From Jiangella gansuensis DSM 44835 (lineage in GTDB: Bacteria; Actinomycetota; Actinomycetes; Jiangellales; Jiangellaceae), in NCBI RefSeq assembly GCF_000515395.1, contig NZ_KI911782.1:1651090-1715089 (forward strand): 64,000 nt of DNA, written 5' to 3'. Both the position numbers and the translations under genes were made by a program. Of this stretch, positions 1 through 64,000 are shown piece by piece. The notes under the pieces are model-generated. The model worked only from the letters and a program-made list of their open reading frames with translations. It ran no database searches and had not been told where the DNA came from. Position 1 is the first letter of the stretch. Each line of letters opens with the position of its first letter.

Positions 1-2
1 GC

Positions 3-293
3 CTAGCCCCGGATGTGGCACAGGGCAATCGCCAGGTTGTGCTCGACCGCACCGACGGTGTCGAGAGCGACGTGCTCGGTGGTCAACGGCGGGAATTCGG
101 CGCGCATGTTCTCCACGTGCTGCCAGTCGATCTCGTGCCAGCCGGGGATGTCGCGCCGGCGTCCGTCGACGCGTCCGCGATGGACGGCGAGGTCGCTGCA
201 GCGGCACTCGATGACGACGAGCCGGGCGTGGTGTTCGGCGGCGAGCGTGCCCCATCGTGGGGCCGTCTCCGGCGGGGGGACGTCGAGTTCCGG
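3..293 (-). pseudogene. C-terminal remnant of a small P-loop nucleoside/nucleotide kinase
   Basis: Read on the minus strand, the frame ending at the TAG at 3-5 gives about 96 codons with residues typical of the C-terminal third of actinobacterial AAA-type small kinases: ARLVVIECRCSD, then RRRDIPGWHEIDW, then EFPPLTTEH. The frame is closed upstream by TAA at 294-296. No ATG, GTG or TTG precedes the conserved part, and the P-loop half is missing. It is therefore a truncated, probably non-functional gene. The assignment is from family memory; the truncation is seen directly. It shows that the plus-strand reading over 15-300 is antisense to this remnant and is not part of the GNAT gene that follows. 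Confidence 0.55.
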
Positions 294-365
294 TTATCAT
301 TTCAGATCGTGGCCGACGAGTTGCGCATCGCGCCGGCAGAGCCCGATCCAGCACGTCCTCGGATC

Positions 366-1076
366 ATGCCAGTGGACGAAACGCTTATCCGGCCAGCCAC
401 GGAAGCGCGACTGAGCGAGCTGGACGTCGCGGGATCTTCACCGTTGCCCTCGCTGGTGCACGACTGGGTGTGGGGCTGGTCCATGTGCCGGGACCTGCCC
501 GAGCCGCGCACCGAGCCCGACGGCTATCGCCTCGAGGTCGGCAGACAGGAGCAGCGAGTCCGCTTCGTCATGACAGACCTGGCCGCAGCATCAGCCCGTG
601 CGCAGGCACCCGCCGAACCAGGCACCTGGCTGAAGATCATCGCTCATCGCGAGCAGGCGATATCCGCGCTGAACGCGAGATGGACCGTAGCCGAGCCAGA
701 GTTCCTGATGAGTGCCCCGATCGGCCCGGGCCGCGCTCCGGACATCGACGGCTACACATCGCGGATCACCGACCTAGGTCGCTTCCGTGAGGTCGCGGTT
801 CATGCGCGCGACGGCATGCGAGCCGCGTCCGGCCGCGTGGCCGTCCATGGCGACGCAGCGGTGATCGATCAGGTCGAGACGGATAGCGCGCACCGACGGC
901 GTGGACTCGGGCGCCTGGTCATGGCCAGCCTGTGCTCGGTGGCGCGAGACGAGCGCGCGACGCGCGGGGTCCTCGTCGCGACGACGGACGGCCGCGGGCT
1001 CTACGAAGCACTCGGCTGGACCGTCGACTCCGACGTCGTCACCGCGAAGGCGGCGATCGGACCAGGCGCCTCCTAA
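366..1076 (+). CDS. GNAT family N-acetyltransferase
   Basis: About 236 residues. The C-terminal part carries an acetyl-CoA binding signature: VIDQVETDSAHRRRGLG near residues 160-180, followed by GLYEALGW, the usual beta4-alpha3 and alpha4 elements of GNAT enzymes. The N-terminal hundred residues, with LPSLVHDWVWGW, do not resemble the fold and may form a separate helical domain. The acceptor substrate is unknown. The frame is open back to base 15, but the upstream part is antisense to a kinase remnant, so ATG 366 (MPVDETLIRPAT) is chosen; GTG 309 is the alternative. No clear ribosome binding site marks either start. It stands alone, upstream of tRNA-Lys on the other strand. Confidence 0.7.
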   Translation: MPVDETLIRPATEARLSELDVAGSSPLPSLVHDWVWGWSMCRDLPEPRTEPDGYRLEVGRQEQRVRFVMTDLAAASARAQAPAEPGTWLKIIAHREQAISALNARWTVAEPEFLMSAPIGPGRAPDIDGYTSRITDLGRFREVAVHARDGMRAASGRVAVHGDAAVIDQVETDSAHRRRGLGRLVMASLCSVARDERATRGVLVATTDGRGLYEALGWTVDSDVVTAKAAIGPGAS

Positions 1077-1125
1077 GCCGCATCGCCCGCCGCGCACGGC
1101 TTCGCCGCTTGCCTGGCAAAGGGAG

Positions 1126-1198
<73 letters not shown>

Positions 1199-1323
1199 AA
1201 CGACGCTAGAGGTTACCACCGGCGGGCGCGGAGTAGAAATCGCCAGGACGGCGGGCCGGCGGGGCCACACGCGAGTTCGCGCGGCCGGCACTCCGGGCGA
1301 TCGTCGCGCCTAGAGTAGGCGGC

Positions 1324-1638
1324 ATGGCCAACCAGCCCGAGCGCCGCGAGTACGACATCGAGATCCCGACCGATGTCGAGCCCGGCACCTATGCCGATTT
1401 CGCTTCCATCTGGCACACCGCCGACTCATTCGTCCTGGACTTCGCCGTGTTGAAGCGGCCACCCAAGCCCACGGTGGCCGACGACGGCAGCCGGGTGGTG
1501 AAGGTCCCGACCCGGGTGGTGACTCGGGTGCGGGTGCCACCGAGCCAGGTGTTCGAGATCATGAAGGGCCTCGAGAAGCAGCTCAGCATGTGGGAGCGCA
1601 GTCACGGTGTCCGTCGTCGCTCGCCCGAGGATTCCTGA
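1324..1638 (+). CDS. DUF3467 domain-containing protein
   Basis: A 104-residue soluble acidic protein. It has the DUF3467 pattern: an N-terminal strand ending EPGTYADFASIWHTADSFVLDFAV, then a VVTRVRVPPSQVFEIMKGLEKQL helix in the C-terminal half. The family is widespread in bacteria and has no established function. It starts at ATG 1324 with no strong Shine-Dalgarno. The next gene begins two bases after its stop, so the two are probably co-transcribed and coupled. It is preceded by tRNA-Lys on the opposite strand. Confidence 0.8.
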   Translation: MANQPERREYDIEIPTDVEPGTYADFASIWHTADSFVLDFAVLKRPPKPTVADDGSRVVKVPTRVVTRVRVPPSQVFEIMKGLEKQLSMWERSHGVRRRSPEDS

Positions 1639-1640
1639 GG

Positions 1641-2018
1641 GTGGACAACGGGCTGCGGATCGTCATCGGTCTGGCGGGCCTGATCGGTGCCGGCTGGTCG
1701 GCGCTGCGGGTGGTGCGGACGCGGCGGCGGGGCCGCCCGGCAGACGCCGTCGTGACGGAGTCGAAGCTGGTGCATCGGGCCGGTGCTCAGGGCGCGCGCA
1801 GTAGCCGCTGGGTCTCCACCGTGCATTACGAGGACGACGACGGCGCCGAGCGGGTGTCGGCGTTGCCGGGGAAGTACCAGGTGGGCGAGACGGTCCAGGT
1901 GGTGTATCTGCCGGAGCACTCCGCCGAGGTGTCGAGGCGGGGCGGCGGGTCGTTCAACGAGGCATTCGCGGTGCTCGGCGTGACGGCTGCGGCGATCGCT
2001 CTCACGCTGCTGATGTAG
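1641..2018 (+). CDS. DUF3592 domain-containing membrane protein
   Basis: About 125 residues, starting at GTG 1641 immediately after the stop of the DUF3467 gene. An N-terminal membrane helix (LRIVIGLAGLIGAGWSALRVV) is followed by a beta-rich soluble part with HYEDDDGAERVS and KYQVGETVQVVYLPEHSAEV, the hallmark of DUF3592, and a second helix at the end (FAVLGVTAAAIALTLLM). The family is predicted to sit in the membrane with the beta domain between two helices; its role is unknown. Tight spacing suggests translational coupling with the upstream gene. A strong hairpin follows 16 bp after the stop. Confidence 0.75.
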   Translation: MDNGLRIVIGLAGLIGAGWSALRVVRTRRRGRPADAVVTESKLVHRAGAQGARSSRWVSTVHYEDDDGAERVSALPGKYQVGETVQVVYLPEHSAEVSRRGGGSFNEAFAVLGVTAAAIALTLLM

Positions 2019-2034
2019 GCACCCGAACAGGGAC

Positions 2035-2065
2035 CCGCCCCCGCTGGTGGTCGCAGCGGGGGCGG
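2035..2065. terminator. bidirectional intrinsic-type hairpin between convergent genes
   Basis: A perfect 12-bp GC-rich stem, CCGCCCCCGCTG pairing with CAGCGGGGGCGG, with a 7-nt loop. It lies between the stops of the DUF3592 gene (2018) and the convergent CsbD gene (2082). There is no U-tract, as is common in high-GC actinobacteria. Confidence 0.65.
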
Positions 2066-2081
2066 ATGGTCCCGACGAGGT

Positions 2082-2255
2082 TCAGCGCTTGAACGCGTCC
2101 TTCACGTTCTCGCCTGCCTGCTTGAGGTCGGACTTGGACTGGTCGGTCTTGCCCTCGGCCTCGGTGCTCTCGTCGTCCGTGGCCTTGCCGACCGCCTCTT
2201 TGGCCTTGCCAGCAAGGTTCTCAGCGGTGTTCTTGACCTTGTCATCGGCGCCCAT
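2082..2255 (-). CDS. CsbD family stress-response protein
   Basis: A 57-residue hydrophilic, Lys/Glu/Asp-rich protein, MGADDKVKNTAENLAGKAKE and on to KQAGENVKDAF, matching the CsbD family of small general-stress proteins seen in many bacteria. Its molecular function is unknown. The start at ATG 2255 is supported by a GGAGGG ribosome binding site 8 bases upstream; the longer frame to 2324 has no such signal. It is the last gene before a shared terminator with the convergent DUF3592 gene and lies downstream of a MarR regulator on the same strand, 79 bp away. Confidence 0.85.
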   Translation of the reverse strand: MGADDKVKNTAENLAGKAKEAVGKATDDESTEAEGKTDQSKSDLKQAGENVKDAFKR

Positions 2256-2334
2256 ATCGTGCTCCCTCCCTTGGTCGCTGGTTGGATCCGTACCCGGGAG
2301 TGGTCGCAGTACACGTGGCGTCATGTGAATGACG

Positions 2335-2808
2335 TCACGACGGGCAGGCGTCGTTGGCCTCCACGCGTTCGATGACCCGTTGCGAGATGGCGGTCAGCGC
2401 CGTGACCTCGTCGGCGGTGATGGTGTCGAAGAAGAGCCGGCGGACGGAGTCGACGTGCGACGGTGCGGCGGCCTCGATCGTGGCGCGGCCCTCGTCGGTG
2501 AGGACGACGAACGCGCCGCGGCCGTCGCTGGGGCACTCTTCCCGCGCCACCAGCCCGCGCCGCTGCATGCGCGTGACCTGGTGCGACAGGCGGCTCTTCT
2601 CCCATCGCATGGCGCGGGCCAGCTCGGAGACGCGCAGCCTGCCGTCGTCGACGTCGGTGAGGTGGACGAGCACTTCGAAGTCCGGCAGCGACAGGGTGGT
2701 GTCGTTCTGGAGCTGCCGGCTCAGGGCCGCGGTGAGCACCGTGTTCATGCGCAGGTAGCTCCGCCACGCCGTCTGCTCGGCGTCGTCCAGCCATCGTGTC
2801 TCTGCCAT
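2335..2808 (-). CDS. MarR family transcriptional regulator
   Basis: 157 residues. The winged helix-turn-helix lies around residues 45-105: LPDFEVLVHLTDVDDGRLRVSELA, then WEKSRLSHQVTRMQRRGLVAREEC and the wing FVVLTDEGRATIE. The RMQRRGLV and DGRG elements are classic for MarR repressors. It is divergent from the YceI gene, with 105 bp between starts holding twin palindromes, so it probably represses itself and yceI. ATG 2808 (MAETRWLDDAEQTAWRSYL) is preferred to the upstream ATG at 2841 because the promoter palindromes begin there. The inducing ligand is unknown. Confidence 0.88.
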   Translation of the reverse strand: MAETRWLDDAEQTAWRSYLRMNTVLTAALSRQLQNDTTLSLPDFEVLVHLTDVDDGRLRVSELARAMRWEKSRLSHQVTRMQRRGLVAREECPSDGRGAFVVLTDEGRATIEAAAPSHVDSVRRLFFDTITADEVTALTAISQRVIERVEANDACPS

Positions 2809-2829
2809 GTCTGGGATTCTACGGAATAG

Positions 2830-2869
2830 TTGACACGTCATCCAAGTTCGATAATCTGTGACGCGTCAA
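2830..2869. promoter_or_regulatory. twin 10-bp palindromes, candidate MarR operator
   Basis: Two palindromes of the form TGACNNGTCA lie between divergent marR and yceI: TGACACGTCA at 2831-2840 and the perfect TGACGCGTCA at 2859-2868, centres 28 bp apart. Each is flanked by one T/A so that TTGACRCGTCA appears in both orientations. The first copy overlaps a TTGACA that could be a -35 element; GATAAT at 2850-2855 is a possible -10 but the spacing (14 bp) is short. Operator assignment is inference from position and symmetry. Confidence 0.5.
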
Positions 2870-2913
2870 CGATTAAGAGTTGACCACAGACCCCCCTCGC
2901 AAGGAGTAACACC

Positions 2914-3471
2914 ATGACCACGACGACTGACTTCACCCAGCTGACCGGCGACTACACGATCGACGCCAGCCACACCCGCATCGGTTTCGTCGCCCGGCAC
3001 GCGATGGTGACCAAGGTCCGCGGCGCCTTCAACGAGTTCGACGGCGGCTTCCACATCGACGGTGAGGACCCGAGCAGGTCCACCGCGAAGGTCGTCATCA
3101 AGGCCGCCAGCATCGACACGCGCAACGAGCAGCGTGACGGTCACCTGCGGACCAACGACTTCCTCGAGATCGAGACCTACCCGGAGATCACGTTCGTCTC
3201 CACGTCTGTCGAGCAGATCGACGAGACGACGTTCCGCGTCACCGGCGACCTGACCATCAAGGACGTCACCCGCCCGGTCTCGGTCGACTTCGATTACCAC
3301 GGCTCGGCCGTCGACCCGTTCGGCAACGCCCGGGTGGGCTTCGAGGGCTCCGTCGTCATCAACCGCAAGGACTTCAACGTCACCTGGAACGCCCCGCTCG
3401 AGGCCGGCGGCGTGCTCGTCAGCGAGAAGGTCACGCTGGAGTTCGAGGTGTCCGCGATCAAGTCGGCCTGA
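2914..3471 (+). CDS. YceI family protein (lipocalin-like polyisoprenoid-binding fold)
   Basis: 185 residues. It opens with DYTIDASHTRIGFVARHAMV, the YceI signature, followed by VRGAFNEFDGGF, ASIDTRNEQRDGHLRTNDF and FRVTGDLTIKDVTRPV. The family folds as a lipocalin-like barrel that binds isoprenoids such as quinones. There is no signal peptide, so it is expected in the cytoplasm, unlike E. coli YceI. An AAGGAG ribosome binding site sits 9 bases before ATG 2914. The MarR/YceI divergent arrangement suggests control by that regulator, perhaps in response to a hydrophobic compound or oxidative stress. Confidence 0.9.
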   Translation: MTTTTDFTQLTGDYTIDASHTRIGFVARHAMVTKVRGAFNEFDGGFHIDGEDPSRSTAKVVIKAASIDTRNEQRDGHLRTNDFLEIETYPEITFVSTSVEQIDETTFRVTGDLTIKDVTRPVSVDFDYHGSAVDPFGNARVGFEGSVVINRKDFNVTWNAPLEAGGVLVSEKVTLEFEVSAIKSA

Positions 3472-3499
3472 GGCCACTCATCGGCGGATCAGCTTCACT

Positions 3500-3534
3500 G
3501 ACGCCGCGTCCGGGACTCGTCCGGGCGCGGCGTC
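3500..3534. terminator. hairpin between convergent yceI and MFS genes
   Basis: GACGCCGCG at 3500-3508 pairs with CGCGGCGTC at 3526-3534 (9 bp, 17-nt loop that can pair further). It lies between the stops of the YceI gene and the convergent efflux gene. Confidence 0.5.
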
Positions 3535-3574
3535 GTCGTGTCCGGGCGGCGGCCCGGGCCCGGCCGGCGACGGG

Positions 3575-4750
3575 TTACCGGTGCGTGGACGTCTCGGCGA
3601 GGCGGCGTGAGGCCGGCACGATCCGCCCGAGGAAGACCGCCGCGAGCACGAGCGCCGCGCTGACGACGAGTGGGCCTCGCACGCCGGTCGCCTCGATGGC
3701 GATGCCACCGGCGACGGGGCCGACGATGGCGCCGACGTTGAGCGCGACCGTGGCGAAGGAACCGCTCATGGTGGGTGCGTGATGGGCGGTGGCCATGATC
3801 CGGGCGATCAGCGTGCTACCGAGAGCGAACGAGAGCGCGCCCTGGCTCAGGGCTAGGAGCCATAGGGCCGCCGGGCTGGCGGCAGCCAGGGCCAGCACCA
3901 CCCAGCCGAGCGCCAGGAGCGGGCCGGTCAACGCGATCAGGCGCTGCCAGTGCTGGTCGCCGAACCGGCCGGCCGCGCTGACACCGAGGAAGGCACCCAC
4001 ACCGAAGACGCCCAGCAGCACCGGCACGGCGGGCTCAGCGAGTCCGGCTGGGCCGGTGGCGATGGCGGCCAGGTAGGTGAACGTGCAGAACGTCGCCGCG
4101 TTGACCAGGATGGCCAGTACGAGGTTGAGCTGGACTGGTCGTCGGCGCAGCGTTGCCAGCTCGCGCCTCAGCGTTGCGGCCGTGCCGGACCGGCCGCCCG
4201 TCTCGGGTCGGGTGGGGGTGGCCGCCAGTACGGCGATCAGCGCCGGCAACGAGACGACGGCGATGGCCCACAGCGTGGCTCGCCAGCCCAGGGCCGAGCC
4301 GACGAAGGCGCCCGCGGGCACTCCGGCGATGAGCGCCAGCGTCGTGCCGCCGAGGATGACCGACAGCGCACGGGCACGACGCTCAGCCGGGACGACACGG
4401 GTGACGGCCGACAGCGCCACTGCGAGGAACCCTGCATTGGCCAGGGCGGCGACGATCCGGGCCGCGAACAGGACTCCGAAGCTGTCGGTGAGCGCGCCGA
4501 CGACGTGGGCGACGATGAAGAGCGTGAGGAAGCCGGTGAGGGTCCAGCGCGGGGAGAGTCCGCGGCCGGCGGCCGCCATGGCGGGTGCGCCGACGGCCAT
4601 GCCGAGCGCGAACGCCGACGTCAGCAGGCCGGCCTGGCCGAGCGAAACGTCCAGGTCGGCAGCGATCGCGGGCAAGAGCCCGGCCAGGACGAACTCGGAG
4701 GTTCCCTGCGCGAAGACTGCGGCCGCGAGGAGGTAGAGCAATACGGGCAT
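3575..4750 (-). CDS. MFS transporter, Cmx/CmrA chloramphenicol-efflux type
   Basis: 391 residues with about 12 hydrophobic segments. The start MPVLLYLLAAAVFAQGTSEF and the pattern LLPAIAADLDVSLGQAGLLTSAFALGMAVGAP match the DHA1-type Cmx/CmrA group of actinobacterial drug exporters. ARIVAALANAGFLAVALSAV contains the helix-4 region; the VPAGAFVG motif in TM5 corresponds to the antiporter motif C. It is predicted to be a proton-drug antiporter in the plasma membrane. Substrate cannot be told from sequence, and many members are not resistance determinants. The upstream 250 bases carry an 11-bp inverted repeat (4888-4911) that could bind a regulator. Confidence 0.8.
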   Translation of the reverse strand: MPVLLYLLAAAVFAQGTSEFVLAGLLPAIAADLDVSLGQAGLLTSAFALGMAVGAPAMAAAGRGLSPRWTLTGFLTLFIVAHVVGALTDSFGVLFAARIVAALANAGFLAVALSAVTRVVPAERRARALSVILGGTTLALIAGVPAGAFVGSALGWRATLWAIAVVSLPALIAVLAATPTRPETGGRSGTAATLRRELATLRRRPVQLNLVLAILVNAATFCTFTYLAAIATGPAGLAEPAVPVLLGVFGVGAFLGVSAAGRFGDQHWQRLIALTGPLLALGWVVLALAAASPAALWLLALSQGALSFALGSTLIARIMATAHHAPTMSGSFATVALNVGAIVGPVAGGIAIEATGVRGPLVVSAALVLAAVFLGRIVPASRRLAETSTHR

Positions 4751-5000
4751 GAGTGTGCCTTCCGAAGCGTGCGTAGCTGACGGTGCGCGGACGGCGCTAC
4801 CGGCGCTTCAGATGCGGTGGGATCAGCGAGAACAGCGACGCGCGACAGTCGCGCCAGGATTCGCGAAGAGAAGGTCAGCAGCATCTCGGGCTACCGGCAG
4901 GCCGGTAGCCCCGATCTGGACGCTTCGGGAGAACTCACGAGCACACAGTACCAACCCGGGTCCGTCGTCCACCGGAGCGAGGACCTGACCCGGAACGCGG
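4751..5000. other. gene-free stretch upstream of the MFS gene with an 11-bp palindrome
   Basis: No convincing gene lies here. GGGCTACCGGC (4888-4898), a 2-nt AG spacer and GCCGGTAGCCC (4901-4911) make a near-continuous perfect dyad 138 bp upstream of the efflux gene start. It is a possible repressor operator or a stem in the 5' leader. Confidence 0.4.
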
Positions 5001-5034
5001 ACGAGGCCCGAACTGACGTGAGTTCGGGCCTCGT
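5001..5034 (-). terminator. terminator of tRNA-His
   Basis: ACGAGGCCCGAACT (5001-5014) pairs perfectly with AGTTCGGGCCTCGT (5021-5034), a 14-bp stem with a 6-nt loop. It starts 26 bp past the 3' end of the minus-strand tRNA-His, where a transcription terminator is expected. Confidence 0.7.
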
Positions 5035-5060
5035 GGATGTCCGCGAGCGACATCGCGTGG

Positions 5061-5133
5061 GGTGACTGACGGGACTTGAACCCGCGACTTCCTGGACCAC
5101 AACCAGGTGCTCTACCAACTGAGCTACAGCCAC
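5061..5133 (-). tRNA. tRNA-His (anticodon GTG)
   Basis: The minus strand folds into a tRNA: acceptor GTGGCTG with CAGTCAC, D-arm GCTCAGTTGGTAGAGC, anticodon arm CCTGG-TTGTGGT-CCAGG with anticodon GTG, T-arm with GGTTCAAGTCC. Discriminator C73 and a genomically encoded G at -1 (complement of base 5134) are the histidine identity elements. Confidence 0.96.
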
Positions 5134-5200
5134 CATGGCGCCGTGGACGGCCACGGCTGAACAAGTATACGGCCCGTCGAGGGGTGCTCGCGCACGGGTC

Positions 5201-5836
5201 TCAGGTGGCGTTGTCGTCGGCGGGCTCGGAGGCCTTGGCGGCGTCCATGACCGCGACGGCGGCCGCCCGCGAAATGGTGCTGTCGGGGCCGGGCAGGGGG
5301 ACGAACACCGTCTGCCGGTAGTAGCGCAGCTCGTCGATGGAGTCCTTGATGTCGCCGAGCGCCCGGTGGTTGCCGGTCTTCCTCGGGCTGGCGAAATAGA
5401 CGCGCGGATACCAGCGCCGCACGAGCTCCTTGATCGAGGAGACGTCGATGTTGCGGTAGTGCAGCCACTTCTCGACGTCCGGGAGGTCGCGGGCGAGGAA
5501 GAGCCGGTCCATGTGGACGGTGTTGCCGGCCAGCTGCGCCTTCGACGGCTCCGGCACGTGCGCGGTGATGTACTCCATGACCATGGCGCTCGCCTCGGGC
5601 AGCGTGACACCGTGCGGAAGCTCGTCGAGCAGGCCGCTGGCGATGTGCATCTGGCGGACCACGTCGTTCATGGACGCGAGTGCGTCGTCCGGCGGCCGGA
5701 TCACCACGTCGACGCCGTCGCCGAGCACGTTGAGCTCGGCGTCGGTGACGAGCACGGCGACCTCGATCAGCGCATCGCGCTGCAGGTCGAGCCCGGTCAT
5801 CTCGCAGTCGATCCACACCATGCGGTCGTTACTCAC
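5201..5836 (-). CDS. orn: oligoribonuclease
   Basis: 211 residues; a DEDDh 3'-5' exoribonuclease that degrades 2-5 nt RNAs and linear dinucleotides such as pGpG to mononucleotides. Motifs are clear: Exo I VWIDCEMTGLD near residue 8, Exo II GNTVHMDRLFL near 105, and Exo III NHRALGDIKDSI with the catalytic His near 155. Start GTG 5836 (VSNDRMVWIDCEMTG) is preferred because AGGGTGG lies 7-13 bases upstream; GTG 5845 is possible. The orn and tRNA-His neighbour arrangement recurs in actinobacteria. The acidic Ala-rich tail after residue 190 is variable in the family. Confidence 0.95.
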   Translation of the reverse strand: MSNDRMVWIDCEMTGLDLQRDALIEVAVLVTDAELNVLGDGVDVVIRPPDDALASMNDVVRQMHIASGLLDELPHGVTLPEASAMVMEYITAHVPEPSKAQLAGNTVHMDRLFLARDLPDVEKWLHYRNIDVSSIKELVRRWYPRVYFASPRKTGNHRALGDIKDSIDELRYYRQTVFVPLPGPDSTISRAAAVAVMDAAKASEPADDNAT

Positions 5837-5854
5837 GCCGACCACCCTAAGGGT

Positions 5855-6744
5855 TCACGACTGTCGTCGCCTGCGGCGTCGCCCGGCCGAGCCGCCGTGG
5901 TCGCGCTGCGGGGTGGGTCGCGACGACACCAGGACCAACACCCCGACGACGACGATCGCGCCGGCGACCACCGCCGCCGCGTGCCACCATGGGCGCCCGT
6001 TCACGACCATCACCACAGCCGCGATGACCGTGGCCAGACCCCCGTAGACGGCCAGTTCCGCGACCGACGGGACGGCGGAGCGGCGGGGCGGCCCGTCGGG
6101 GGTCGGTCCGGCCTCCGGCAACGGTGCGGGGCTCGGCGCGGAGGCCGCCGCGGGTAGGTCTGCCGTTTGTGGGGGTGACGCAGCGGATCGCCGCCCGGTC
6201 TTGGGCGGGTGGGAGGACGCGTCCGTCGCCCACGGGTTGGGTGTGTCGTTGGGGGACTGCCCGGATGCCGGGTCCGCGTGCGGAGTTCGGTCCGGCGCGC
6301 TGCCGCCGCGGGCCCGGCGATCGCGCCGCCGCGCAGGGGGTGGGCCGGGTGCGTCGTCGACGGGGTTCGGCGCCGGCTCGGCGGGCGCGGCCAAGCCGGG
6401 TGGTCCGCCTCGGCGTCGTCGCGGTTGAGGTGGAGCGCCGGACGGTGGCTGCTGGCGGACCGGTCCGTCCGGGTGCCGGAAGGGGACCGGGCCCGCCAGT
6501 CGCAGGTCCCGCGACGCGCCGGTCCGTGGTTCCTGGGGCGGTGTCCGGGCCTCCGGAGCCGCGTCGTCGGGGTCGTTGAGCTGCGACTCGTCCGGCGCCG
6601 GTGCAGGGCGACCTGCGACGCGTCGTCCTGCTTGACGTCGTCGCGCCACCAAGCTCTCCCTGCGGCGTTGATGCGGATGGTCGGGGGTGACCGGAGTCGG
6701 TGCAGCCGAGCGTAGTCCTCGTCGCCGCCGGGTTGCCCACCCAT
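5855..6744 (-). pseudogene. proline-rich membrane protein, apparently frameshifted
   Basis: Two minus-strand frames seem to make up one protein. From ATG 6744 the frame reads MGGQPGGDEDYARLHRLRSP, then TIRINAAGRAWWRDDVKQDDAS, a coherent N terminus. After about base 6615 that frame degenerates to Arg/Thr-rich nonsense, while the frame one base away becomes coherent: GRPAPAPDESQLNDPDD, a long Pro-rich region, and two C-terminal membrane helices (LAVYGGLATVIAAVVMVV and AAAVVAGAIVVVGVLVLV) ending at 5855. A single indel near 6610-6620 would join them. It may be a sequencing error, a true frameshift mutation or programmed slippage. Function unknown. It is divergent from the AztD-like gene, and the shared promoter region holds a Zur-like box. 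Confidence 0.5.
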
Positions 6745-6757
6745 GCCATTTGAAGAC

Positions 6758-6770
6758 GAGAACTATTCTC
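6758..6770. promoter_or_regulatory. candidate Zur box upstream of the zinc metallochaperone gene
   Basis: GAGAACTATTCTC is a 5-3-5 inverted repeat (GAGAA-CTA-TTCTC) set in an AT-rich stretch unusual for this genome. It resembles Fur-family/Zur operators of the TGANAATNATTNTCA type and lies 16 bp before ATG 6787, between it and a divergent start at 6744. The position fits zinc-dependent repression of aztD. Confidence 0.55.
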
Positions 6771-6786
6771 AAATAGGCTGCGCGGC

Positions 6787-8043
6787 ATGAAGACACGTCA
6801 CGTCACCACCATCAGCGCACTGGCCGTGGCCGGGCTGGTCCTGACCGCCTGCGGCGACGCCGAGTCGTCGGGAGACGCCGCGAGCGCGCCGTCCGGCGAG
6901 CCGTCGGCCGCCCCGTCGGAGTGGCCGAACCAGGCTGAGGAAGTCACCACCGCGCAGTCACGGCTGGTCGCCACCTACGACGGCGGTCTGCTCGTGCTCG
7001 ACGGCCAGTCGCTCGAGGTCCTGGAGACCATCGAGCTGGACGGGTTCCTCCGGGTCAACCCGGCGGGCGACGGCCGGCACGTCATCGTCTCGACCGACCA
7101 GGCGTTCCAGGTGCTCGACACCGGTGCGTGGAGCGTCCCCCACGGCGACCACGCCCACCACTATGTCGGCGAGCCCGCTCTCACCGACATCGCCTTCGAC
7201 ACCGACCATCCCGGCCATGTCGTCCGGCACGCCGGCTCGACAGTGCTGTTCAGTGACGGCACCGGCCAGGTGGAGATCTTCCCGTCCGGCGACCTCGCCG
7301 ACGGCCAGCCGGAAACCGAGATCATCATGGCCGACCAGCCGCACCACGGTGTCGCGGTGCGCCTCGCCGACGACGAGCTCCTGATCACCCTCGGAGACGA
7401 GGAGACTCGCACCGGTGCCAAGGTCCTCGACGCCGACGGCACCGAGATCGCCCGCAGCGAGGAATGCCCCGGCGTCCACGGCGAGGCGATGGCCGCCGGC
7501 GAGACCGTCGTCGTCGGCTGTGAGGACGGCGTGCTCGTCTACAGCGACGGCGCCTTCACCAAGATCGCCAGCCCGGACCCGTACGGCCGGATCGGCAACC
7601 AGGCCGGATCCGAGGAGTCCACCGTCGTGCTGGGCGACTACAAGGTCGACCCCGACACCGAGTTGGAACGCCCGGAGCGGGTCTCGCTCATCGACACGGC
7701 GACGAACACCCTGCAGCTGGTCGACCTCGGGGTCAGCTACACCTTCCGCTCCCTCGCCCGCGGTCCGGCGGGCGAAGCGCTGGTGCTCGGCACCGACGGC
7801 GCCATCCACGTCATCGACCCGGCGACGGGGCAGGTCGCGACCACCATCCCGGTGATCGGCGCATGGACCGAGCCGGAGGACTGGCAGTTGCCACGCCCGA
7901 CTCTCGTCGTCGACGGAGGCACCGCGTACGTGACCGACCCGGCGGCCGGTGAGATCCACGCCGTGGATCTGGCCGCCGGCAGCGTCGTGACCAGCGCCAG
8001 CCTGCCCGAGACACCGAACGAGCTCGCTGCGGCGAACGGGTAG
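6787..8043 (+). CDS. aztD: zinc metallochaperone AztD-like lipoprotein
   Basis: 418 residues. The signal peptide ends in the lipobox LTAC (Cys at about residue 22), so it is an exported lipoprotein. Past a Ser/Pro-rich linker comes a beta-propeller: YDGGLLVLDGQSLEVLETIELDG, NPAGDGRHVIVST, then HGDHAHHY near residue 119, the His-rich site typical of AztD. AztD binds zinc and hands it to the solute-binding protein AztC of a zinc ABC importer. No aztABC genes are in the window, so the partner importer is elsewhere. The Zur-like palindrome 16 bp upstream supports a zinc role. Gene name is by family resemblance. Confidence 0.7.
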   Translation: MKTRHVTTISALAVAGLVLTACGDAESSGDAASAPSGEPSAAPSEWPNQAEEVTTAQSRLVATYDGGLLVLDGQSLEVLETIELDGFLRVNPAGDGRHVIVSTDQAFQVLDTGAWSVPHGDHAHHYVGEPALTDIAFDTDHPGHVVRHAGSTVLFSDGTGQVEIFPSGDLADGQPETEIIMADQPHHGVAVRLADDELLITLGDEETRTGAKVLDADGTEIARSEECPGVHGEAMAAGETVVVGCEDGVLVYSDGAFTKIASPDPYGRIGNQAGSEESTVVLGDYKVDPDTELERPERVSLIDTATNTLQLVDLGVSYTFRSLARGPAGEALVLGTDGAIHVIDPATGQVATTIPVIGAWTEPEDWQLPRPTLVVDGGTAYVTDPAAGEIHAVDLAAGSVVTSASLPETPNELAAANG

Positions 8044-8055
8044 CATCCTGCCTCG

Positions 8056-8709
8056 ATGAGCACCCCACCCCTGCCGCCGGCCCCGCCGCCGGTGCCCCCG
8101 CCGCCACCACCCACGGCGCCCGCCGAACGCCGTCGTCGGTGGGTATGGCCCCTGGTCGCCGTGCTGGCGCTGGTGGCGGGGGCCGGCGGCGGACTGGGCC
8201 TGGCCACAGTACTCGACGACGATGTCGATCCGTCCGCCGCCGCCGAGTCCGGTGAGGTCGCGGAACTGCGTGACGAGCTCGAGGCCGTCCGCGAGGAGCT
8301 CGGCCAGGTGCGGGGCCAGCGCGACGACCTCAAGCACCGCCTCGACGAAGCCCGGGCCGCGCTCGCGGAGACGGAGACCTCGGCTGAGACGCCGGCTGAG
8401 CCGCCAGCGGACGCCACGCCGCTCGACGGCTCGTTCACCGCAGGGGAGTTCACCTTCACCGAGGTCGAGGTGCGCGAGGACGTCGTCGGCGACTTCGAGG
8501 TCGGTGCCCAGGTCGCCAACGACGGCGACGCGACCGTGTCATACGTCTCGTGGACGGCGACGGTGCTGTTGGCCGGCGAACCGGTGTCCACGCTGACCGC
8601 CTCGGCCATCGAGCTCGCCGCCGGCGACACCGTCGAGGTCACGTTCATCGGCTACGACGAGTTCGGGGAGTGGGACTCCGTCGAGTTCCAGGTCGACCCG
8701 ACCTTGTGA
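8056..8709 (+). CDS. single-pass membrane protein with coiled coil and FxLYD-like C-terminal domain
   Basis: 217 residues. A poly-Pro N terminus (residues 3-22) is followed by a membrane helix VWPLVAVLALVAGAGGGLGLA, then a predicted coiled coil (ELRDELEAVREELGQVRGQRDDLKHRLDEARAALAE is heptad-patterned), a Glu/Pro/Ala linker and a beta domain with FEVGAQVANDGDATVSYVSW and GDTVEVTFIGYDEF. The last part resembles FxLYD-type immunoglobulin-like domains on the outer face of the membrane. Function unknown. It follows the AztD-like gene by 12 bp on the same strand and could share its transcript, though nothing in it suggests metal handling. Confidence 0.6.
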   Translation: MSTPPLPPAPPPVPPPPPPTAPAERRRRWVWPLVAVLALVAGAGGGLGLATVLDDDVDPSAAAESGEVAELRDELEAVREELGQVRGQRDDLKHRLDEARAALAETETSAETPAEPPADATPLDGSFTAGEFTFTEVEVREDVVGDFEVGAQVANDGDATVSYVSWTATVLLAGEPVSTLTASAIELAAGDTVEVTFIGYDEFGEWDSVEFQVDPTL

Positions 8710-8777
8710 CCTGACGCGTCCGGCCCCGGCCGTTGGCACACTCGTCGCCTGGCCGTCGCGACGTCGTCATCGACTGG

Positions 8778-8797
8778 TTGTCACGCCGCCGTGACAA
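8778..8797. promoter_or_regulatory. 8-bp inverted repeat before the phosphodiesterase-like gene
   Basis: TTGTCACG (8778-8785) and CGTGACAA (8790-8797) form a perfect dyad with a 4-nt CCGC centre. It ends 8 bp before ATG 8806, where an operator or a leader hairpin would affect expression. Confidence 0.4.
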
Positions 8798-8805
8798 TGT
8801 CCGGC

Positions 8806-9651
8806 ATGAGCGATCGATCCCGCTTCCGGCGAATGATCACCCGACTCCTGGCGCTGCCGGCCGCGGCGGCCCTCGGCATCGCGGCGGCGGCCACCGCCTC
8901 CGCCATCGGCGAGCCGCTCGACCCGGCCCACGCCCACAACGACTACGAGCACGAGCGGCCCCTGCTCGACGCGCTCGACCACGGGTTCACCAGCGTCGAA
9001 GCCGACGTCTGGCTGGTGAACGGCGAGCTGCTGGTGGCACACGACGCCTGGGAGGTCCAGCCCGGCCGCACCCTCGAGTCGCTCTACCTGGACCCGCTGC
9101 GCGACCTCGTCCACGCCAACGGCGGCTCGGTGTACCCGGGATGGGACGGATCGCTGCAACTGCTCATCGACATCAAGAACACCGGCGAGGCCACCTACGC
9201 CGAGATCGACGCGACCCTGCGCCGCTACCAGGACATGATGACCCGGTACGTCGGTGGCCGCGTGCGGCCCGGTGCCGTGACCGCCGTCATCAGCGGTGAC
9301 CGGCCGCTCGCCGCGATGCAGGCGCAGCGGCTGCGCTTCGCCGGCTACGACGGCCGGCTCGGCGACCTCGACAGCGGACTGTCGGCCGGCCTCATGCCGC
9401 TGGTCAGCGACAACTGGGGCAACCACTTCACCTGGCGCGGCGACGGCCCGATGCCGGCCGCGGAACGAGCGAAGCTGGCCGACATCGTCCAGCGGGCGCA
9501 TGCCGCCGGCTACCGCATCCGCTTCTGGGCGACGCCCGACGAACCCGGACCGGCGCGCGACGCGATCTGGAGCGAACTGCTGGCCGCCGGCGTAGACCAC
9601 CTCAACACCGACGACCTCGCCGGACTGCGTGACTTCCTGGCCGGCCGCTGA
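8806..9651 (+). CDS. secreted PI-PLC/glycerophosphodiester phosphodiesterase-like protein
   Basis: About 281 residues. A signal peptide (RFRRMITRLLALPAAAALGI, cleavage after ATASA) precedes AHAHNDYEHERPLLDALDHGF, the N-terminal metal/catalytic region of the PI-PLC-like TIM barrel superfamily, close to fungal Aim6-type and GDPD proteins. Later blocks are VEADVWLVNGELLVAHD (metal ligands E, D and catalytic His), LLIDIKN, VTAVISGDRP and YRIRFWATPDEPGPARDAIW. It should hydrolyse a phosphodiester of a phospholipid head group or similar outside the cell; substrate is not known. ATG 8806 is preferred over ATG 8797, which falls inside the palindrome. Confidence 0.72.
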   Translation: MSDRSRFRRMITRLLALPAAAALGIAAAATASAIGEPLDPAHAHNDYEHERPLLDALDHGFTSVEADVWLVNGELLVAHDAWEVQPGRTLESLYLDPLRDLVHANGGSVYPGWDGSLQLLIDIKNTGEATYAEIDATLRRYQDMMTRYVGGRVRPGAVTAVISGDRPLAAMQAQRLRFAGYDGRLGDLDSGLSAGLMPLVSDNWGNHFTWRGDGPMPAAERAKLADIVQRAHAAGYRIRFWATPDEPGPARDAIWSELLAAGVDHLNTDDLAGLRDFLAGR

Positions 9652-9674
9652 CCGGCTCCCCGGTGACGCGTGGT

Positions 9675-10265
9675 CTAGGCAGCGGCGCGGCGGGCGCGGA
9701 TCTCGACCGACGGACCCAGGCGGTGGACCTCGACGGCGGTCAACGCCGGCTCCGCGGCGAGCGTCGCCGCGACCCGCTCACCCACGTCGGACCGCGCGCC
9801 GTCGCCGTCGTCGCCGGCCGGGTGGCTCGTGACGGCGCCGTGAGCGGCCCGTCCTCCGTAGCCGTAGAACAGGTGCAGCCGCCCGCCGGGTACCCGGAGC
9901 AGCGCGGCGAGCGCGGCGACGTTGGCTCGGGCCGGATGAGTCCAGAACACATTGACGTTGCTGGCCAGGACGACGTCGAATGATGCGGCCGGAAAGTGAG
10001 CGGCGCCGGGTTCGATGGCCGCGAGGTCCTGCCGCAGGACCGTGACCCGGCCGGCGCCGACGAGGTCCCGGTTGCGCTCGGCGGTGCGCCTCACCCCGGT
10101 CGCGGATCGATCGACGACGGTGACATGCCCGCCGCCGGTCAGGAGCCGGGCGATCGCGGCGGCGGCGACGCCTGGTGCACCGCCGAGTTCGAGGACGCGT
10201 TCAGTGCCCGCCAGCCCCAGCCGTGGGACGAGCCGGGCAATGTGTGGCGGCGTCGGGTCGCTCAT
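9675..10265 (-). CDS. class I SAM-dependent methyltransferase
   Basis: 196 residues. Motif I VLELGGAPGVAAAAIA lies at residues 24-39, with motif post-I VTVVDRS and motif IV FDVVLASNVNVFW following in order, as in Rossmann-fold methyltransferases of the Methyltransf_25 type. The Cys-less short protein is predicted cytosolic. Acceptor unknown. Start ATG 10265 (MSDPTPPHIARLVPRLG) is chosen because the conserved fold begins here; the frame stays open to 10352. It is divergent from a hypothetical membrane protein gene at 10456. Confidence 0.72.
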   Translation of the reverse strand: MSDPTPPHIARLVPRLGLAGTERVLELGGAPGVAAAAIARLLTGGGHVTVVDRSATGVRRTAERNRDLVGAGRVTVLRQDLAAIEPGAAHFPAASFDVVLASNVNVFWTHPARANVAALAALLRVPGGRLHLFYGYGGRAAHGAVTSHPAGDDGDGARSDVGERVAATLAAEPALTAVEVHRLGPSVEIRARRAAA

Positions 10266-10439
10266 GGGAACGAGTGTGCCGCCCTGTTCCTGACAAGCCG
10301 CGTCAGTGACACGGGCCGGCACCGACCGGGATTGCCCATCTGTGGTCGTCATGCATAGAGTGGCTCGGCTCGGTCATGATCAACCTGGGACAGTGGAACT
10401 GTTCGCTCGCCGTCCCGGTAGTCGTGGCCGCCGAACTTT

Positions 10440-10458
10440 CACGGGAGGGGAACCCGTG
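10440..10458 (+). promoter_or_regulatory. hairpin that encloses the ribosome binding site and start codon
   Basis: CACGGG, loop AGGGGAA, CCCGTG. The loop holds the Shine-Dalgarno purines and the right arm contains GTG 10456, the start of the downstream gene. In RNA this would partly hide the start. Confidence 0.35.
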
Positions 10459-11052
10459 TCCGCAGCACAGCCCGACAGCGCCCGCTCCGGCCCGTTCGCC
10501 TGGTCGACCTTGGGCGGCGCCAGTCCGGGCTACCTCGTCGCCAGCTATGACGAGAACGGCCCGGTCATCGATGTCGTGCTCCTCGACGACGACGCCCCGG
10601 TGCGCTCGGTCGCTCTCCGCGCCGACGAGGCGTCACGGCTGGCTGATCAGCTGCGCGAGCTCGCCGGCATCCCGGGACAGCAGACATCCTGGACGCTGCC
10701 GGACGTGGGCCGCGACGTCGAGGCGCTGGACGGAGCAGTGCGGACGTGGGAGGCCACCCGTCGCTCCCGAGCCGCGCATCCCGGCGCCCTCGAGGCGCCG
10801 GGAGCGGAAGAGGACGCCATGGCCGGCCTCGTCGCGCTCGAACAGGTCGACGCCCTGATCCGCCGCCTCTTCGACGTCCGCGACTCCCTGGCCGCCGACC
10901 TCGCCCGCGAGTCCGTCGTGGTCGACCAGCCGGCCAGCGCGGAACCAGCGGAGCGCAAACTCACCACGATGGGCGGACTCCTGCTCGCGGCCGGAATCGC
11001 CGCGCTGTTCTGGCTGGTCATCGGCCTCGTGGTGTGGATACTGCTGAGATGA
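10456..11052 (+). CDS. tail-anchored hypothetical protein
   Basis: 198 residues, not recognised. Most of the protein is soluble and acidic: a small beta-rich N-terminal part (PGYLVASYDENGPVIDVVLLDDDAPVRSVAL) followed by helices (MAGLVALEQVDALIRRLFDVRDSLAADLARE). A single C-terminal membrane helix, GGLLLAAGIAALFWLVIGLVVWILL, ends the chain, so it should be anchored by its tail. GTG 10456 follows GGGAGGGG by 5 bases. The next gene overlaps its stop by four bases (ATGA), so the two form an operon. The frame stays open to 10306 but without a plausible start signal. Confidence 0.55.
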   Translation: MSAAQPDSARSGPFAWSTLGGASPGYLVASYDENGPVIDVVLLDDDAPVRSVALRADEASRLADQLRELAGIPGQQTSWTLPDVGRDVEALDGAVRTWEATRRSRAAHPGALEAPGAEEDAMAGLVALEQVDALIRRLFDVRDSLAADLARESVVVDQPASAEPAERKLTTMGGLLLAAGIAALFWLVIGLVVWILLR

Positions 11053-11402
11053 CATCGTCGCGGCTGGAGTCCGTGCGCGACTACCTGTGGGTACCGGTGC
11101 CCATCCTGGCGTTCCCGGCCGCGGCGCTCTACCTGTTCCTCGCCCTCCTTCACCTCGCCTTCGGCGGCGAGCTCAAGGAAGAATGCATCTACTTCGGGGC
11201 ACCCAGCGGTGCCCACTTCGTCCGGATGCGTGAGAGCATCCTCCCGCTCGAACGGACCTGCGTGTTCGCCGACGGCAGCACCCAGGAGTCGGTGCCGGAC
11301 TGGCTCAACCCGGTCGTTTTCGGGGCGGTCGCTGTGGCGGCGCTCTGCTTCATGACCGCCGTCCTCCTGAGCCGCCACCTCAACCGTCGAGCCACCGGCT
11401 GA
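11049..11402 (+). CDS. small two-helix membrane protein
   Basis: 117 residues, unrecognised. Two membrane helices (VPVPILAFPAAALYLFLALLHLAF and VVFGAVAVAALCFMTAVLLS) flank an extracytoplasmic loop of about 50 residues with two cysteines (ECIYFGAPS and ERTCVFADG) that could form a disulfide. Its ATG overlaps the stop of the tail-anchored protein gene, implying co-translation and perhaps a shared membrane complex. Confidence 0.55.
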   Translation: MTSSRLESVRDYLWVPVPILAFPAAALYLFLALLHLAFGGELKEECIYFGAPSGAHFVRMRESILPLERTCVFADGSTQESVPDWLNPVVFGAVAVAALCFMTAVLLSRHLNRRATG

Positions 11403-11547
11403 CCAGCGCAAACACGCGGACGCCGGTTTGCCGGCGACGTTGAGTGGCGGTCCCAGCTTGCTGCTCTGTTTCATCCTCGGGCTGAACGTGCCATACCAGC
11501 AGGCTCGGTTGCGCCTCATCGCGGATGCGCGGGACGGCGTGCCCTGA
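11401..11547 (+). other. start-less coding-like fragment
   Basis: The stretch has lower GC than its surroundings and reads without stops as a protein-like tail ending in TGA at 11545-11547: HADAGLPATLSGGPS, then LGLNVPYQQARLRLIADAR. No start codon or ribosome binding site precedes it; the frame simply begins at the end of the previous gene. It looks like the 3' end of a foreign or decayed gene, or a conserved antisense sequence. Identity is not known. Confidence 0.25.
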
Positions 11548-11569
11548 CACAGGTCTGCGGAACGGTGAC

Positions 11570-11613
11570 GGCGGGTGGTTTGGTGGTGCCAGGGCGCCAC
11601 CAAACCACCCGCC
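11570..11613. repeat. perfect 17-bp inverted repeat
   Basis: GGCGGGTGGTTTGGTGG (11570-11586) is exactly repeated in inverse as CCACCAAACCACCCGCC (11597-11613) around a 10-nt loop. It ends 20 bp before ATG 11634. It could terminate transcription from the upstream operon or form a hairpin in the leader of the downstream gene. Confidence 0.75.
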
Positions 11614-11633
11614 ATCGTCGCTATGGTCCCGGC

Positions 11634-12707
11634 ATGGTTGTCCACCGACTCGATCGTGGTGAGGCTCGGCGCATCGCGGTGCGAGCCCAACTGCTCGATG
11701 CCCGCAGGCCGGAGGGCCTGATGGCGGTCGTGAACCACCTGACGTTCCTGCAGCTGGATCCGACGGCCGCGGTGGCGCCGAGTGCCGACCTCGTCGCATG
11801 GAGCCGCCTGGGCCATCGGTACCAGCCCGCGCATCTGCAGGAGGCGTTGGAGCGCGATCGGTCGTTGTTCGAGTACCTGTGGCGTACCGCCGTCGTCCGG
11901 CCGATGGCGGACCTGGGGCTCTACCTCCAGGACATGGCCGAGTGGCCACCGAAGGGGTCGAGGTCGCACGCGTGGCTGCACGCCAACGCGTCCTTCCGCC
12001 GGCACGTGCTCGACCAGTTGCGCGACGCGGGGCCGCTGCTCTCGCGCGACATCGAGGATCGGGCGGATGTGCCGTGGCCGTCGACCGGCTGGACGAACAA
12101 CCGCAACGTCACCCAGATGCTCGAGTTCCTCGCCGCACGCGGCGACATCGCGGTAGCCGGTCGGCGGGGGCGCCAGCGCACCTGGGACCTGGCCGAGCGC
12201 GTTTACCCGCCGGATGTCGCGACAGTGCCGGCCGCCGAGGCACGACGGGTGCGCGACGAGCGGCGGTTGCGGTCGCTGGGTATCGCCAGGGCGAAACTGG
12301 TCGGTGACGCGGGGGAGCCGGCGGAGGTCGAGGACACCCCCGGTGTCTGGCGGGTCGACCCGGCGGCCCTGGGCCAGGAGTTCACCGGACGGACGGCGTT
12401 GCTGTCGCCGTTCGACCGGCTCATCCACGACCGCGTCCGCGCCCTGGAGCTGTTCGACTTCGAGTACACCCTGGAGATGTACAAACCGAAGGCGAAGCGG
12501 CGCTGGGGCTACTTCGCGCTGCCGGTCCTGCACCACGACCACATGGTCGGCAAGATCGACGCCACGGCTGATCGCAAGAAGTCCGTGCTGCGGGTGGACG
12601 CCATCCACCAGGACGTCCGGTTCACCCGCGAGATCACCAAGGCCGTCACCACCGAACTCGACGCCCTGGCGTCGTGGCTCGGCCTGTCCGCGGTCACCAC
12701 ACCATGA
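11634..12707 (+). CDS. YcaQ-like winged-helix DNA glycosylase family protein (HTH_42)
   Basis: 357 residues. It fits the HTH_42/YcaQ (AlkX-like) family: LTFLQLDPTAAVAPSADLVAWSRLGHRY near residues 38-65, LFEYLWRTAVVRPM, the helix-turn-helix region around RNVTQMLEFLAARGDIAVAGRRG, and LLSPFDRLIHDRVRALELFDFEYTLEMY near 260-285 with the QxD-type LQLD motif. E. coli YcaQ unhooks interstrand DNA crosslinks. Actinobacterial members can protect against self-made azinomycin-type genotoxins. ATG 11634 follows 20 bp after a perfect 17-bp palindrome. It stands alone, without a biosynthetic cluster here, so a general repair role is more likely. Confidence 0.75.
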   Translation: MVVHRLDRGEARRIAVRAQLLDARRPEGLMAVVNHLTFLQLDPTAAVAPSADLVAWSRLGHRYQPAHLQEALERDRSLFEYLWRTAVVRPMADLGLYLQDMAEWPPKGSRSHAWLHANASFRRHVLDQLRDAGPLLSRDIEDRADVPWPSTGWTNNRNVTQMLEFLAARGDIAVAGRRGRQRTWDLAERVYPPDVATVPAAEARRVRDERRLRSLGIARAKLVGDAGEPAEVEDTPGVWRVDPAALGQEFTGRTALLSPFDRLIHDRVRALELFDFEYTLEMYKPKAKRRWGYFALPVLHHDHMVGKIDATADRKKSVLRVDAIHQDVRFTREITKAVTTELDALASWLGLSAVTTP

Positions 12708-12748
12708 AGGTCGTCAGTGGCAGCGGTTCCGAGCACCGCCCCTCACCG

Positions 12749-13900
12749 TCACCGTCGGGAGTTGAGCCGGGCGGCCTGGCGCGTCAAGTGGTCGCGCTCG
12801 GCGAGGTTGGAGGCCTTCCGGGCCGCCGCCGTATACAGCCGCGCCGCCGTCGCCAGGTCGCCGTCGCGCTCGTGCAGGTAGGCAGCCACCGCGGTGTGGC
12901 GGGGCAGTGTGTCGTCCAACGCCGCGAGTGCTGCCAGCCCGGCGCGCGGTCCGTCGGCCTCACCGAGGGCGACCGCTCGGTTGAGCCTGACGACCGGGCT
13001 GTCGGTCAGGCGCGCCAGCTCGTCGTACCACTCGACGATCTGCACCCAGTCCGTCTCTCCGGCGGTGGGCGCGTCAGCGTGGAGCGCCGCGATGGCGGCC
13101 TGGGCCTGGAACTCGCCCAGCCGGTCGCGGGCCAGCGCCGCCTGCAGGATCTCGACGCCCTCGGCGATCGACGTCGTGTCCCACCGGCTGCGGTCCTGGT
13201 CGGCAAGCGGCGCCAGGCTGCCGTCGGCTGCGGTTCGGGCTGCCCTCCGGGCGTGGTGGAGCAGCATCAGGGCGAGCAGCCCTGCCACCTCAGGGTGGTC
13301 GATCGCGCCCGCGAGCTGCCGGGTGAGCCGGATGGCCTCGACGGCGAGGTCGACGTCGCCGGAGTAGCCCTCGTTGAAGACCAGGTAGAGGACGCGCAGC
13401 ACGGTGGCGACGTCGCCGAGCTGGTCGAACCGCACGTCGGAGACGGTGCGCTTGGCACGGCTGATCCGCTGCGCCATGGTGGCCTCGGGCACCAGGTACG
13501 CCTGGGCGATCTGGCGGGTGGTCAGCCCGCCGACGGCGCGCAAGGTGAGCGCGACGGCAGATGACGGCGTCAGCGACGGGTGGGCGCACAGGAAGTAGAG
13601 CTGAAGTGTGTCGTCCACCGCGGGCACGGGCCCGGGCGGCGGCTCCTCGTCGGCGATGTCCTCACGACGGCGGCGGGCGGCCTCCGCGCGGGTCGCGTCG
13701 AGGAACCGGCGCCAGGCCACGGTGATCAGCCAGCCTTTCGGGTCCCGCGGCGGGTCGGCCGGCCAGGCACGGATCGCCTCCACCAACGCGTCCTGCACGG
13801 CGTCCTCGGCCGCCGCGAAGTCTGCTCCGCGGCGGACGAGGACGGTGAGCACGCTCGGGGTGAGGCTCCGGAGCAGGACCTCGTCCACGCGAGGGGTCAC
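12749..13900 (-). CDS. ECF42-type RNA polymerase sigma factor with TPR-like extension
   Basis: 383 residues, twice the size of a simple ECF sigma factor. Sigma2: RRGADFAAAEDAVQDALVEAI and DPKGWLITVAWRRFLDATR in the first 65 residues; sigma4: LTTRQIAQAYLVPEATMAQRISRAKRTV near 140-170. The remaining 200 residues (VLYLVFNEGYSG, AEGVEILQAALARDRLGEFQAQAAIAALHA, LNRAVALGEADGPRAGLAAL) form the helical TPR-like extension (DUF6596 plus repeats) that marks ECF42. Its GTG start overlaps the stop of the DGPF-protein gene by four bases (GTGA), the standard ECF42 context. The family needs no classical anti-sigma factor; the C-terminal part controls activity. Confidence 0.88.
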   Translation of the reverse strand: MTPRVDEVLLRSLTPSVLTVLVRRGADFAAAEDAVQDALVEAIRAWPADPPRDPKGWLITVAWRRFLDATRAEAARRRREDIADEEPPPGPVPAVDDTLQLYFLCAHPSLTPSSAVALTLRAVGGLTTRQIAQAYLVPEATMAQRISRAKRTVSDVRFDQLGDVATVLRVLYLVFNEGYSGDVDLAVEAIRLTRQLAGAIDHPEVAGLLALMLLHHARRAARTAADGSLAPLADQDRSRWDTTSIAEGVEILQAALARDRLGEFQAQAAIAALHADAPTAGETDWVQIVEWYDELARLTDSPVVRLNRAVALGEADGPRAGLAALAALDDTLPRHTAVAAYLHERDGDLATAARLYTAAARKASNLAERDHLTRQAARLNSRR

Positions 13901-14304
13901 TCCGTGATGGCGGGCGGCATGGTCAGGAACGGACGCAGCTCGAGCCACTCGTGGATCGGCTTCCCGCCCGCCCCCGGGGCGGCCGACAGCTCCCCGGCCA
14001 GCTCGACGGCGCGCTCGTAGCTGTCGACGTCGATCACCATCCAGCCGGCGATGAGATCCTTGGTCTCGGCGAACGGGCCGTCGGTGACCGGCGGGCGACC
14101 TTCGCCGTCGTACCGGACGAACGTCCCCTCGGGTGCAACCGCCTGGCCGTCGACGAACTCGCCGGTCTCCTCGAGCCGGGCCGCGAAGTCGTCCATGAAC
14201 TTCATGTGGGCCGAGATCTCCTCCGGCGTCCACTGGTCCATCGGCACGTCGTTGACCGCAGCGGGGGCTCCGCGGTAGTGCTTCAGCAGCAGATACTTGG
14301 CCAT
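13897..14304 (-). CDS. YCII-related DGPF protein, partner of the ECF42 sigma factor
   Basis: 135 residues. MAKYLLLKHYRG starts a ferredoxin-like YCII fold. The motif TDGPFAETKDLIAGWMVI near residue 80 gives the DGPF group its name. ATG 14304 follows GAGGAG by 6 bases. It is the first gene of a two-gene operon with the overlapping sigma factor. DGPF proteins are typically both targets and partners of ECF42 sigma factors; a biochemical role is not established. Confidence 0.88.
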   Translation of the reverse strand: MAKYLLLKHYRGAPAAVNDVPMDQWTPEEISAHMKFMDDFAARLEETGEFVDGQAVAPEGTFVRYDGEGRPPVTDGPFAETKDLIAGWMVIDVDSYERAVELAGELSAAPGAGGKPIHEWLELRPFLTMPPAITE

Positions 14305-14480
14305 GGTGTGCTCCTCGGTGCTGGTGCGACCCATTGTGGTCGCCTTCACACCGGGGACGGAGCCGGCCTCGGGTTCTCGACATCGCCGGCCGAGGTTTTT
14401 TGATTCCCGTCGACGAGACGGGCGAGCCGGCTGGTGTGTCCGGGTCCACGGCCCCGACGTGGTGTAGCAGACTGACGGCG

Positions 14481-15041
14481 ATGGCGGAGATCAAACCCGC
14501 GTTAGACGCGGATGCGGCGCGGTGGTTGCTGCGGCCCGGTGTCGATTGGTGGGATCTCGTTCGGTACGGTCCGCCAGGCTTCGACGTGTACGTGCGCATC
14601 GCCTTCGCCTCCGACGCGGATGCCGACGCGGTAGGAGAAGATCCCGCGCTCCGCGTGGCCCTGGGGACTCTCGCCTCCTTCACCGCCACGCCCGCCCGAG
14701 GGTATGCGGCGATCTGGGAGGGCTGGGGCGGCGAGCCGGTTCCTCGAGCGCCGCGCGTGCCGATTCCCAACCGCACCATGCTGCTGTTCACCGGCCCGGT
14801 CGGAGTGCTCAGAGACGCACCGTCGCTGGCCTGGTACGGCTCCGTGGAAGGCGGTGTGGAACCGCACCTCGTGTGGCCGGAGGACCAGGCCTGGTGCGTG
14901 GCCTGCGAGGTCGACGAGGAGATCGAGTTCACGGTGGGATGCTCCGCGGACGCGTCCCAGGCGCTGGCCGAAGCCCTGCCCGGCGCCGTCCGACAGGTGC
15001 GCTACGGCGACCCGGCACCGTTGTACCGCGACGCTGACTAG
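14481..15041 (+). CDS. hypothetical protein
   Basis: 186 residues, soluble, acidic. ALDADAARWLLRPGVDWWDLVRYGPPGFDVYVRIAF opens the chain. A middle block (NRTMLLFTGPVGVLRDAPSLAWYG) and PHLVWPEDQAWCVACEVDEEIEFTVGCS follow. This arrangement is common in actinobacterial uncharacterised proteins, but no function is known. There is no signal peptide or membrane helix. It is divergent from the DGPF/ECF42 operon with 176 bp between starts, so the promoter region may be shared. Start ATG 14481 fits the onset of the conserved-looking sequence; a TTG at 14334 in frame is unlikely. Confidence 0.55.
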   Translation: MAEIKPALDADAARWLLRPGVDWWDLVRYGPPGFDVYVRIAFASDADADAVGEDPALRVALGTLASFTATPARGYAAIWEGWGGEPVPRAPRVPIPNRTMLLFTGPVGVLRDAPSLAWYGSVEGGVEPHLVWPEDQAWCVACEVDEEIEFTVGCSADASQALAEALPGAVRQVRYGDPAPLYRDAD

Positions 15042-15113
15042 TGCCGTCCGCGCTCATCGGCAGAGCCAGGCGAGCTGAGCCTGTGTGATCGGCCGAGGCC
15101 CTCGTCGTGCTGC

Positions 15114-15337
15114 CTACGAGGATCTCAAGAGAGCCATCGATTCGATGAGGCCGGAGGTCTCCAGCTGAATCGTCACGTCTTCGACCGCCTCAGGAGGGTT
15201 GTTGCGTGAGTCGGCGATCTGCTGGAGGCATGCGCAGCCTTGCGGTCGTCGATACCGATTTGATCCAGCAGGAAGTCATCGGGCTTGGCCTCTGCCGAGG
15301 ACGTCCAGCACACGGTGATGAGTAATCCCGCCCGCAT
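15114..15337 (-). pseudogene. PIN-domain-like protein remnant with frameshift
   Basis: On the minus strand one frame starts at ATG 15337 and reads SSAEAKPDDFLLDQIGIDDRKAA. After about base 15235 a frame one base away takes over: CLQQIADSRNNPPEAVEDV, then QLETSGLIESMALLRSS and TAG at 15114. The two parts together look like the C-terminal half of PIN-domain ribonuclease toxins (the tail ending in GLxES.ALLR). The N-terminal catalytic half is absent, no antitoxin gene remains, and the region is lower in GC than its neighbours. It is a decayed, possibly acquired, gene. Confidence 0.45.
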
Positions 15338-15379
15338 CCGTCTTACCTACGCGGAGACACATCTACCCGCGGAGGACCC

Positions 15380-15952
15380 ATGCTGCGCGACCCCGAACCC
15401 CAGACCGCTAGCGGCAAGGTGCTGTGGCACTTCACGATGACCCTGGACGGGTTCATCGCCGGACCCGAGCACTCGATGGAGTGGATGACCGGGTTCACCG
15501 GCCGCCCCGGTGTGGAGGAGGGGTACGTCGCGACAACCGGCGCGGTGCTCGCCGGGCGGGATGCGTTCGACAGTGCCATCGGGGACAGCCGGCCGTACAG
15601 TGACGAATGGCAGGGCGCGATCTTCGTCCTCACGCACCACCCCGAGGACGCTCGGCCCGCCGAGGGCATCACGTTCCTGAGCTGTGACGTGGCCGAGGCA
15701 GTGCGGATCGGGCTGGGGGCGGCAAGCGGCAAGAACCTCGAGGTGTTCTCGGCGGACATCGGGCGACAGCTGCTCGACCTCGGGCTGATCGACGAGATCG
15801 ACATCCACCTTGCGCCGGTGCTGCTCGGCGATGGCATCCGGCTTCTCGACAACCCGGGCGGCGCGCCGATCCTCCTGGACCTGATCAACTCCGACGACCC
15901 GACCCGCGAGGTTGACCTCCGTTACCGCCCGAGGGCCGCAGCAGGCGACTGA
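15380..15952 (+). CDS. dihydrofolate reductase-like (RibD C-terminal domain) protein
   Basis: 190 residues. GKVLWHFTMTLDGFIAGPEHSMEWM is the N-terminal Rossmann-like strand of the RibD_C/DHFR superfamily. TTGAVLAGRDAFDS and LEVFSADIGRQLLDLGLIDEIDIHLAPVLLGDGIRLLD near residues 130-165 are the usual signature. Such proteins are NADPH-dependent reductases of unknown substrate. GCGGAGGA lies 7 bases before ATG 15380. It is followed 43 bp later by an ECF sigma factor gene on the same strand, a common pairing suggesting the reductase belongs to that sigma factor's stress response. Confidence 0.82.
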   Translation: MLRDPEPQTASGKVLWHFTMTLDGFIAGPEHSMEWMTGFTGRPGVEEGYVATTGAVLAGRDAFDSAIGDSRPYSDEWQGAIFVLTHHPEDARPAEGITFLSCDVAEAVRIGLGAASGKNLEVFSADIGRQLLDLGLIDEIDIHLAPVLLGDGIRLLDNPGGAPILLDLINSDDPTREVDLRYRPRAAAGD

Positions 15953-15995
15953 TGAGTTATCGCGCCCATCCCCGTCATACGTACGACGGGACACC

Positions 15996-17018
15996 ATGAG
16001 ACGGAAGGATGGCGCGGTGAAGGCGAATACGCGGCCGAAGGAGCCGGGCGTGGACGATCTGACCGAGGTCGACGAGCCGGCGTTCTCGGCGCTGGCCGAG
16101 CCCTACCGACGCGAGCTGCACGTGCACTGCTACCGGATGCTCGGGTCATTCCAGGACGCCGAGGACGCTGTGCAGGAGACCTTCCTGCATGCCTGGCGCC
16201 GACGAGAGACCTTCGAGGGCCGGTCGACGTTCCGGGCCTGGCTGTACCGGATCGCCACCAACGCCTGCCTGGACCTGCTCGCCAAGCGCCGCCCGGAACC
16301 GGCGACCGGCGGCGAGGTGCTGTGGCTGCAGCCTTATCCGGATCGGCTGCTCGACGAGCTGACCACCGGCGACGCGGACGAGCCGGAGAGCGTTGCCGTC
16401 GCGCGTGAGACGATCGAGCTGGCCTACCTGGTCGCGGTCCAGCACCTGGCGCCGCGCCCGAGAGCCGTACTCATCCTGCGCGACGTGCTCGGCTGGCCGG
16501 CGAGGGACGTCGCGGAGCTCCTCGGCGACTCCGTCAACTCCGTGAACAGCGCGCTGCAGCGGGCCCGCGCCGGCATGCGGGAGCACCTGCCCGCCGAGCG
16601 ACAGGACTGGACCGGCGGCGACGAGGACGTGGCGACCCGCGAGTTGGTGCGCCGCTGGACCGACGCCAGCGTGGCCACGGACATCGACGCTCTCGTCGCG
16701 ATGCTGCGCGACGACGTCCGCTCCTCGATGCCGCCCACGCCGGGACTGCAGGTCGGGCGCGACGCCGTGGTGAGCTACTGGGTAGAGAGCGGCTTCGGGG
16801 GCATGACGGGTCTGCGCGCCGTCCTTACCTCAGTGAATCGGCAGCCCGCCCTCGGCTTCTACCAATGGGACCAGCACCAGGGCGCCTATCTGCCGCTCAC
16901 CATCGACGTCTTGCGCATTGCCGGCGGGTCGATCGCTGAGATCACTACCTTCCACGACGACCAGTTCCCACGTCTCGGGCTGCTGGAGCGCCTGCCGGCG
17001 GAGCACTCAGAGGAGTAG
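15996..17018 (+). CDS. SigG-like ECF RNA polymerase sigma factor with SnoaL-like domain
   Basis: 340 residues. Sigma2: YRRELHVHCYRMLGSFQDAEDAVQETFLHAW near 30-62, with STFRAWLYRIATNACLDLLAKR. Sigma4: LAPRPRAVLILRDVLGWPARDVAELL near 150-175. A C-terminal SnoaL/NTF2-like domain follows (RWTDASVATDIDALVAMLRDDV, then GGSIAEITTFHDDQF). This is the SigG/TIGR02960 type of M. tuberculosis and relatives, in which the SnoaL domain modulates promoter opening and no membrane anti-sigma factor is needed. Start may be ATG 15996 or GTG 16017, which has AAGGAT before it. It probably drives the reductase gene immediately upstream. Confidence 0.88.
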   Translation: MRRKDGAVKANTRPKEPGVDDLTEVDEPAFSALAEPYRRELHVHCYRMLGSFQDAEDAVQETFLHAWRRRETFEGRSTFRAWLYRIATNACLDLLAKRRPEPATGGEVLWLQPYPDRLLDELTTGDADEPESVAVARETIELAYLVAVQHLAPRPRAVLILRDVLGWPARDVAELLGDSVNSVNSALQRARAGMREHLPAERQDWTGGDEDVATRELVRRWTDASVATDIDALVAMLRDDVRSSMPPTPGLQVGRDAVVSYWVESGFGGMTGLRAVLTSVNRQPALGFYQWDQHQGAYLPLTIDVLRIAGGSIAEITTFHDDQFPRLGLLERLPAEHSEE

Positions 17019-17130
17019 TCCCGTCACGAGCCCGGCCGTGATCGCGACCGCGCATTCGATGACGTAGTAGGCGACGGTAACTGCGCTAGTCGCAGCCCGC
17101 GGGTCAGTTGCTCGGTCTCGGTGGTGGAGC
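17007..17130 (-). pseudogene. N-terminal remnant of a cation diffusion facilitator transporter
   Basis: On the minus strand, TETEQLTRGLRLAQ in one frame continues one base over as VTVAYYVIECAVAITAGLVTG and a stop at 17007-17009. This is the first membrane helix of CDF-type cation transporters (typical form TVAYNVVEAVVAI.AG). It has a frameshift and lacks everything after helix 1. The stop lies inside the 3' end of the convergent sigma factor gene. A broken remnant, seen directly; the family call is from memory. Confidence 0.45.
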
Positions 17131-17231
17131 GTTCCGGGCGGTCTCGGGCTCGGGAGGCCGGGATTGGCGCTGGTTGTCTTGTCGATCGTGAGCAGCGCCT
17201 GGACATGTGGTGGGTTGGCGGTCGACCAGGC

Positions 17232-17696
17232 TCAGGCCGGTGTCAGCCGGCGGATTCGATGGTAGGCCTTGCAGCCCAAACACAGCCCGGTGGATGCGTT
17301 GAGGGCTGCCACGCCGAAGGCGAGAGCGGTGAGGCCATAGCCAGCGACATCGGCGCCGAGTGCAAAGGTGGTCAGCCCCAGAGCGGTGAACACGAAGCCG
17401 ACGAATTGGGCGAATCTCTGCGGCCGAGCATCCTCCAACTCGGCTGGCGCTCCGATCCGCGGCCAGATGACACGGGCGAAGATCTGCGCCCACAACGACC
17501 ACTGAAAACTCACGAACGCGGTGAACGCAAACACGGCGACCTGGGAGGCGAGCAGGCCGAGACCCAATGGTCGAGCAACGTCAACGATGAGCAGCACGAC
17601 GGCGAGCACGCTCGCTGTGGCCCCGGCGCTGAATCGCAAGAGGCGCGGATCGACGTGGGCGCGGAGCGGGCACGCGCCAATACTGGTGCCGCGCAT
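17232..17696 (-). CDS. DUF4395 domain-containing membrane protein
   Basis: 154 residues. VDPRLLRFSAGATASVLAVVLLI begins the DUF4395 domain, which has about four membrane helices; it ends with LNASTGLCLGCKAYH, whose CxxC pair is characteristic. DUF4395 genes are usually linked to thioredoxin-like or rhodanese genes, suggesting thiol chemistry at the membrane, but no such partner is present here. Lower GC and flanking gene remnants suggest this stretch has been rearranged or acquired. Downstream, 100 bp of featureless DNA separate it from the cation-transporter remnant. Confidence 0.8.
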   Translation of the reverse strand: MRGTSIGACPLRAHVDPRLLRFSAGATASVLAVVLLIVDVARPLGLGLLASQVAVFAFTAFVSFQWSLWAQIFARVIWPRIGAPAELEDARPQRFAQFVGFVFTALGLTTFALGADVAGYGLTALAFGVAALNASTGLCLGCKAYHRIRRLTPA

Positions 17697-17846
17697 GTGG
17701 CTCTCCGAAGAGTGAGATGCCAGCTAGTCCGATCCAGGTCAGTGTACTCGGCCCGCACCTGCGTCTATTCGGACCAGTGTTTGAACCACGGGCGCCGCCG
17801 GATGCGAGCCCGCAAAGGCACGACCGGTCCTGTTATGTGAGCTGGG

Positions 17847-17920
17847 CGCGCCTGGAGGGACTCGAACCCCCGACCAAGAGCTTAGAAGGCTCCTGCTCTA
17901 TCCGACTGAGCTACAGGCGC
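17847..17920 (-). tRNA. tRNA-Arg (anticodon TCT)
   Basis: Minus-strand cloverleaf of 74 nt: acceptor GCGCCTG with CAGGCGC, D-arm GCTCAGTCGGATAGAGC, anticodon arm GGAGC-CTTCTAA-GCTCT (anticodon TCT), T-arm with GGTTCGAGTCC, discriminator G. CCA is not encoded. Gene remnants and low-GC DNA lie downstream of it, as is often seen at tRNA integration sites. Confidence 0.95.
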
Positions 17921-17949
17921 CGGATGCTTGCCACCATTGTGGCCGACGG

Positions 17950-18507
17950 TCAGCCCTGCTGCACGGGACGGCCGAGCCCGTCGACGACCTCGGCGCCGGG
18001 CCAGGACGCCAGGACATCCCCGGGCACGGCGAGCTTGGACCCGCGCAGCCCGCTGCCGACCACCGCGAAGGGTAGCGCGGCGACGGCGGGGTCGACCAGG
18101 ATCGGCCAGTCGGCCGGCAGGCCGAGGGGCGTGATGCCGCCGTATTCCATGCCGGTCTGTTCGACGGCGGTGTCCATGGGCAGGAACGAGGCCTTGCGCA
18201 CGCCCAGACGGCGCCGCACGACGCCGTTGACGTCGGCGCGGGTGGTGGCGAGGACGAGGCAGGCGGCCACCCGCATCGTCCCTTCGCGTTTGCCGGCGAC
18301 GACGACGCAGTTGGCCGATTCCGCGGGGGCAACGTCGTACGCGGCGCAGAACGCGGCCGTGTCGGCAAGCGTCGGGTCGATCTCCGCGGCGAAGACCGAG
18401 GCCGATGCCGCAACGCCGTCCAGGGCCGCCTTCACCGGCCCGGCCAACAGGTCTGGGCGCGACAGCGCGGGTTCCGTCGCCAGCCGGCCGATCATCGGAG
18501 TTGTCAC
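17950..18507 (-). CDS. YbaK/EbsC family aminoacyl-tRNA deacylase-like protein
   Basis: 185 residues. The YbaK fold is evident: CVVVAGKREGTMRVAACLVLATTRADVNGVVRRRLGVRKASFLPMDTA, with the family's TGMEYGGITPLGLP loop near residue 118 and the terminal AVVGSGLRGSKLAVPG. Homologues hydrolyse mischarged aminoacyl-tRNA (Cys-tRNAPro or similar) in trans. Cytosolic. It lies just upstream of tRNA-Arg on the same strand and is divergent from the NUDIX gene with 25 bp between starts, so the promoters must overlap. Confidence 0.85.
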   Translation of the reverse strand: MTTPMIGRLATEPALSRPDLLAGPVKAALDGVAASASVFAAEIDPTLADTAAFCAAYDVAPAESANCVVVAGKREGTMRVAACLVLATTRADVNGVVRRRLGVRKASFLPMDTAVEQTGMEYGGITPLGLPADWPILVDPAVAALPFAVVGSGLRGSKLAVPGDVLASWPGAEVVDGLGRPVQQG

Positions 18508-18532
18508 CCCACGATGCTACGGTCACCTGCTC

Positions 18533-19252
18533 GTGGCTCTTCTCCCTCGGTTGCGAGTCTCCGCCTATGTCATCTGTTCCGACGACGACGGCCGGCTGCT
18601 GCTGGCGCGCTGGATCGGGTGGCACGCGCCGCAGTGGACCCTCGCCGGCGGCGGTCTCGACCCCGGTGAGCAGCCTCAACACGGCGCGTTGCGTGAGCTC
18701 ACCGAGGAGACCGGCTACACCGGCGAGCTGGAGGCGCTGATCGGGGTGGACGTCGAACGTTTCGTCGGCACGAATCAGGTGCCGGCGGGGTACGACGGGT
18801 TCGACTTCCACGCGGTGCGCATCGTCTATAGCGGCCGCGTGACCGGCGGCGCGCTGACACACGAGGTCGGCGGCACCACGGACCTCGCCGCGTGGATCCC
18901 GCGCACCGACGTGAAGGGTCTCGACGCGGTCGAGCTGGTCCGCACCGGCGTGGCGATGCTCGACCACCCCGGGGTGCCCGTCCAGCCGGTGCCGCCCACG
19001 CCACGCATCGCCGACGGTGTCGTCGTCGAGAACCGGGTCGCCGCGGTGGGCCGGACACCCGACGGTCGGGCCGCGGGCGGGCTGCTGGAGCACGGCGCCG
19101 ACCCGGAGGCCGCCGTCGTCGACGCCTTCAAGGCCGACCACGGCGTCGACGTCGAGATCGTCCGCCCGCGGGCGGCCACGAGCACGGTCGACGACGGGGA
19201 CGGCGTGGCCCGGTGGGTGGTCACCCTCGAGTACGACGTCGCCGTCAGCTGA
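18533..19252 (+). CDS. NUDIX hydrolase with C-terminal extension
   Basis: 239 residues. The Nudix box GGGLDPGEQPQHGALRELTEETGYTG lies near residues 40-65, with the RELTEETG core intact. The N-terminal strand LRVSAYVICSDDDGRLLLARW is usual. An unusual second part (residues 155-239, VENRVAAVGRTPDGRAAGGLLEHGADPEAAVVDAF) looks like a small alpha/beta appendage. Substrate, a nucleoside diphosphate linked to X, is unknown. The start is GTG 18533 (VALLPRLRVSAYV); the long open frame upstream runs through tRNA-Arg and is not coding. Confidence 0.8.
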   Translation: MALLPRLRVSAYVICSDDDGRLLLARWIGWHAPQWTLAGGGLDPGEQPQHGALRELTEETGYTGELEALIGVDVERFVGTNQVPAGYDGFDFHAVRIVYSGRVTGGALTHEVGGTTDLAAWIPRTDVKGLDAVELVRTGVAMLDHPGVPVQPVPPTPRIADGVVVENRVAAVGRTPDGRAAGGLLEHGADPEAAVVDAFKADHGVDVEIVRPRAATSTVDDGDGVARWVVTLEYDVAVS

Positions 19253-19260
19253 GCCCCTCG

Positions 19261-20199
19261 TCAGCTGAGCCGACCGCCGTCAGCCGCCCCCTCCAGGTCG
19301 AAGTGCCAGATGATCGCGGCCGGGCTGCCGCGGTAGGCGGCGTTCGCGGCCTCGGGCGCGAACGGGTGCAGTGCCCAGATGTTCGGCGGTGCTCCCGTCG
19401 TGGCCAGTGGCGGCGGCGGTCCGACCGCGCCTGGCGGGACCCCGTCGTCGTCGACGAACGGCTCAGGCCGAAGGGGCTCCTCGCAGCGCCGCACCCGCAG
19501 GCCGAGCGGCAGTGCCGCGGCTAGATACTCGCTGGCCAGCCGGCTGCGGTTCTCGAAGTACCCCGGCCGGCCGTCGGGGCCGGGCATGACGATCGGCAGG
19601 CCGACGTCGCCGAGCCGGCCACGCGGGTCGGAGACGATCAGGTGCCCCCCAGGCCGCAACACCCGGACGAACTCGGCGAACACCGGCTCCAACTCCGGCA
19701 CATGACTCAGCGCCAATGCGCACACGATCACGTCGACGTGCGCATCGGGGAGCGGCAGCCGGTGCAGGTCGGCCTCGTGGAACTGGCCGTCCGGGACCTT
19801 CTCGCGCGCCACGGCGAGCATCTCCGGTGAGCTGTCGACGCCGATGACCGTGTGGCCGAGCTCGGCCAGGTAGGCGGCGTGGCGGCCGGTGCCGCAGGCG
19901 GCGTCCAGCGCCACGCCGACCGGCAGGCCGTCGAGGATCTCCCGGACGATGGGCTGTTCTATGTCGACGAGCTGGTTGCCGGGCCGGTCGTACCCGCCGG
20001 CCCAGGCCCGGTAGCCGTCGGTGGTGGAGATGGGCCACGCCGTGCCGCCGTCGCCGAACTCGTCGGCGGCGGCGAGCAGCGTCCGGATCTCGGCCAACCG
20101 CGCCTGGACGAACTCGCGGTCGTGCTGGCCGGCGAAGGCTCGCAGCAGCGCGACACCTTCCAGACCGAGCAGGTAGGCCAGTGGATGCTGGTGGATCAC
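19261..20199 (-). CDS. class I SAM-dependent methyltransferase
   Basis: 312 residues. The first 100 residues (HPLAYLLGLEGVALLRAFAG, FVQARLAEIRTLLAAADEFGDG) are a helical cap seen in an actinobacterial methyltransferase group. The Rossmann core follows: motif I VALDAACGTGRHAAYLAELGH near 118-138, VIGVDSSPEML, and VDVIVCALALSHVPELEPVFAEFVRVLRPGGHLIVSD. Substrate unknown. The GTG start at 20199 lies 4 bp after the stop of the PEBP gene, so the two are one operon. A poly-Pro loop (PPPPLA) is near the C terminus. Confidence 0.78.
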   Translation of the reverse strand: MIHQHPLAYLLGLEGVALLRAFAGQHDREFVQARLAEIRTLLAAADEFGDGGTAWPISTTDGYRAWAGGYDRPGNQLVDIEQPIVREILDGLPVGVALDAACGTGRHAAYLAELGHTVIGVDSSPEMLAVAREKVPDGQFHEADLHRLPLPDAHVDVIVCALALSHVPELEPVFAEFVRVLRPGGHLIVSDPRGRLGDVGLPIVMPGPDGRPGYFENRSRLASEYLAAALPLGLRVRRCEEPLRPEPFVDDDGVPPGAVGPPPPLATTGAPPNIWALHPFAPEAANAAYRGSPAAIIWHFDLEGAADGGRLS

Positions 20200-20203
20200 G
20201 GTC

Positions 20204-20743
20204 TCAGTGCGAGAAGACCGGCACGACCATGCCGCGCGCCAGCGTGTGGAACGCCAGGTTGAACGACACGACGGCCGGCGACGCGTCGCGGTCGACACCG
20301 AGCGACTCGACATCGACGGCGTGCACGACGAAGTAGTAGCGGTGTGGCATGTCGCCCTGCGGCGGCGCGGCGCCGAAGTAGCCGGTGGAGCCGGAGTCCT
20401 GACGCACCGAGAACGCCGGATAGGGCAGTCCGGAGCCGTCCGGGGCACCGGCGCCGCGCGGCAGCGACGTCGTGGTGGCGGGCAGGTCGACCACGGCCCA
20501 GTGCCAGAAGCCGCTGGGCGTCGGCGCGTCGGGGTCGAAGCAGGTGACGACATAGCTGCGGGTGCCGTCCGGCGCCCCGGACCAGGCCAGGTGCGGCGAT
20601 GTGTTGGCGCCGCCGGCCGCCTCGGCGACGAAGTCCGGCGCGAGCTGGTCGCCGTCGCTGACGTCGTCGCTGGACACCGTGAACGAAGCGACGGCGGGGA
20701 GCAGCGAGTACGGGTCGGGTGCGACGGGACGTTCGAGCGACAT
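20204..20743 (-). CDS. YbhB/YbcL family PEBP protein
   Basis: 179 residues. Phosphatidylethanolamine-binding protein fold: SPHLAWSGAPDGTRSYVVTCFDPDAPTPSGFWHWAVVDLP with the anion-pocket DPDAP and HW residues, then GYFGAAPPQGDMPHRYYFVVHAVD. Members bind phospholipid-like or phosphorylated ligands; bacterial roles are largely unknown. No signal peptide is present. It is first in an operon with the downstream methyltransferase. It is divergent from the dynamin-like GTPase operon. Confidence 0.87.
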   Translation of the reverse strand: MSLERPVAPDPYSLLPAVASFTVSSDDVSDGDQLAPDFVAEAAGGANTSPHLAWSGAPDGTRSYVVTCFDPDAPTPSGFWHWAVVDLPATTTSLPRGAGAPDGSGLPYPAFSVRQDSGSTGYFGAAPPQGDMPHRYYFVVHAVDVESLGVDRDASPAVVSFNLAFHTLARGMVVPVFSH

Positions 20744-20881
20744 CGGGCCTCCATCTCGTACGTTTCAGCGGCTTCGACCGTAGCCGATCCGCCCCGCATT
20801 GTGACTCGGCATGTGAACGATTCGCATCAATGGGGCCATGGCACTTGGCGACCGGCATCCGCAGCGTGCAAGATTCGCCAG

Positions 20882-22582
20882 GTGGACACCGCGGAACCGA
20901 GCATTCACCGTGCTCTCGCCGCGCTCCGGGGAAGATTGGCGGGAGTGCAGTACCCGCTCGAGGTCACCGGGGCCGACGAAGCTCGGCGAGTTCGCCGCGA
21001 GGTTCTGGCCCAGCTCGACGACTACATCCTGCCGCGGCTCGACCAATTGGACGCGCCGATGCTCGCCGTCGTCGGGGGTTCCACCGGTGCCGGCAAGTCA
21101 ACGCTGGTCAACTCGCTGATGCGACGCCGGGTCAGCGACACCGGGGTGCTGCGGCCCACCACCCGCTCGCCGGTGTTGGTGCACCACCCCGAGGACGCCG
21201 GCTGGTTCGACGAGCTGCGCGTCCTGCCCGACCTGCCGCGCGTTGAGATCCACGACCAGGCCGGCGGCGCGCTGCGCCTGGTCGCCGACGACGGGCTGCC
21301 GGCCGGCATCGCGATCCTCGACGCACCGGACGTCGACTCCGTCGTGACGGAGAACCGCACGCTCGCCGCGCAATTGCTCGCCGCCGCCGACCTCTGGCTG
21401 TTCGTGACCACGGCGGCCCGCTACTCCGACGCGGTGCCGTGGGACTTCCTCCGAGCGGCGGCTGACCGGCACGCCGCAGTTGCCGTCGTCCTCGACCGGG
21501 TCGCGGCCGACGCCGTCAGCGAGGTCCGCAGCCACCTCGCGGCGATGCTCTCCGAGCAGGGCCTCGGTGACGCGCCGCTGTTCGTCGTCGAGGAGACAAC
21601 GCCCGACGACGACGGCCTGCTGCCCGAGGCCGCGGTGGCCGGTGTGCGCGGCTGGCTGGACGGGCTTGCCGCCGACGAAGCCGCCCGAACCGAGATCGTC
21701 CGGCGCACCCTCGACGGCGCCGTCGACGGCGTGCTTCGCCAGATCGACGAGCTCGCAGCGGCCGCCGACCAGCAGGTCGAGGCGCTGACCGGGCTGCAGG
21801 CCGACATCGCTCACGTCTACGAGGCCGCCTGCCGGCGCGTGGACGAGGCCGCCGCCGACGGCAGCATGCTGCGCGGCGAGGTGCTGGCGCGCTGGCAGGA
21901 CTTCGTCGGCACCGGCGACTTCCTGCGCTCGTTGGAGGCCCGGGTCGGCCGGGTCCGCGACAAGGTGACGGCGTTCCTGCGCGGTCGCCCGCAGCCGGCC
22001 GCCGCCGTCGAGGAAGCCATCGAGAACGGCCTGGCCGCGGTGGTCGTGGAGGAGGCCAACCGGGCCGCCGAACAGGCCGACAGTCGCTGGCGCGAGACGT
22101 CCACCGGCCGGGCCCTGCTCGGTGAGGACGACCTCACCCGCGCCGCGCCGGAGGTGTCACAGCGGGCCGCCGAGATGGTTCGGGCCTGGCAGGACGCGGT
22201 GCTGGAACTCGTGCGCACCGAGGGTGCCAACCGGCGGTTCAACGCCCGCCTGCTGTCCTTCGGAGTCAACGGCCTGGGGCTGGCGCTGATGATCGTGGTG
22301 TTCGCGTCGACGGCCGGTCTGACCGGCGCGGAGGTCGGCGTGGCCGGCGGCACCGCAGTCGTCGGCCAGCGGCTCCTGGAGGCCTTCTTCGGTGACGATG
22401 CGGTGCGGCGGCTGGCGGCCAGGGCCCGCGCGGACCTGTCCACCCGCGTGTCCGCGCTGCTGGAGACGGAGTCCACGCGGTTCACCGACCGACTCGGAGG
22501 GCTCCAGGTCGAGGCCGCCGCGGGTGATGGGTTGCGAGCGTTGAAGATCGACGCCGAACAGGCCCGGGAGCGTGCCACATGA
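20882..22582 (+). CDS. bacterial dynamin-like GTPase, first of a pair (DynA-like)
   Basis: 566 residues. The G1 P-loop GGSTGAGKST lies at 64-73, then switch region RPTTRSPVLVHH, and G3-equivalent AILDAPDVDSV. A long helical stalk with many Ala/Glu heptads (EIVRRTLDGAVDGVLRQIDELAAAADQQVEAL) follows, and a hydrophobic paddle-like stretch near residues 455-490 (VNGLGLALMIVVFASTAGL). This matches bacterial dynamin-like proteins. In Streptomyces, the adjacent DynA and DynB stabilise FtsZ rings during sporulation septation; the same role here is inference. GTG 20882 is chosen as the start of the conserved part. The next gene overlaps by four bases. Confidence 0.75.
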   Translation: MDTAEPSIHRALAALRGRLAGVQYPLEVTGADEARRVRREVLAQLDDYILPRLDQLDAPMLAVVGGSTGAGKSTLVNSLMRRRVSDTGVLRPTTRSPVLVHHPEDAGWFDELRVLPDLPRVEIHDQAGGALRLVADDGLPAGIAILDAPDVDSVVTENRTLAAQLLAAADLWLFVTTAARYSDAVPWDFLRAAADRHAAVAVVLDRVAADAVSEVRSHLAAMLSEQGLGDAPLFVVEETTPDDDGLLPEAAVAGVRGWLDGLAADEAARTEIVRRTLDGAVDGVLRQIDELAAAADQQVEALTGLQADIAHVYEAACRRVDEAAADGSMLRGEVLARWQDFVGTGDFLRSLEARVGRVRDKVTAFLRGRPQPAAAVEEAIENGLAAVVVEEANRAAEQADSRWRETSTGRALLGEDDLTRAAPEVSQRAAEMVRAWQDAVLELVRTEGANRRFNARLLSFGVNGLGLALMIVVFASTAGLTGAEVGVAGGTAVVGQRLLEAFFGDDAVRRLAARARADLSTRVSALLETESTRFTDRLGGLQVEAAAGDGLRALKIDAEQARERAT

Positions 22583-24213
22583 AGCCGTGGCCGCGCCGCG
22601 ACCGCGTCACCCTGCCCGAGCGCGTCCAGGCGCTGGAAGCGGCGGTGGCGGCCGCAGGCCCGCTGCTGCCGGGCGAACTGGCCGACACCGTGCAGGCCGT
22701 CGTCGACCGCGCGGGCGAACGCCGCCAGCTCTCCGTCGACCACACCGTGGTCGCCCTGGCCGGAGCCACTGGCAGTGGGAAATCGTCCCTGTTCAACCGG
22801 ATCGCCGGTATGGAGGTCTCCCGCGTCGGCGTGCGCCGCCCGACGACGGCGGACCCGCTGGCCTGCGTCTGGGGTACCCAGGGCGTGGTGCCGCTGCTGG
22901 ACTGGCTCGACGTCCCGCCTCGCCACCGCGTCTCCCGTGAGAGCGTCCTCGACTCCGGGGCGGGCGACGATCTCGACGGCCTGGTCCTGCTCGACCTGCC
23001 CGACCACGACTCCACCCAGCAGGCGCACCGTGACACCGTCGACCGGCTGGTCGAGCAGGTCGACCTGTTCGTCTGGGTGCTCGACCCGCAGAAGTACGCC
23101 GACGCCGCCCTGCACGAGCGCTACCTGCGGCCGCTGTCGTCGCACCAGGCGGTCACCGTGGTCGTGCTCAACCAGATCGACCGGCTGGCCCGCACCGACA
23201 TCGTCGAATGCGTCACCGACCTGCGTCGCCGCCTGGACGAGGACGGTCTCGACGACGTGCCCGTCGTGCCGCTGTCCGCGGCGACCGGCGAGGGCATCGA
23301 CACCTTGATCGACCTGATCCGGGTGGCGGTGACGAAGCGCCGCGCCGTGGACGAGCGCATTGAGGCCGACGTGCGCATGACGGCCGAACTCGTCGCGTCC
23401 ACCGTCGGGTCCGGGTCGCCGGGCACGGTGGACCGTCGCGCACAGACGTCGCTGGCCACAGCGGTGGCGGACGCCTCCGGGGCAGAGGTGGTGGCCGAAG
23501 CGGTCGGCCGGTCCTACCTGCGCCGGGCCAGGGCCGCCACCGGCTGGCCCGTCACCCGCTGGCTGGGCCGGCTGCGCCGTGACCCACTGGACCGCCTCGG
23601 CGTCGCCGCAGGCCGGTCGGGTGAGGTGGACGCGGGAGTCGCCCGCGTCGCCCTGCCCTCGCCGACGCCGGTGCAGCGTGCCCGCTCGGACGCGGCGGTC
23701 CGCTCGTTCGGCGACACCGCCGCCGGCGACCTGCCGATGGCCTGGCGCGACGAGGTGCGCCGCGCGGCAGCCGACGCGGGTGCCGCCCTGCCGGCCGCGC
23801 TGGACAAAGCCGTCGCGGCCACCGACTTCGGGATCACCCGCCGGCCACGCTGGTGGCGGCTGTTCAACGTGCTGCAATGGCTGGCACTCCTGACGGCCGT
23901 GGCCGGGATCGGCTGGCTGCTCGCGCTGGCCGCGACCGAGTTCCTCCAGTTCTCGGTGGCGTCGCCGGCCGTGGCCGGAATTCCGGTGCCCACGCTGCTG
24001 CTGGCCGCGGGCGTCGTCCTCGGCGTCTTCCTGGGCGTGGTGGGACTCGCGGCGGCACGCCGTGGCAGTCGCCGGCGCGAGGCGTCCATGCGGCGCGCGC
24101 TGCTCGACCTGGTGGAGAAGACCGTCGGCGAGGTCGTGGTGGCCCCGGTGTCCGCGTCGCTGGAGCGCTACAAGACCTTCCGGTCGGCGCTGGAGCGGGC
24201 CCAGACCCGGTGA
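22579..24213 (+). CDS. bacterial dynamin-like/YfjP GTPase, second of a pair (DynB-like)
   Basis: 544 residues. P-loop GATGSGKSS near 63-71; G3 LLDLPDHDS near 137-145; G4-like VVLNQIDRL near 195. In the C-terminal third are two membrane helices (VLQWLALLTAVAGIGWLLALAATEF and PTLLLAAGVVLGVFLGVVGLAAA), so this partner is integral while the first may associate peripherally. Its ATG overlaps the upstream stop (ATGA), so the two are made in matched amounts as for hetero-oligomeric dynamins. The region downstream carries a dispersed repeat and then ssb. Confidence 0.75.
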   Translation: MKPWPRRDRVTLPERVQALEAAVAAAGPLLPGELADTVQAVVDRAGERRQLSVDHTVVALAGATGSGKSSLFNRIAGMEVSRVGVRRPTTADPLACVWGTQGVVPLLDWLDVPPRHRVSRESVLDSGAGDDLDGLVLLDLPDHDSTQQAHRDTVDRLVEQVDLFVWVLDPQKYADAALHERYLRPLSSHQAVTVVVLNQIDRLARTDIVECVTDLRRRLDEDGLDDVPVVPLSAATGEGIDTLIDLIRVAVTKRRAVDERIEADVRMTAELVASTVGSGSPGTVDRRAQTSLATAVADASGAEVVAEAVGRSYLRRARAATGWPVTRWLGRLRRDPLDRLGVAAGRSGEVDAGVARVALPSPTPVQRARSDAAVRSFGDTAAGDLPMAWRDEVRRAAADAGAALPAALDKAVAATDFGITRRPRWWRLFNVLQWLALLTAVAGIGWLLALAATEFLQFSVASPAVAGIPVPTLLLAAGVVLGVFLGVVGLAAARRGSRRREASMRRALLDLVEKTVGEVVVAPVSASLERYKTFRSALERAQTR

Positions 24214-24250
24214 CGTGCTGCGGCGGTGCGCCGATCGCCGCCCCGCTCCC

Positions 24251-24335
24251 GCCTGGGTTCTTCGAAATGATCACGTGGACCATGGGTGCACCCGCTCCAC
24301 CAGGGATGCAGGCATGGTGAAGCGGGAGATCGCCT
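24251..24335 (+). repeat. dispersed intergenic repeat, family A copy 1
   Basis: Contains AAATGATCACGT, CATGGGTG, GCTCCACCAGGGATGC and GGGAGATCGCC in order. The inverted copy at 32711-32784 shows the same blocks, with weaker copies at 34458-34528 and 39062-39090. CCCGCTCCACCA and TGGTGAAGCGGG inside it can form an 11-of-12 bp hairpin. The rest of the 345-bp gap before ssb shows no gene. Confidence 0.6.
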
Positions 24336-24558
24336 AGTGGTGAACAGCGCGACGCCGTGACCCGGCCTGGCACCGTGACCGGACCCGCTCCGACCGGCGC
24401 GCGGCGACCGAGGCCGCCTCGAGCCGGCCGGTGCTGTCCACAGGCCGGCTCGGTCGCTGAGGTCGTCCACATTTCGTGGTTTCGGTCTTTCGCGCGGTCC
24501 GGCGGCGAGGCAACGTCGGAGGCGTCAACCTCACCGGCACGAGCGCCAGGAGACCCTC

Positions 24559-25440
24559 ATGAGCGACACCAACGTCACCGTCATCGGCAACGTCGCCAGC
24601 GACGTCCAGTCCAAGCCCACGCCCACCGGCGTCGTCACCAGCTTCCGGCTGGCCAGTCAGCGCAGGTACTACAACCGTCGCGCCGGCCGCTGGGTCGACG
24701 ACGATCCGGCGTTCTATCGGGTGGTCTGCTGGCGATCACTGGCCGAGAACGTCCGTGACTGTGTGCGTAAGGGCGAGCCGGTCGTGGTCCAGGGCCGGTT
24801 GAAACTGACGGACTGGACCGACGAAAAGGGACATACCCGTACCGATGCCGAGGTCGACGCGCGCTCGATCGGCTACGACCTCATGCGCGGCACCGCCGTG
24901 TTCACCCGGAGCCGGCGGCAGGTGGTCGTGGCCGACGACGGTGAGGACCCGCTGGACCACATCCGCTCCGAGCAGCGGGCCAACGCCGCCCATGACGTCA
25001 TCGTCGATCCGTCCACCGGCGAGGTCTTCACCGTCAGTCAGTTGCGCGGAGCCGAGGACCGGCCCGGAGCCGACGACCGGCCCGGTGACGGGCAACGGGC
25101 AGGCGAGTCGGGTGGAGTCGGAGTCGGAGTCGGAGCCGCGGCGGGTGGGCCGGAGAGTGCCGGCGGGACACTCGGCATGAGCACCGACGGCGCCCGCTCC
25201 GGTGCCGTCGGCGCAGTGGGGTCGGGCGGTCCCGCCGGGTCAGGTGAGCCCGCGGGGTCGGGTGAGCCCGTGGGGCCGATCCGGTCAGCGGGCGCGGCCG
25301 GGAGGGCGGCATCGGGCGGGCCGGCGTCCGGCGCGTCGGCCAGCCATGATGGGGCGCCGGACGCCGAGCCCGCCGCAAGGCGGCCCAGAACGACCCGCGC
25401 TTCGGCGCGAGCCAAGGAGCCGACCGGCGTGGCGGGCTGA
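24559..25440 (+). CDS. ssb: single-stranded DNA-binding protein with long atypical tail
   Basis: 293 residues. The OB fold occupies residues 1-110: VTVIGNVASDVQSKPTPTGVVTSFRLAS, YYNRRAGRWVDDDPAFYRVVCW and VVVQGRLKLTDW. The rest is a Gly/Ala/Pro/Ser-rich tail with DNA-level repeats (GSGEPAGSGEPVG). The tail ends in ARAKEPTGVAG and lacks the acidic DDDIPF-type tip that recruits repair proteins in canonical SSBs. It is therefore likely a paralogue, comparable with actinobacterial second SSBs, rather than the essential replication SSB. AGGAG precedes ATG 24559. It follows the dynamin pair and may relate to chromosome segregation during septation (inference). Confidence 0.85.
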   Translation: MSDTNVTVIGNVASDVQSKPTPTGVVTSFRLASQRRYYNRRAGRWVDDDPAFYRVVCWRSLAENVRDCVRKGEPVVVQGRLKLTDWTDEKGHTRTDAEVDARSIGYDLMRGTAVFTRSRRQVVVADDGEDPLDHIRSEQRANAAHDVIVDPSTGEVFTVSQLRGAEDRPGADDRPGDGQRAGESGGVGVGVGAAAGGPESAGGTLGMSTDGARSGAVGAVGSGGPAGSGEPAGSGEPVGPIRSAGAAGRAASGGPASGASASHDGAPDAEPAARRPRTTRASARAKEPTGVAG

Positions 25441-25468
25441 AAACCCGAATTCAGCAGCCACCGTCCCA

Positions 25469-25518
25469 TGATCATCGGCGATCGGCACCACCATGGCGGG
25501 GTGGATCGCCGATGATCA
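25469..25518. repeat. 15-bp inverted repeat, dispersed palindrome family B copy 1
   Basis: TGATCATCGGCGATC (25469-25483) pairs perfectly with GATCGCCGATGATCA (25504-25518); CCC/GGG flanks extend it. It lies 28 bp past the ssb stop and can act as a terminator. The same TGATCATCRRCGAT core occurs at 39025 and 58459. Confidence 0.7.
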
Positions 25519-25717
25519 CGGGAGGCTCAGGTCAGCGGATGTCGAGACCGCGTACACGGGCCCGCCGGCGACGCAGTGCGCCCCGTCGGCGGCGCCCGCC
25601 CGGGTGGCAGTTCGCCCCTCATCGCAACCGACGTAGGCTCCGGCGGGGCATGCGCAGGAACGACAGTCGGCAGGTGGTCGTCGGCATGGTCGCCGAGGCC
25701 GTACTCTTGGAGGCGTT

Positions 25718-27394
25718 ATGGCGGACTTCATTTACTCCATGCGTAAGGCGCGTAAGGCGCACGGCGACAAGGTCATCCTCGACGACGTCACGCTGTACTT
25801 CCTCCCCGGGGCGAAGATCGGTGTCGTCGGGCCGAACGGCGCCGGCAAGTCGAGCATCCTGAAGATCATGGCCGGCGAGGACCAGCCGTCCAACGGCGAT
25901 GCTCAGCTCGCGCCCGGCGCCACGGTTGGCTACCTGGCGCAGGAGCCTGCGCTCAACGAGGACAAGACCGTGCTGGGCAACGTCCAGGAGGGCGTCGCCG
26001 AGACCATCGAGATGCTCGAGCGGTTCAACGAGATCACCGAGAAGATGGCCGTCGACTACTCCGACGAGCTTCTCGAGGAGATGGGCAAGCTGCAGGAGCA
26101 GCTCGACCATCGCAACGCGTGGGAGCTGGACTCCCAACTCGAGCAGGCCATGGACGCGCTGCGCTGTCCGCCTCCGGACGCCGACGTCAAGGTGCTCTCC
26201 GGTGGTGAGCGCCGCCGCGTCGCGCTGTGCAGGTTGCTGCTGCAGCAGCCTGACCTGCTGTTGCTGGACGAGCCCACCAACCACCTGGACGCCGAGAGCG
26301 TGCTCTGGCTGGAGCAGCACCTCGAGAAGTACCCGGGCGCCATCATCGCCGTCACACACGACCGTTATTTCCTCGACCACGTGGCGCAGTGGATCGCCGA
26401 GGTCGACCGTGGGCGCGTCCACGGCTACGAGGGCAACTACACCACGTACCTCGAGACCAAGGAGGCTCGCCTCAAGGTCGAGGGGCAGAAGGACGCCAAG
26501 CGGCAGCGCCGGCTGCGCGAGGAGCTGGAATGGGTCCGCTCCAACGCCAAGGGCCGCCAGACCAAGCAGCGCGCCCGCCTCGAGCGGTACGAGGAGATGG
26601 CTTCGGAGGCGGAGAAGACCCGCAAGCTCGACTTCGAGGAAATCCAGATCCCGCCGGGTCCGCGCCTGGGCAACCTGGTGGTCGAGGCCCAGAAGGTCAC
26701 CAAGGGTTTCGGCGACCGCGTGCTGATGCGCGATCTGTCGTTCACGCTGCCCCGCAACGGCATCGTCGGTGTCATCGGCCCGAACGGTGTCGGTAAGACC
26801 ACGCTGTTCAAGATGATCGTCGGGCAGGAGACGCCGGACTCCGGCGAGTTCCGCATCGGCGACACCGTCAGGCTGTCCTACGTCGACCAGACGCGTGGCG
26901 GCATCGATCCGAAGAAGAACGTCTGGCAGGTCGTCTCCGACGAGCTCGACCACATCAAGGTCGGCCAGGTGGAGATGCCCAGCCGCGCCTACGTGTCGGC
27001 GTTCGGCTTCAAGGGTCCGGACCAGCAGAAGCCGGCCGGGGTGCTCTCCGGAGGCGAGCGCAACCGCCTCAACCTGGCATTGACGCTGAAGCTGGGCGGC
27101 AACCTGATCCTGCTGGACGAGCCGACCAACGACCTCGATGTCGAGACGTTGCAGTCGCTGGAGAACGCTCTGCTGGAGTTCCCTGGTTGCGCGGTCATCA
27201 CCTCGCACGACAGGTGGTTCCTCGACCGCGTCGCCACCCACATCCTGGCGTGGGAGGGTGACGAGGAAGACCCGGCCAAGTGGTTCTGGTTCGAGGGCAA
27301 CTTCGAGAGCTATGAGAAGAACAAGGTGGAGCGGCTCGGAGCCGAGGCCGCGCGCCCGCACCGGGTCACCTACCGCAAGCTCAGCCGCGACTAG
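25718..27394 (+). CDS. ettA: energy-dependent translational throttle protein EttA (ABC-F ATPase)
   Basis: 558 residues with two ABC domains. Walker A1 GPNGAGKSS near 38-46, signature 1 LSGGERRRVALCRLL near 160, Walker B1 LLLLDEPTNHLD; linker with ETKEARLKVEGQ and QRRLREELEWVRSNAKGRQ; Walker A2 GPNGVGKTT near 353, signature 2 LSGGERNRLNLALTL near 445, LLDEPTNDLD. It binds the ribosomal E site and gates the first peptide bond according to ADP/ATP ratio. Cytosolic; nearly exact family length. ATG 25718 follows GGAGG by 5 bases. Three genes follow within overlapping or 8-bp spacing. Confidence 0.96.
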   Translation: MADFIYSMRKARKAHGDKVILDDVTLYFLPGAKIGVVGPNGAGKSSILKIMAGEDQPSNGDAQLAPGATVGYLAQEPALNEDKTVLGNVQEGVAETIEMLERFNEITEKMAVDYSDELLEEMGKLQEQLDHRNAWELDSQLEQAMDALRCPPPDADVKVLSGGERRRVALCRLLLQQPDLLLLDEPTNHLDAESVLWLEQHLEKYPGAIIAVTHDRYFLDHVAQWIAEVDRGRVHGYEGNYTTYLETKEARLKVEGQKDAKRQRRLREELEWVRSNAKGRQTKQRARLERYEEMASEAEKTRKLDFEEIQIPPGPRLGNLVVEAQKVTKGFGDRVLMRDLSFTLPRNGIVGVIGPNGVGKTTLFKMIVGQETPDSGEFRIGDTVRLSYVDQTRGGIDPKKNVWQVVSDELDHIKVGQVEMPSRAYVSAFGFKGPDQQKPAGVLSGGERNRLNLALTLKLGGNLILLDEPTNDLDVETLQSLENALLEFPGCAVITSHDRWFLDRVATHILAWEGDEEDPAKWFWFEGNFESYEKNKVERLGAEAARPHRVTYRKLSRD

Positions 27395-27402
27395 GCATCG
27401 CG

Positions 27403-27855
27403 GTGCCCAGACACGTCACGCTCGTCCCCCTGCGCTGGGCGGACATGGACGCGTACGGCCACGTGAACAACGTCGTCTATCTGCGCTATCTGCAGGAGGC
27501 GCGCGTGGACATGCTGTTCGTGCACGCGCCGAAGCAGGGGGCCGAGCAGTTGGCGGAGGGCGTCGTGGTCGCCCGCCACGAGATCAGCTACCACGCTCCA
27601 CTGCGTTTCCGGGCCGCGCCGGTCCAGGTCGAGACGTGGGTGCGGCGGGTCGGCAACTCGTCATTCGAGCTGGGTTACGAGATCCTGGACGTCGACGGCG
27701 ATGCTGGCCGGACGGTGTACGCGGTGGCGTCCACGGTCCTGGTCCCGTACGACCTCGACGACGCCCGCCCGCGCCGGGTCGCCGCCGAGGAGCGCGCGGT
27801 GCTGGAGTCGTTCGTCGAGCTCGACGGCCCGGTTCCGGGGAAGGCGGCCGCATGA
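27403..27855 (+). CDS. acyl-CoA thioesterase, 4HBT hotdog fold (first of two)
   Basis: 150 residues. RWADMDAYGHVNNVVYLRYLQEARVDML near residues 9-36 contains the catalytic Asp and HVNN of the 4-hydroxybenzoyl-CoA thioesterase family. SYHAPLRF, VQVETWVRRVGNSSFELGYEI complete the hotdog. It should hydrolyse acyl-CoA thioesters in the cytosol; chain preference unknown. GTG 27403 is 8 bp past ettA. The second thioesterase gene overlaps its stop (ATGA), and the pair is about 40% alike by eye, suggesting tandem duplication. Confidence 0.85.
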   Translation: MPRHVTLVPLRWADMDAYGHVNNVVYLRYLQEARVDMLFVHAPKQGAEQLAEGVVVARHEISYHAPLRFRAAPVQVETWVRRVGNSSFELGYEILDVDGDAGRTVYAVASTVLVPYDLDDARPRRVAAEERAVLESFVELDGPVPGKAAA

Positions 27856-28256
27856 GGCACGTCTACGAGTGCTCCGTGCGCTTCGACGACCTCGACGCGT
27901 TCGGCCACGTCAACAACGTGACGTTCGCCGAGTACCTGCAGGAGGCGCGGGTCGACTTCGCTCACCGCCACCTCGTCACCGGCGACGCCCCGCACGAAGG
28001 ATCCGTCGTCGTCCACCAGAGCATCGAGTACCTCGCGCCGGTTCCGTTCCGTACCGAACCGCTGCAGGTCCACGTGTGGGTCACCCGCATCGGCACGTCG
28101 TCGTTCGAGGTCGCCTACGAGGTCAGCGACGCCTCGACGCTCTTCGCGCGAGCCACGGGTGTGTTGGTCGCGTACGACGTCAAGGGCGACCGGCCGCGCC
28201 CGGTCAGCGCGGCGGAACGCGATATCCTCGAACGTTTCCTGGAGCCGGCCGCATGA
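27852..28256 (+). CDS. acyl-CoA thioesterase, 4HBT hotdog fold (second of two)
   Basis: 134 residues. SVRFDDLDAFGHVNNVTFAEYLQEARVDF at 8-36 mirrors the first thioesterase, and FRTEPLQVHVWVTRIGTSSFEVAYEV aligns with its second half. The catalytic Asp (DDLDAFGHVNN) is present in both. Hotdog enzymes work as dimers or tetramers, so the overlapping genes may encode a hetero-oligomer, or two enzymes of different chain specificity. The downstream gene again overlaps by ATGA. Confidence 0.85.
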   Translation: MRHVYECSVRFDDLDAFGHVNNVTFAEYLQEARVDFAHRHLVTGDAPHEGSVVVHQSIEYLAPVPFRTEPLQVHVWVTRIGTSSFEVAYEVSDASTLFARATGVLVAYDVKGDRPRPVSAAERDILERFLEPAA

Positions 28257-28900
28257 CGTCGTTCGTTCCTGCGCATCCGGCCGCCGCGGCCGACCTGGCC
28301 CTGTTCGCCCGCCGGGTGTCGAAGTTCGAGGCAGACGCCGTGGTGCGGGTCGTCGGTTACGGAGCCGTCGCCGGCTGCTTCGCCGAGACACCGTTCGACG
28401 CACTGGCCTTGCGTGCGGTGGCGTTGGCCGAACCGGCCGAGTTCGACGTCGTCGTCGAGGCCGGAACCCTAGCCGCCAGGGCGGTCGGCGCGGCCGGCGA
28501 GTTCGAACTGCCTCCGGCGCTGCCCGCGCTGCGTTGGGCCAGCAGCCTGCCGCCCCGCTCGGGGTGGACCGAGTTGGCGCGGCTGAAGCTCACCGAGGTG
28601 GTCGCCGACGTCGACCGCGGCGTCGAGGAGTTCCGCCAGCGCGCGGCGTCCGTCGCCGACGGTCAGACGCTACGGGCCGGCCGGGCCGCCCTCGAAGGTC
28701 TGGCGGCGGAGATCTGGGACCGCGAACTCGCCGCCGGGGTGCCGTTGCGGTTGGCGCACGCGGCCTCGTCGTATGGCTTCCTCAGCGCCCCCGACGACAC
28801 CGGCGAGGTCGTGCTGCGCTCCGTCGGTGCCTGGTGGCGCCTCGACGCTCCCAACGGCACCATGCTCGCCCGCACCGGTCTGGCCCTCTTCGCCCTCTGA
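28253..28900 (+). CDS. hypothetical protein of the ettA operon
   Basis: 215 residues, soluble, Ala-rich; not recognised. It begins MTSFVPAHPAAAADLALFARRVSKFEADAVVRVVGYGAVAGCFAETPFDALALRAVALAE, the kind of beta-rich start seen in a conserved actinobacterial family that follows ettA-thioesterase genes. No catalytic motif is visible. The ATG lies within the stop of the second thioesterase gene, so it belongs to that operon. It may be a partner of the thioesterases or of EttA; this is speculation from position. Confidence 0.6.
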   Translation: MTSFVPAHPAAAADLALFARRVSKFEADAVVRVVGYGAVAGCFAETPFDALALRAVALAEPAEFDVVVEAGTLAARAVGAAGEFELPPALPALRWASSLPPRSGWTELARLKLTEVVADVDRGVEEFRQRAASVADGQTLRAGRAALEGLAAEIWDRELAAGVPLRLAHAASSYGFLSAPDDTGEVVLRSVGAWWRLDAPNGTMLARTGLALFAL

Positions 28901-28999
28901 ACCGCGGCGATATTGTTCCGGCGGTCACATCAGGGGCCGAAGCTGTCACGAACGCGATGCCTGCTCAGTCGTAGGGGGTGAGAGCACAAGGAGGCAGCG

Positions 29000-30352
29000 A
29001 TGCGCAGGATCCTGATCGTGGGCGGCGGGTACGCCGGGTTCTACACCGCGTGGCGGTTGGAGAAGAAGCTCCGCCGGCGCGAAGCGGAGGTGACACTCGT
29101 CGACCCGCGGCCGTACATGACGTATCAGCCGTTCTTGCCCGAGGTCACCGCCGGCTCCGTCGAGGCCAGGCATGTCGCGGTGTCGTTGCGCCGGAACCTG
29201 CGCCGCACCCACCTGATCGCGGGCAGCGTCGTTCACATCGACCACGCCAGCCGGACCGCGACCGTCCGGCCGCCCGACGGTCCCGAGCGCGAGCTCCATT
29301 ACGACACCATCGTGATCACGGCGGGAGCGGTGACCCGTACCTTCCCGATCCCGGGCGTCGCCGACGAGGCGATCGGGCTCAAACACGTCGAGGAGGCCGT
29401 GGCCATCCGCGACCGGCTGCTGACCGCGTTCGAGCGTGCGGCCGCCCTGCCACCTGGACCGGAGCGGCGCAGGCTGCTGACGGTGACTTTCGTCGGCGGC
29501 GGGTTCACCGGCGTCGAGGGATTCGGCGAGCTGCTGTCGCTGGCCACCGCCCTGCTGAAGTACTACCCGGAACTCAGCGCCGGCGATCTCTGGTTCCACC
29601 TGGTCGAAGCGCGCGACCGAATCCTGCCCGAGGTCACAGACGAGCCGGGACGGTGGGTGGTGCGGCACCTGGAGGAGCGCGGCGCGCACGTCCACCTCGG
29701 CACCAAGCTGGTCTCGGCCGACGACGGCCACATCGTGCTGTCGGACGGGGCGGAGTACGACAACCACCTGCTGGTCTGGACTGCCGGCAACCAGAGCAAC
29801 CCGGTCGTCGCCCGGCACACGGACCTGCCGGTGGACGAAAGCGGCCTGTTCCGGGTCCGAGCGGACCTGCGTATCGGGACGGGCGACGCCCCGGTGCCGG
29901 ACGCGTGGGCGGCCGGCGACAACGCCGCTGTCCCCGACCTCGCGTCGGACCTCCCGGGTGCGCTCACCGTCCCGAACGCCCAGAACGCCGTCCGGCAGGG
30001 CAAGCGGCTGGCCGCCAACCTCGTCGCCGACCTACGCGGGCGGAAGGCGAAGCCGTACGTGCACCACAGCCTCGGCACGGTGGCGACCCTGGGGCTGGGC
30101 AAGGGGATCTTCCAGTACCGGCGGATCGTCGTCACGGGCCTGCTCGCCTGGCTGATGCACCGCGGCTACCACGTGCTGGCTGTCCCGACGTGGGAACGGA
30201 AGGTCCGCGTGCTGCTCGTCTGGATCGCCGCCTTGATCCACGGGCGCGACATCGTGTCGCTGCAGTCGGTGCAGCATCCGCGGGAGGCGTTCGTCGCGGC
30301 CACGCTCGGGGCACGCGATCGCCGTGGCACCACCGCAGGGGCACCGGAGTGA
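29000..30352 (+). CDS. ndh: type II NADH dehydrogenase (NDH-2)
   Basis: 450 residues. FAD-binding GGGYAGFYTAWRLE at 8-21, NADH-binding VTFVGGGFTGVEGFGELL near 160-178, and the second FAD motif AWAAGDNAAVPD near 295. C-terminal VVTGLLAWLMHRGYHVLAV is the amphipathic segment that anchors NDH-2 to the inner face of the membrane. It passes electrons from NADH to menaquinone without proton pumping. GAGGCAG lies just before ATG 29000 and the upstream gap of 100 bp holds its promoter. A strong terminator starts at its stop codon. Confidence 0.88.
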   Translation: MRRILIVGGGYAGFYTAWRLEKKLRRREAEVTLVDPRPYMTYQPFLPEVTAGSVEARHVAVSLRRNLRRTHLIAGSVVHIDHASRTATVRPPDGPERELHYDTIVITAGAVTRTFPIPGVADEAIGLKHVEEAVAIRDRLLTAFERAAALPPGPERRRLLTVTFVGGGFTGVEGFGELLSLATALLKYYPELSAGDLWFHLVEARDRILPEVTDEPGRWVVRHLEERGAHVHLGTKLVSADDGHIVLSDGAEYDNHLLVWTAGNQSNPVVARHTDLPVDESGLFRVRADLRIGTGDAPVPDAWAAGDNAAVPDLASDLPGALTVPNAQNAVRQGKRLAANLVADLRGRKAKPYVHHSLGTVATLGLGKGIFQYRRIVVTGLLAWLMHRGYHVLAVPTWERKVRVLLVWIAALIHGRDIVSLQSVQHPREAFVAATLGARDRRGTTAGAPE

Positions 30353-30401
30353 TCGACAGGGAGCCGCTACCGCTCCAGGGGTAGCGGCTCCCTGTCGATC
30401 A
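30350..30401. terminator. bidirectional terminator, perfect 22-bp stem
   Basis: The left arm (30350-30371), which includes the TGA stop of ndh, is an exact inverse of the right arm (30380-30401) around an 8-nt loop. It separates the convergent ndh and GH13 genes. Core GGGAGCCGCTACC with GGTAGCGGCTCCC. Confidence 0.9.
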
Positions 30402-30412
30402 TCGGTACGCGC

Positions 30413-32050
30413 CTAGATCGCCAGCCAGGCGGCCGTGTCGGTGGGCAACGCCCCGTCCTCGGTCAGCGGCCCGCTGGTCAGCAGTACTTCCCGGTGCGCC
30501 GGCAGCGTGGCGGGCGCCTCACCGAAGTTCACGACGCAGGCGAAGCTGCCGCCGCGCTGGAACGCCAGCACCTCGGCGTCGGTGTCGACCCAGCTCAGCG
30601 GCTCGACGGCCGGGATGGACCGGCGTAGCCGCAGGGCGGTCCGGTACAGCGCGAGCATGGAGTCCGGGTCCGCCTCGGCTGCCTCGACCGACCGCGAACC
30701 CCAACCGGCCGGCTGCGGCAGCCACGACCCGTTCGACCCGAAGCCGTTCGAGGACCCGTCGACGGTCCACGGCAGCGGCACCCGGCAGCCGTCGCGGCCC
30801 CGCTCGGTGTGACCGGAACGTTCCCACACCGGGTCCTGCAGCGACTCCTCCGGCAGGTCCAGTACCTCGGGCAGGCCCAGCTCCTGGCCCTGGTAGATGT
30901 AGGCGCCGCCGGGAAGCGACAGCATGAGCAGCGCGGCGGCGCGCGCCCGGTGCGTGCCCAGGTCCAGGTCGGTGGGGCCGATGGCGATACGGGTGGAGCC
31001 GGTGCCGGCGCCGGTGTTGTCGCGGCCGTACCGGGTGACGACCCGTTCCACGTCGTGGTTCTCGAGCACCCAGGTGGCCGGGGCGCCGACCGAGGCCAGC
31101 ACGGTGATGGAGCTGTCGATCGAGCGGCGCAGCTCGGCGGCGGACCAGGCGGACTTCAAGTACTCGAAGTTGAACGCGCTGTGCAGTTCGTCGTCGCGCA
31201 GGTAGCGGGCCAGCCGCTCGGCCGGCTCGACCCACGCCTCGGCGACGTAGAGCCTCGGCGGGTCGTAGGAGTCGGCGATCTCGCGCCAGCCGCGGTAGAT
31301 GTCGTGTACGCCGTCGCGGTCGAAGAAGGGGTGATCGGCGATGCTCGGGCGGTCGAGCAGGCCGGAGTCCTCATACGGCAGGTCGGGCCCGTCCATGTCC
31401 TTGACCATGCCGTGCGCGACGTCGATGCGGAACCCGTCGACGCCGAGGTCGAACCAGAACCGCAAGATGTCCAGGAACTCGGTCCTGACCTCGGGGTTCT
31501 CCCAGTCGAAGTCGGGCTGGGAGACGTCGAAGATGTGGAAGTACCACTGGCCGGGGGAGCCGTCGGGCTCGGTCACCCGCTCCCACGCCGGCCCGCCGAA
31601 CACGCTGCGCCAGTTGTTCGGCGGCTGGCTGCCGTCGGGGCCGGTGCCGTCGCGGAAGATGTAGCGCTGCCGCTCGGGCGACCCCGGCCCGGCCGCGAGG
31701 GCATCCTTGAACCACTGGTGGTCCCACGAGCTGTGGTTGGGCACGATGTCCAGCAGGATCTTCAGGCCCAGCCCGTGTGCCTCGTCGAGCAGCGACTTGG
31801 CCTGGGCCAGGTCGCCGAAGCGCGGGTCGATGTCGCGGAAGTCGGCGACGTCGTAGCCACCGTCGTTGAGCGGCGACGGGTACCACGGGTTGATCCACAG
31901 CGCGTCGACGCCGAGGTCACGTAGGTAGGGGAGCCGGTCACGGAGACCGGCGATGTCGCCTTCGCCGTCGCCGGTGCCGTCTGCGAAGGAGCGGATGTAG
32001 ACCTGGTAGATGATGGCGTCTCTCCACCAGTCACGGGAAGCCTGAGTCAC
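30413..32050 (-). CDS. GH13 alpha-glucosidase / oligo-1,6-glucosidase-like
   Basis: 545 residues. DWWRDAIIYQVYIRSFADGTGDGEGDIAGL starts the barrel. GH13 regions: ILLDIVPNHSS (I), GFRIDVAHGM with the nucleophile Asp (II), LYVAEAWVE with the acid/base Glu (III), WVLENHDVER with the transition-state Asp (IV). No signal peptide, so it acts on imported maltose, isomaltose, sucrose or trehalose-like sugars in the cytosol. Start GTG 32050 (VTQASRDWWRD); upstream in-frame codons up to 32164 are antisense to the DinB promoter region. No sugar transporter or regulator lies nearby. Confidence 0.9.
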   Translation of the reverse strand: MTQASRDWWRDAIIYQVYIRSFADGTGDGEGDIAGLRDRLPYLRDLGVDALWINPWYPSPLNDGGYDVADFRDIDPRFGDLAQAKSLLDEAHGLGLKILLDIVPNHSSWDHQWFKDALAAGPGSPERQRYIFRDGTGPDGSQPPNNWRSVFGGPAWERVTEPDGSPGQWYFHIFDVSQPDFDWENPEVRTEFLDILRFWFDLGVDGFRIDVAHGMVKDMDGPDLPYEDSGLLDRPSIADHPFFDRDGVHDIYRGWREIADSYDPPRLYVAEAWVEPAERLARYLRDDELHSAFNFEYLKSAWSAAELRRSIDSSITVLASVGAPATWVLENHDVERVVTRYGRDNTGAGTGSTRIAIGPTDLDLGTHRARAAALLMLSLPGGAYIYQGQELGLPEVLDLPEESLQDPVWERSGHTERGRDGCRVPLPWTVDGSSNGFGSNGSWLPQPAGWGSRSVEAAEADPDSMLALYRTALRLRRSIPAVEPLSWVDTDAEVLAFQRGGSFACVVNFGEAPATLPAHREVLLTSGPLTEDGALPTDTAAWLAI

Positions 32051-32183
32051 GGAACACCACCCTAGAACAGCTTCCCGGCCATTCGTGAAGTCCGCTGCGC
32101 CTGCGGCGTCCAGCCGCAGCACGTGCGGTGGGTGTGGTGTCATGGCCAGGACGCACACCATCACCCACGGAGGAGCAACCCAC

Positions 32184-32696
32184 GTGAGAGCTTCTGACGT
32201 GCTCGTCGACGGCTTCGGCCGGATCCGGGAACGGGTTCACGACGTGGTCGGCGGGCTGACGCCGGACGAGCTGGCATTCCGGGTCGACGACGACGCCAAC
32301 TCCATTGCCTGGCTGGTCTGGCACCTGACCCGCGTCCAGGACGACCACGTGGCCGAGGCCGCCGGCCACGAGCAGCGGTGGACGGCCGGCGGCTGGGCGG
32401 AGCGGTTCGGGCTGCCGTTCCCGCCGGGGGCGACCGGCTACGGGCACCGCAGCCAGGACGTCGCCGCCGTGACAGTGTCCGACCCGGCGCTGCTGACCGA
32501 CTACCACGACGCGGTGCACGAGGCCACCGTCGCCTATGTGCGGCAGCTCACGGACGCCGACCTCGACCGGATCGTCGACGAACGCTGGGACCCACCGGTG
32601 AGCCTCGGCGTCCGGCTGGTCAGCGTCATCGACGACGACGCGCAGCATGTCGGCCAGGCGGCGTTCATCCGCGGCGTCGTCACCCGCGGCCGCTAG
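32184..32696 (+). CDS. DinB family protein (DUF664, mycothiol-dependent type)
   Basis: 170 residues. A four-helix DinB fold: IRERVHDVVGGLTPDELAFRV, SIAWLVWHLTRVQDDHVAEAAG with the metal-binding His near 54, and the C-terminal DDDAQHVGQAAFIRGV with the other His ligand. In actinobacteria this family includes mycothiol-dependent S-transferases and maleylpyruvate isomerase-like enzymes. GGAGGAGC lies 9 bases before GTG 32184. It is divergent from the GH13 gene with 133 bp between. A dispersed repeat begins 14 bp after its stop. Confidence 0.8.
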   Translation: MRASDVLVDGFGRIRERVHDVVGGLTPDELAFRVDDDANSIAWLVWHLTRVQDDHVAEAAGHEQRWTAGGWAERFGLPFPPGATGYGHRSQDVAAVTVSDPALLTDYHDAVHEATVAYVRQLTDADLDRIVDERWDPPVSLGVRLVSVIDDDAQHVGQAAFIRGVVTRGR

Positions 32697-32710
32697 CCGC
32701 GTCGGCCCGC

Positions 32711-32784
32711 CCCAGGCGTTCTCCCACTCTGATGGGCAAGCATGCCTGGTGAAGCGAACACACCCATGCCGAACGTGATCATTT
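32711..32784 (-). repeat. dispersed intergenic repeat, family A copy 2
   Basis: Read on the minus strand: AAATGATCACGT, CATGGGTG, CGCTTCACCAGGCATGC, GGGAGAACGCCTGG, matching copy 1 at 24251-24335 block for block. Its AAATGA supplies the stop codon of the truncated permease gene on the same strand. Confidence 0.6.
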
Positions 32785-33345
32785 GGGGGTGGCGGGGGGA
32801 GGTGCCGCGTCGGCCGGCACGTACGCGCCCACCACCGTCACCGGGACGGGGGTGTCGTCGCCGGTGAGAGGACGTAGCTCCAGAGTGTCGCCGACGGCGA
32901 TGCCCAACGCCTCCAGCGCGGAACGGTACACCGCCGCCTCGACGACCGGAGCGCCGTCGTCCGGCCACCGCCCGTCGGCCAGGTCGGCGTGCGCGCCGGA
33001 GTCCTCGACGTAGGCCACCGCGAGCCGTTGGTCGTCGGGAAGCCCGGGCGCGGAGTAGGCGGTGCTGGTGCCGGTGGCGACAACGGATCCGACGACGCCG
33101 GACTCCGTGGCCGCCGCGCGGATTCGCTCGTCCAAGCCGGCCCACTCGTCGTCCATGCCGGTGGACGCGGTCAGCTGGCCCTCGTCGGTGTCAGCGGCGG
33201 CCAGGGTACGCTCGAGCGCGCTCTCCGCGTCGCCCGGCGCCAGCACCGTCGCCGACACCAGCAGGACCCCGGTGACGAGCGCCGTCAGCAGGACGCCGAC
33301 GTGCCGGACGGCACGCCGGCGCACGAGCGGGGCATTTCCGAGCAA
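32779..33345 (-). pseudogene. truncated FtsX-like ABC transporter permease (N-terminal part)
   Basis: 188 codons. It has one membrane helix (VGVLLTALVTGVLLVSATVLAPG) followed by a large extracytoplasmic region with LAVAYVEDSGAHADLADGRWPDDG and VEAAVYRSALEALGIAVGDTLEL, the MacB_PCD-like pattern of actinobacterial FtsX permeases. Full members have 700-900 residues and more helices. Here the frame ends in PPPATPK and a TGA that lies inside repeat family A copy 2. The rest of the permease and its ATPase are missing. Recombination at the repeat is the likely cause (inference). Any product would be non-functional in transport. Confidence 0.6.
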
Positions 33346-33375
33346 TGCGGACCCTTTCCGGAGGGTCCGTAGACC

Positions 33376-33771
33376 TTACTCGAACGTATTCACCATGGAA
33401 TGTGCGGCGCGCTCCAGGTAATCCCACAGCGTGGCCCGGTAGACCGGCGGCAGGTCCAGCTCGTCGACGGCGACCTTCATGTGGTGCAGCCAGCGGTCGC
33501 GAGCGTCCGGATTGACCGTGAAGGGCGCGTGCCGCATCCGCAACCGTGGGTGGCCGCGCTGCTCGGAATAGGTGGTGGGACCGCCCCAGTACTGCTCCAG
33601 GAACAGCAGCAAGCGTTCCTCGGCGGGTCCGAGATCCTCCTCGGGATACATCGGGCGGAGCAGGGGGTCATCGGCGACGCCCTCGTAGAAGCGGTGCACG
33701 AGGCGCGCGAACGTCTCGCGGCCTCCGACGGCGTCGTAGAAGTTGTCCAGGCGCGTGGTCACGTCTTCCAT
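33376..33771 (-). CDS. glbO: truncated haemoglobin, group II (GlbO type)
   Basis: 131 residues. [37 protein letters not shown] shows the 2-on-2 globin start with Phe/Tyr at the B helix. [24 protein letters not shown] carries the group II E-F region with proximal His. [17 protein letters not shown] follows, with the Trp at G8 that marks group II. It binds haem and oxygen/NO and is cytosolic. Encoded just downstream of a small DHFR-like gene on the same strand; spacing of 39 bp allows co-transcription. Confidence 0.93.
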
Positions 33772-33810
33772 AGTCGTCGCGCCGGGGTGTGTCGTGCAAA
33801 GCGGCCTTCG

Positions 33811-34404
33811 TCACCCGGCCGGTCGCGGTGCGGCGTCGTACCGGAGCAGGGCGAGCTCGGAATCGTCCAGCCGCCGCGCCTCCAGCAGCCGTAGCGCCGC
33901 CCGCGGGTGCCCCTCGAACACCGGTACACCGTCACCCAGCAGCGCCGAGCCGACCAACAGGTGCAGCTCGTCGACCAGCCCGGCGGCGAGCAGGCCGTTC
34001 CACATCACGTGACTGCCGAAGACGAGGACGTCGGCGCCGTCGCCGCTCTTGAGCTGCTTCACCTGGGCGTGGGCGTCGGCGCGCCGGACGATGCGGGTGT
34101 CGGTCCACGGCGCGGTCTGGTCCGGCGCCAGCGAGTCGGAGATCACGACCTTCTCCGTCGACGTCAGCTGGCGCGAGACCTCCCGCTCGACCGGCCGCGC
34201 GCTGCCGTCGTCGGCGACCTGTGGCCAGAAGGCCCTGAAACCCTCGAACGAGCGCCGCCCGAGCAGCACGGTGTCCGCGGCCCGGAGCCGTTCGGCGTTG
34301 TAGTCGTCGAAGACGGCGTCGAACGGCATGGCCATGACGTCGTCGCCGGGACCGGCGTAACGGCCGTCCGGAGTGACGATGTTGGTGACGACGAGCGTGC
34401 GCAT
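33811..34404 (-). CDS. dihydrofolate reductase-like (RibD C-terminal) protein
   Basis: 197 residues. MRTLVVTNIVTPDGRYAGPG opens the fold; AADTVLLGRRSFEGFRAFWP and DVLVFGSHVMWNGLLAAGLVDELHLLVGSALLGDGVPVFEG (residues 125-165) are signature regions. NADPH-dependent reductase of unknown substrate. It differs clearly from the other RibD_C protein at 15380. ATG 34404 is preceded by AAGGAGCC. A weak copy of repeat family A follows the gene's promoter side at 34458-34528. Confidence 0.85.
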   Translation of the reverse strand: MRTLVVTNIVTPDGRYAGPGDDVMAMPFDAVFDDYNAERLRAADTVLLGRRSFEGFRAFWPQVADDGSARPVEREVSRQLTSTEKVVISDSLAPDQTAPWTDTRIVRRADAHAQVKQLKSGDGADVLVFGSHVMWNGLLAAGLVDELHLLVGSALLGDGVPVFEGHPRAALRLLEARRLDDSELALLRYDAAPRPAG

Positions 34405-34457
34405 GGGTGGCTCCTTCGGTCGCAGGGCCTCGGCCCGAGCCTACGACCAGCTCAGAC

Positions 34458-34528
34458 GATCACGTCGAGCATGGCCCACCCATCTCACGACACCTGCTCG
34501 AATCGTGAGGCGAGGGAACGCCTGGTGA
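34458..34528 (+). repeat. dispersed intergenic repeat, family A copy 3 (diverged)
   Basis: Carries GATCACGT, GCATGG and GGGAACGCCTGG in the same order and spacing as copy 2 (minus strand), but the middle has diverged. Lies between the DHFR-like and OsmC genes, which are divergent. Confidence 0.4.
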
Positions 34529-34615
34529 ACTCCGGTGGGGCGGCCTGATCACGGCGGGCCGGGCAGGAGAGGATAGGGCCGGACTCGGAAACGTCACACC
34601 ACGAGAGGACAGGTC

Positions 34616-35041
34616 ATGGCAGCGACCCGCACCGCCACCACGCACTGGGAGGGCTCCCTGTTCGAGGGCGCCGGCCGCGTCACGCTGGAATCGTCGGGCC
34701 TCGGCACGTACGACGTCAGCTGGCCGGCCCGCACGGAGGCACCCAACGGCAAGACCTCGCCGGAAGAGCTGATCGCGGCCGCACACTCGGCCTGCTTCTC
34801 GATGGCCTTCTCCAACGGTCTGGCCAAGGCCGGCACCCCGCCGACCTCGCTGGAGACCTCGGCCGACGTGACGTTCCAGCCGGGCGAGGGCATCACCGGC
34901 ATCAAGATCACGGTGCGCGGCGTGGTTCCGGGCATGTCGGCCGAGGACTTCGTCGCCGCGGCCGAGGAAGCGAAGGTCAACTGTCCGGTGAGCCAGGCGC
35001 TGACCGGCACCACCATCACCCTGGACGCCGCGCTCGCCTGA
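34616..35041 (+). CDS. osmC: OsmC family peroxiredoxin
   Basis: 141 residues. THWEGSLFEGAGRVTLESSGLG begins the fold. The redox pair is in AAAHSACFSMAFSNGL (Cys near 60) and EAKVNCPVSQALTGT (Cys near 125), the OsmC/Ohr arrangement. Between them TSLETSADVTFQPGEGITGIKI matches OsmC. It reduces organic hydroperoxides in the cytosol. GAGAGGAC precedes ATG 34616. The gap after the gene holds a short duplicated CGGCATCCGGCAG before the convergent MscS gene. Confidence 0.9.
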   Translation: MAATRTATTHWEGSLFEGAGRVTLESSGLGTYDVSWPARTEAPNGKTSPEELIAAAHSACFSMAFSNGLAKAGTPPTSLETSADVTFQPGEGITGIKITVRGVVPGMSAEDFVAAAEEAKVNCPVSQALTGTTITLDAALA

Positions 35042-35134
35042 GGCGGCGATTCGGCCGTGCGGTGGGCCGGTCGCGGCAGGCCGGCATCCGGCAGGGCGGC
35101 ATCCGGCAGACCGGCGACGGCGGGGCCAGCGTGA

Positions 35135-36210
35135 TCAGGCGCCCCCCGCCTCGCCGGCCGGCGGACGTTGCGCCTTGCGTTCCTGCTCGTCGTGTGAATC
35201 GGCCGTCCGTACCGACGGTGCCGGCGCTGTCGCGCTCGCGCCGTCCTTGATCCACAGCGACCGTTGCGGGAACGGGATCTCGATGCCTTCGGCGTCGAAC
35301 CGCCGTTTGATCCGTTCGCGCAGCTCGCGGCCGACCTTCCACTGCTCCAGCGGCCGGGTCTTCACGACCAGCCTGATGACGATGCTGTCTGCGGCGAGCT
35401 GCTCGACGCCCCACACCTCCGGCTGTTCCAGGATGAGGTCGCTCCACTCGTCCTCCTCCGCGAGGTGCGTCGCGATCTCCTCGAGCAACCGCCGGACCGC
35501 CGTGGTGTCGGAGTCGTAGGCGACGCTCACGTCGACCACCGCACGCGCCCAGTCCTGGCTGGAGTTGCCCAGCCGCATCACCTCGCCGTTGCGGACGTAC
35601 CAGACTGTGCCGTCCACGGAGCGCAGCCGGGTGACGCGCAGGCTCACCGCTTCGACGACGCCGGAGGCCTCGCCCATGTCGACCACGTCTCCCACGCCGA
35701 ACTGGTCCTCGAGCAGCATGGAGGCGCCGGCGAGGAAGTCCTTCACCAGGTTCTGGGCGCCGAAGCCCAGCGCGACGCCGGCGATCCCGGCCGAGGCGAG
35801 CAGCGGCCCCACCGAGTAGCCCAGGATCTCCAGGGCCATGACGACGGCGATGCTCCCGATGACCACCGTGGTGATGCTGCGCAGGACGGAGCCGAGTGTC
35901 TCGGCCCGCAGCGCCCGCCGCTCGGAGTAGGCGCCCGTTCCGCCGAAGACGATCTTGGCCGCGCGGGCGGAGCCGAGGACGGCCGCCGGCGGCGTACGCT
36001 CGACCGATCGTCGCACCATGCGGGTGATGACCTTGTGCAGGACATAGCGCAGGATCACCGCCCCCATGAAGAGCACGACCAGGCGCAGCGGCACGTCGAG
36101 CAGGACGTCGGCCCACCATTCACCGGAGAATCGATCCGCGTCGGTGACGTCGGTGGCAGACAGCGCCGCGGCTGGAACAACCGCAGCCGCGGCGATCACG
36201 GCGGGAGGGA

Positions 36211-36214
<4 letters not shown>
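35135..36214 (-). CDS. mechanosensitive channel, MscS family
   Basis: 359 residues. Three membrane segments: an N-terminal signal-like helix, LRLVVLFMGAVILRYVLHKVI, and SITTVVIGSIAVVMALEILG. The pore helix follows: LLASAGIAGVALGFGAQNLVKDFLAGASMLLEDQFGVGD, with the Gly/Ala packing of TM3. The beta domain VEAVSLRVTRLRSVDGTVWYVRNGEV and an alpha/beta C-terminal domain complete the family plan. It releases solutes on hypo-osmotic shock. Its ATG overlaps the stop of the prolyl oligopeptidase gene (ATGA), so the two are co-translated, an unusual but clear pairing. Confidence 0.92.
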
Positions 36215-38316
<2,102 letters not shown>

Positions 38317-38326
38317 GTGTTCGACC

Positions 38327-38932
38327 TTAACCGGGGGAACTGACGGGCTCGCGCCACATGGCGGTCAGGGTGGGGCCGCCGGGCAACACGATGTCGCGGG
38401 TGGGCCGGAAGCCGAACCGCTCGTAGATGGGGACGTTGGCCGGCGACGACGACTCCAGGTACGTCGGCAGTCCGTCGGCGTCGGCCCGGGCCAGGCCGTG
38501 GCGCAGCAACGCGCCGCCGACGCCGCGGCCGGGCACCGCGGCGCCGAGAGTCTGCAGATACCAGTGCCGTGGCGACTTCGGGTGGGCGGACTCGATGACC
38601 TGCAGCCCCCGGTATGCGGCCGGAAGCGCCCGGCCGAACGCGCGGAGCAGCAACGGACTGTGCCGCAGCGTCGCCAGCAGCCCCGGCTTGTGGCCCGGGA
38701 GGCCCCACAGCGCGGCGCCGGCGATGGCCCCGTCGGCGACGGCCACCCACGACCCGCGCGGGGCGAGCAGCGTCTCGAAGGCGAACAGCGACGTCACCCG
38801 GCGGCGATAGTCCTGAGCGGGAACCATGTGACGGGTGACGGGGTCCGCATCGAACGCCGTAGCCAAGGCGCCGGCGACGGCGCCGACCTCGGAGCGCAGC
38901 GGGCGGCGGATCTCGAGCGTCGGTGCCTGCAT
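38327..38932 (-). CDS. GNAT family N-acetyltransferase
   Basis: 201 residues. IRRPLRSEVGAVAGALATAFDADPVTRHMVP begins the fold. HWYLQTLGAAVPGRGVGGALLRHGLARADADGLPTYLESSSPANVPIYERFGF near 120-175 contains the P-loop-like GRGVGGAL and the C-terminal wing. The AF...DPV..W/HM pattern is typical of the group that acylates small amines or antibiotics. Substrate unknown. It precedes the prolyl oligopeptidase gene by 10 bp, forming a three-gene operon with mscS at the end. Confidence 0.85.
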   Translation of the reverse strand: MQAPTLEIRRPLRSEVGAVAGALATAFDADPVTRHMVPAQDYRRRVTSLFAFETLLAPRGSWVAVADGAIAGAALWGLPGHKPGLLATLRHSPLLLRAFGRALPAAYRGLQVIESAHPKSPRHWYLQTLGAAVPGRGVGGALLRHGLARADADGLPTYLESSSPANVPIYERFGFRPTRDIVLPGGPTLTAMWREPVSSPG

Positions 38933-39024
38933 CTACCGATGATGCGGCATCGACGACGGTGGACGGGCCACGGGCTGTCGGTCACCACTGGTCCGGCCCG
39001 GTCGAGGGGCAGTGGCTCGGCGCG

Positions 39025-39090
39025 TGATCATCGACGATCGAGGACATCACCAGCTGTTCTACCGCTTCACCATGCGTCATTCCTGGTGGC
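39025..39090. repeat. family B half-palindrome next to family A copy 4
   Basis: TGATCATCGACGATC at 39025-39039 is the family B core with one arm only. CCGCTTCACCATGC with ATTCCTGGTGG at 39062-39090 matches the 3' half of family A copy 1 read in reverse. The two repeat types adjoin here. Confidence 0.4.
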
Positions 39091-39113
39091 CCGCGCACGG
39101 GCCGCCCTTTCGT

Positions 39114-39360
39114 GTACCTGTCGGCCGCGTGCAGGTTTGAGGGCGTGTGCGCGTTCAGTTCGTGGGCGCTCGTGATCGGCCGGTCACATGCTGGTGACCA
39201 GGTTCGATGCCGAGGTGGGTCCGAGGGGCGCGGGCGGCGGGCGGGTGCGGCTCGCGGGCGGGCCGAGCGTTCGGGCGCAGCTCGGTGCGCGCCGGGTTCG
39301 TCGGCAGCGCGATCGCTGAGGGCGCGCCTGCTCTCAAACCTGCACGCGGCCGGCCGGTAC
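39114..39360. mobile_element. MITE-like element with 28-bp terminal inverted repeats
   Basis: The first 28 bases (39114-39141, containing GGCCGCGTGCAGGTTTGAG) recur inverted at 39333-39360 with 26 of 28 matches; 19 bp are exact. Ends are GTACC and GGTAC. The 191 bp between encode no convincing protein. No obvious target-site duplication is seen. Could be a non-autonomous transposon remnant or a recombined palindrome. The rest of the 700-bp gap (38933-39590) holds no supported gene. Confidence 0.45.
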
Positions 39361-39460
39361 CTCTCAGTGCCCGCCGCCGGCGGGAGCGGCGACAGGAGCG
39401 TCGTCCCGCGTGTCGATCGGGGTTGGCCGTTCGAGCGGGCGTGTCCGGCGCGGCGGCGCC

Positions 39461-39492
39461 GTGCTCGCCCGGCACCGTGCTCGCCCGGCACC
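39461..39492. repeat. 16-bp tandem duplication
   Basis: GTGCTCGCCCGGCACC is repeated exactly twice head to tail, 99 bp upstream of the mutasome promoter. Confidence 0.85.
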
Positions 39493-39590
39493 GTGTCGCG
39501 GGGGTGCACCTGGTCATTCCGGGCGCCACACCCGTCTGGCCGTACGCCTACGCGGTGCATCCCGAGCTGGTCCGAACCAGCGCACTTGGC

Positions 39591-39619
39591 TTGACATCTT
39601 CGAACGCGCGTTCGACCAT
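39591..39619 (+). promoter_or_regulatory. SOS promoter with perfect LexA box before imuA'
   Basis: TTGACA at 39591-39596 is a -35 element. The palindrome TCGAACGCGCGTTCGA at 39600-39615 fits the actinobacterial LexA box (TCGAAC-N4-GTTCGA) with no mismatch and covers the spacer. GACCAT at 39614-39619 has the right 17-bp spacing for a -10. A start site about 7 bp later would fall at 39626, so the mRNA would be leaderless with GTG 39626 or ATG 39629 at its 5' end. Confidence 0.85.
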
Positions 39620-39628
39620 GAGCGAGTG

Positions 39629-40276
39629 ATGAATCGGGGGCGTGAACAGGCCGAGGCGGCGCTGGCGAACGCGGGTCTCGCGGTCGAGCCGGTCGACCAC
39701 ATCTCGGTGCTGCCCGCCTTGCACAAGGTTCTCACCGGATTGCGTCGCGGTCAGGTGGTCACCGTGGACGGCGCCGGCATGTTGCCGTTGGCGCTCCTGG
39801 CGGGGGCGTCGGCGGCCGGCGCATGGTGCGCGGTGGTCGGGATGCTCGATGTGGGTGTGCTGGCCGCGGTGGACATGGGGGCCGATCTGGACCGGGTCGT
39901 GGTGGTCGCCGATCCGGGTGAGCAGTGGGCCGACGCGGTCGCTGTGTTGCTGACCGCGGTCGAGGTGGTCATGGTGCGCCCGCCGGTCCAGGTGTCGGGT
40001 CATCTGGCCCGCAGGCTCGTGGCTCTGGCTCGCCGGCACGGGGCGGTGCTGATCGTGCTCGGCGAGTGGGAGGGGGCGCAGACCCGGTTGCGGGTGGCCT
40101 CGTCGTTGTGGGTGGGGGTCGGCCAGGGCGGCGGTCATCTGCGTGGCCGGCGGGTGAAGGTCGAGGCGTCCGGGCGCGGTGCCAGCGCTCGTCCACGGTC
40201 GGCGTGGTTGTGGCTTCCCGGGCCGGACGGGTCGGTGTCGGGGGCCGAGCTGGAAGCGCTGGAGGTGGCCGGGTGA
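39629..40276 (+). CDS. imuA': ImuA'-like protein, mutasome accessory factor
   Basis: 215 residues. ALHKVLTGLRRGQVVTVDGAGMLPLALLAGASAAGAWCAVVGMLDVGVLAAVDMGADLDRVVVVADPG resembles a degenerate RecA-like core: GQVVTVDGAG takes the P-loop place but has no GKT/S, as in ImuA'. With ImuB and DnaE2 it carries out damage-induced mutagenic translesion synthesis. The start is ATG 39629, with GTG 39626 just before it. A three-codon frame (ATG AGC GAG TGA at 39618) overlaps the start. ImuB overlaps its stop (GTGA). Expression is expected to be SOS-controlled through the LexA box 14 bp upstream. Confidence 0.85.
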   Translation: MNRGREQAEAALANAGLAVEPVDHISVLPALHKVLTGLRRGQVVTVDGAGMLPLALLAGASAAGAWCAVVGMLDVGVLAAVDMGADLDRVVVVADPGEQWADAVAVLLTAVEVVMVRPPVQVSGHLARRLVALARRHGAVLIVLGEWEGAQTRLRVASSLWVGVGQGGGHLRGRRVKVEASGRGASARPRSAWLWLPGPDGSVSGAELEALEVAG

Positions 40277-41883
40277 GCGAGGGCCGCAAGCGCCGGGTGC
40301 TGGTGGTGTGGTGTCCGGACTGGCCGGTGGTGGCGGCGATGGCCGAGGAAGGCATCCGGACGGAGCAGCCGGTCGCCGTGCTCGCGCACAACACGGTCGT
40401 GGCCTGCAACGAGGCGGCTCGACACGAAGGCGTACGCCGGGCTATGCGGCGCCGAGACGCCCAGTCGCGCTGCCCCGAGCTCATCCTCGTCGACGACAAC
40501 CCCGACCGCGACGCGCGCGTGTTCGAGCCCGTGCTGGTGGCGGTGGAGGAGCTGCGGCCGGGAGTCGCGCCGCTACGGCCAGGTTTGCTGGCGGTCCACG
40601 CGCCGGGGCGTTTCTACGGTGGCGAGCTCGCCGCGGGGGCGATGATCGCCGAACGGCTGGTCGAGTCGGGCGTGTGGGACTGCCGGATCGGCGTGGCCGA
40701 CGACCTGTTCACCGCCGAGCAGGCGGCCAGACGAGCCGAACCCCAGGACACCCACGTGGTCGATACCGGCGGGTCGGCGGCGTTCCTGCGTGACCTCCCG
40801 ATCGGGGTCATCGACGACGCCGACGTGGCCGGCCTGCTGCGCCGGCTGGGGCTGCGCACTCTCGGTGACTTCGCCCAGGTGCCCGGCCGTGACGTCCAGG
40901 CTCGGTTCGGCAGGTACGGCGCCAAGATCCACAGCCTCGCCCGTGGCGACGACACCTCACTCCTCGGCTCCCGCACCCCGCCACCCGACCTTGCCTGCCA
41001 GGTCCGCTTCGAACCCGCGCTGACCACGGTCGAGGCCGTGTGCTTCAGCGTGCGTCAGACCGCGGAGCGGTTCGCCGCCCAGCTGGCCGACCGAGGGCTG
41101 GTCTGCACCGAGGTGCGGATCGAAGCCGAGTGCGACCACGACGTGACCTCCGCGCGCTGCTGGGCGCATTCGCGGTGGTTCGGCGCCGCCGATCTGGTCG
41201 ACCGCGTGCACTGGCAGCTGCGTGGGCAGCTCCAGGGCATGCCGGGCGGGCCAGGAGTCAGCGCGCCGGTCGAACTGGTGCGCTTCGTTCCCGAGACCGT
41301 CGAGCCCACGGCCGCTCACGCCGATGGGTTGTGGGGCGGTGGCACCGACGAACGCGTCGAGCGGGCGGTGGCGCGGGTACAGGGCATGTTGGGTCATCAA
41401 GCCGTGGCCGTGCCGGCGGTGCAGGGTGGCCGGGCGCCGGCCGATCGGCAAGCACTGGTCCCGTGGGGCGAACGGCCGCTCGGGCTCCGCTCGGCGGAGC
41501 TGCCGTGGCCCGGGAGTCTGCCGCCACCGGAGCCGGCCCGGGTCTTCACCGATCCGCTGCCGGTCACCGTCGTGGACGACGCCGGGCGCACCGTGTGGGT
41601 CACCGCTCGGGGCGCGGTGAGTGGGCCGCCGGCCCGGTTCCGGCCGGTCACCGCCGGTCCGGGTGGCCCGTCCAGCCCCCGCCGGCCGGCTCGGCGAGGC
41701 GTTGGGGGAGCCGAGGAGTGGCAGCCGATCACGGCCTGGGCGGGTCCATGGCCGGTGGAGGAGTTGTGGTGGGAAGAACCCGCGCGCTGGGTGGCTCGGT
41801 TCCAGATCGTCGGCCTGGACGGGCGTGCCTGGTTGATGAGATACGCCGACGGCAGCTGGTGTATCGAGGCGGGCTATGACTAG
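40273..41883 (+). CDS. imuB: ImuB, Y-family polymerase-like adaptor
   Basis: 536 residues. VLVVWCPDWPVVAAMAEEG starts the Y-family palm, but the catalytic acidic residues of DinB-type polymerases are replaced (CPDWPV). VACNEAARHEGVRRAMRRRDAQSRCPELIL and FLRDLPIGVIDDADVAGLLRRLGLRTLGDFAQVPG are palm/thumb equivalents. Near residue 390, DRQALVPWGERP occupies the place of the beta-clamp-binding motif of mycobacterial ImuB. It links DnaE2 to the sliding clamp and to ImuA'. Its GTG overlaps imuA' and dnaE2 follows 55 bp later, so it is the middle gene of an SOS operon. Confidence 0.92.
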   Translation: MSEGRKRRVLVVWCPDWPVVAAMAEEGIRTEQPVAVLAHNTVVACNEAARHEGVRRAMRRRDAQSRCPELILVDDNPDRDARVFEPVLVAVEELRPGVAPLRPGLLAVHAPGRFYGGELAAGAMIAERLVESGVWDCRIGVADDLFTAEQAARRAEPQDTHVVDTGGSAAFLRDLPIGVIDDADVAGLLRRLGLRTLGDFAQVPGRDVQARFGRYGAKIHSLARGDDTSLLGSRTPPPDLACQVRFEPALTTVEAVCFSVRQTAERFAAQLADRGLVCTEVRIEAECDHDVTSARCWAHSRWFGAADLVDRVHWQLRGQLQGMPGGPGVSAPVELVRFVPETVEPTAAHADGLWGGGTDERVERAVARVQGMLGHQAVAVPAVQGGRAPADRQALVPWGERPLGLRSAELPWPGSLPPPEPARVFTDPLPVTVVDDAGRTVWVTARGAVSGPPARFRPVTAGPGGPSSPRRPARRGVGGAEEWQPITAWAGPWPVEELWWEEPARWVARFQIVGLDGRAWLMRYADGSWCIEAGYD

Positions 41884-41938
41884 GCCCGGGTCCAGCACGG
41901 GTGACATCGACGACGTCGAACCGTCCGGAGGGTGAACC

Positions 41939-44900
41939 ATGGGGTGGACCAACCCGCCGATGCCGTGGCGGGAACTGGAGAGCCGGTTGTCCGACCGGCC
42001 GTCGGTGCCGCCGGAGCAGGGGCCGATCTCGCGGAAGAAGAAGACCCACCGCCTCAAGGCCGGGGTGCGTCGCCCGGGCGACCCGATCACGCCGTACGCG
42101 GAGTTGCACTGTCACAGCAATTTCAGCTTCCTCGACGGGGCGAGCGGGCCGGACCGGTTGGTGGAGAAGGCCATCGAACTGGGGCTGTACGGGGTGGCGC
42201 TGACCGACCACGACGGCTTCTATGGTGCGCCGCTGTTCGCGGAGGTCGCGCAGCAGTACGCCGCCGCGAACCTGAAGACCATCTACGGGGCCGAGCTGTC
42301 CCTGGGGCTGGACGGCCCGCAGAACGGCGTGCCCGATCCGCAGGGCAGGCACCTGCTGGTGCTGGCGCGTGGCGTCGAGGGCTACCACCGGCTGGCCGCG
42401 GCGATGACCGAGGCGCATCTGCGCGGAGACGAGAAGGGCAAGCCCGACTACCGACTCGATGAGCTCGTGGAGCTGGGTCGCGGACACTGGGTGGTGCTCA
42501 CCGGGTGCCGCAAGGGCCCGGTCCGGGCCGCTCTCGCCGAGGGCGGCCACGCGTCCGCCGCGGCGGAGCTGGACCGGCTGGTGGAACTGTTCGGGCATGA
42601 CCACGTGGTGGTCGAGCTGATCGACCACGGCCACCCACTCGACGACGACACCAACCAGGCACTGGCCGGGCTGGCTGCCGACCGCGGCCTGCCCGTCGTG
42701 GCCACCAACAACGTGCACTACGCCGATCCGGACGAGTACCGGCTGGCCACGGCGATGGCGGCCATCCGGGCGCGGCGCAGCCTGGCGGAGATGAACGGCT
42801 GGCTGCCGGCGTGGTCCGCGGCCTGCCTGCGGACGGGGGAGGAGATGACCGCCCGGTTCGCCGGCTACCCCGGCGCGGTCGCCCGGACGGTCGAGTTGGC
42901 CGACGAGCTCGCCTTCGACCTGCACAAGGCCAGCCCGCGCTTGCCCAAACACCGCATCCCGGCAGGGCACACGGCGATGAGCTGGCTGCGGGTCCTGGTG
43001 GAGGAGGGCTTCGAGCGGTACTACCGCGGCCGGCCGCACGAAAAGGAGGCCAGGGAGCGCATCGAGCGGGAACTGCGGATCATCGGTGAGAAGGACTTCG
43101 CGGGCTACTTCGTCATCGTCCACGACATCGTCGACTACGCCCGCTCCAAGGGCATCCTCTGCCAGGGCCGGGGCTCGGCGGCCAGTTCGGCGGTCTGCTA
43201 CGCCCTCGGGGTCACCGTGATCGACTCGGTCTTCTACGGCCTGCCGTTCGAACGGTTCATCTCGGCCAACCGCGACGAGGAACCCGACATCGACGTCGAC
43301 TTCGACTCCGACCGGCGCGAGGACGTCATCCAGTGGGTGTACGAGCAATATGGCCGGCGCAACGCCGCCCAGGTCGCCAACGTCATCAGCTACCGCCCCA
43401 AGATGGCCATCCGCGACGCGGCCAAGGCGCTGGGCTTTTCGCCTGGCCAGCAGGACGCCTGGTCCAAGCAGACCGACAGCTGGGCATCGGTCGCCCAGGA
43501 CGACACCGCCGGCCATGAGATCCCCACCCCGGTGGTCGACCTGGCCAACCAGCTGATGCGGGCACCACGTCATCTGGGTATCCACTCCGGCGGCATGGTC
43601 CTCACCGAGCGGCCCATCGGCGAGGTGTGCCCGATCGAGCGGGCTCGCATGGACAAACGCACCGTGCTGCAGTGGGACAAGGACGCTTGCGAGTCGATGG
43701 GACTGGTCAAGTTCGACCTGCTCGGCCTGGGCATGTTGAGTGCGCTCAACCACGTGTTCACCATGGTGGCCGGGCACCTCGGCGAGCCCTGGGAGCTGCA
43801 GAGCGTCCCGAAGGAGGAACCCGCCGTCTACGACATGCTCTGCCGGGGCGACTCCATCGGGGTGTTCCAGGTGGAGAGCCGCGCCCAGATCGGCACCCTG
43901 CCCAGGCTGCGGCCGCGGAGGTTCTACGACCTCGCCATCGAGATCGCGCTCATCCGCCCCGGCCCGATCCAGGGCGGCGCCGTCCACCCGTACATCCGCC
44001 GTGCCACCCGCCAGGAGAAGGTCACGTACCCGCATCCCGACCTCGAGCCGGTGTTGGAACGCACGCTGGGCGTGCCGCTGTTCCAGGAGCAGCTCATGCA
44101 GATGGCCATCGCGGTGGGGGACTGCACCCCCGACGACGCCGACCTGCTGCGTCGCGCCATGGGCTCCAAACGCGGCATCGAACGCATCGAGAGCATCAAG
44201 GACAAGCTCTACGTCGGCATGGCCAAACGCGGCATCACCGGGGCCGACGCCGACCAGCTGTATACGAAGATCCTCTCGTTCGCCAACTTCGGGTTCGCCG
44301 AGAGCCACGCGCTCAGCTTCGCCAAGCTCGTCTACGTCAGCTCCTGGTTCAAGCTGCACTACCCGGCCGCCTTCCTCGCCGCTCTGCTGCGCGCCCAGCC
44401 GATGGGGTTCTACTCCTCGCAGTCCTTGGTCGGCGACGCCCGCCGGCACGGCGTGCGCGTTCTGCGCCCCGACATCACGGCGTCCGGTGCCGTGGCCGAC
44501 CTCGAGCTGGACGGCTCACCCGGGCCGACCGGACGCGACGACTGCCTGAAACCGTCGCACGAGCCCAGCGCATGGGTGCCCGGCACGCCCGATCCCACCC
44601 CCGAGCACCGCCGCGACACCGGGTACGCGGTCCGGCTGGGCCTGGACTCCGTCCGTGGCATCGGCACCGACGTCGCCGCCGCCATCGTCGCCGCACGTGA
44701 GGAGCGGCCGTTCAGCGACATGGCCGACCTGTCCCGCCGGGCCGGCCTGGACCCCCGCCAGATGGAGGCCCTGGCGACCGCGGGGGCCTTCGACGGCTTC
44801 GGTTTCACCCGCCGGGAGGCGCTGTGGAACGCCGGCTACACCGAGGCCGCCGGCCAGCTCGAAGCGGTCACGGCATCTCCCGCGCCGCCGCCGCTGCCCG

Positions 44901-45343
44901 GGATGAGTGACGTGGAGCTGACCCTGGCCGACCTGTGGGCCACCTCGATCTCACCGGACGACCACCCGCTCACCCACCTGCGCCCGCTCCTGCGCCGGGA
45001 GGGAGTGCTGTCCATCGACGACCTCGCCCTCGCCGAGCCGGGCCGCCGGCTCTCCGTCGCCGGCATGGTCACGCATCGGCAACGTCCCGGCACCGCCGGT
45101 GGCGTCACCTTTCTCAACCTCGAGGACGAGACCGGGATGCTCAACGTCGTCTGCGGGTCCGGGCTCTGGCAACGGCACCGCCGCGTCGCCCGCACGGCGT
45201 CCTGCATGGTCGTGCGGGGGGTGCTCGAGCGCCAGGACGGCGTCACCAACCTCGTCGCGGACAAGCTGGCATCGCTTGACGAGCTGCACCCCGAGGCCGC
45301 TCGTGCCCTCAACGCCCGGCACCAGTCCCGCGACTTCCACTGA
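41939..45343 (+). CDS. dnaE2: error-prone DNA polymerase DnaE2
   Basis: 1134 residues. PHP domain YAELHCHSNFSFLDGASGPDRLVEKA near 52-78; C-family palm with LCQGRGSAASSAVCYALGVT and the catalytic PDIDVDFDSDRREDVIQWVYEQYGR near 450-475; RHLGIHSGGMVLTE; finger region GVFQVESRAQIGTLPRLRPRRFYDL; C-terminal OB domain LSVAGMVTHRQRPGTAGGVTFLNLEDETGM. The polymerase copies damaged templates inaccurately and drives induced mutation. Start at ATG 41939 after GGAGGG. Ends 9 bp from the convergent toxin gene. Confidence 0.97.
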   Translation: MGWTNPPMPWRELESRLSDRPSVPPEQGPISRKKKTHRLKAGVRRPGDPITPYAELHCHSNFSFLDGASGPDRLVEKAIELGLYGVALTDHDGFYGAPLFAEVAQQYAAANLKTIYGAELSLGLDGPQNGVPDPQGRHLLVLARGVEGYHRLAAAMTEAHLRGDEKGKPDYRLDELVELGRGHWVVLTGCRKGPVRAALAEGGHASAAAELDRLVELFGHDHVVVELIDHGHPLDDDTNQALAGLAADRGLPVVATNNVHYADPDEYRLATAMAAIRARRSLAEMNGWLPAWSAACLRTGEEMTARFAGYPGAVARTVELADELAFDLHKASPRLPKHRIPAGHTAMSWLRVLVEEGFERYYRGRPHEKEARERIERELRIIGEKDFAGYFVIVHDIVDYARSKGILCQGRGSAASSAVCYALGVTVIDSVFYGLPFERFISANRDEEPDIDVDFDSDRREDVIQWVYEQYGRRNAAQVANVISYRPKMAIRDAAKALGFSPGQQDAWSKQTDSWASVAQDDTAGHEIPTPVVDLANQLMRAPRHLGIHSGGMVLTERPIGEVCPIERARMDKRTVLQWDKDACESMGLVKFDLLGLGMLSALNHVFTMVAGHLGEPWELQSVPKEEPAVYDMLCRGDSIGVFQVESRAQIGTLPRLRPRRFYDLAIEIALIRPGPIQGGAVHPYIRRATRQEKVTYPHPDLEPVLERTLGVPLFQEQLMQMAIAVGDCTPDDADLLRRAMGSKRGIERIESIKDKLYVGMAKRGITGADADQLYTKILSFANFGFAESHALSFAKLVYVSSWFKLHYPAAFLAALLRAQPMGFYSSQSLVGDARRHGVRVLRPDITASGAVADLELDGSPGPTGRDDCLKPSHEPSAWVPGTPDPTPEHRRDTGYAVRLGLDSVRGIGTDVAAAIVAAREERPFSDMADLSRRAGLDPRQMEALATAGAFDGFGFTRREALWNAGYTEAAGQLEAVTASPAPPPLPGMSDVELTLADLWATSISPDDHPLTHLRPLLRREGVLSIDDLALAEPGRRLSVAGMVTHRQRPGTAGGVTFLNLEDETGMLNVVCGSGLWQRHRRVARTASCMVVRGVLERQDGVTNLVADKLASLDELHPEAARALNARHQSRDFH

Positions 45344-45352
45344 CTCAGCCCA

Positions 45353-45736
45353 TCAGCCGGGATCGGTGACCCACCAGACGACGGGGTGTTCGCCGAGCCC
45401 GGACGGTGGGTCGCTGACCACGGCGACCAAGGCTTTGTGGAGCTTGTTCAGGCCAGCCCGGGTCCGAAGGAAGCGGGCGTGATGACAATAGAGGACACCG
45501 ACGTGCGCCGGTACCGCGGCGATGGCGGCGCCGAACGTGGTGACATCCTCGGTCACGACGACCCGGTGCTCGGCGACGGCGACTTCGAGTACCCGGGTGT
45601 CATCGACGCCCCGTAAGTGGGGCCGGTGTGCGATCAGCGCCACGGTGTCGATGCCGTCCGCGGTCAAGTTCTCCGCGAGCCAGGCCGGATAGTGCTCGTC
45701 CAGGAGGAACTGGATCACCGGCCGGTCAGATGGCAT
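45353..45736 (-). CDS. DUF5615 PIN-like toxin (VapC45-like)
   Basis: 127 residues. [60 protein letters not shown] contains the DExxP and TEDxDF-like acidic positions of the DUF5615 PIN-like RNases, with [16 protein letters not shown] after. It resembles M. tuberculosis Rv2019 (VapC45). Its ATG lies 11 bp inside the 3' end of the antitoxin gene, the normal overlap for such modules. It is expected to be an RNase held inactive by its partner. Convergent with dnaE2. Confidence 0.75.
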
Positions 45737-46148
45737 CGAGCGTCCGCCGTCGCTCCCACATCGCGAGTGCCTCGTCCTGGGCGGCATGCTCGCGTTCGAT
45801 CAGCTCATCGATCTCATCGCGGTAGTCGGCCCAGTACGCCAACGCGGTTTCGACATCGGCCACGGCCAGCCCGAGCGCGTCAGCGACGACCGCGGCGGAG
45901 CGCTCCTCTCGGTCGTGTTGGAGCCACGACTCAGCGACCGTCCAGACCTGCGGCCCCGACGCCAGAGCCGCCCGGCGTTCGCCGGTGACCGTCGTGACGA
46001 AGACGATGCCCGGATGGCTCTCCATGCGAAGCCACTCCCGCACCGCGCCGACCACCACCGTCGACTTCTTCGAACCCGACCTGCGGGCGTAGTCGGTCAG
46101 GCTGCGGTCCACCTGAGCGGGGAAGCGAACATTCGTGGGCGACGTCAT
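45726..46148 (-). CDS. ribbon-helix-helix / DUF433-like antitoxin (VapB45-like)
   Basis: 140 residues. [38 protein letters not shown] at residues 6-43 is a ribbon-helix-helix DNA-binding domain. [56 protein letters not shown] (65-120) looks like the DUF433-type toxin-binding part. It is encoded first and probably represses its own promoter. The promoter region, 135 bp, is shared with nucS on the other strand. Comparable to Rv2018 of M. tuberculosis. Confidence 0.75.
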
Positions 46149-46283
46149 GCACTACAGCGTAGCAACGGTTGCCCGATGTGGTCTGTCTCACTCGGCGCCA
46201 CGCCAGCTCTCGCGTACCGTCAGCACGGGATGAAGCGCCGGGCCGAGGACGACGGCGGCGCTGACCGGGTAACGTCGTGCCTC

Positions 46284-46979
46284 GTGCGTCTCGTCATCGC
46301 CACCTGCAGTGTGGACTACGCCGGCCGGCTGACCGCTCACCTGCCCCTCGCCACGCGGCTCATCATGGTCAAGGCGGACGGCAGCGTGCTGGTGCACTCC
46401 GACGGCGGCTCGTACAAGCCGCTGAACTGGATGAGCCCGCCGTGCACGCTCACCGTCGCCGAGCCAGACGACGCCGCAAGGGACGAGGGCGTCACGGCCG
46501 TGTGGACGGTGCAGAACAGCAAGAGCGACGACCGCCTCGTCGTGCGGCTGCACGAGGTGCTGCATAATTCCAGTCACGACCTCGGGGTCGACCCCGGGCT
46601 GGTGAAGGACGGCGTCGAGGCGCACCTGCAGGTGCTGCTCGCCGAGCAGATCGAGACGTTCGGGGCCGGTTGGCGGCTGGTGCGACGCGAGTACCCGACC
46701 CCCATCGGACCGGTGGACCTGCTGTGCCGGGACGACCAGGGCGTCGCCGTCGCCGTCGAGGTGAAGCGGCGCGGGGAGATCGACGGCGTCGAACAGCTCA
46801 CCCGCTACCTCGAACTGCTCAACCGCGACCCGTTGCTGGCGCCGGTGCGCGGCATCTTCGCCGCGCAGGAGATCAAGCCGCAAGCCCGCACCCTCGCCGT
46901 CGACCGCGGGATCACCTGTCTGACCGTCGACTACGACGCCCTGCGCGGCGTCGACGACCCGAGCGCCCGGCTGTTCTGA
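46284..46979 (+). CDS. nucS: mismatch-specific endonuclease NucS/EndoMS
   Basis: 231 residues. N-terminal DNA-binding half: [42 protein letters not shown] and [10 protein letters not shown]-terminal nuclease half: [41 protein letters not shown] with the Asp, Glu and Lys of the active site near residues 142-160. The last four residues, ARLF, form the family's clamp-interacting tail. It makes double-strand cuts at G-T, G-G and T-T mismatches and performs mismatch repair in actinobacteria lacking MutS/MutL. Start is GTG 46284. It lies 940 bp from dnaE2, an antagonist of mutation next to a mutagenic polymerase. Confidence 0.94.
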
Positions 46980-46999
46980 GTGGCGGGCTGAGGCGCACG

Positions 47000-47281
47000 A
47001 TGGTCGTCCTTCCGTTCGTCGGCGTGGCCGCGCTGCTGCTGACGGTGCCGGCCGACGACGGTGTCGCACTCCACGTGGTGTGCTACGCCGTCGCGGCGGT
47101 GTCGTTCGCCGCGTGCTTCTTCGGCGACCAGAACCGCCTGGTCTTCCTCGGGCGCCGCTGGAGCATGCAGGGCGAGCCGCAGCTGTCCGAGGCGGGCTAC
47201 ACGGCCGCGCGGGCCGGCTGGCTGGTGCTGGCGACGCTGGCCGCGATCCTCGGCGCGGTCGACGTGTCGTCGCTGCGCTGA
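47000..47281 (+). CDS. small membrane protein
   Basis: 93 residues, three hydrophobic segments (VVLPFVGVAALLLTV, ALHVVCYAVAAVSFAACFF, WLVLATLAAILGAVDV) separated by a loop RLVFLGRRWSMQGEPQLSEAGYTAARAG. Not recognised beyond a small uncharacterised actinobacterial family. It begins 20 bp after the nucS stop on the same strand, so may be co-transcribed. It could be a bystander; nothing ties it to mismatch repair. Confidence 0.55.
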   Translation: MVVLPFVGVAALLLTVPADDGVALHVVCYAVAAVSFAACFFGDQNRLVFLGRRWSMQGEPQLSEAGYTAARAGWLVLATLAAILGAVDVSSLR

Positions 47282-47312
47282 GCGTGCCCTGGCCCAGCCG
47301 AGCGAGCCGGCG

Positions 47313-47840
47313 TCAGCCCAGGCAGGTGCTGAAGGCGTCGACGGCGACGGTGACGGTGTCGCCGGCCGCGGCGGCGTGCACCATCAGCGTCATCGTGTAG
47401 CCGTCGCGCACGATCTCGCGCACTTCGTAGAACGACGCGTCCTGATCGCTCTGGTCGGTCAGAGCCTCGCCGGCCAGGTTCATGCCCTCGCGTACGTCGA
47501 GGTCGGGGTACTCGGCCACGAAGTCGACGTAGACCCGCCGGGCCGCCTCGACGCTGCCGTCGGCCTCGGCGGGCAGGTCGAAGGTCACCTGATGCTGGGC
47601 CCGCTGGGCGTCGTCGGTGCAGCCGATGTCTGTCACACCGTCGCGGCGCACGTCACCGGGGCCGCCCGCGACGCCGGCGTACTCGTCCAGCAGTGGCGTC
47701 ACGGCGGCGACGATGTCGTCCTGGGCGGTGTCCGGGTCGGTGTCGGACGAGGACTCGGTGCAGCCGGCGACGAGCACCGCCACGCACACGGCAGCGAGGC
47801 CCAGGCCGGGCCGGAGCGCACCGGCGGCTCGGGTGCTCAC
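47313..47840 (-). CDS. secreted lipoprotein, last gene of the WXG100 cassette
   Basis: 175 residues. The signal peptide GLGLAAVCVAVLVAGC ends with lipobox VAGC (Cys near 27). The mature part starts TESSSDTDPDTAQDDIVAAVTPLLDEYAG and contains two more Cys (DIGCTDD and FSTCLG at the end) that could form a disulfide. Function unknown. The start overlaps the stop of the upstream 650-residue protein (ATGA), so it belongs to a three-gene operon with a WXG100 protein. It may anchor or receive the secreted partner at the outer face of the membrane. Confidence 0.65.
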   Translation of the reverse strand: MSTRAAGALRPGLGLAAVCVAVLVAGCTESSSDTDPDTAQDDIVAAVTPLLDEYAGVAGGPGDVRRDGVTDIGCTDDAQRAQHQVTFDLPAEADGSVEAARRVYVDFVAEYPDLDVREGMNLAGEALTDQSDQDASFYEVREIVRDGYTMTLMVHAAAAGDTVTVAVDAFSTCLG

Positions 47841-49789
47841 CGCATCGCCCCGACGAACGTGTCGACGCCGTGCGAGCCGTCGTTCCAGCCACTCTGCGCG
47901 GCGTCCGACGGGTCGTTGAGGCCGGGCGTCTCGTTGACCCAGTCGTAGAAGTCCTGCCGCAGTTGTTCGTCGGCGAAGATCTCGTCCATGGGCCGCAGTT
48001 CGCCGTCGACGAAGAGGCCGGGAGGAGCGCTGGAGATGGACTCCTCGGCCACACCGTTCGCGAGCATCGCCTGGACGGTCATGTACCAGCGCATCGACTG
48101 CGCGTCCGCGTTCTCGGACACGACCTGGTCCTCCATGCCGGGGCCGCCGCTCACCCAGTCGCTGAGCTTGTCGTTGGCGACGACCTGGAAGCCCCAGTAC
48201 GCGTAGTGCCCCGCGCCCGGTACCGGGATGATGGCCATGCCGCTGCTGTAGAACTGCGCGACACCAGCGCGGCGGGCCTCTTCCTGAGCGTCGAAGTCCG
48301 CGGCGTACTCGCGGCGAGCGAGGTAGTGCATCTGCGACATCCCGCCGAACAGCGCCATCACCTGCTGGGTGCGGTTGCCCCCGCCCTCGCCGGCGTTATC
48401 GGCCTGGATGGCGGCGTCGAGTTGCTCGCTCAGCAGCGTACCCATCGCCTCGTCGAACGGCTGGGACAGATGGAGCTCGTCCTGGAAGCTGCCGATGAAC
48501 TGGTAGGTCACCTCGGGGCTGAGGTAGAAGGACGGGTTCAACCCCGTGCCCCCGGGGAAGTCGTTCGGTACGGCGTCCATCGACGAGACACGGTCGCCCG
48601 GCAGCTCGCCGTCGTCGACGTAGGAGCCCGCGACCATCTCGTGGACGTAGGCCGCCGCGATGTTGCCAAGCGAGTCCTTGATCATGTACGGGACGTCGTC
48701 GTGGCCGGCCGAGGCGTTGATGAACTCGAAGGCGAAGGCCGACTCCTCCTCGGTGTGCTCGGTGGGCGGCGGGTCGCCCTGGGAGCCGGTCCCGGCCTCG
48801 ATGGCCACGCCGAACGCGTCGACCAGGCCATGCCGGTCGTGCGGGTAGTCGCCGGCTTCGTAGACGCGGTCGACGAAATCGGACAGCGGGAAGTCCTCGT
48901 AGCCGCTGAGCGCCTGCCGGGACGCCTCCGGATTGTTGCCCAGCGCCAGGAACCCCATCTCGCTGATGTTCGACGGAAGGTCGACCGGCATCTGGTGCTC
49001 GTGCGGGTGCAGGCCCATGTTCGAGATGTTCTGCGGGTCGGCCCAGTCGTCCTGCACGAACGCGTCCAGTGCCGTTCCTTCGACGGTCATCTGGACGAAC
49101 AGCTGCGAGTCGGAGAAGTCGCCGTACTGCAGCAGCGCCAGCCGGCCCCAGGCGACCATGGGATCGTCGGTCGCGTCCCAGAAGTCGTTCATGTCGTACC
49201 AGTCGCCCGGACGGGTCTCGTCCTTCATCGCGGTGCCGAGGCCGATGCTCATCAGCTCGAGATAGCGCTGGGAGTTGTCGCCGGCGTTATTGCCGGGGTA
49301 GCCGAGGTTCGCGGCGAACCGGGCCGCCAGCTCCGGGCCGAGCTCGGAATAGAAGCCCGACATGGCGTCGGGGTCGTTGGCCAGCTCCTCGAAGTCCTCC
49401 ATGAGGTCGTCGAAGCCGTCGTTGACGCCGCCGAGCTCCTCGAACCGCTCGGCCAGCTCGCGGCCGCGCGACTCCGCTTCTTCAGAGCTCATCGCGTCGA
49501 CGAGGTCCTCGTCGACGCGGACGAGGGCGGAGTCCGGCGACTGCTGCTGCAGGCCACGGGCCAGGTTGAGGCGCCGCCGCAGCTCCGGGAGCGACTCGTC
49601 GTGGATCCAGTTCTGGATGGTGGTCAGCGTCCGCATGGCGTCGGAGGAGACGCCCAGCTCGTTCATGTCGTCCTTGATCGAGCTGTAGCCGAGCTGACCG
49701 GTGAACGAGTCGATGGTCATCATGGCGGACTGCATCTTGGAGACGAGATCCTCCAGGCCTTCCACCGACACGTGGGAGTACGTGCCCAT
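47837..49789 (-). CDS. large acidic protein with N-terminal WXG100-like helices (DUF6571-like)
   Basis: 650 residues. No signal peptide. The first 100 residues are helical and WXG-like in layout (VEGLEDLVSKMQSAMMTIDSFTGQLGYS). A long acidic middle (residues 100-560) contains RELAERFEELGGVNDGFDDLMEDFEEL and YLELMSIGLGTAMKDETRPGDWYDMNDFWD, with Asn/Asp/Gln enrichment unusual for this genome. It resembles the DUF6571 proteins often found beside WXG100 genes and polymorphic toxins. Near 560 comes a hydrophobic GMAIIPVPGAGHYAYWGFQVV, a possible membrane-insertion segment. Export by a type VII system is inferred from the WXG100 gene immediately upstream. Function unknown. Confidence 0.6.
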   Translation of the reverse strand: MGTYSHVSVEGLEDLVSKMQSAMMTIDSFTGQLGYSSIKDDMNELGVSSDAMRTLTTIQNWIHDESLPELRRRLNLARGLQQQSPDSALVRVDEDLVDAMSSEEAESRGRELAERFEELGGVNDGFDDLMEDFEELANDPDAMSGFYSELGPELAARFAANLGYPGNNAGDNSQRYLELMSIGLGTAMKDETRPGDWYDMNDFWDATDDPMVAWGRLALLQYGDFSDSQLFVQMTVEGTALDAFVQDDWADPQNISNMGLHPHEHQMPVDLPSNISEMGFLALGNNPEASRQALSGYEDFPLSDFVDRVYEAGDYPHDRHGLVDAFGVAIEAGTGSQGDPPPTEHTEEESAFAFEFINASAGHDDVPYMIKDSLGNIAAAYVHEMVAGSYVDDGELPGDRVSSMDAVPNDFPGGTGLNPSFYLSPEVTYQFIGSFQDELHLSQPFDEAMGTLLSEQLDAAIQADNAGEGGGNRTQQVMALFGGMSQMHYLARREYAADFDAQEEARRAGVAQFYSSGMAIIPVPGAGHYAYWGFQVVANDKLSDWVSGGPGMEDQVVSENADAQSMRWYMTVQAMLANGVAEESISSAPPGLFVDGELRPMDEIFADEQLRQDFYDWVNETPGLNDPSDAAQSGWNDGSHGVDTFVGAMR

Positions 49790-49790
49790 G

Positions 49791-50045
49791 TCAGCCGCCG
49801 CTCTCGTCGGAGGCGGGCTCGGCCGCTACCGCGTCGTCGATGTCGCCCATCAGCGTGTCCGCGGCGGTCTGGAGGTCGGTACGGCGGTAACCGATGTCCT
49901 CACCGAACGTGTCGGCCCTGGTCCCTTGCCACGCGTCACCGTCGGACATGACCGTGCGCGGGCCGTCGAGGGCTTCCTTCAGATCATCGAGCTTGCCGGA
50001 GACCCGACTCTGCAGCATCTCCAGCTGTTCCCGGCGGTCGCTCAC
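49791..50045 (-). CDS. WXG100 family protein
   Basis: 84 residues: VSDRREQLEMLQSRVSGKLDDLKEALDGPRTV, then SDGDAWQGTRADTFGEDIGYRRTDL. The central W-x-G (WQG near residue 39) in a helix-turn-helix hairpin and the length are those of ESAT-6-like type VII secretion substrates. It ends one base before the start of the 650-residue protein, so the two are co-translated and may be co-secreted. Start GTG 50045 has only a weak GGGG before it. No EccC, EccD or other secretion core genes are in the window. Confidence 0.72.
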   Translation of the reverse strand: MSDRREQLEMLQSRVSGKLDDLKEALDGPRTVMSDGDAWQGTRADTFGEDIGYRRTDLQTAADTLMGDIDDAVAAEPASDESGG

Positions 50046-50156
50046 CCCGAAATGCCTCTCGTCGCTGTTGCCATGCCCGCCGGGACATTCTAGGGGGAGG
50101 ACCGCCTGCCGGGTGTGCGCGGACTGGGCCACGGGACACCCCCTAGGCTGTGCATC

Positions 50157-51560
50157 ATGAGTGCGCACTTCGATGTCGTCGTCCTGGGCGCCGGTCCCGG
50201 CGGGTACACCGCGGCCGTACGGGCAGCCCAGCTGGGCAAGTCGGTGGCCGTCGTCGAGGCCAAGTACTGGGGTGGCGTCTGCCTCAACGTGGGCTGCATC
50301 CCGAGCAAGGCGCTGCTGCGCAACGCCGAGCTGGCCCACATCATCAAGAACGAGGCCCAGAAGACCTTCGGCATCACGATCGAGGGCGAGGTCACGGCCG
50401 ACTACTCGAAGGCGTACGAGCGCAGCCGCAGCGTCGCCGACGGCCGGGTCAAGGGAATCCACTATCTGATGAAGAAGAACGGCATCACCGAGATCGACGG
50501 GTGGGGCACGTTCACCGACGCCAAGACCCTCGACGTCAAGCTGAACGACGGCGGTAGCGAGACGGTCACCTTCGAGCACTGCATCATCGCCGCCGGCGCC
50601 ACGACGCGGCTGCTGCCGGGCACGCAGCTCAGCGAACGTGTCGTCACCTACGAGGAGCAGATCCTCGAGAGCGAGCTGCCGGGCAGCATCATCATCGCCG
50701 GCGCGGGCGCCATCGGCGTCGAGTTCGCCTACGTGCTGGCGAACTACGGCGTCGACGTCACCATCGTCGAGTTCCTCGACCGGATGCTCCCGCTGGAAGA
50801 CCCGGACGTCTCCAAGGAGCTGGCCCGCCAGTACAAGAAGCTCGGCGTCGACGTGCGCACCTCGACCCGGGTCGACGCCATCGACGATTCCGGCGACAAG
50901 GTTCGCGTGACCGTGACGTCGGGGGACAAGCAGGAGGTCCTCGAGGCCGACAAGGTCCTGCAGGCCATCGGCTTCGCCCCGCGGGTCGAGGGCTACGGTC
51001 TGGACAAGGCCGGCGTCAACCTCACCGAGCGCGGCGCCATCGAGGTCGACGAATACCTGCGCACCAGCGTGCCCAGCATCTACGCCATCGGCGACGTCAC
51101 CGGCAAGCTCCTGCTGGCCCACGCGGCCGAGGCCATGGCCGTCGTCGCCGCCGAGACCATCGCGGGCGCGGACACCATGGCCATCGACTACGACATGATC
51201 CCGCGCGCCACCTACTGCCAGCCGCAGGTGGCCAGCTTCGGCTATACCGAGGAGCAGGCGAAGAAGCTCGGCCACGAGGTCAAGGTCTCGAAGTTCCCGT
51301 TCATGGCCAACGGCAAGGCGCACGGCCTCGGCGAACCGGTCGGCTTCGTCAAGATCGTCGCCGACGCCGCCCACAACGAGCTCCTCGGGGCCCACCTGAT
51401 CGGCCCGGACGTCACCGAGCTGCTGCCGGAGCTCACGCTGGCGCAGCAGTGGGACCTGACGGCGGACGAGGTCGGCCGCAACATCCACGCCCACCCGACT
51501 CTGTCCGAGGCCGTCAAGGAAGCCGTCCACGGCATCTCCGGCCACATGATCAACATGTAG
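50157..51560 (+). CDS. lpdA: dihydrolipoyl dehydrogenase
   Basis: 467 residues. [23 protein letters not shown] (FAD), redox disulfide [16 protein letters not shown] near 40-55, NAD-binding [21 protein letters not shown] near 178, [10 protein letters not shown], and the C-terminal [16 protein letters not shown] with the catalytic His-Glu pair. It is the E3 component of pyruvate and 2-oxoglutarate dehydrogenase complexes. The more exact family length favours ATG 50157; the frame is open from 50115. No E1/E2 genes adjoin. A VOC protein gene follows 8 bp later. Confidence 0.95.
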
Positions 51561-51568
51561 GTCCCGAC

Positions 51569-51955
51569 ATGACCAGCAGGTTCACCGACCTTGCGATCGA
51601 CTGTGCCGATCCCCACGGTCTCGCCCGGTTCTGGTGCTCGGTCCTCGGCTACGAGGTGCAGGACGTCGAGGACGGCCTTGTCACCATCGGCTCCGGTACG
51701 GCCCCTGAAGGCGAGAACCGTCGCGGCCCAGCGCCGCCGACGTTGACGTTCGCGCGCGTGCCCGAGGGCAAGACCGTCAAGAACCGGCTCCACGTGGACC
51801 TCAACCCGACCGACCGGGGGCAGGACGAAGAGGTCCGTCGCCTGCTCGACCTGGGTGCTCGACACGCCGACGTCGGTCAGGGCGATGAGAGCTGGGTCGT
51901 ACTCGCCGACCCCGAGGGGAACGAGTTCTGCGTCCTGGCCGACCGCCGCCCCTGA
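51569..51955 (+). CDS. VOC family (glyoxalase-like) protein
   Basis: 128 residues. MTSRFTDLAIDCADPHGLARFWCSVLGYEV and VKNRLHVDLNPTDRGQDEEVRRLLDLGARHADVG, then ESWVVLADPEGNEFCVL, the two beta-alpha-beta-beta-beta modules of the VOC fold (Glyoxalase_6). Metal ligands are partly preserved. Substrate is unknown; such proteins include antibiotic-binding and isomerase forms. Start 8 bp after lpdA, so it is probably co-transcribed. Confidence 0.85.
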   Translation: MTSRFTDLAIDCADPHGLARFWCSVLGYEVQDVEDGLVTIGSGTAPEGENRRGPAPPTLTFARVPEGKTVKNRLHVDLNPTDRGQDEEVRRLLDLGARHADVGQGDESWVVLADPEGNEFCVLADRRP

Positions 51956-51988
51956 CCGGGGGCCGCAGCCCCACGTGACGCGAGCGCG

Positions 51989-52516
51989 TCAGTCGTCGGT
52001 GTCGGTGCGGATCTCCGGCTCGACGGCGCCGTCGACGCAGCGCAGCCGGACCTCGATCTCGGTCCGGTCGTTCTCGAACTTCACCGAGGGGTGGTCGTCG
52101 TCATCGTCGTCGGCGTCGACGTCGTAGCCCTGGGCGGGGGCCGCGGACTGGATCTCGACCAGGCCGCCGGAGACGCAGCGGGCGACCACCGTGCCGGCGC
52201 CGGTGTCGATCACGCGGGACTCGCCGGCCGTGGGGGTGGCGGTCGGCGTCGGCGTCGGTGTATCGGTCGGCGACGGCCGGTTCGGCGGCGGCTCGGACGA
52301 GGACGGAGGGGGAGACGACGGCGGGGTGGTTCCGGTGGGTTCCGGGGTGGCCAGCCGCTGTTCGACCTCGGCCTGGGTGAGCGGTTCCTGGCTGGAGCCG
52401 AAGATGTCGCTGCCGATCATCCCGACGGCGGCCATGCCGACGGCCGTGGCACCGGCCGCGGCGGCGAGCCACAGCAGCGCCACCGTCCCGATACGCACCC
52501 ACCGCGACCTGGTCAT
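51989..52516 (-). CDS. membrane-anchored Pro/Ser/Thr-rich protein
   Basis: 175 residues. N-terminal membrane helix IGTVALLWLAAAAGATAVGMAAVGMIG, then a long Pro/Ser/Thr linker (TGTTPPSSPPPSSSEPPPNRPSPTDTPTPTPTATPT) and a small C-terminal domain with two Cys (ARCVSGG and LRCVDG) and an Asp run DADDDDDDH. Predicted to be displayed outside the membrane. Divergent from the response regulator gene; its start is 24 bp from the shared 20-bp motif, so it may be under the same control. Function unknown. Confidence 0.6.
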   Translation of the reverse strand: MTRSRWVRIGTVALLWLAAAAGATAVGMAAVGMIGSDIFGSSQEPLTQAEVEQRLATPEPTGTTPPSSPPPSSSEPPPNRPSPTDTPTPTPTATPTAGESRVIDTGAGTVVARCVSGGLVEIQSAAPAQGYDVDADDDDDDHPSVKFENDRTEIEVRLRCVDGAVEPEIRTDTDD

Positions 52517-52539
52517 GTGCGGCAGTATGCCCGTGGTCC

Positions 52540-52559
52540 GGGTTAAGACGCCCCTAACG
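52540..52559 (+). promoter_or_regulatory. candidate response-regulator site, copy 1
   Basis: GGTTAAGACGCCCCTAACGC lies between divergent genes, 61 bp before the response regulator start. 16 of 20 bases match the inverse of 54912-54931. It reads as two TAAS-type half-sites about 11 bp apart (TTAAGACGC and CTAACGC), the direct-repeat layout used by OmpR/PhoB regulators. Confidence 0.5.
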
Positions 52560-52619
52560 CGGCCCTATGCGAGCCCGTCGCGCGCCGACAGGGCGCTGCG
52601 GTGCCCTATCGTTCCCGGC

Positions 52620-53303
52620 ATGGCGCAGGTACTCGTCGTGGAGGACGACGCGACCATCCGCTCGGCGCTGATCCGCGGCCTGACCGAGCGGGGGCACGCG
52701 GTGCGGTCGGCGCCGACGGCGATGTCCGGGCTGGAGCAGGCGGTCGGTGAGCGTCCCGACGTCGTCGTGCTCGATCTTGGACTGCCCGATCTCGACGGGA
52801 CGGCGATGCTGCGGATGCTGCGCGGCGTCAGCGACGTGCCGGTGATCGTGGCGACGGCACGCGACGACGAGAGCGAGGTCGTCGCCGTCCTGGACGCCGG
52901 CGCCGACGACTACGTGACCAAGCCGTTCGGCGTCGCTCAGCTGGACGCCCGCATCCGGGCCGTCCTGCGCCGCGGCGGCGAGGAGCAGCGGGAGCAGGCC
53001 GTCAGCGTCGGCGGGCTGCGGGTCGACCCGCGCAGCAGGGAGGCGACGCTGGACGGCGCGCTGCTGGAGCTGACCCCGCGCGAGTTCGACCTGCTGCACT
53101 ACCTGGCCGCCCGGGCCGGCGAGGTGGTGAGCAAGCGCGACCTGCTCACCGAGGTCTGGCAGCTGCCCTACGGCGGGGCGGACAAGACCGTCGACGTCCA
53201 TCTGTCCTGGCTGCGCCGCAAGCTCGGCGAGACCGCGCAGGAGCCCCGCTACCTGCATGCCGTTCGCGGCGTCGGGGTCCGGCTCAGCCCACCGGTGGAG
53301 TGA
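52620..53303 (+). CDS. OmpR/PhoB-family response regulator
   Basis: 227 residues. Receiver: VLVVEDDATIRSALIRGL with the acidic pair, phospho-acceptor Asp in VVVLDLGLPDLDG near 51, Thr in VIVATARDDE and Lys in DYVTKPFG. The C-terminal winged helix: LLELTPREFDLLHYLAARAGEVVSKRDLLTEVWQ and KTVDVHLSWLRRKLGE. It should be phosphorylated by the histidine kinase encoded 6 bp downstream. A candidate autoregulatory site lies 61 bp upstream. The start ATG 52620 matches family length. Confidence 0.95.
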   Translation: MAQVLVVEDDATIRSALIRGLTERGHAVRSAPTAMSGLEQAVGERPDVVVLDLGLPDLDGTAMLRMLRGVSDVPVIVATARDDESEVVAVLDAGADDYVTKPFGVAQLDARIRAVLRRGGEEQREQAVSVGGLRVDPRSREATLDGALLELTPREFDLLHYLAARAGEVVSKRDLLTEVWQLPYGGADKTVDVHLSWLRRKLGETAQEPRYLHAVRGVGVRLSPPVE

Positions 53304-53309
53304 CGGCCC

Positions 53310-54599
53310 GTGCGCCGCCGGCTGCTCGTCCTCGTCACCGCCACCACGCTGCTCGTGCTGGTGGCGTTCCTGGTGCCGCTGGCACTGCTGGTGCGCGGCG
53401 TCGCGGCCGACCGGGCGGTGCAGGCGGCGACCGTCGAGGCGCAGACGCTGACCTCGCTGGTCGCGACGATGGATCGGGCGTCGCTCGGTCTCGTGGTGGA
53501 GCAGCTCGACGCGACGTCTCGGTTCGACGTGACGGTGTTCCTGCCCGGCGGCGACCCGCTCGGCGCCCCGGCGGACCGGTCGTCGCTGGTGGAGCTGGCG
53601 GAGCGGGGGACCAGCGCGTCGGCGCAGGCGCCCGGTGGCCGGGAGATCGTGTTCGCCGTCGACGGGCCGGCCGGCAGCGTCGGCGTCATCCGCACGTTCG
53701 TCCCCGACGACGAGCTGAACCGTGGCGTCGGCCGCGCGTGGCTGCTGCTGGCTGGGCTGGGGGTGGCTCTGCTGCTGGTGAGCCTCGTGGTGGCGGACCG
53801 GCTGGCCCGGCGGTTGGTCCGGTCGGCGACGGAGCTCGCGGCGGTCTCGCACCGGCTGGGCCGTGGCGAGCTGGACGCCCGGGCCGACACGTCCGCGCCG
53901 GGCGAACTGGGTGTGGTGGCCGGTGCGCTGAACGGGCTGGCGCGGCGCATCACCGGCCTGCTGCGCGAGGAGCGCGAGACCATCGCCGACCTGTCGCACC
54001 GGGTGCGCACCCCGTTGACGACGCTGCGGATGGACGCCGAGGCCGTGCCGGACCCCGACCAGTCCGAACGGCTCGTCGCCGGCGTCGACGCGGTGAACCG
54101 GGCCGTGACGGAGGCGATCCAGCAGGCCCGCACCCGTGGCTCGGACGCAGCGGCCGCGGACGCCGCCGACGTGGTACGGGAACGGGTCGCGTTCTGGTCC
54201 GTGCTGGCCGAGGACACCGAGCGGGACCTGACGGTGGACGTGGCACCCGGACCGCTGCCGGTGGCGCTGAACCGCGTCGACCTCGAGGCCTGCGTCGACG
54301 CACTGCTCGGCAACGTCTTCGCGCACACCCCGCACGGCACGGCCTTCACGGTCCGGCTGCGCGCCGGGGACACGGGCGGTGCCACGCTCGTCGTCGCCGA
54401 CCAGGGTCCCGGCCTGCCCGACGGACCCACGACCGGCGTGCTGCGCCGCGGCGTCAGCGGTTCCGGCTCCAGCGGACTCGGCGTCGACATCGTGCGCCGG
54501 ACCGCGGAGCGCAGCGGCGGCACGCTCCGCCTGGAGCCGACGCCCGGCGGCGGCCTCACCGTCGTCGTCGACCTCGGCCAGCGCTCCATGCCCGACTGA
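53310..54599 (+). CDS. sensor histidine kinase
   Basis: 429 residues. Two membrane helices (LLVLVTATTLLVLVAFLVPLALLV and GRAWLLLAGLGVALLLVSLVV) enclose a sensor of about 110 residues. HAMP region follows; H-box DLSHRVRTPLTTLRMDAEA has the phospho-His near 229; N-box LLGNVFAHTPHG; G-boxes VVADQGPGLP and SGSSGLGVDIV. It senses an envelope cue and signals to the regulator encoded 6 bp upstream. The GTG start at 53310 is supported by the spacing. The 408-bp gap downstream has a cluster of short palindromic repeats before the PepSY gene. Confidence 0.93.
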   Translation: MRRRLLVLVTATTLLVLVAFLVPLALLVRGVAADRAVQAATVEAQTLTSLVATMDRASLGLVVEQLDATSRFDVTVFLPGGDPLGAPADRSSLVELAERGTSASAQAPGGREIVFAVDGPAGSVGVIRTFVPDDELNRGVGRAWLLLAGLGVALLLVSLVVADRLARRLVRSATELAAVSHRLGRGELDARADTSAPGELGVVAGALNGLARRITGLLREERETIADLSHRVRTPLTTLRMDAEAVPDPDQSERLVAGVDAVNRAVTEAIQQARTRGSDAAAADAADVVRERVAFWSVLAEDTERDLTVDVAPGPLPVALNRVDLEACVDALLGNVFAHTPHGTAFTVRLRAGDTGGATLVVADQGPGLPDGPTTGVLRRGVSGSGSSGLGVDIVRRTAERSGGTLRLEPTPGGGLTVVVDLGQRSMPD

Positions 54600-54699
54600 G
54601 CGCCGCGCCCCGGCAGCGACGACGAATCAGCCCAGATCCAGAGGCGGATGCGCCTGGGATCCCGGTATGCCGCGCCCAGGTCCGTGCGCTGGGGTGTGC

Positions 54700-54869
54700 C
54701 ACCTGATCGTCGTTGTGTCACCTGATCGTCGCGGCGTGGACGATCAGGTGTTCCGCGCGGTGGGCACGAGCGCCTGTGGTGCACCTGATCGTCGCCAGCA
54801 GGTGGACACGAAACGATCAGGCGACGTCGACGCGCTGATGAGGGCCGGGACGTCACCTGATCACCAGGT
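54700..54869. repeat. cluster of six CACCTGATCGTCG-type motifs
   Basis: Direct copies of CACCTGATCGTCG at 54700-54712, 54719-54731 and 54782-54794; inverse copies GGACGATCAGGTG at 54738-54750 and CGATCAGGCGACG at 54814-54826; CACCTGATCACCAGGT at 54854-54869. Copies two and three make a perfect 12-bp hairpin with 8-nt loop. The gap 54600-55007 holds no gene. Confidence 0.75.
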
Positions 54870-54911
54870 CATGGCCGCATCGCCGGTCCGGTCGTGACCC
54901 ATTCCGCGCGG

Positions 54912-54931
54912 GCCTTAGCCGCGCCTTAACC
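54912..54931 (-). promoter_or_regulatory. candidate response-regulator site, copy 2
   Basis: On the minus strand GGTTAAGGCGCGGCTAAGGC, matching copy 1 at 52540-52559 in 16 of 20 bases, including GGTTAAG, CGC and CTAA. It is 77 bp before the PepSY gene start. Confidence 0.5.
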
Positions 54932-55007
54932 ACCGGGCAGCGCGGCGCTAGGCCGATCGGCGCGAACGTGGTGGTCATTCGAGAGAAACGATTCGAGGGA
55001 GACCATC

Positions 55008-55565
55008 ATGACCAGGAACCGTATGCTCGCCGCCGCGGCCGCCGCCGGTGCGCTGGTGATCACCGCCGGCACCGCGTTCGCGCTGAACGACGACGATACG
55101 GGCCCGGCGGGTTCGCCGGCCGCCGTGACCGCGACGCCGGACGACTCGCCCAGCCCGAGCGCCTCCGGCACGCCGGACGACACGCCGTCGCAGCCGCCGA
55201 GCACCATGCCGAGCGAACCCGACACCACGGCCATCAGCAGCGACGACGCCGCGCAGATCGCCGTCGGCCACGTCGGTGGCGGTGACGTCCACGAGATCGA
55301 GCGGGAGATGGAGCACGGCCGGCTGGAGTGGAAGGTCGAGGTCGTGCTCGACGGGGTCGAGCACGACGTCCGAGTCGACGCCGGAACGGGTGAGATCACC
55401 CGGGTCGACGTGGACGACGACAACGACGACCGGCGCGACGACGACGACGATCACGACGACCGGCGCGACGACGACGATCACGACGACCGGCATGACGACG
55501 ACCGGCATGACGACGACCACGACGACCGGGACGACGACGATCACGACGATCACGACGACAAGTGA
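55008..55565 (+). CDS. secreted PepSY-domain protein with Asp/His-rich tail
   Basis: 185 residues. Signal peptide MLAAAAAAGALVITAGTAFA, cleavage near residue 25. A Pro/Ser/Thr linker, then a PepSY domain (ISSDDAAQIAVGHVGGGDVHEIEREMEHGRLEWKVEVVLDGVEHDVRVDAGTGEITRVD) near 75-138. The final 45 residues consist almost only of Asp, His and Arg, with units DDRRDDDD, HDDRRDDD, RHDDD. Such a tail could bind Ca or other divalent ions. PepSY proteins control peptidases or sense the envelope. GGGAGA precedes ATG 55008. A copy of the putative response-regulator site lies upstream. A strong terminator follows the stop. Confidence 0.78.
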   Translation: MTRNRMLAAAAAAGALVITAGTAFALNDDDTGPAGSPAAVTATPDDSPSPSASGTPDDTPSQPPSTMPSEPDTTAISSDDAAQIAVGHVGGGDVHEIEREMEHGRLEWKVEVVLDGVEHDVRVDAGTGEITRVDVDDDNDDRRDDDDDHDDRRDDDDHDDRHDDDRHDDDHDDRDDDDHDDHDDK

Positions 55566-55581
55566 GGCGATACCAGGGCGA

Positions 55582-55621
55582 ACCGGCGGTCTCTTCCGGC
55601 CCGGCGGAAGAGACCGCCGGT
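55582..55621. terminator. 17-bp terminator after the PepSY gene
   Basis: ACCGGCGGTCTCTTCCG (55582-55598) pairs exactly with CGGAAGAGACCGCCGGT (55605-55621), loop GCCCGG, starting 17 bp past the stop codon. Confidence 0.88.
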
Positions 55622-55690
55622 GGCTGACATAGTGAAGCCACTCTGACGCGTCTGTGAGGGAGGACGTCACCACCGGAGGAGAGGACGAGT

Positions 55691-56215
55691 GTGGATTCTC
55701 GAGCAGAGCGCGAGTTCAGGGAGTTCGTGGACTCCCGCTCGCTGGCCCTGCGCCGTACCGCGTACGCCCTGACCGGCGACCTGGACACGGCGGAGGACCT
55801 GGTTCAGGGCGCACTGGTCAAGCTGGTCCGGCGGTGGCACAAGGTCGACAACCCCGAGGCCTACGTGCGGCGCACCATCTACAACGACCGGGCCAGCCGG
55901 TGGCGTCGGCGTTCGGTGATCCGTGAGGACTCCGTGGAGGTCACGCCTGACCGGCCGGTCGCGGACACGGCTGGTGACGTCGACGCCCGGCTCGACCTGC
56001 GGCAGGCGTTGTTGCGGTTGGCGCCGCGGCAACGGGCCGTCGTGGTCCTGCGGTTCTACGAGGACCTGGGCGAGCGCGAGGTCGCCGAGCTCCTGGGCTG
56101 TTCGGTGGGCACGGTGCGCAGTCAGACCGCCCGGGCACTGGCCCGGCTGCGGCTCGTCGCACCGGAGCTGGCCGCCGACGCCGCTCTTCCCACTCCCGAG
56201 GAGGCATCAGCATGA
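55691..56215 (+). CDS. SigE-family ECF RNA polymerase sigma factor
   Basis: 174 residues. Sigma2: FVDSRSLALRRTAYALTGDLDTAEDLVQGALVKLVRRWHKVDNPEAYVRRTIYNDRASRWRRR near 12-75. Sigma4: LRLAPRQRAVVVLRFYEDLGEREVAELLGCSVGTVRSQTARALARLR near 105-155. This is the TIGR02983/SigE-fam_strep group. GGAGGAGAGG precedes GTG 55691. The next gene overlaps by ATGA and probably encodes its membrane anti-sigma partner. Confidence 0.9.
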   Translation: MDSRAEREFREFVDSRSLALRRTAYALTGDLDTAEDLVQGALVKLVRRWHKVDNPEAYVRRTIYNDRASRWRRRSVIREDSVEVTPDRPVADTAGDVDARLDLRQALLRLAPRQRAVVVLRFYEDLGEREVAELLGCSVGTVRSQTARALARLRLVAPELAADAALPTPEEASA

Positions 56216-57540
56216 CCATCGAGGACCAGCTGCGCGACGCGCTGGACGACTACACCGCTCGGGTGCGGCCGCGTGCGGGTCTCGCCGACGAGGTGTTGCG
56301 GCAGGCCAAGCGGCGCCGGACGGTGACGGGGCTGGCGACGGCTGGCGGCACCGCCGTGGCGGTCGCGGCCGGCACGCTGTTCGTCGTCGCCGACCCGCTC
56401 GCCACCGACTCCCCGGATCTGGGTTCGGTCGGCCCGGCGGCCGGTGGCGAGGATGCTGGTGAGACCACGCCGCAGGAGCCGGCCGGTGAGGTGACGGTGC
56501 CGCTGGACCCGGGCGCGCTGCCGGCCGGAACGGTGCCGGCGGTGCCGTACTACGACGGCGGAGTGGTGCACGTCGGCGACTGGGAGGTCCCGTTCGGGGA
56601 CGTCTACGCGTTCCGCGTGCTGACGGAGGTGGCCGGCGGGCTGGTCGGCCTTGCCGACCCCGTGCCCGTGGAGGGCGCCGAGGAGCAGGGTGACCACGTG
56701 CTCTGGCTGGCCGCGCGCGACGGCGAGCCGATGGAGCTGGGCTCGGGCCAGATCTACGACATCGGGGTCTCCGCCGACGGAACCCAGGTGGCGTGGGCCG
56801 AGCACGACTGGTCCACCGAGACCGAGGACGCCGGGCCGGGTCGCACGGTGGTCTACGTGGCCGACACCCGGACCGGTGCGGTGCTGCACGAGCTGGAGCA
56901 GACCGGTGCCGACGGTCCCGTCGGCACCGTGAAGGGCTTCCTGGCCGACGGCCGGGTGGTCCTGGACAGCGCCACCAACGCGCCGGGCGGGATCCACCTG
57001 TGGGATCCGGCGGCGGGCACGGTCACACCGTGGACCGATTTCGGATTCGTCAACGCGCTGGCACCAGGAGGTGACGTGGCGGTGCTCCACCCGGGGGGCG
57101 TGGAGGACCGCCCGGCGGTCGTCGACACCGTCACCGGTGAGGCCGTACGGGAGCTCGGCGTTCGCGAGCACGCCGGCCGGGATGCGTTCTCTCCGGACGG
57201 CCGTCATCTGGCGCTGATCGTCGCGAACCCGGACACCCCCGAGCTCGGGGTGGTCACGCCGAGCGACCCGACCGGTGCCGACGGGGGCGGGGCGGCCGCG
57301 CTGCCCGGCACGCTCGTCGTCTCGGATGTCCATACCGGCGAACCGGTCCTGACTCTGGACGGCGGCGACCCGGGCAGCGTCGTCTGGGAGCCCGACGGCA
57401 GCCTGCTGGTCGAGATGTGGGCCGACAACCGCACCCGTGCCAGCGTGGTGCGCTGCGATCTCGCCGGGCAGTGCGAGGCGGCCCTGCCCGAGGACGAGGC
57501 GCGCGACACCGGTTACCCGCTGCTGTACACGGGCCGCTGA
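56212..57540 (+). CDS. membrane-anchored beta-propeller protein, candidate anti-sigma factor
   Basis: 442 residues. A short cytoplasmic N-terminal part (IEDQLRDALDDYTARVRPRAGLADEVLRQAKRRR) precedes one membrane helix (TVTGLATAGGTAVAVAAGTLFVVA), then an outer domain with repeats of the TolB/WD-like type (VSADGTQVAWAEHDW, DGRVVLDSATNAPGGIHLWDPAAGTVTPW, RDAFSPDGRHLALIVANPD). This layout and the overlap with a SigE-family gene are typical of sigma-linked membrane proteins in Streptomyces-like genomes. Direct anti-sigma activity is inferred, not shown. Confidence 0.7.
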   Translation: MTIEDQLRDALDDYTARVRPRAGLADEVLRQAKRRRTVTGLATAGGTAVAVAAGTLFVVADPLATDSPDLGSVGPAAGGEDAGETTPQEPAGEVTVPLDPGALPAGTVPAVPYYDGGVVHVGDWEVPFGDVYAFRVLTEVAGGLVGLADPVPVEGAEEQGDHVLWLAARDGEPMELGSGQIYDIGVSADGTQVAWAEHDWSTETEDAGPGRTVVYVADTRTGAVLHELEQTGADGPVGTVKGFLADGRVVLDSATNAPGGIHLWDPAAGTVTPWTDFGFVNALAPGGDVAVLHPGGVEDRPAVVDTVTGEAVRELGVREHAGRDAFSPDGRHLALIVANPDTPELGVVTPSDPTGADGGGAAALPGTLVVSDVHTGEPVLTLDGGDPGSVVWEPDGSLLVEMWADNRTRASVVRCDLAGQCEAALPEDEARDTGYPLLYTGR

Positions 57541-57544
57541 CGCA

Positions 57545-58420
57545 TCAGAAGACCGGCTTGCCCCCGGTGACGCCCAGCACGGTCCCCGAGACGTAGCTGG
57601 CGTCGCCGGGGGAGGCCAGGAACACGAAGGCCGGCGCCACCTCGGCCGGCTGCCCGGCTCGGCCGAGCGGGGTGTCCTGGCCGAACTTCTGCACCTTCTC
57701 CTCCGGCTGGGTGGCCGGCTGGAGCGGCGTCCAGATGGGTCCCGGCGCGACGGCGTTGACGCGGATGCCGCGGGGGCCGAGCTCGGCCGCCAGGTTGACG
57801 GTGGCGTTGTTGATCGCGGCCTTGGTGGCGGCGTAGTCCAGCAGCGACACCGACGGGTCGTAGGCCTGGATCGAGGAGTTGTTGATGACGCAGCTGCCGG
57901 CCTTCAGGTGCGGCAGCGCCGCCTGGGTCATCCAGAACAGCGCGTACAGGTTGGTCTTCATGACCCGGTCGAGCCGCTCCGGGCTGATGCTCTCGATGCC
58001 GCCCTCGCGGGCCATCTGGTAGCCGGCGTTGTTCACCAGCACATCGAGGCCACCCAGCTCGGACGCGGCGCGGTTCACCACGTCCTGGCAGGCGTCCTGG
58101 GTGCGCAGGTCGGCGTCGTACGCCACGCCCTTGCGGCCGGCGTCGGTGACCAGCGCGACGGTGGCGTCGGCGTCGTCGGCCTCCTCCGGCAGGTGCGTGA
58201 TGGCGACGTCGGCGCCTTCGCGGGCGAAGGCGATGGCCACGGCGCGACCGATGCCGGAGTCGCCTCCGGTGATCAGCGTGCGCAACCCGGTCATCCGGCC
58301 GGAGCCGCGGTAGGTCTCCTCGCCGTGGTCGGGCGTCGGTGTCATCGCCGCGGTGGAGCCGGGCGGCTCCTGTTGTTGCGGCGGGAACTCGCTGGGGCGT
58401 TCAGCACGATCCGTAGACAT
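57545..58420 (-). CDS. short-chain dehydrogenase/reductase (YhdF/YghA-like)
   Basis: 291 residues. The N-terminal 45 residues are polar (MSTDRAERPSEFPPQQQEPPGS) as in the glucose/ribitol dehydrogenase-like YhdF/YghA group. TLITGGDSGIGRAVAIAFAREGADVAI holds TGxxxGIG near 47-55; VLVNNAG; catalytic Ser in INNSSIQAY and Tyr-Lys in LLDYAATKAAI; IRVNAVAPGPIWTPL. NAD(P)-dependent oxidoreductase, substrate unknown. ATG 58420 is chosen; ATG 58429, three codons upstream, is equally possible. It ends 5 bp from the convergent propeller gene. Confidence 0.88.
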   Translation of the reverse strand: MSTDRAERPSEFPPQQQEPPGSTAAMTPTPDHGEETYRGSGRMTGLRTLITGGDSGIGRAVAIAFAREGADVAITHLPEEADDADATVALVTDAGRKGVAYDADLRTQDACQDVVNRAASELGGLDVLVNNAGYQMAREGGIESISPERLDRVMKTNLYALFWMTQAALPHLKAGSCVINNSSIQAYDPSVSLLDYAATKAAINNATVNLAAELGPRGIRVNAVAPGPIWTPLQPATQPEEKVQKFGQDTPLGRAGQPAEVAPAFVFLASPGDASYVSGTVLGVTGGKPVF

Positions 58421-58457
58421 GCCGGTCATCTACCCGGCAGCCGTGACCGCAAACGCC

Positions 58458-58511
58458 CATGATCATCAACGATTAGGCGCGGCATCACCCGCCGAACCGT
58501 TGATGATCATG
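58458..58511. repeat. 14-bp inverted repeat, palindrome family B copy 3
   Basis: CATGATCATCAACG (58458-58471) and CGTTGATGATCATG (58498-58511) pair perfectly. The core TGATCATCAACGAT resembles 25469 and 39025. It lies between the SDR start and the stop of the F420 oxidoreductase, so may end the long minus-strand operon. Confidence 0.7.
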
Positions 58512-58522
58512 GCGGAGAGGGG

Positions 58523-58963
58523 TCAGTCGACCAGGCGGGTCAGCACGAAGACCGGGATCACCCGGCTGGTCTTTGTCTGGTAGTCCGCGTAGTCGGGCCA
58601 GAGCTCGACGGCCCGCTGCCACCACAGGTCGCGCTCCTCGCCGTGGACCTCGCGGGCGAGGTAGTCGTGCTTCTCCGGACCGTCCTGCAGTTCGACGTGC
58701 GGGTCGGCGACGAGGTTGTGGTACCAGACCGGGTGCTTCGGCGCGCCACCGAGTGAGGCTACGACGGCGTACTCGCCCTCGTGCTCCACCCGCATGAGCG
58801 CCGTCTTGCGCAGCTTGCCGGTCCTGGCGCCGACCGAGGTCAGGATGACGACGGGCTTGCCGCGCAGAGTGGTGGCGGTGATGCCGCCGGACTCCTCGTA
58901 CTTCTCGGCCTGGTCGCGGGCCCAGTCAGACGTGCTCGGTTCGTACTCTCCGGTGAGGGGCAT
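58523..58963 (-). CDS. F420-dependent nitroreductase-family oxidoreductase (DDN-like)
   Basis: 146 residues. [58 protein letters not shown] is the signature of the deazaflavin (F420)-dependent nitroreductase family, including the KTxLM and HPxWYxNL motifs. It reduces quinones or xenobiotics with F420H2. ATG 58963 ([10 protein letters not shown]) is preferred to 58969. Its first 38 bp overlap the 3' end of the permease gene in another frame, unusually long for this genome; it is the last gene of that strand's run. Confidence 0.85.
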
Positions 58964-61124
58964 GCCCACGCCAACCCCACCTGCGGCGCGGGCTATTCCC
59001 CGTCGCGCGGCTGCGGTAGAGCAGCCAGACGAAGTACGGCGCGCCGACGATCGCGGTGACCAGGCCGGCCGGCAGCTGGGCCGGCGCGATCACCGTCCGG
59101 CCGAGGGTGTCGGCGGCACAGACCAGAGTGGCGCCGAGCAGCGCCGCCACGGGCAGGGCCCGGGTGTGCCGCCGCCCGACCAGAGCGCGGGCGGCGTGCG
59201 GGGCGACCAGGCCGACGAAGCCGATGACGCCGACGCCGGCGACCGACGCCCCGGTCAGGACGACAGCGCAGGCCAGCAGCACCAGGCGGGTCCGCGGCAC
59301 GTGGACGCCGAGCACCCGGGGCGTGTGGTCGTCGACGGAGACCAGGTCCAGCGAGTGCCGCAACCAGAACAGCACCGGGACGACGGCCAGCAGCGCCAGC
59401 GTCATCGGCACCAAGTGCTCGAAGGACCGCCCGTAGGTGGAGCCGGCCAGCCAGGTCAGCGCCTTGGCCTCGTTCCACGGGTCGGTGAGCGTGATGACGA
59501 CGACGATCAGCGCCTGGGTGCCTGCCGACACCGCGACACCGATGAGCACCAGCCGGTCGCTGGCGAACCCGCCCTTCGCCGCCAGTGCGAACACCAGCGC
59601 CGCGGCGAGCGCGGCCCCGACGCCGGCCATACCGGCCATCGCCCAGAATCCGGCGAGCGGCACCAACGTGATGGTGAGGACGGCACCGAGCCCCGCGCCG
59701 CCGGCCACGCCGATGATGCCCGGCTCGGCCAGGGGGTTGCGGCTGACGGCCTGGATGACGGCGCCGGCCAGCGCCAGCGAGGCGCCGGCGAGCAGCGCCG
59801 CGGCGACCCGGGGGAGCCGGGTGTCCATGACGTTGCTGACGATCGGCCCGGCCTGCCCGGACAGCCAGTTCGCGATGTCACCGAGCAGCAGCTGCGTGTC
59901 GCCGAGGAGGGTCCCGCCCACCGTCGCGGCGAGCGTCACGACGATCAATGTGGTCAGCAGGACGGCGTAGCGGCGCGGGGTGACCCCGCCGCGCACTCCG
60001 GCGGCGGGAGGTTCGCGGACTGCGTCGGACACCCGGATCCGTCGGGCCAGCGCGACCAGGAAGATCGCCCCGAAGATGGTGGTGACCACGCCGGTGGGGA
60101 CCTCGAGCGCGCCCTGCGCACCGATGACCGCGCGCAGCACGACATCGGAGGCGAGCAGCAGGAACACGCCGGTGCCCGCCGCCACCGGGAGCAGGACGGC
60201 GTGCTTGTGCAGGCCCGGGACGGCGGAGGTGGCCAGCCGCACCAACGCGGGGGCGGCCAGGCCCACGAAGCCGATCGGCCCGGCGAGGGTGACGGCGGCC
60301 GCGGACAGCATCACCGCGAGCACGACGGCGCCGGCGCGGACCCGCCGTACGTTGACACCGAGCATGCGGGCGTGGTCGTCGCCGAGGTAGACCAGGTCGA
60401 GCTTGCGGCTCAGCACCATCAATGCGGCGAACGTGACGGCGGCGAGCAGGCCGAGTGTGCGCACCCCGCCGAGACCGTTCTGTCCCAGCGAGCCGGAGCC
60501 CCAGGCGAACAGGCCCCGGGTCTCCTCGGCGAACAGGATGATCAGCGTGCTGGTCATCGCTTGGAACGCCAGTGCGATGGCGGAACCGGCGAGCACCAGC
60601 CGGACCGCGCCGGTCCCGCCGACACCGGACAGCGCGAGCACCAGGGCCGCGGCGCCGAGGCCGCCGGCGAACGCCACCCCGGCCGCGCCCAGCAGCGGCA
60701 GCGCGACCCCGACCGTCGCGCCGGTGACCAGCGCCAGGTGCGCACCGGCATTGACCGCGAGGGTGTCGGGGGAGGCCATCAGGTTGCGCGACACCGACTG
60801 CATGGCAGCGCCCGCGGCGCCCAGCGCGGCGCCGACCACGATGGCGGCGAGCAGCCGGGGCAGCCGCGAGGCCAGCACCACCGCGCTGGCGTCGTCGTCG
60901 CCGCGCCCGAGCGCCCACCGCAGCACGTCGCCGGCGCCGACCGGGGCGGTGCCCTGGGTAAGATGCACCACCGCGGCCACGCCGACGAGCACCGTGAGAC
61001 CGGTGACCACGAGTGCCAGCCGGCCGTAGCGGGCGGGAGGGTCGGACTGCGCCGGTTCCGACGGAGCCGGCGCACCCGGCTGGGGAGCCGGGGACGACGG
61101 CGCCGTCGCGGTGGTGGCGGTCAT
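58926..61124 (-). CDS. fused double iron-siderophore ABC permease (FhuB-type)
   Basis: 732 residues, two FecCD domains in one chain. First: [42 protein letters not shown], then [16 protein letters not shown]. Second: [64 protein letters not shown]. Around 18-20 membrane helices. Each half is usually a separate gene in gram-positives; the fused form makes the importer channel from one polypeptide. The tail [29 protein letters not shown] is basic and runs over the start of the F420 gene. It follows the binding protein gene by 13 bp. Confidence 0.93.
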
Positions 61125-61137
61125 GGCGGCGGGCGGG

Positions 61138-62142
61138 TCAGCCGAGCGCGTCGACGGCGGCGTCGACGAACTGCATCATCGAGGTCGGTCCGCCGAACAT
61201 CCACAGCGAGTCGGGGAAGCGGTGCACGTTGCCGGCCTGGACGAACGGCAGCGACTCCCAGATCGCGTTGCCGGCCAGGTTCTCCGCGAACGGGTCGCCG
61301 TACGCTTCGGCGTCGTTGGCGATGTACCAGAAGCGGACGTCGTCGCCCAGCACGGTGAGGCCTTCGACGTCGGCCTGGGCCAGCCCGTAGGCGGGGTCGC
61401 CCTCCATCGGCCACGGGTTCTCCAGCCCGATCTCGGCGAACACCTCCGAGACCAGTGAACCCTCGGCGAACGGCCGGATGCTCACCGTCCCGGCGTCCAC
61501 CCAGCCGTCGGCGAACGCGACCTCGGTGCCGGCGGCGCCGGCCTCCTCGACGGCCGCCCGGCCCTCCTCCAGCTTGGCGTCGAACTGTTCGCGCAACTCG
61601 GCCGCCGCATCCTGGGTGCCGGTGAGCTCGGCGATGAGGTCGACGTTCTCCCACATCTGGCCTATGTTGTCCTCGACGTCACCGCCCGGGACGACGACCA
61701 CCGGGGTGGTCCGCTCGATCTGCTCGATGGCGCCCTCGACCAGGCTGTCGGTGACGAGGACGAGATCGAGATCGAGGGTGGCCAGCGTGTCGAGGCTGGG
61801 CTCGCCGCGGGTCCCGATGTCGGTGGCGGTGTCGTCCAGCGGCGCGTTGCTGACCCAGGTGTTGTAGCCGGCGATGTCGGAGACGCCGACCGGCTGGACA
61901 CCCAGCGAGACCAGGTGCTCGACGACGTTCCATTCGGTGCCGGCGACCCGGACGGCCGGCTCGTCGAGCGTGACCTCGACGCCACGGGCGTCGGTGACGG
62001 TGATGGGCCCGCCGCCGGTGTCACCGGTCGAGCCGGCTCCGGTGGTCTCGTCGCCGTCGGAGGTGGCCTCGGTGGTTCCGCAGGCGGCGGCGAGCAGCAC
62101 GAACGCCGTCGACAGCGCGGCGAATGCGCGCCTTGTGCTCAT
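61138..62142 (-). CDS. iron-siderophore ABC transporter substrate-binding lipoprotein
   Basis: 334 residues. Signal peptide FAALSTAFVLLAAACG with a lipobox Cys near 21, then a Gly/Thr/Asp linker. The periplasmic-binding fold of FepB/FhuD type: GVEVTLDEPAVRVAGTEWNVVEHLVSLGVQPVGVSDIAGYNTWV, LDLVLVTDSLVEG, RTTPVVVVPGGD, and the C-terminal DSLWMFGGPTSMMQFVDAAVDAL. It captures an Fe-siderophore outside the membrane and delivers it to the fused permease. Ends 10 bp after the ATPase gene; the three genes form an iron-regulated operon. Confidence 0.93.
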   Translation of the reverse strand: MSTRRAFAALSTAFVLLAAACGTTEATSDGDETTGAGSTGDTGGGPITVTDARGVEVTLDEPAVRVAGTEWNVVEHLVSLGVQPVGVSDIAGYNTWVSNAPLDDTATDIGTRGEPSLDTLATLDLDLVLVTDSLVEGAIEQIERTTPVVVVPGGDVEDNIGQMWENVDLIAELTGTQDAAAELREQFDAKLEEGRAAVEEAGAAGTEVAFADGWVDAGTVSIRPFAEGSLVSEVFAEIGLENPWPMEGDPAYGLAQADVEGLTVLGDDVRFWYIANDAEAYGDPFAENLAGNAIWESLPFVQAGNVHRFPDSLWMFGGPTSMMQFVDAAVDALG

Positions 62143-62152
62143 GGTGACCTCG

Positions 62153-62989
62153 TCATCTCGTGGTAGCGGTGGGCCGCTCGTTGTGGCGGCCGACGGCGCG
62201 GGTGTGGATCCGGCCGTCCTGGGGGTCGACGTGGACGTCGACGCGGATCCCGTAGGCCCGGCTGAGGTGCTCGGGCGTCAGGACGTCAGCGGGCGCGCCG
62301 TCGGCGGTGACGCGGCCGGCTTCGAGCAACAGGACCCGATCGGCCACGGCGGCCGCCTGGTCGAGGTCGTGCAGCACCAGCCCGACGCCGATGCCGTGGT
62401 CGTCGGCGAGCTCCCGGACGACGTCGAGAATCTCGATCTGGTAGCGCAGGTCGAGGAACGTCGTCGGCTCGTCGAGCAGAAGGAGGCCGGTGTCCTGTGC
62501 CAGGCAGCTGGCCAGCCACACGCGCTGCGCCTGACCGCCGGAGAGCGCCTGCACCGGCCGGTCGGCAAGGGTGTCGACACCGGTCAGCCGCATGGCGCGG
62601 TCGATCGCGGCCGGCCCCTCCGGGTCGCGGCCGCTCCACCGGGCGCGGTGCGGGTGCCGGCCGAACTCGACCAGCTCGCGCACGGACAGCCCGCCCGGCG
62701 TGGTGCGGCTCTGTGCCAGCAGGGTGATGCGCCGGGCGAGCTCGCGACCCTCGAGGGTGAGGACGTCCGCACCGTCGGCGAAGCTGATGGCGCCGGCCGT
62801 CGGCAGGTGCAGCCGGGCCAGTGCCCGCAGCAGGGTGGACTTCCCGCTGCCGTTGGGTCCGATGAGCGCGGTCACCGTGCCGGCGCGCAGCGAGATCGAC
62901 GCGGCGTGCACCACGACGTCCTGCCCATAGGCGAGGTCGACGTCGCGGGCGGCCAGGCCCGCTGGCGGCAAAGTCGGCGAAACGGTCAC
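62153..62989 (-). CDS. iron-siderophore ABC transporter ATP-binding protein
   Basis: 278 residues. Walker A LIGPNGSGKSTLLRAL near 43-58, Q-loop LLAQSRTTPGGLSV, signature LSGGQAQRVWLASCLAQ near 148, Walker B LLLLDEPTTFLDLRYQ, H-loop VLHDLDQAA. The FecE/FepC type. GTG 62989 is the start of the conserved part, with the IdeR-like box 11 bp upstream. First gene of the siderophore operon (ATPase, binding protein, fused permease). Confidence 0.94.
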   Translation of the reverse strand: MTVSPTLPPAGLAARDVDLAYGQDVVVHAASISLRAGTVTALIGPNGSGKSTLLRALARLHLPTAGAISFADGADVLTLEGRELARRITLLAQSRTTPGGLSVRELVEFGRHPHRARWSGRDPEGPAAIDRAMRLTGVDTLADRPVQALSGGQAQRVWLASCLAQDTGLLLLDEPTTFLDLRYQIEILDVVRELADDHGIGVGLVLHDLDQAAAVADRVLLLEAGRVTADGAPADVLTPEHLSRAYGIRVDVHVDPQDGRIHTRAVGRHNERPTATTR

Positions 62990-62999
62990 GGCGATAATG

Positions 63000-63018
63000 T
63001 AAGGACTGCCTAAGCTAA
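63000..63018 (-). promoter_or_regulatory. IdeR/DtxR-like iron box
   Basis: On the minus strand TTAGCTTAGGCAGTCCTTA agrees with the consensus TTAGGTTAGGCTAACCTAA at 14 of 19 positions, including the central TTAGGC and CCT. It lies 11 bp before the siderophore operon start and 29 bp before the divergent dehydrogenase start. Iron-bound IdeR would repress uptake. Confidence 0.7.
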
Positions 63019-63046
63019 TAAGCAAGCCGGCCCTAGGATGCGGGGC

Positions 63047-64000
63047 ATGGCTGGTGTGATCACCCGTGTCGGAGTCGTCGGACTGGGCACCATGGGCGCA
63101 GGCATCGCGGAGGTCTTCGCCCGCGCCGGCCTCGACGTCGTCGGGGTCGAACGTGACGACGCGGCGCTGAGCGCGGGCCAAGGACACCTGCGCTCGTCCA
63201 CCGACCGGGCGGTGCGCCGAGGCAAGCTCAGTCCGCAGGACCAGGCCGCGCTGATCGGGCGGATCACGTTCACCACCTCGATGGACGACCTCGCCGGCGC
63301 CGACCTGGTGGTCGAGGCCGTCCCGGAGCGGCTCGACCTCAAGCGCGAGCTGTTCAGCCGGCTCGACGCCGTCGTCGGGCCCGGCACCGTCCTGGCCACC
63401 AACACGTCGTCGCTGTCGGTCACGTCCATCAGCGCCGCGGTGTCGCGGCCGGAGCGCGTCGTAGGCCTGCACTTCTTCAACCCCGCGCCGGTCCAGGAAC
63501 TGGTCGAGGTGGTCCGTACCGTGGTGACGGCGCCGGATGTCGTCGCCGCCGCCACGGAGCTGGCCCGCCGGCTGGGCAAGACGCCGGTCGCGTGCGGCGA
63601 CCGCGCCGGCTTCGTCACCAACGCGCTGCTGTTCGGCTACCTCAACCGCGCCGCCGTCATGGTCGAGACCGGGCACGCCACCCGCGAGGACATCGACGCC
63701 GCGATGACCGCCGGCTGCGGTTACCCCATGGGCCCGCTGGCGCTGCTCGACCTGATCGGCCTCGACACCGCCCAGGAGATCCTCGAGACCATGTACCGGC
63801 AGGGCGGCGACCGCCTGCACGCCCCGGCGCCGGTGCTCGGCCAGCTGGTCGCGCTGGGCATGCTGGGCCGCAAGACCGGTCGCGGCTTCTACGGCGCCGA
63901 GGCCGCCGCCGCGCAGCCGCCGGCCGGGCGAGACGTCGGGCGGGTGGCCGTGCTCGACCCGGCGCTGGCCGACTCGCTCGGCGAGCCGCTGGCCGCGGCC
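63047..64000 (+). CDS. 3-hydroxyacyl-CoA dehydrogenase (3-hydroxybutyryl-CoA type), 3' end outside window
   Basis: 318 codons seen, open at the window end. NAD-binding GLGTMGAGIA near residues 12-21; acidic VEAVPERLDLK; catalytic region NTSSLSVTSISA, VVGLHFFNPAPVQELVEVV with the His near 140, and C-terminal dimerisation domain DRAGFVTNALLFGYLNRAAVM, GYPMGPLALLDLIGLD, GMLGRKTGRGFY. It interconverts 3-hydroxyacyl-CoA and 3-oxoacyl-CoA in fatty-acid or butanoate metabolism. After GRGFYG the chain continues for over 30 residues, so a second domain or an extension is possible. Divergent from the siderophore operon. Confidence 0.93.
   Translation, partial: MAGVITRVGVVGLGTMGAGIAEVFARAGLDVVGVERDDAALSAGQGHLRSSTDRAVRRGKLSPQDQAALIGRITFTTSMDDLAGADLVVEAVPERLDLKRELFSRLDAVVGPGTVLATNTSSLSVTSISAAVSRPERVVGLHFFNPAPVQELVEVVRTVVTAPDVVAAATELARRLGKTPVACGDRAGFVTNALLFGYLNRAAVMVETGHATREDIDAAMTAGCGYPMGPLALLDLIGLDTAQEILETMYRQGGDRLHAPAPVLGQLVALGMLGRKTGRGFYGAEAAAAQPPAGRDVGRVAVLDPALADSLGEPLAAA

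Follow-up and report, generated by a model that had tools for sequence, protein, structure and literature searches.

A conserved 6-bp-spacer direct repeat as the probable operator of a PepSY-linked two-component system in Jiangella and other Actinomycetes

Introduction

In Pseudomonas aeruginosa, the response regulator BqsR of the BqsRS (= CarRS) system is described as an activator that recognizes the operator TTAAG(N)6TTAAG and whose most downstream pentamer overlaps the -35 region (PMC4682146), and a second source places an iron motif, ExxE, in the membrane-proximal sensor helix of the kinase BqsS (PMC12666569). PepSY genes are reported to occur near two-component genes at more than 60-fold above chance, and the Vibrio PepSY protein DbfQ to bind the sensor domain of DbfS and push DbfS to phosphatase activity (PMC12714742). 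In actinobacteria, UipRS is encoded upstream of the uranium-binding PepSY protein UipA, and a review gives UipRS no demonstrated role (PMC8963506). In the WalRK system of Bacilli, the accessory proteins YycH and YycI control the kinase, YycI being called a PepSY protein in one source (PMC4282423).

Here we analyze a locus of Jiangella gansuensis, whose genus belongs to the class Actinomycetes, within a stretch of 64,000 nucleotides referred to throughout as the window. The genes concerned are as follows.

51989..52516, minus strand: surface-protein (SP) gene; product composed of membrane helix, Pro/Thr linker and a beta domain in which two Cys are invariant
52620..53303, plus strand: OmpR-family response regulator
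53310..54599, plus strand: histidine kinase with a PDC-type extracytoplasmic sensor domain
55008..55565, plus strand: secreted PepSY protein gene, with an Asp/His/Arg-rich tail at about 55416-55562

With BqsRS the locus shares the half-site and the 6-bp spacer (the predicted operator reads TTAAG-N6-CTAA(C,G) here, and spacer 6 alone is enriched among spacers of 0-15), arrays of more than two half-sites, and PepSY genes that adjoin the two-component genes. It differs in regulon size, 432 operators with up to two mutations being reported for the Pseudomonas genome versus one locus here, and in having the SP in addition and a downstream PepSY gene with its own predicted operator. Neither the window kinase nor the consensus of 34 sensors has ExxE in the membrane-proximal helix; the window kinase does carry an ELAE at 95-98, but outside that helix and with no counterpart in the consensus. 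DbfQRS of Vibrio cholerae likewise has a small secreted PepSY protein beside the system, within a few genes here too, and positive autoregulation is reported there; dbfQ is upstream and predicted to be co-transcribed, whereas the PepSY gene lies downstream here. UipRS-UipA of Microbacterium is likewise an actinobacterial pairing in which the two-component genes precede that for a PepSY protein, but UipA has tandem PepSY domains against the one PepSY match found here. The modeled kinase sensor resembles the extracellular domain of WalK (Z about 12), a shared fold that shows no function, and WalRK/YycH/YycI differs in lineage and gene order. CutRS of Streptomyces is also an actinobacterial two-component system tied to secreted proteins; a CutR-type site was considered and rejected, the published CutR consensus being TAWATAAA versus TTAAG-N6-CTAA here. 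By analogy, the system would work like a module of the BqsRS/DbfQRS type, with membership in either not implied, and to what is described for these it would add the SP, a one-locus regulon in Jiangella, and targets with or without PepSY.

Proteins of the locus

The regulator matched PF00072 (92 bits) and PF00486 (84.9 bits), each above cut-off, as receiver and winged-helix effector domain. In the kinase, HAMP and HATPase_c scored above cut-off and HisKA at 25.2 bits against a cut-off of 26.9. The sensor model (pLDDT 88.7) is of the PDC/Cache type, with WalK, DcuS and CitA as structural neighbors (Z about 11-13), and no Pfam family was found for this sensor in 34 members. The PepSY protein of the window contains a single PepSY stretch by Pfam, and the tails of PepSY proteins differ greatly between members. 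The C-terminal beta domain of SP, with both Cys invariant in 34 sequences, was modeled as a block of pLDDT 88-98 from residue 101 on. SP had no Pfam family at cut-off and none common to its members, and the search for a solved relative with a confident score returned none (best Foldseek E 0.08, best Z 6.0); such weak structural matches do not establish a new fold, and SP is treated here as an unnamed surface-protein family.

Two further features accompany these genes. Downstream of the PepSY gene, window 55691-57540 holds a SigE-family ECF sigma gene, present in 8 of the 11 other same-genus loci fetched, and a gene for a protein without a Pfam match. Between the kinase and PepSY genes (window 54700-54793), CACCTGATCGTC occurs four times in both orientations in a segment with strong predicted RNA folding (z -4.1); with 62 genome copies, many as inverted pairs, against 0 for the reversed-pattern control, it resembles a dispersed REP-type element.

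Two matching sites

A preliminary description of the window had placed a shared 20-bp motif in front of the two-component operon and the PepSY gene, with half-sites about 11 bp apart as used by OmpR-type regulators and with the first copy abutting a divergent surface-protein gene. All of this was borne out except the start of the motif, which had been set at 52540 and lies one base later, at 52541. The reverse complement of site 2 equals site 1 at 16/20 positions, the starts of TTAAG and CTAA(C,G) are 11 bp apart in direct repeat, site 1 lies between the SP and regulator genes, and site 2 precedes the PepSY gene.

52541-52560, plus strand: site 1, GGTTAAGACGCCCCTAACGC
52543-52547 and 52554-52558, plus strand: half-sites TTAAG and CTAAC of site 1, at 11-bp pitch
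52565-52569: weak third half-site of site 1, CTATG, in register, read by eye
54912-54931, minus strand: site 2, whose reverse complement reads GGTTAAGGCGCGGCTAAGGC
54914-54918 and 54925-54929: half-sites of site 2, CTTAG and CTTAA as written on the plus strand
54936-54940 and 54947-54951: degenerate half-sites of site 2, GGCAG and GCTAG, keeping the 11-bp register, read by eye

Among all 20-mers on both strands of the 64-kb window, the best partner of site 1 was site 2, with runners-up at 14/20. The genome scan that the same description had proposed was run over the 5.59-Mb genome and found TTAAG-N6-CTAA four times, two of these being sites 1 and 2, and the reversed-pattern control once.

Conservation within Jiangella

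An orthologue of the regulator with 93-96% identity was present in 11/11 other genomes of the genus, and there was no match at E 1e-60 in 10/10 genomes from other genera of the family. With at most one core mismatch allowed, the orthologous loci kept the motif before PepSY in 12/12 and before the regulator in 11/12 Jiangella genomes, window included. The strict box pattern gave 25 matches in the 12 genomes, all at SP, regulator or PepSY, and 3 when reversed; this pattern was drawn from the sites themselves, so that the evidence lies only in location, spacing and strand.

Genomes with rearranged loci show which genes the box accompanies. In four Jiangella genomes (G001, G003, G008 and G009), 1.4 to 7.4 kb separate SP from the regulator, and the box stood about 25 bp before SP in 4/4 of them, while the regulator kept its own box in 3/4, G001 having none there. 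In G004 and G007, where PepSY lies further downstream, the box was beside PepSY in 2/2. At the three of these loci that keep the regulator box (L040, L042 and L047) an extra gene separates SP and regulator with its stop codon within the kept box; it presumably encodes a protein of the polysaccharide pyruvyl transferase kind, and the three insertions, being the same kind of gene, may be one event. No SP was found in 8/8 same-family genomes without the regulator (8 of 10 were used, the rest being small or incomplete), and each of 3 Jiangella genomes had one copy.

Conservation across Actinomycetes

A kinase profile search returned at least 80 named loci, 77 of them with a usable regulator start; L118 (kinase without adjoining regulator) and L128 and L157 (no regulator start within the locus) were dropped, and the duplicates L089, L090 and L131 remain inside the 77 and were left out of the geometry, phasing and 74-locus counts. 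The matches listed include Jiangella muralis and J. aurantiaca and the genera Pseudonocardia, Umezawaea, Micromonospora, Dactylosporangium, Nonomuraea, Streptosporangium, Amycolatopsis, Streptomyces and Glycomyces.

Orthologous regulators beyond the genus carry the box as well. Within 300 nt upstream of the regulator, [ACT]TAA[GC]-N6-[ACT]TAA[GC] was found in 56/77 loci among the matches listed, 56 times on the plus strand and 0 on the minus, and in the same loci spacers of 0-5 and 7-15 gave 0-2 matches and the reversed pattern 0; the 21/77 listed loci without a strict box before the regulator count against the operator reading. At 1800-2400 nt from the regulator start, the usual region of the PepSY start, the box occurred 37 times on the minus strand and once on the plus strand in the 77 listed loci, with 0 for other spacers and 0-2 for the reversed pattern. 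Among the matches listed, SP was divergent and near in 73/74 non-duplicate loci (1.8 kb away in L111), and PepSY lay within 5 kb in 50/74, a figure that likewise weighs against it. The strict pattern gave 3 matches against 18 for the control in 28 genomes without the regulator, these being the subset of 36 genomes without a regulator match that were not small or incomplete.

Related loci are not independent, and neither therefore are these counts, and the information content of the box is partly circular since the sites were picked by pattern. Allowing one mismatch raised the counts for other spacers and for the opposite strand as well, and the strict scan alone was used. The SP profile also drew PepSY proteins, probably via low-complexity linkers, and only divergent reading frames were counted as SP. 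A literature search at title/abstract level found no report of this box in Actinomycetes. Taken as sequence evidence, these data indicate that the operator is most likely conserved in many actinomycete genera. A pair of short sites within one window could in principle resemble each other by chance, but the rarity of the motif genome-wide, the location of all 25 Jiangella matches and the exact spacer across the 77 listed loci leave that explanation with a negligible probability, and we rejected it on the conservation across genera.

Promoter geometry

The order typical of the SP strand is CTTAG-N6-CTTAA, 12-13 nt, a -10 such as CATAGT, 6-7 nt, and the start codon. The corresponding elements of the window are as follows.

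52524..52529, minus strand: CATACT, predicted -10 for SP; TTAAG of site 1 is 13 nt away, and 7 nt lie between the -10 and the SP start
52607..52612, plus strand: TATCGT, predicted -10 for the regulator, with 7 nt between it and the start
54964..54969, plus strand: GAACGT, a possible, weak -10 for PepSY, lying 12 nt downstream of the last half-site, read by eye

NANNNT at 6-7 nt before the SP start had 56 matches among 70 loci, which suggests that the SP message is probably leaderless; TANNNT at -12 to -14 of the regulator gene had 82 matches among 92 loci, pointing to a regulator message that is probably leaderless too. The distance from box to SP start was 24-26 nt in 35/70 loci, 34-36 in 5, 46-48 in 16 and other in 14. 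SP starts were assigned by their distance to a Trp; several of those in Nonomuraea are probably wrong, and misplaced starts affect some of the "other" distances. Steps of about 11 bp fit extra in-register half-sites, which are plain by eye in L101, L129 and L132. At PepSY the box has the orientation seen at SP, and by eye the array continues as nnCAG-N6-GCTAT or GCTAG and then a possible -10; several Nonomuraea, Streptosporangium and Herbidospora have 35-36 nt between box and PepSY start. At the regulator the orientation is opposite to that at SP and PepSY, and the box-to-regulator distances fall on a 10.9-bp lattice (37 genus-collapsed values, R 0.675, jitter test 0/2000).

The PepSY protein had been proposed as the main target of an autoregulated system. 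It stands as a likely target, but its sole prominence does not, the divergent SP gene being at least as good a candidate: the box keeps a fixed distance to the SP -10, is oriented as at PepSY and accompanies SP in 4/4 genomes in which SP is separated. By this geometry the main targets would be the SP and PepSY genes. For autoregulation the evidence is divided. If the box served the SP and PepSY promoters only and the regulator operon were constitutive, leaderless and not autoregulated, the fixed orientation and distance at SP and PepSY would be expected, as would the more variable distance to the regulator and the missing box in G001; the box retained at the regulator in 3/4 genomes with a distant SP (though perhaps one event) and the helical phasing of the box-to-regulator distances argue against such an arrangement, which we consider unlikely without dismissing it. 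We favor a regulator operon that is itself under box control, so that autoregulation appears likely but second to SP and PepSY, with its opposite orientation, variable distance and G001 on the debit side.

Regulon size and other box-like sites

In the window's genome, HTAASN6HTAAS had 6 matches versus 9 reversed, and the four sites other than sites 1 and 2 are therefore at chance level. YTAASN6YTAAS gave 58 matches versus 124 reversed in the 12 Jiangella genomes, and a wider regulon in Jiangella was rejected since relaxed patterns fell below the reversed controls. Across 12 genomes of other genera the counts were 127 versus 222 reversed, with the relaxed pattern above control in 3/12 (G062, 14 vs 11; G063, 9 vs 4; G065, 17 vs 9), from which there may be a wider regulon in some other genera.

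Several individual sites were seen along the way. CTAAGGCTAGCCTAAC recurs in the three genomes G062, G063 and G065, differs from the present box and resembles a palindrome of the iron-regulator type. A recurrent Jiangella match falls in 23S rRNA (a check confined to the window's genome). Of 15 homologues of a serine hydrolase gene whose product has a Tat-type signal, 2 have a box oriented as at SP and PepSY, those of the window's genome (L060 about 3348-3363, genome 314347-314362) and of G005, the second box being that of L194; the hydrolase gene is a possible third regulon member on this pattern. In L175-L182, CTAAGAGGCCGCTAAC or close variants stand in the other orientation before an operon that we read as kdpFABC, in 8/12 Jiangella genomes, and this may perhaps be KdpE's own box.

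That kdp box, together with the many regulator paralogues in the genome (32 matches), gives some ground for supposing that the box belongs to a different OmpR-type regulator of the cell. Strict boxes, however, lie beside this regulator alone in the 12 Jiangella genomes and are at control level in the 28 genomes that lack it, and we regard a different reader as very improbable.

Tail-only proteins behind the predicted operator

We inspected 24 loci in which PepSY was missing, distant or cut off. Six of them have the operator followed by a secreted protein with an Asp/His-rich, DDHGG-type tail and no PepSY match in Pfam at E up to 1; the box of L105 is one base off the search pattern and was read by eye.

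L105, 7340-7750: tail-only protein, Amycolatopsis
L119, 7346-7768: tail-only protein, Amycolatopsis
L141, 7340-7828: tail-only protein, Dactylosporangium
L143, 7344-7799: tail-only protein, Dactylosporangium
L147, 7339-7686: tail-only protein, Dactylosporangium
L158, 7343-7798: tail-only protein, Dactylosporangium

Among the other 18 loci, a box followed by a PepSY gene is present in L145, and in L107 the contig ends shortly past the box; the remaining loci lacked both a box and a protein of this kind over the stretch examined. Because the same operator precedes a tail-only protein in six loci, PepSY need not be the key part.

Discussion

Conservation of the box, its exact spacing and orientation, its presence beside moved genes and its locality were computed directly. 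The explanation that we consider best, with a probability of roughly 0.8 for the whole, is that the two sites are operators of the regulator encoded between them, which activates SP and PepSY. The PDC-type membrane kinase would phosphorylate the regulator, which would then occupy (Y)TAAG half-sites at 11-bp pitch in a head-to-tail arrangement, immediately before the -10. It would thereby turn on a pair of extracytoplasmic proteins: SP, divergently encoded and anchored in the membrane, and the protein with PepSY domain and Asp/His tail. Since site 1 lies in the shared intergenic region, the regulator-kinase operon would probably be raised too.

Binding by this regulator, and activation over repression, are what we infer. 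Were the regulator instead to repress SP and PepSY by covering the -35 region until a signal lifts repression, the box would lie as it does, over or beside the expected -35 region; BqsR, with the same operator, is described as an activator whose last pentamer overlaps the -35, and repression seems to us improbable. SP and the PepSY protein would most likely act outside the membrane as feedback, binding the signal and/or the kinase sensor domain, and the signal would perhaps be a cation bound through the tail. With a Jiangella regulon of essentially one locus, the system would mainly set protein levels at its own sensor.

More tentatively, and with less than even confidence, we propose a self-contained sensing module of Actinomycetes in which a PDC-type kinase with a BqsR-like operator code has as its whole regulon its own two outside partners (SP, and an Asp/His-tail protein with or without PepSY), which together would buffer and report a cation or envelope signal.

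The SP family, the probable leaderless messages and the six tail-only operator loci are new here. The wiring of PepSY proteins to regulators is known in few cases, and here it is legible in the sequences of many genera: a single operator code and two targets outside the cytoplasm, with next to nothing more in the Jiangella genomes. The locus thus offers a first functional lead for the SP family and a clean system for separating the roles of the PepSY domain and the Asp/His-rich tail, and the tail-only loci single out that tail as the part to test first.
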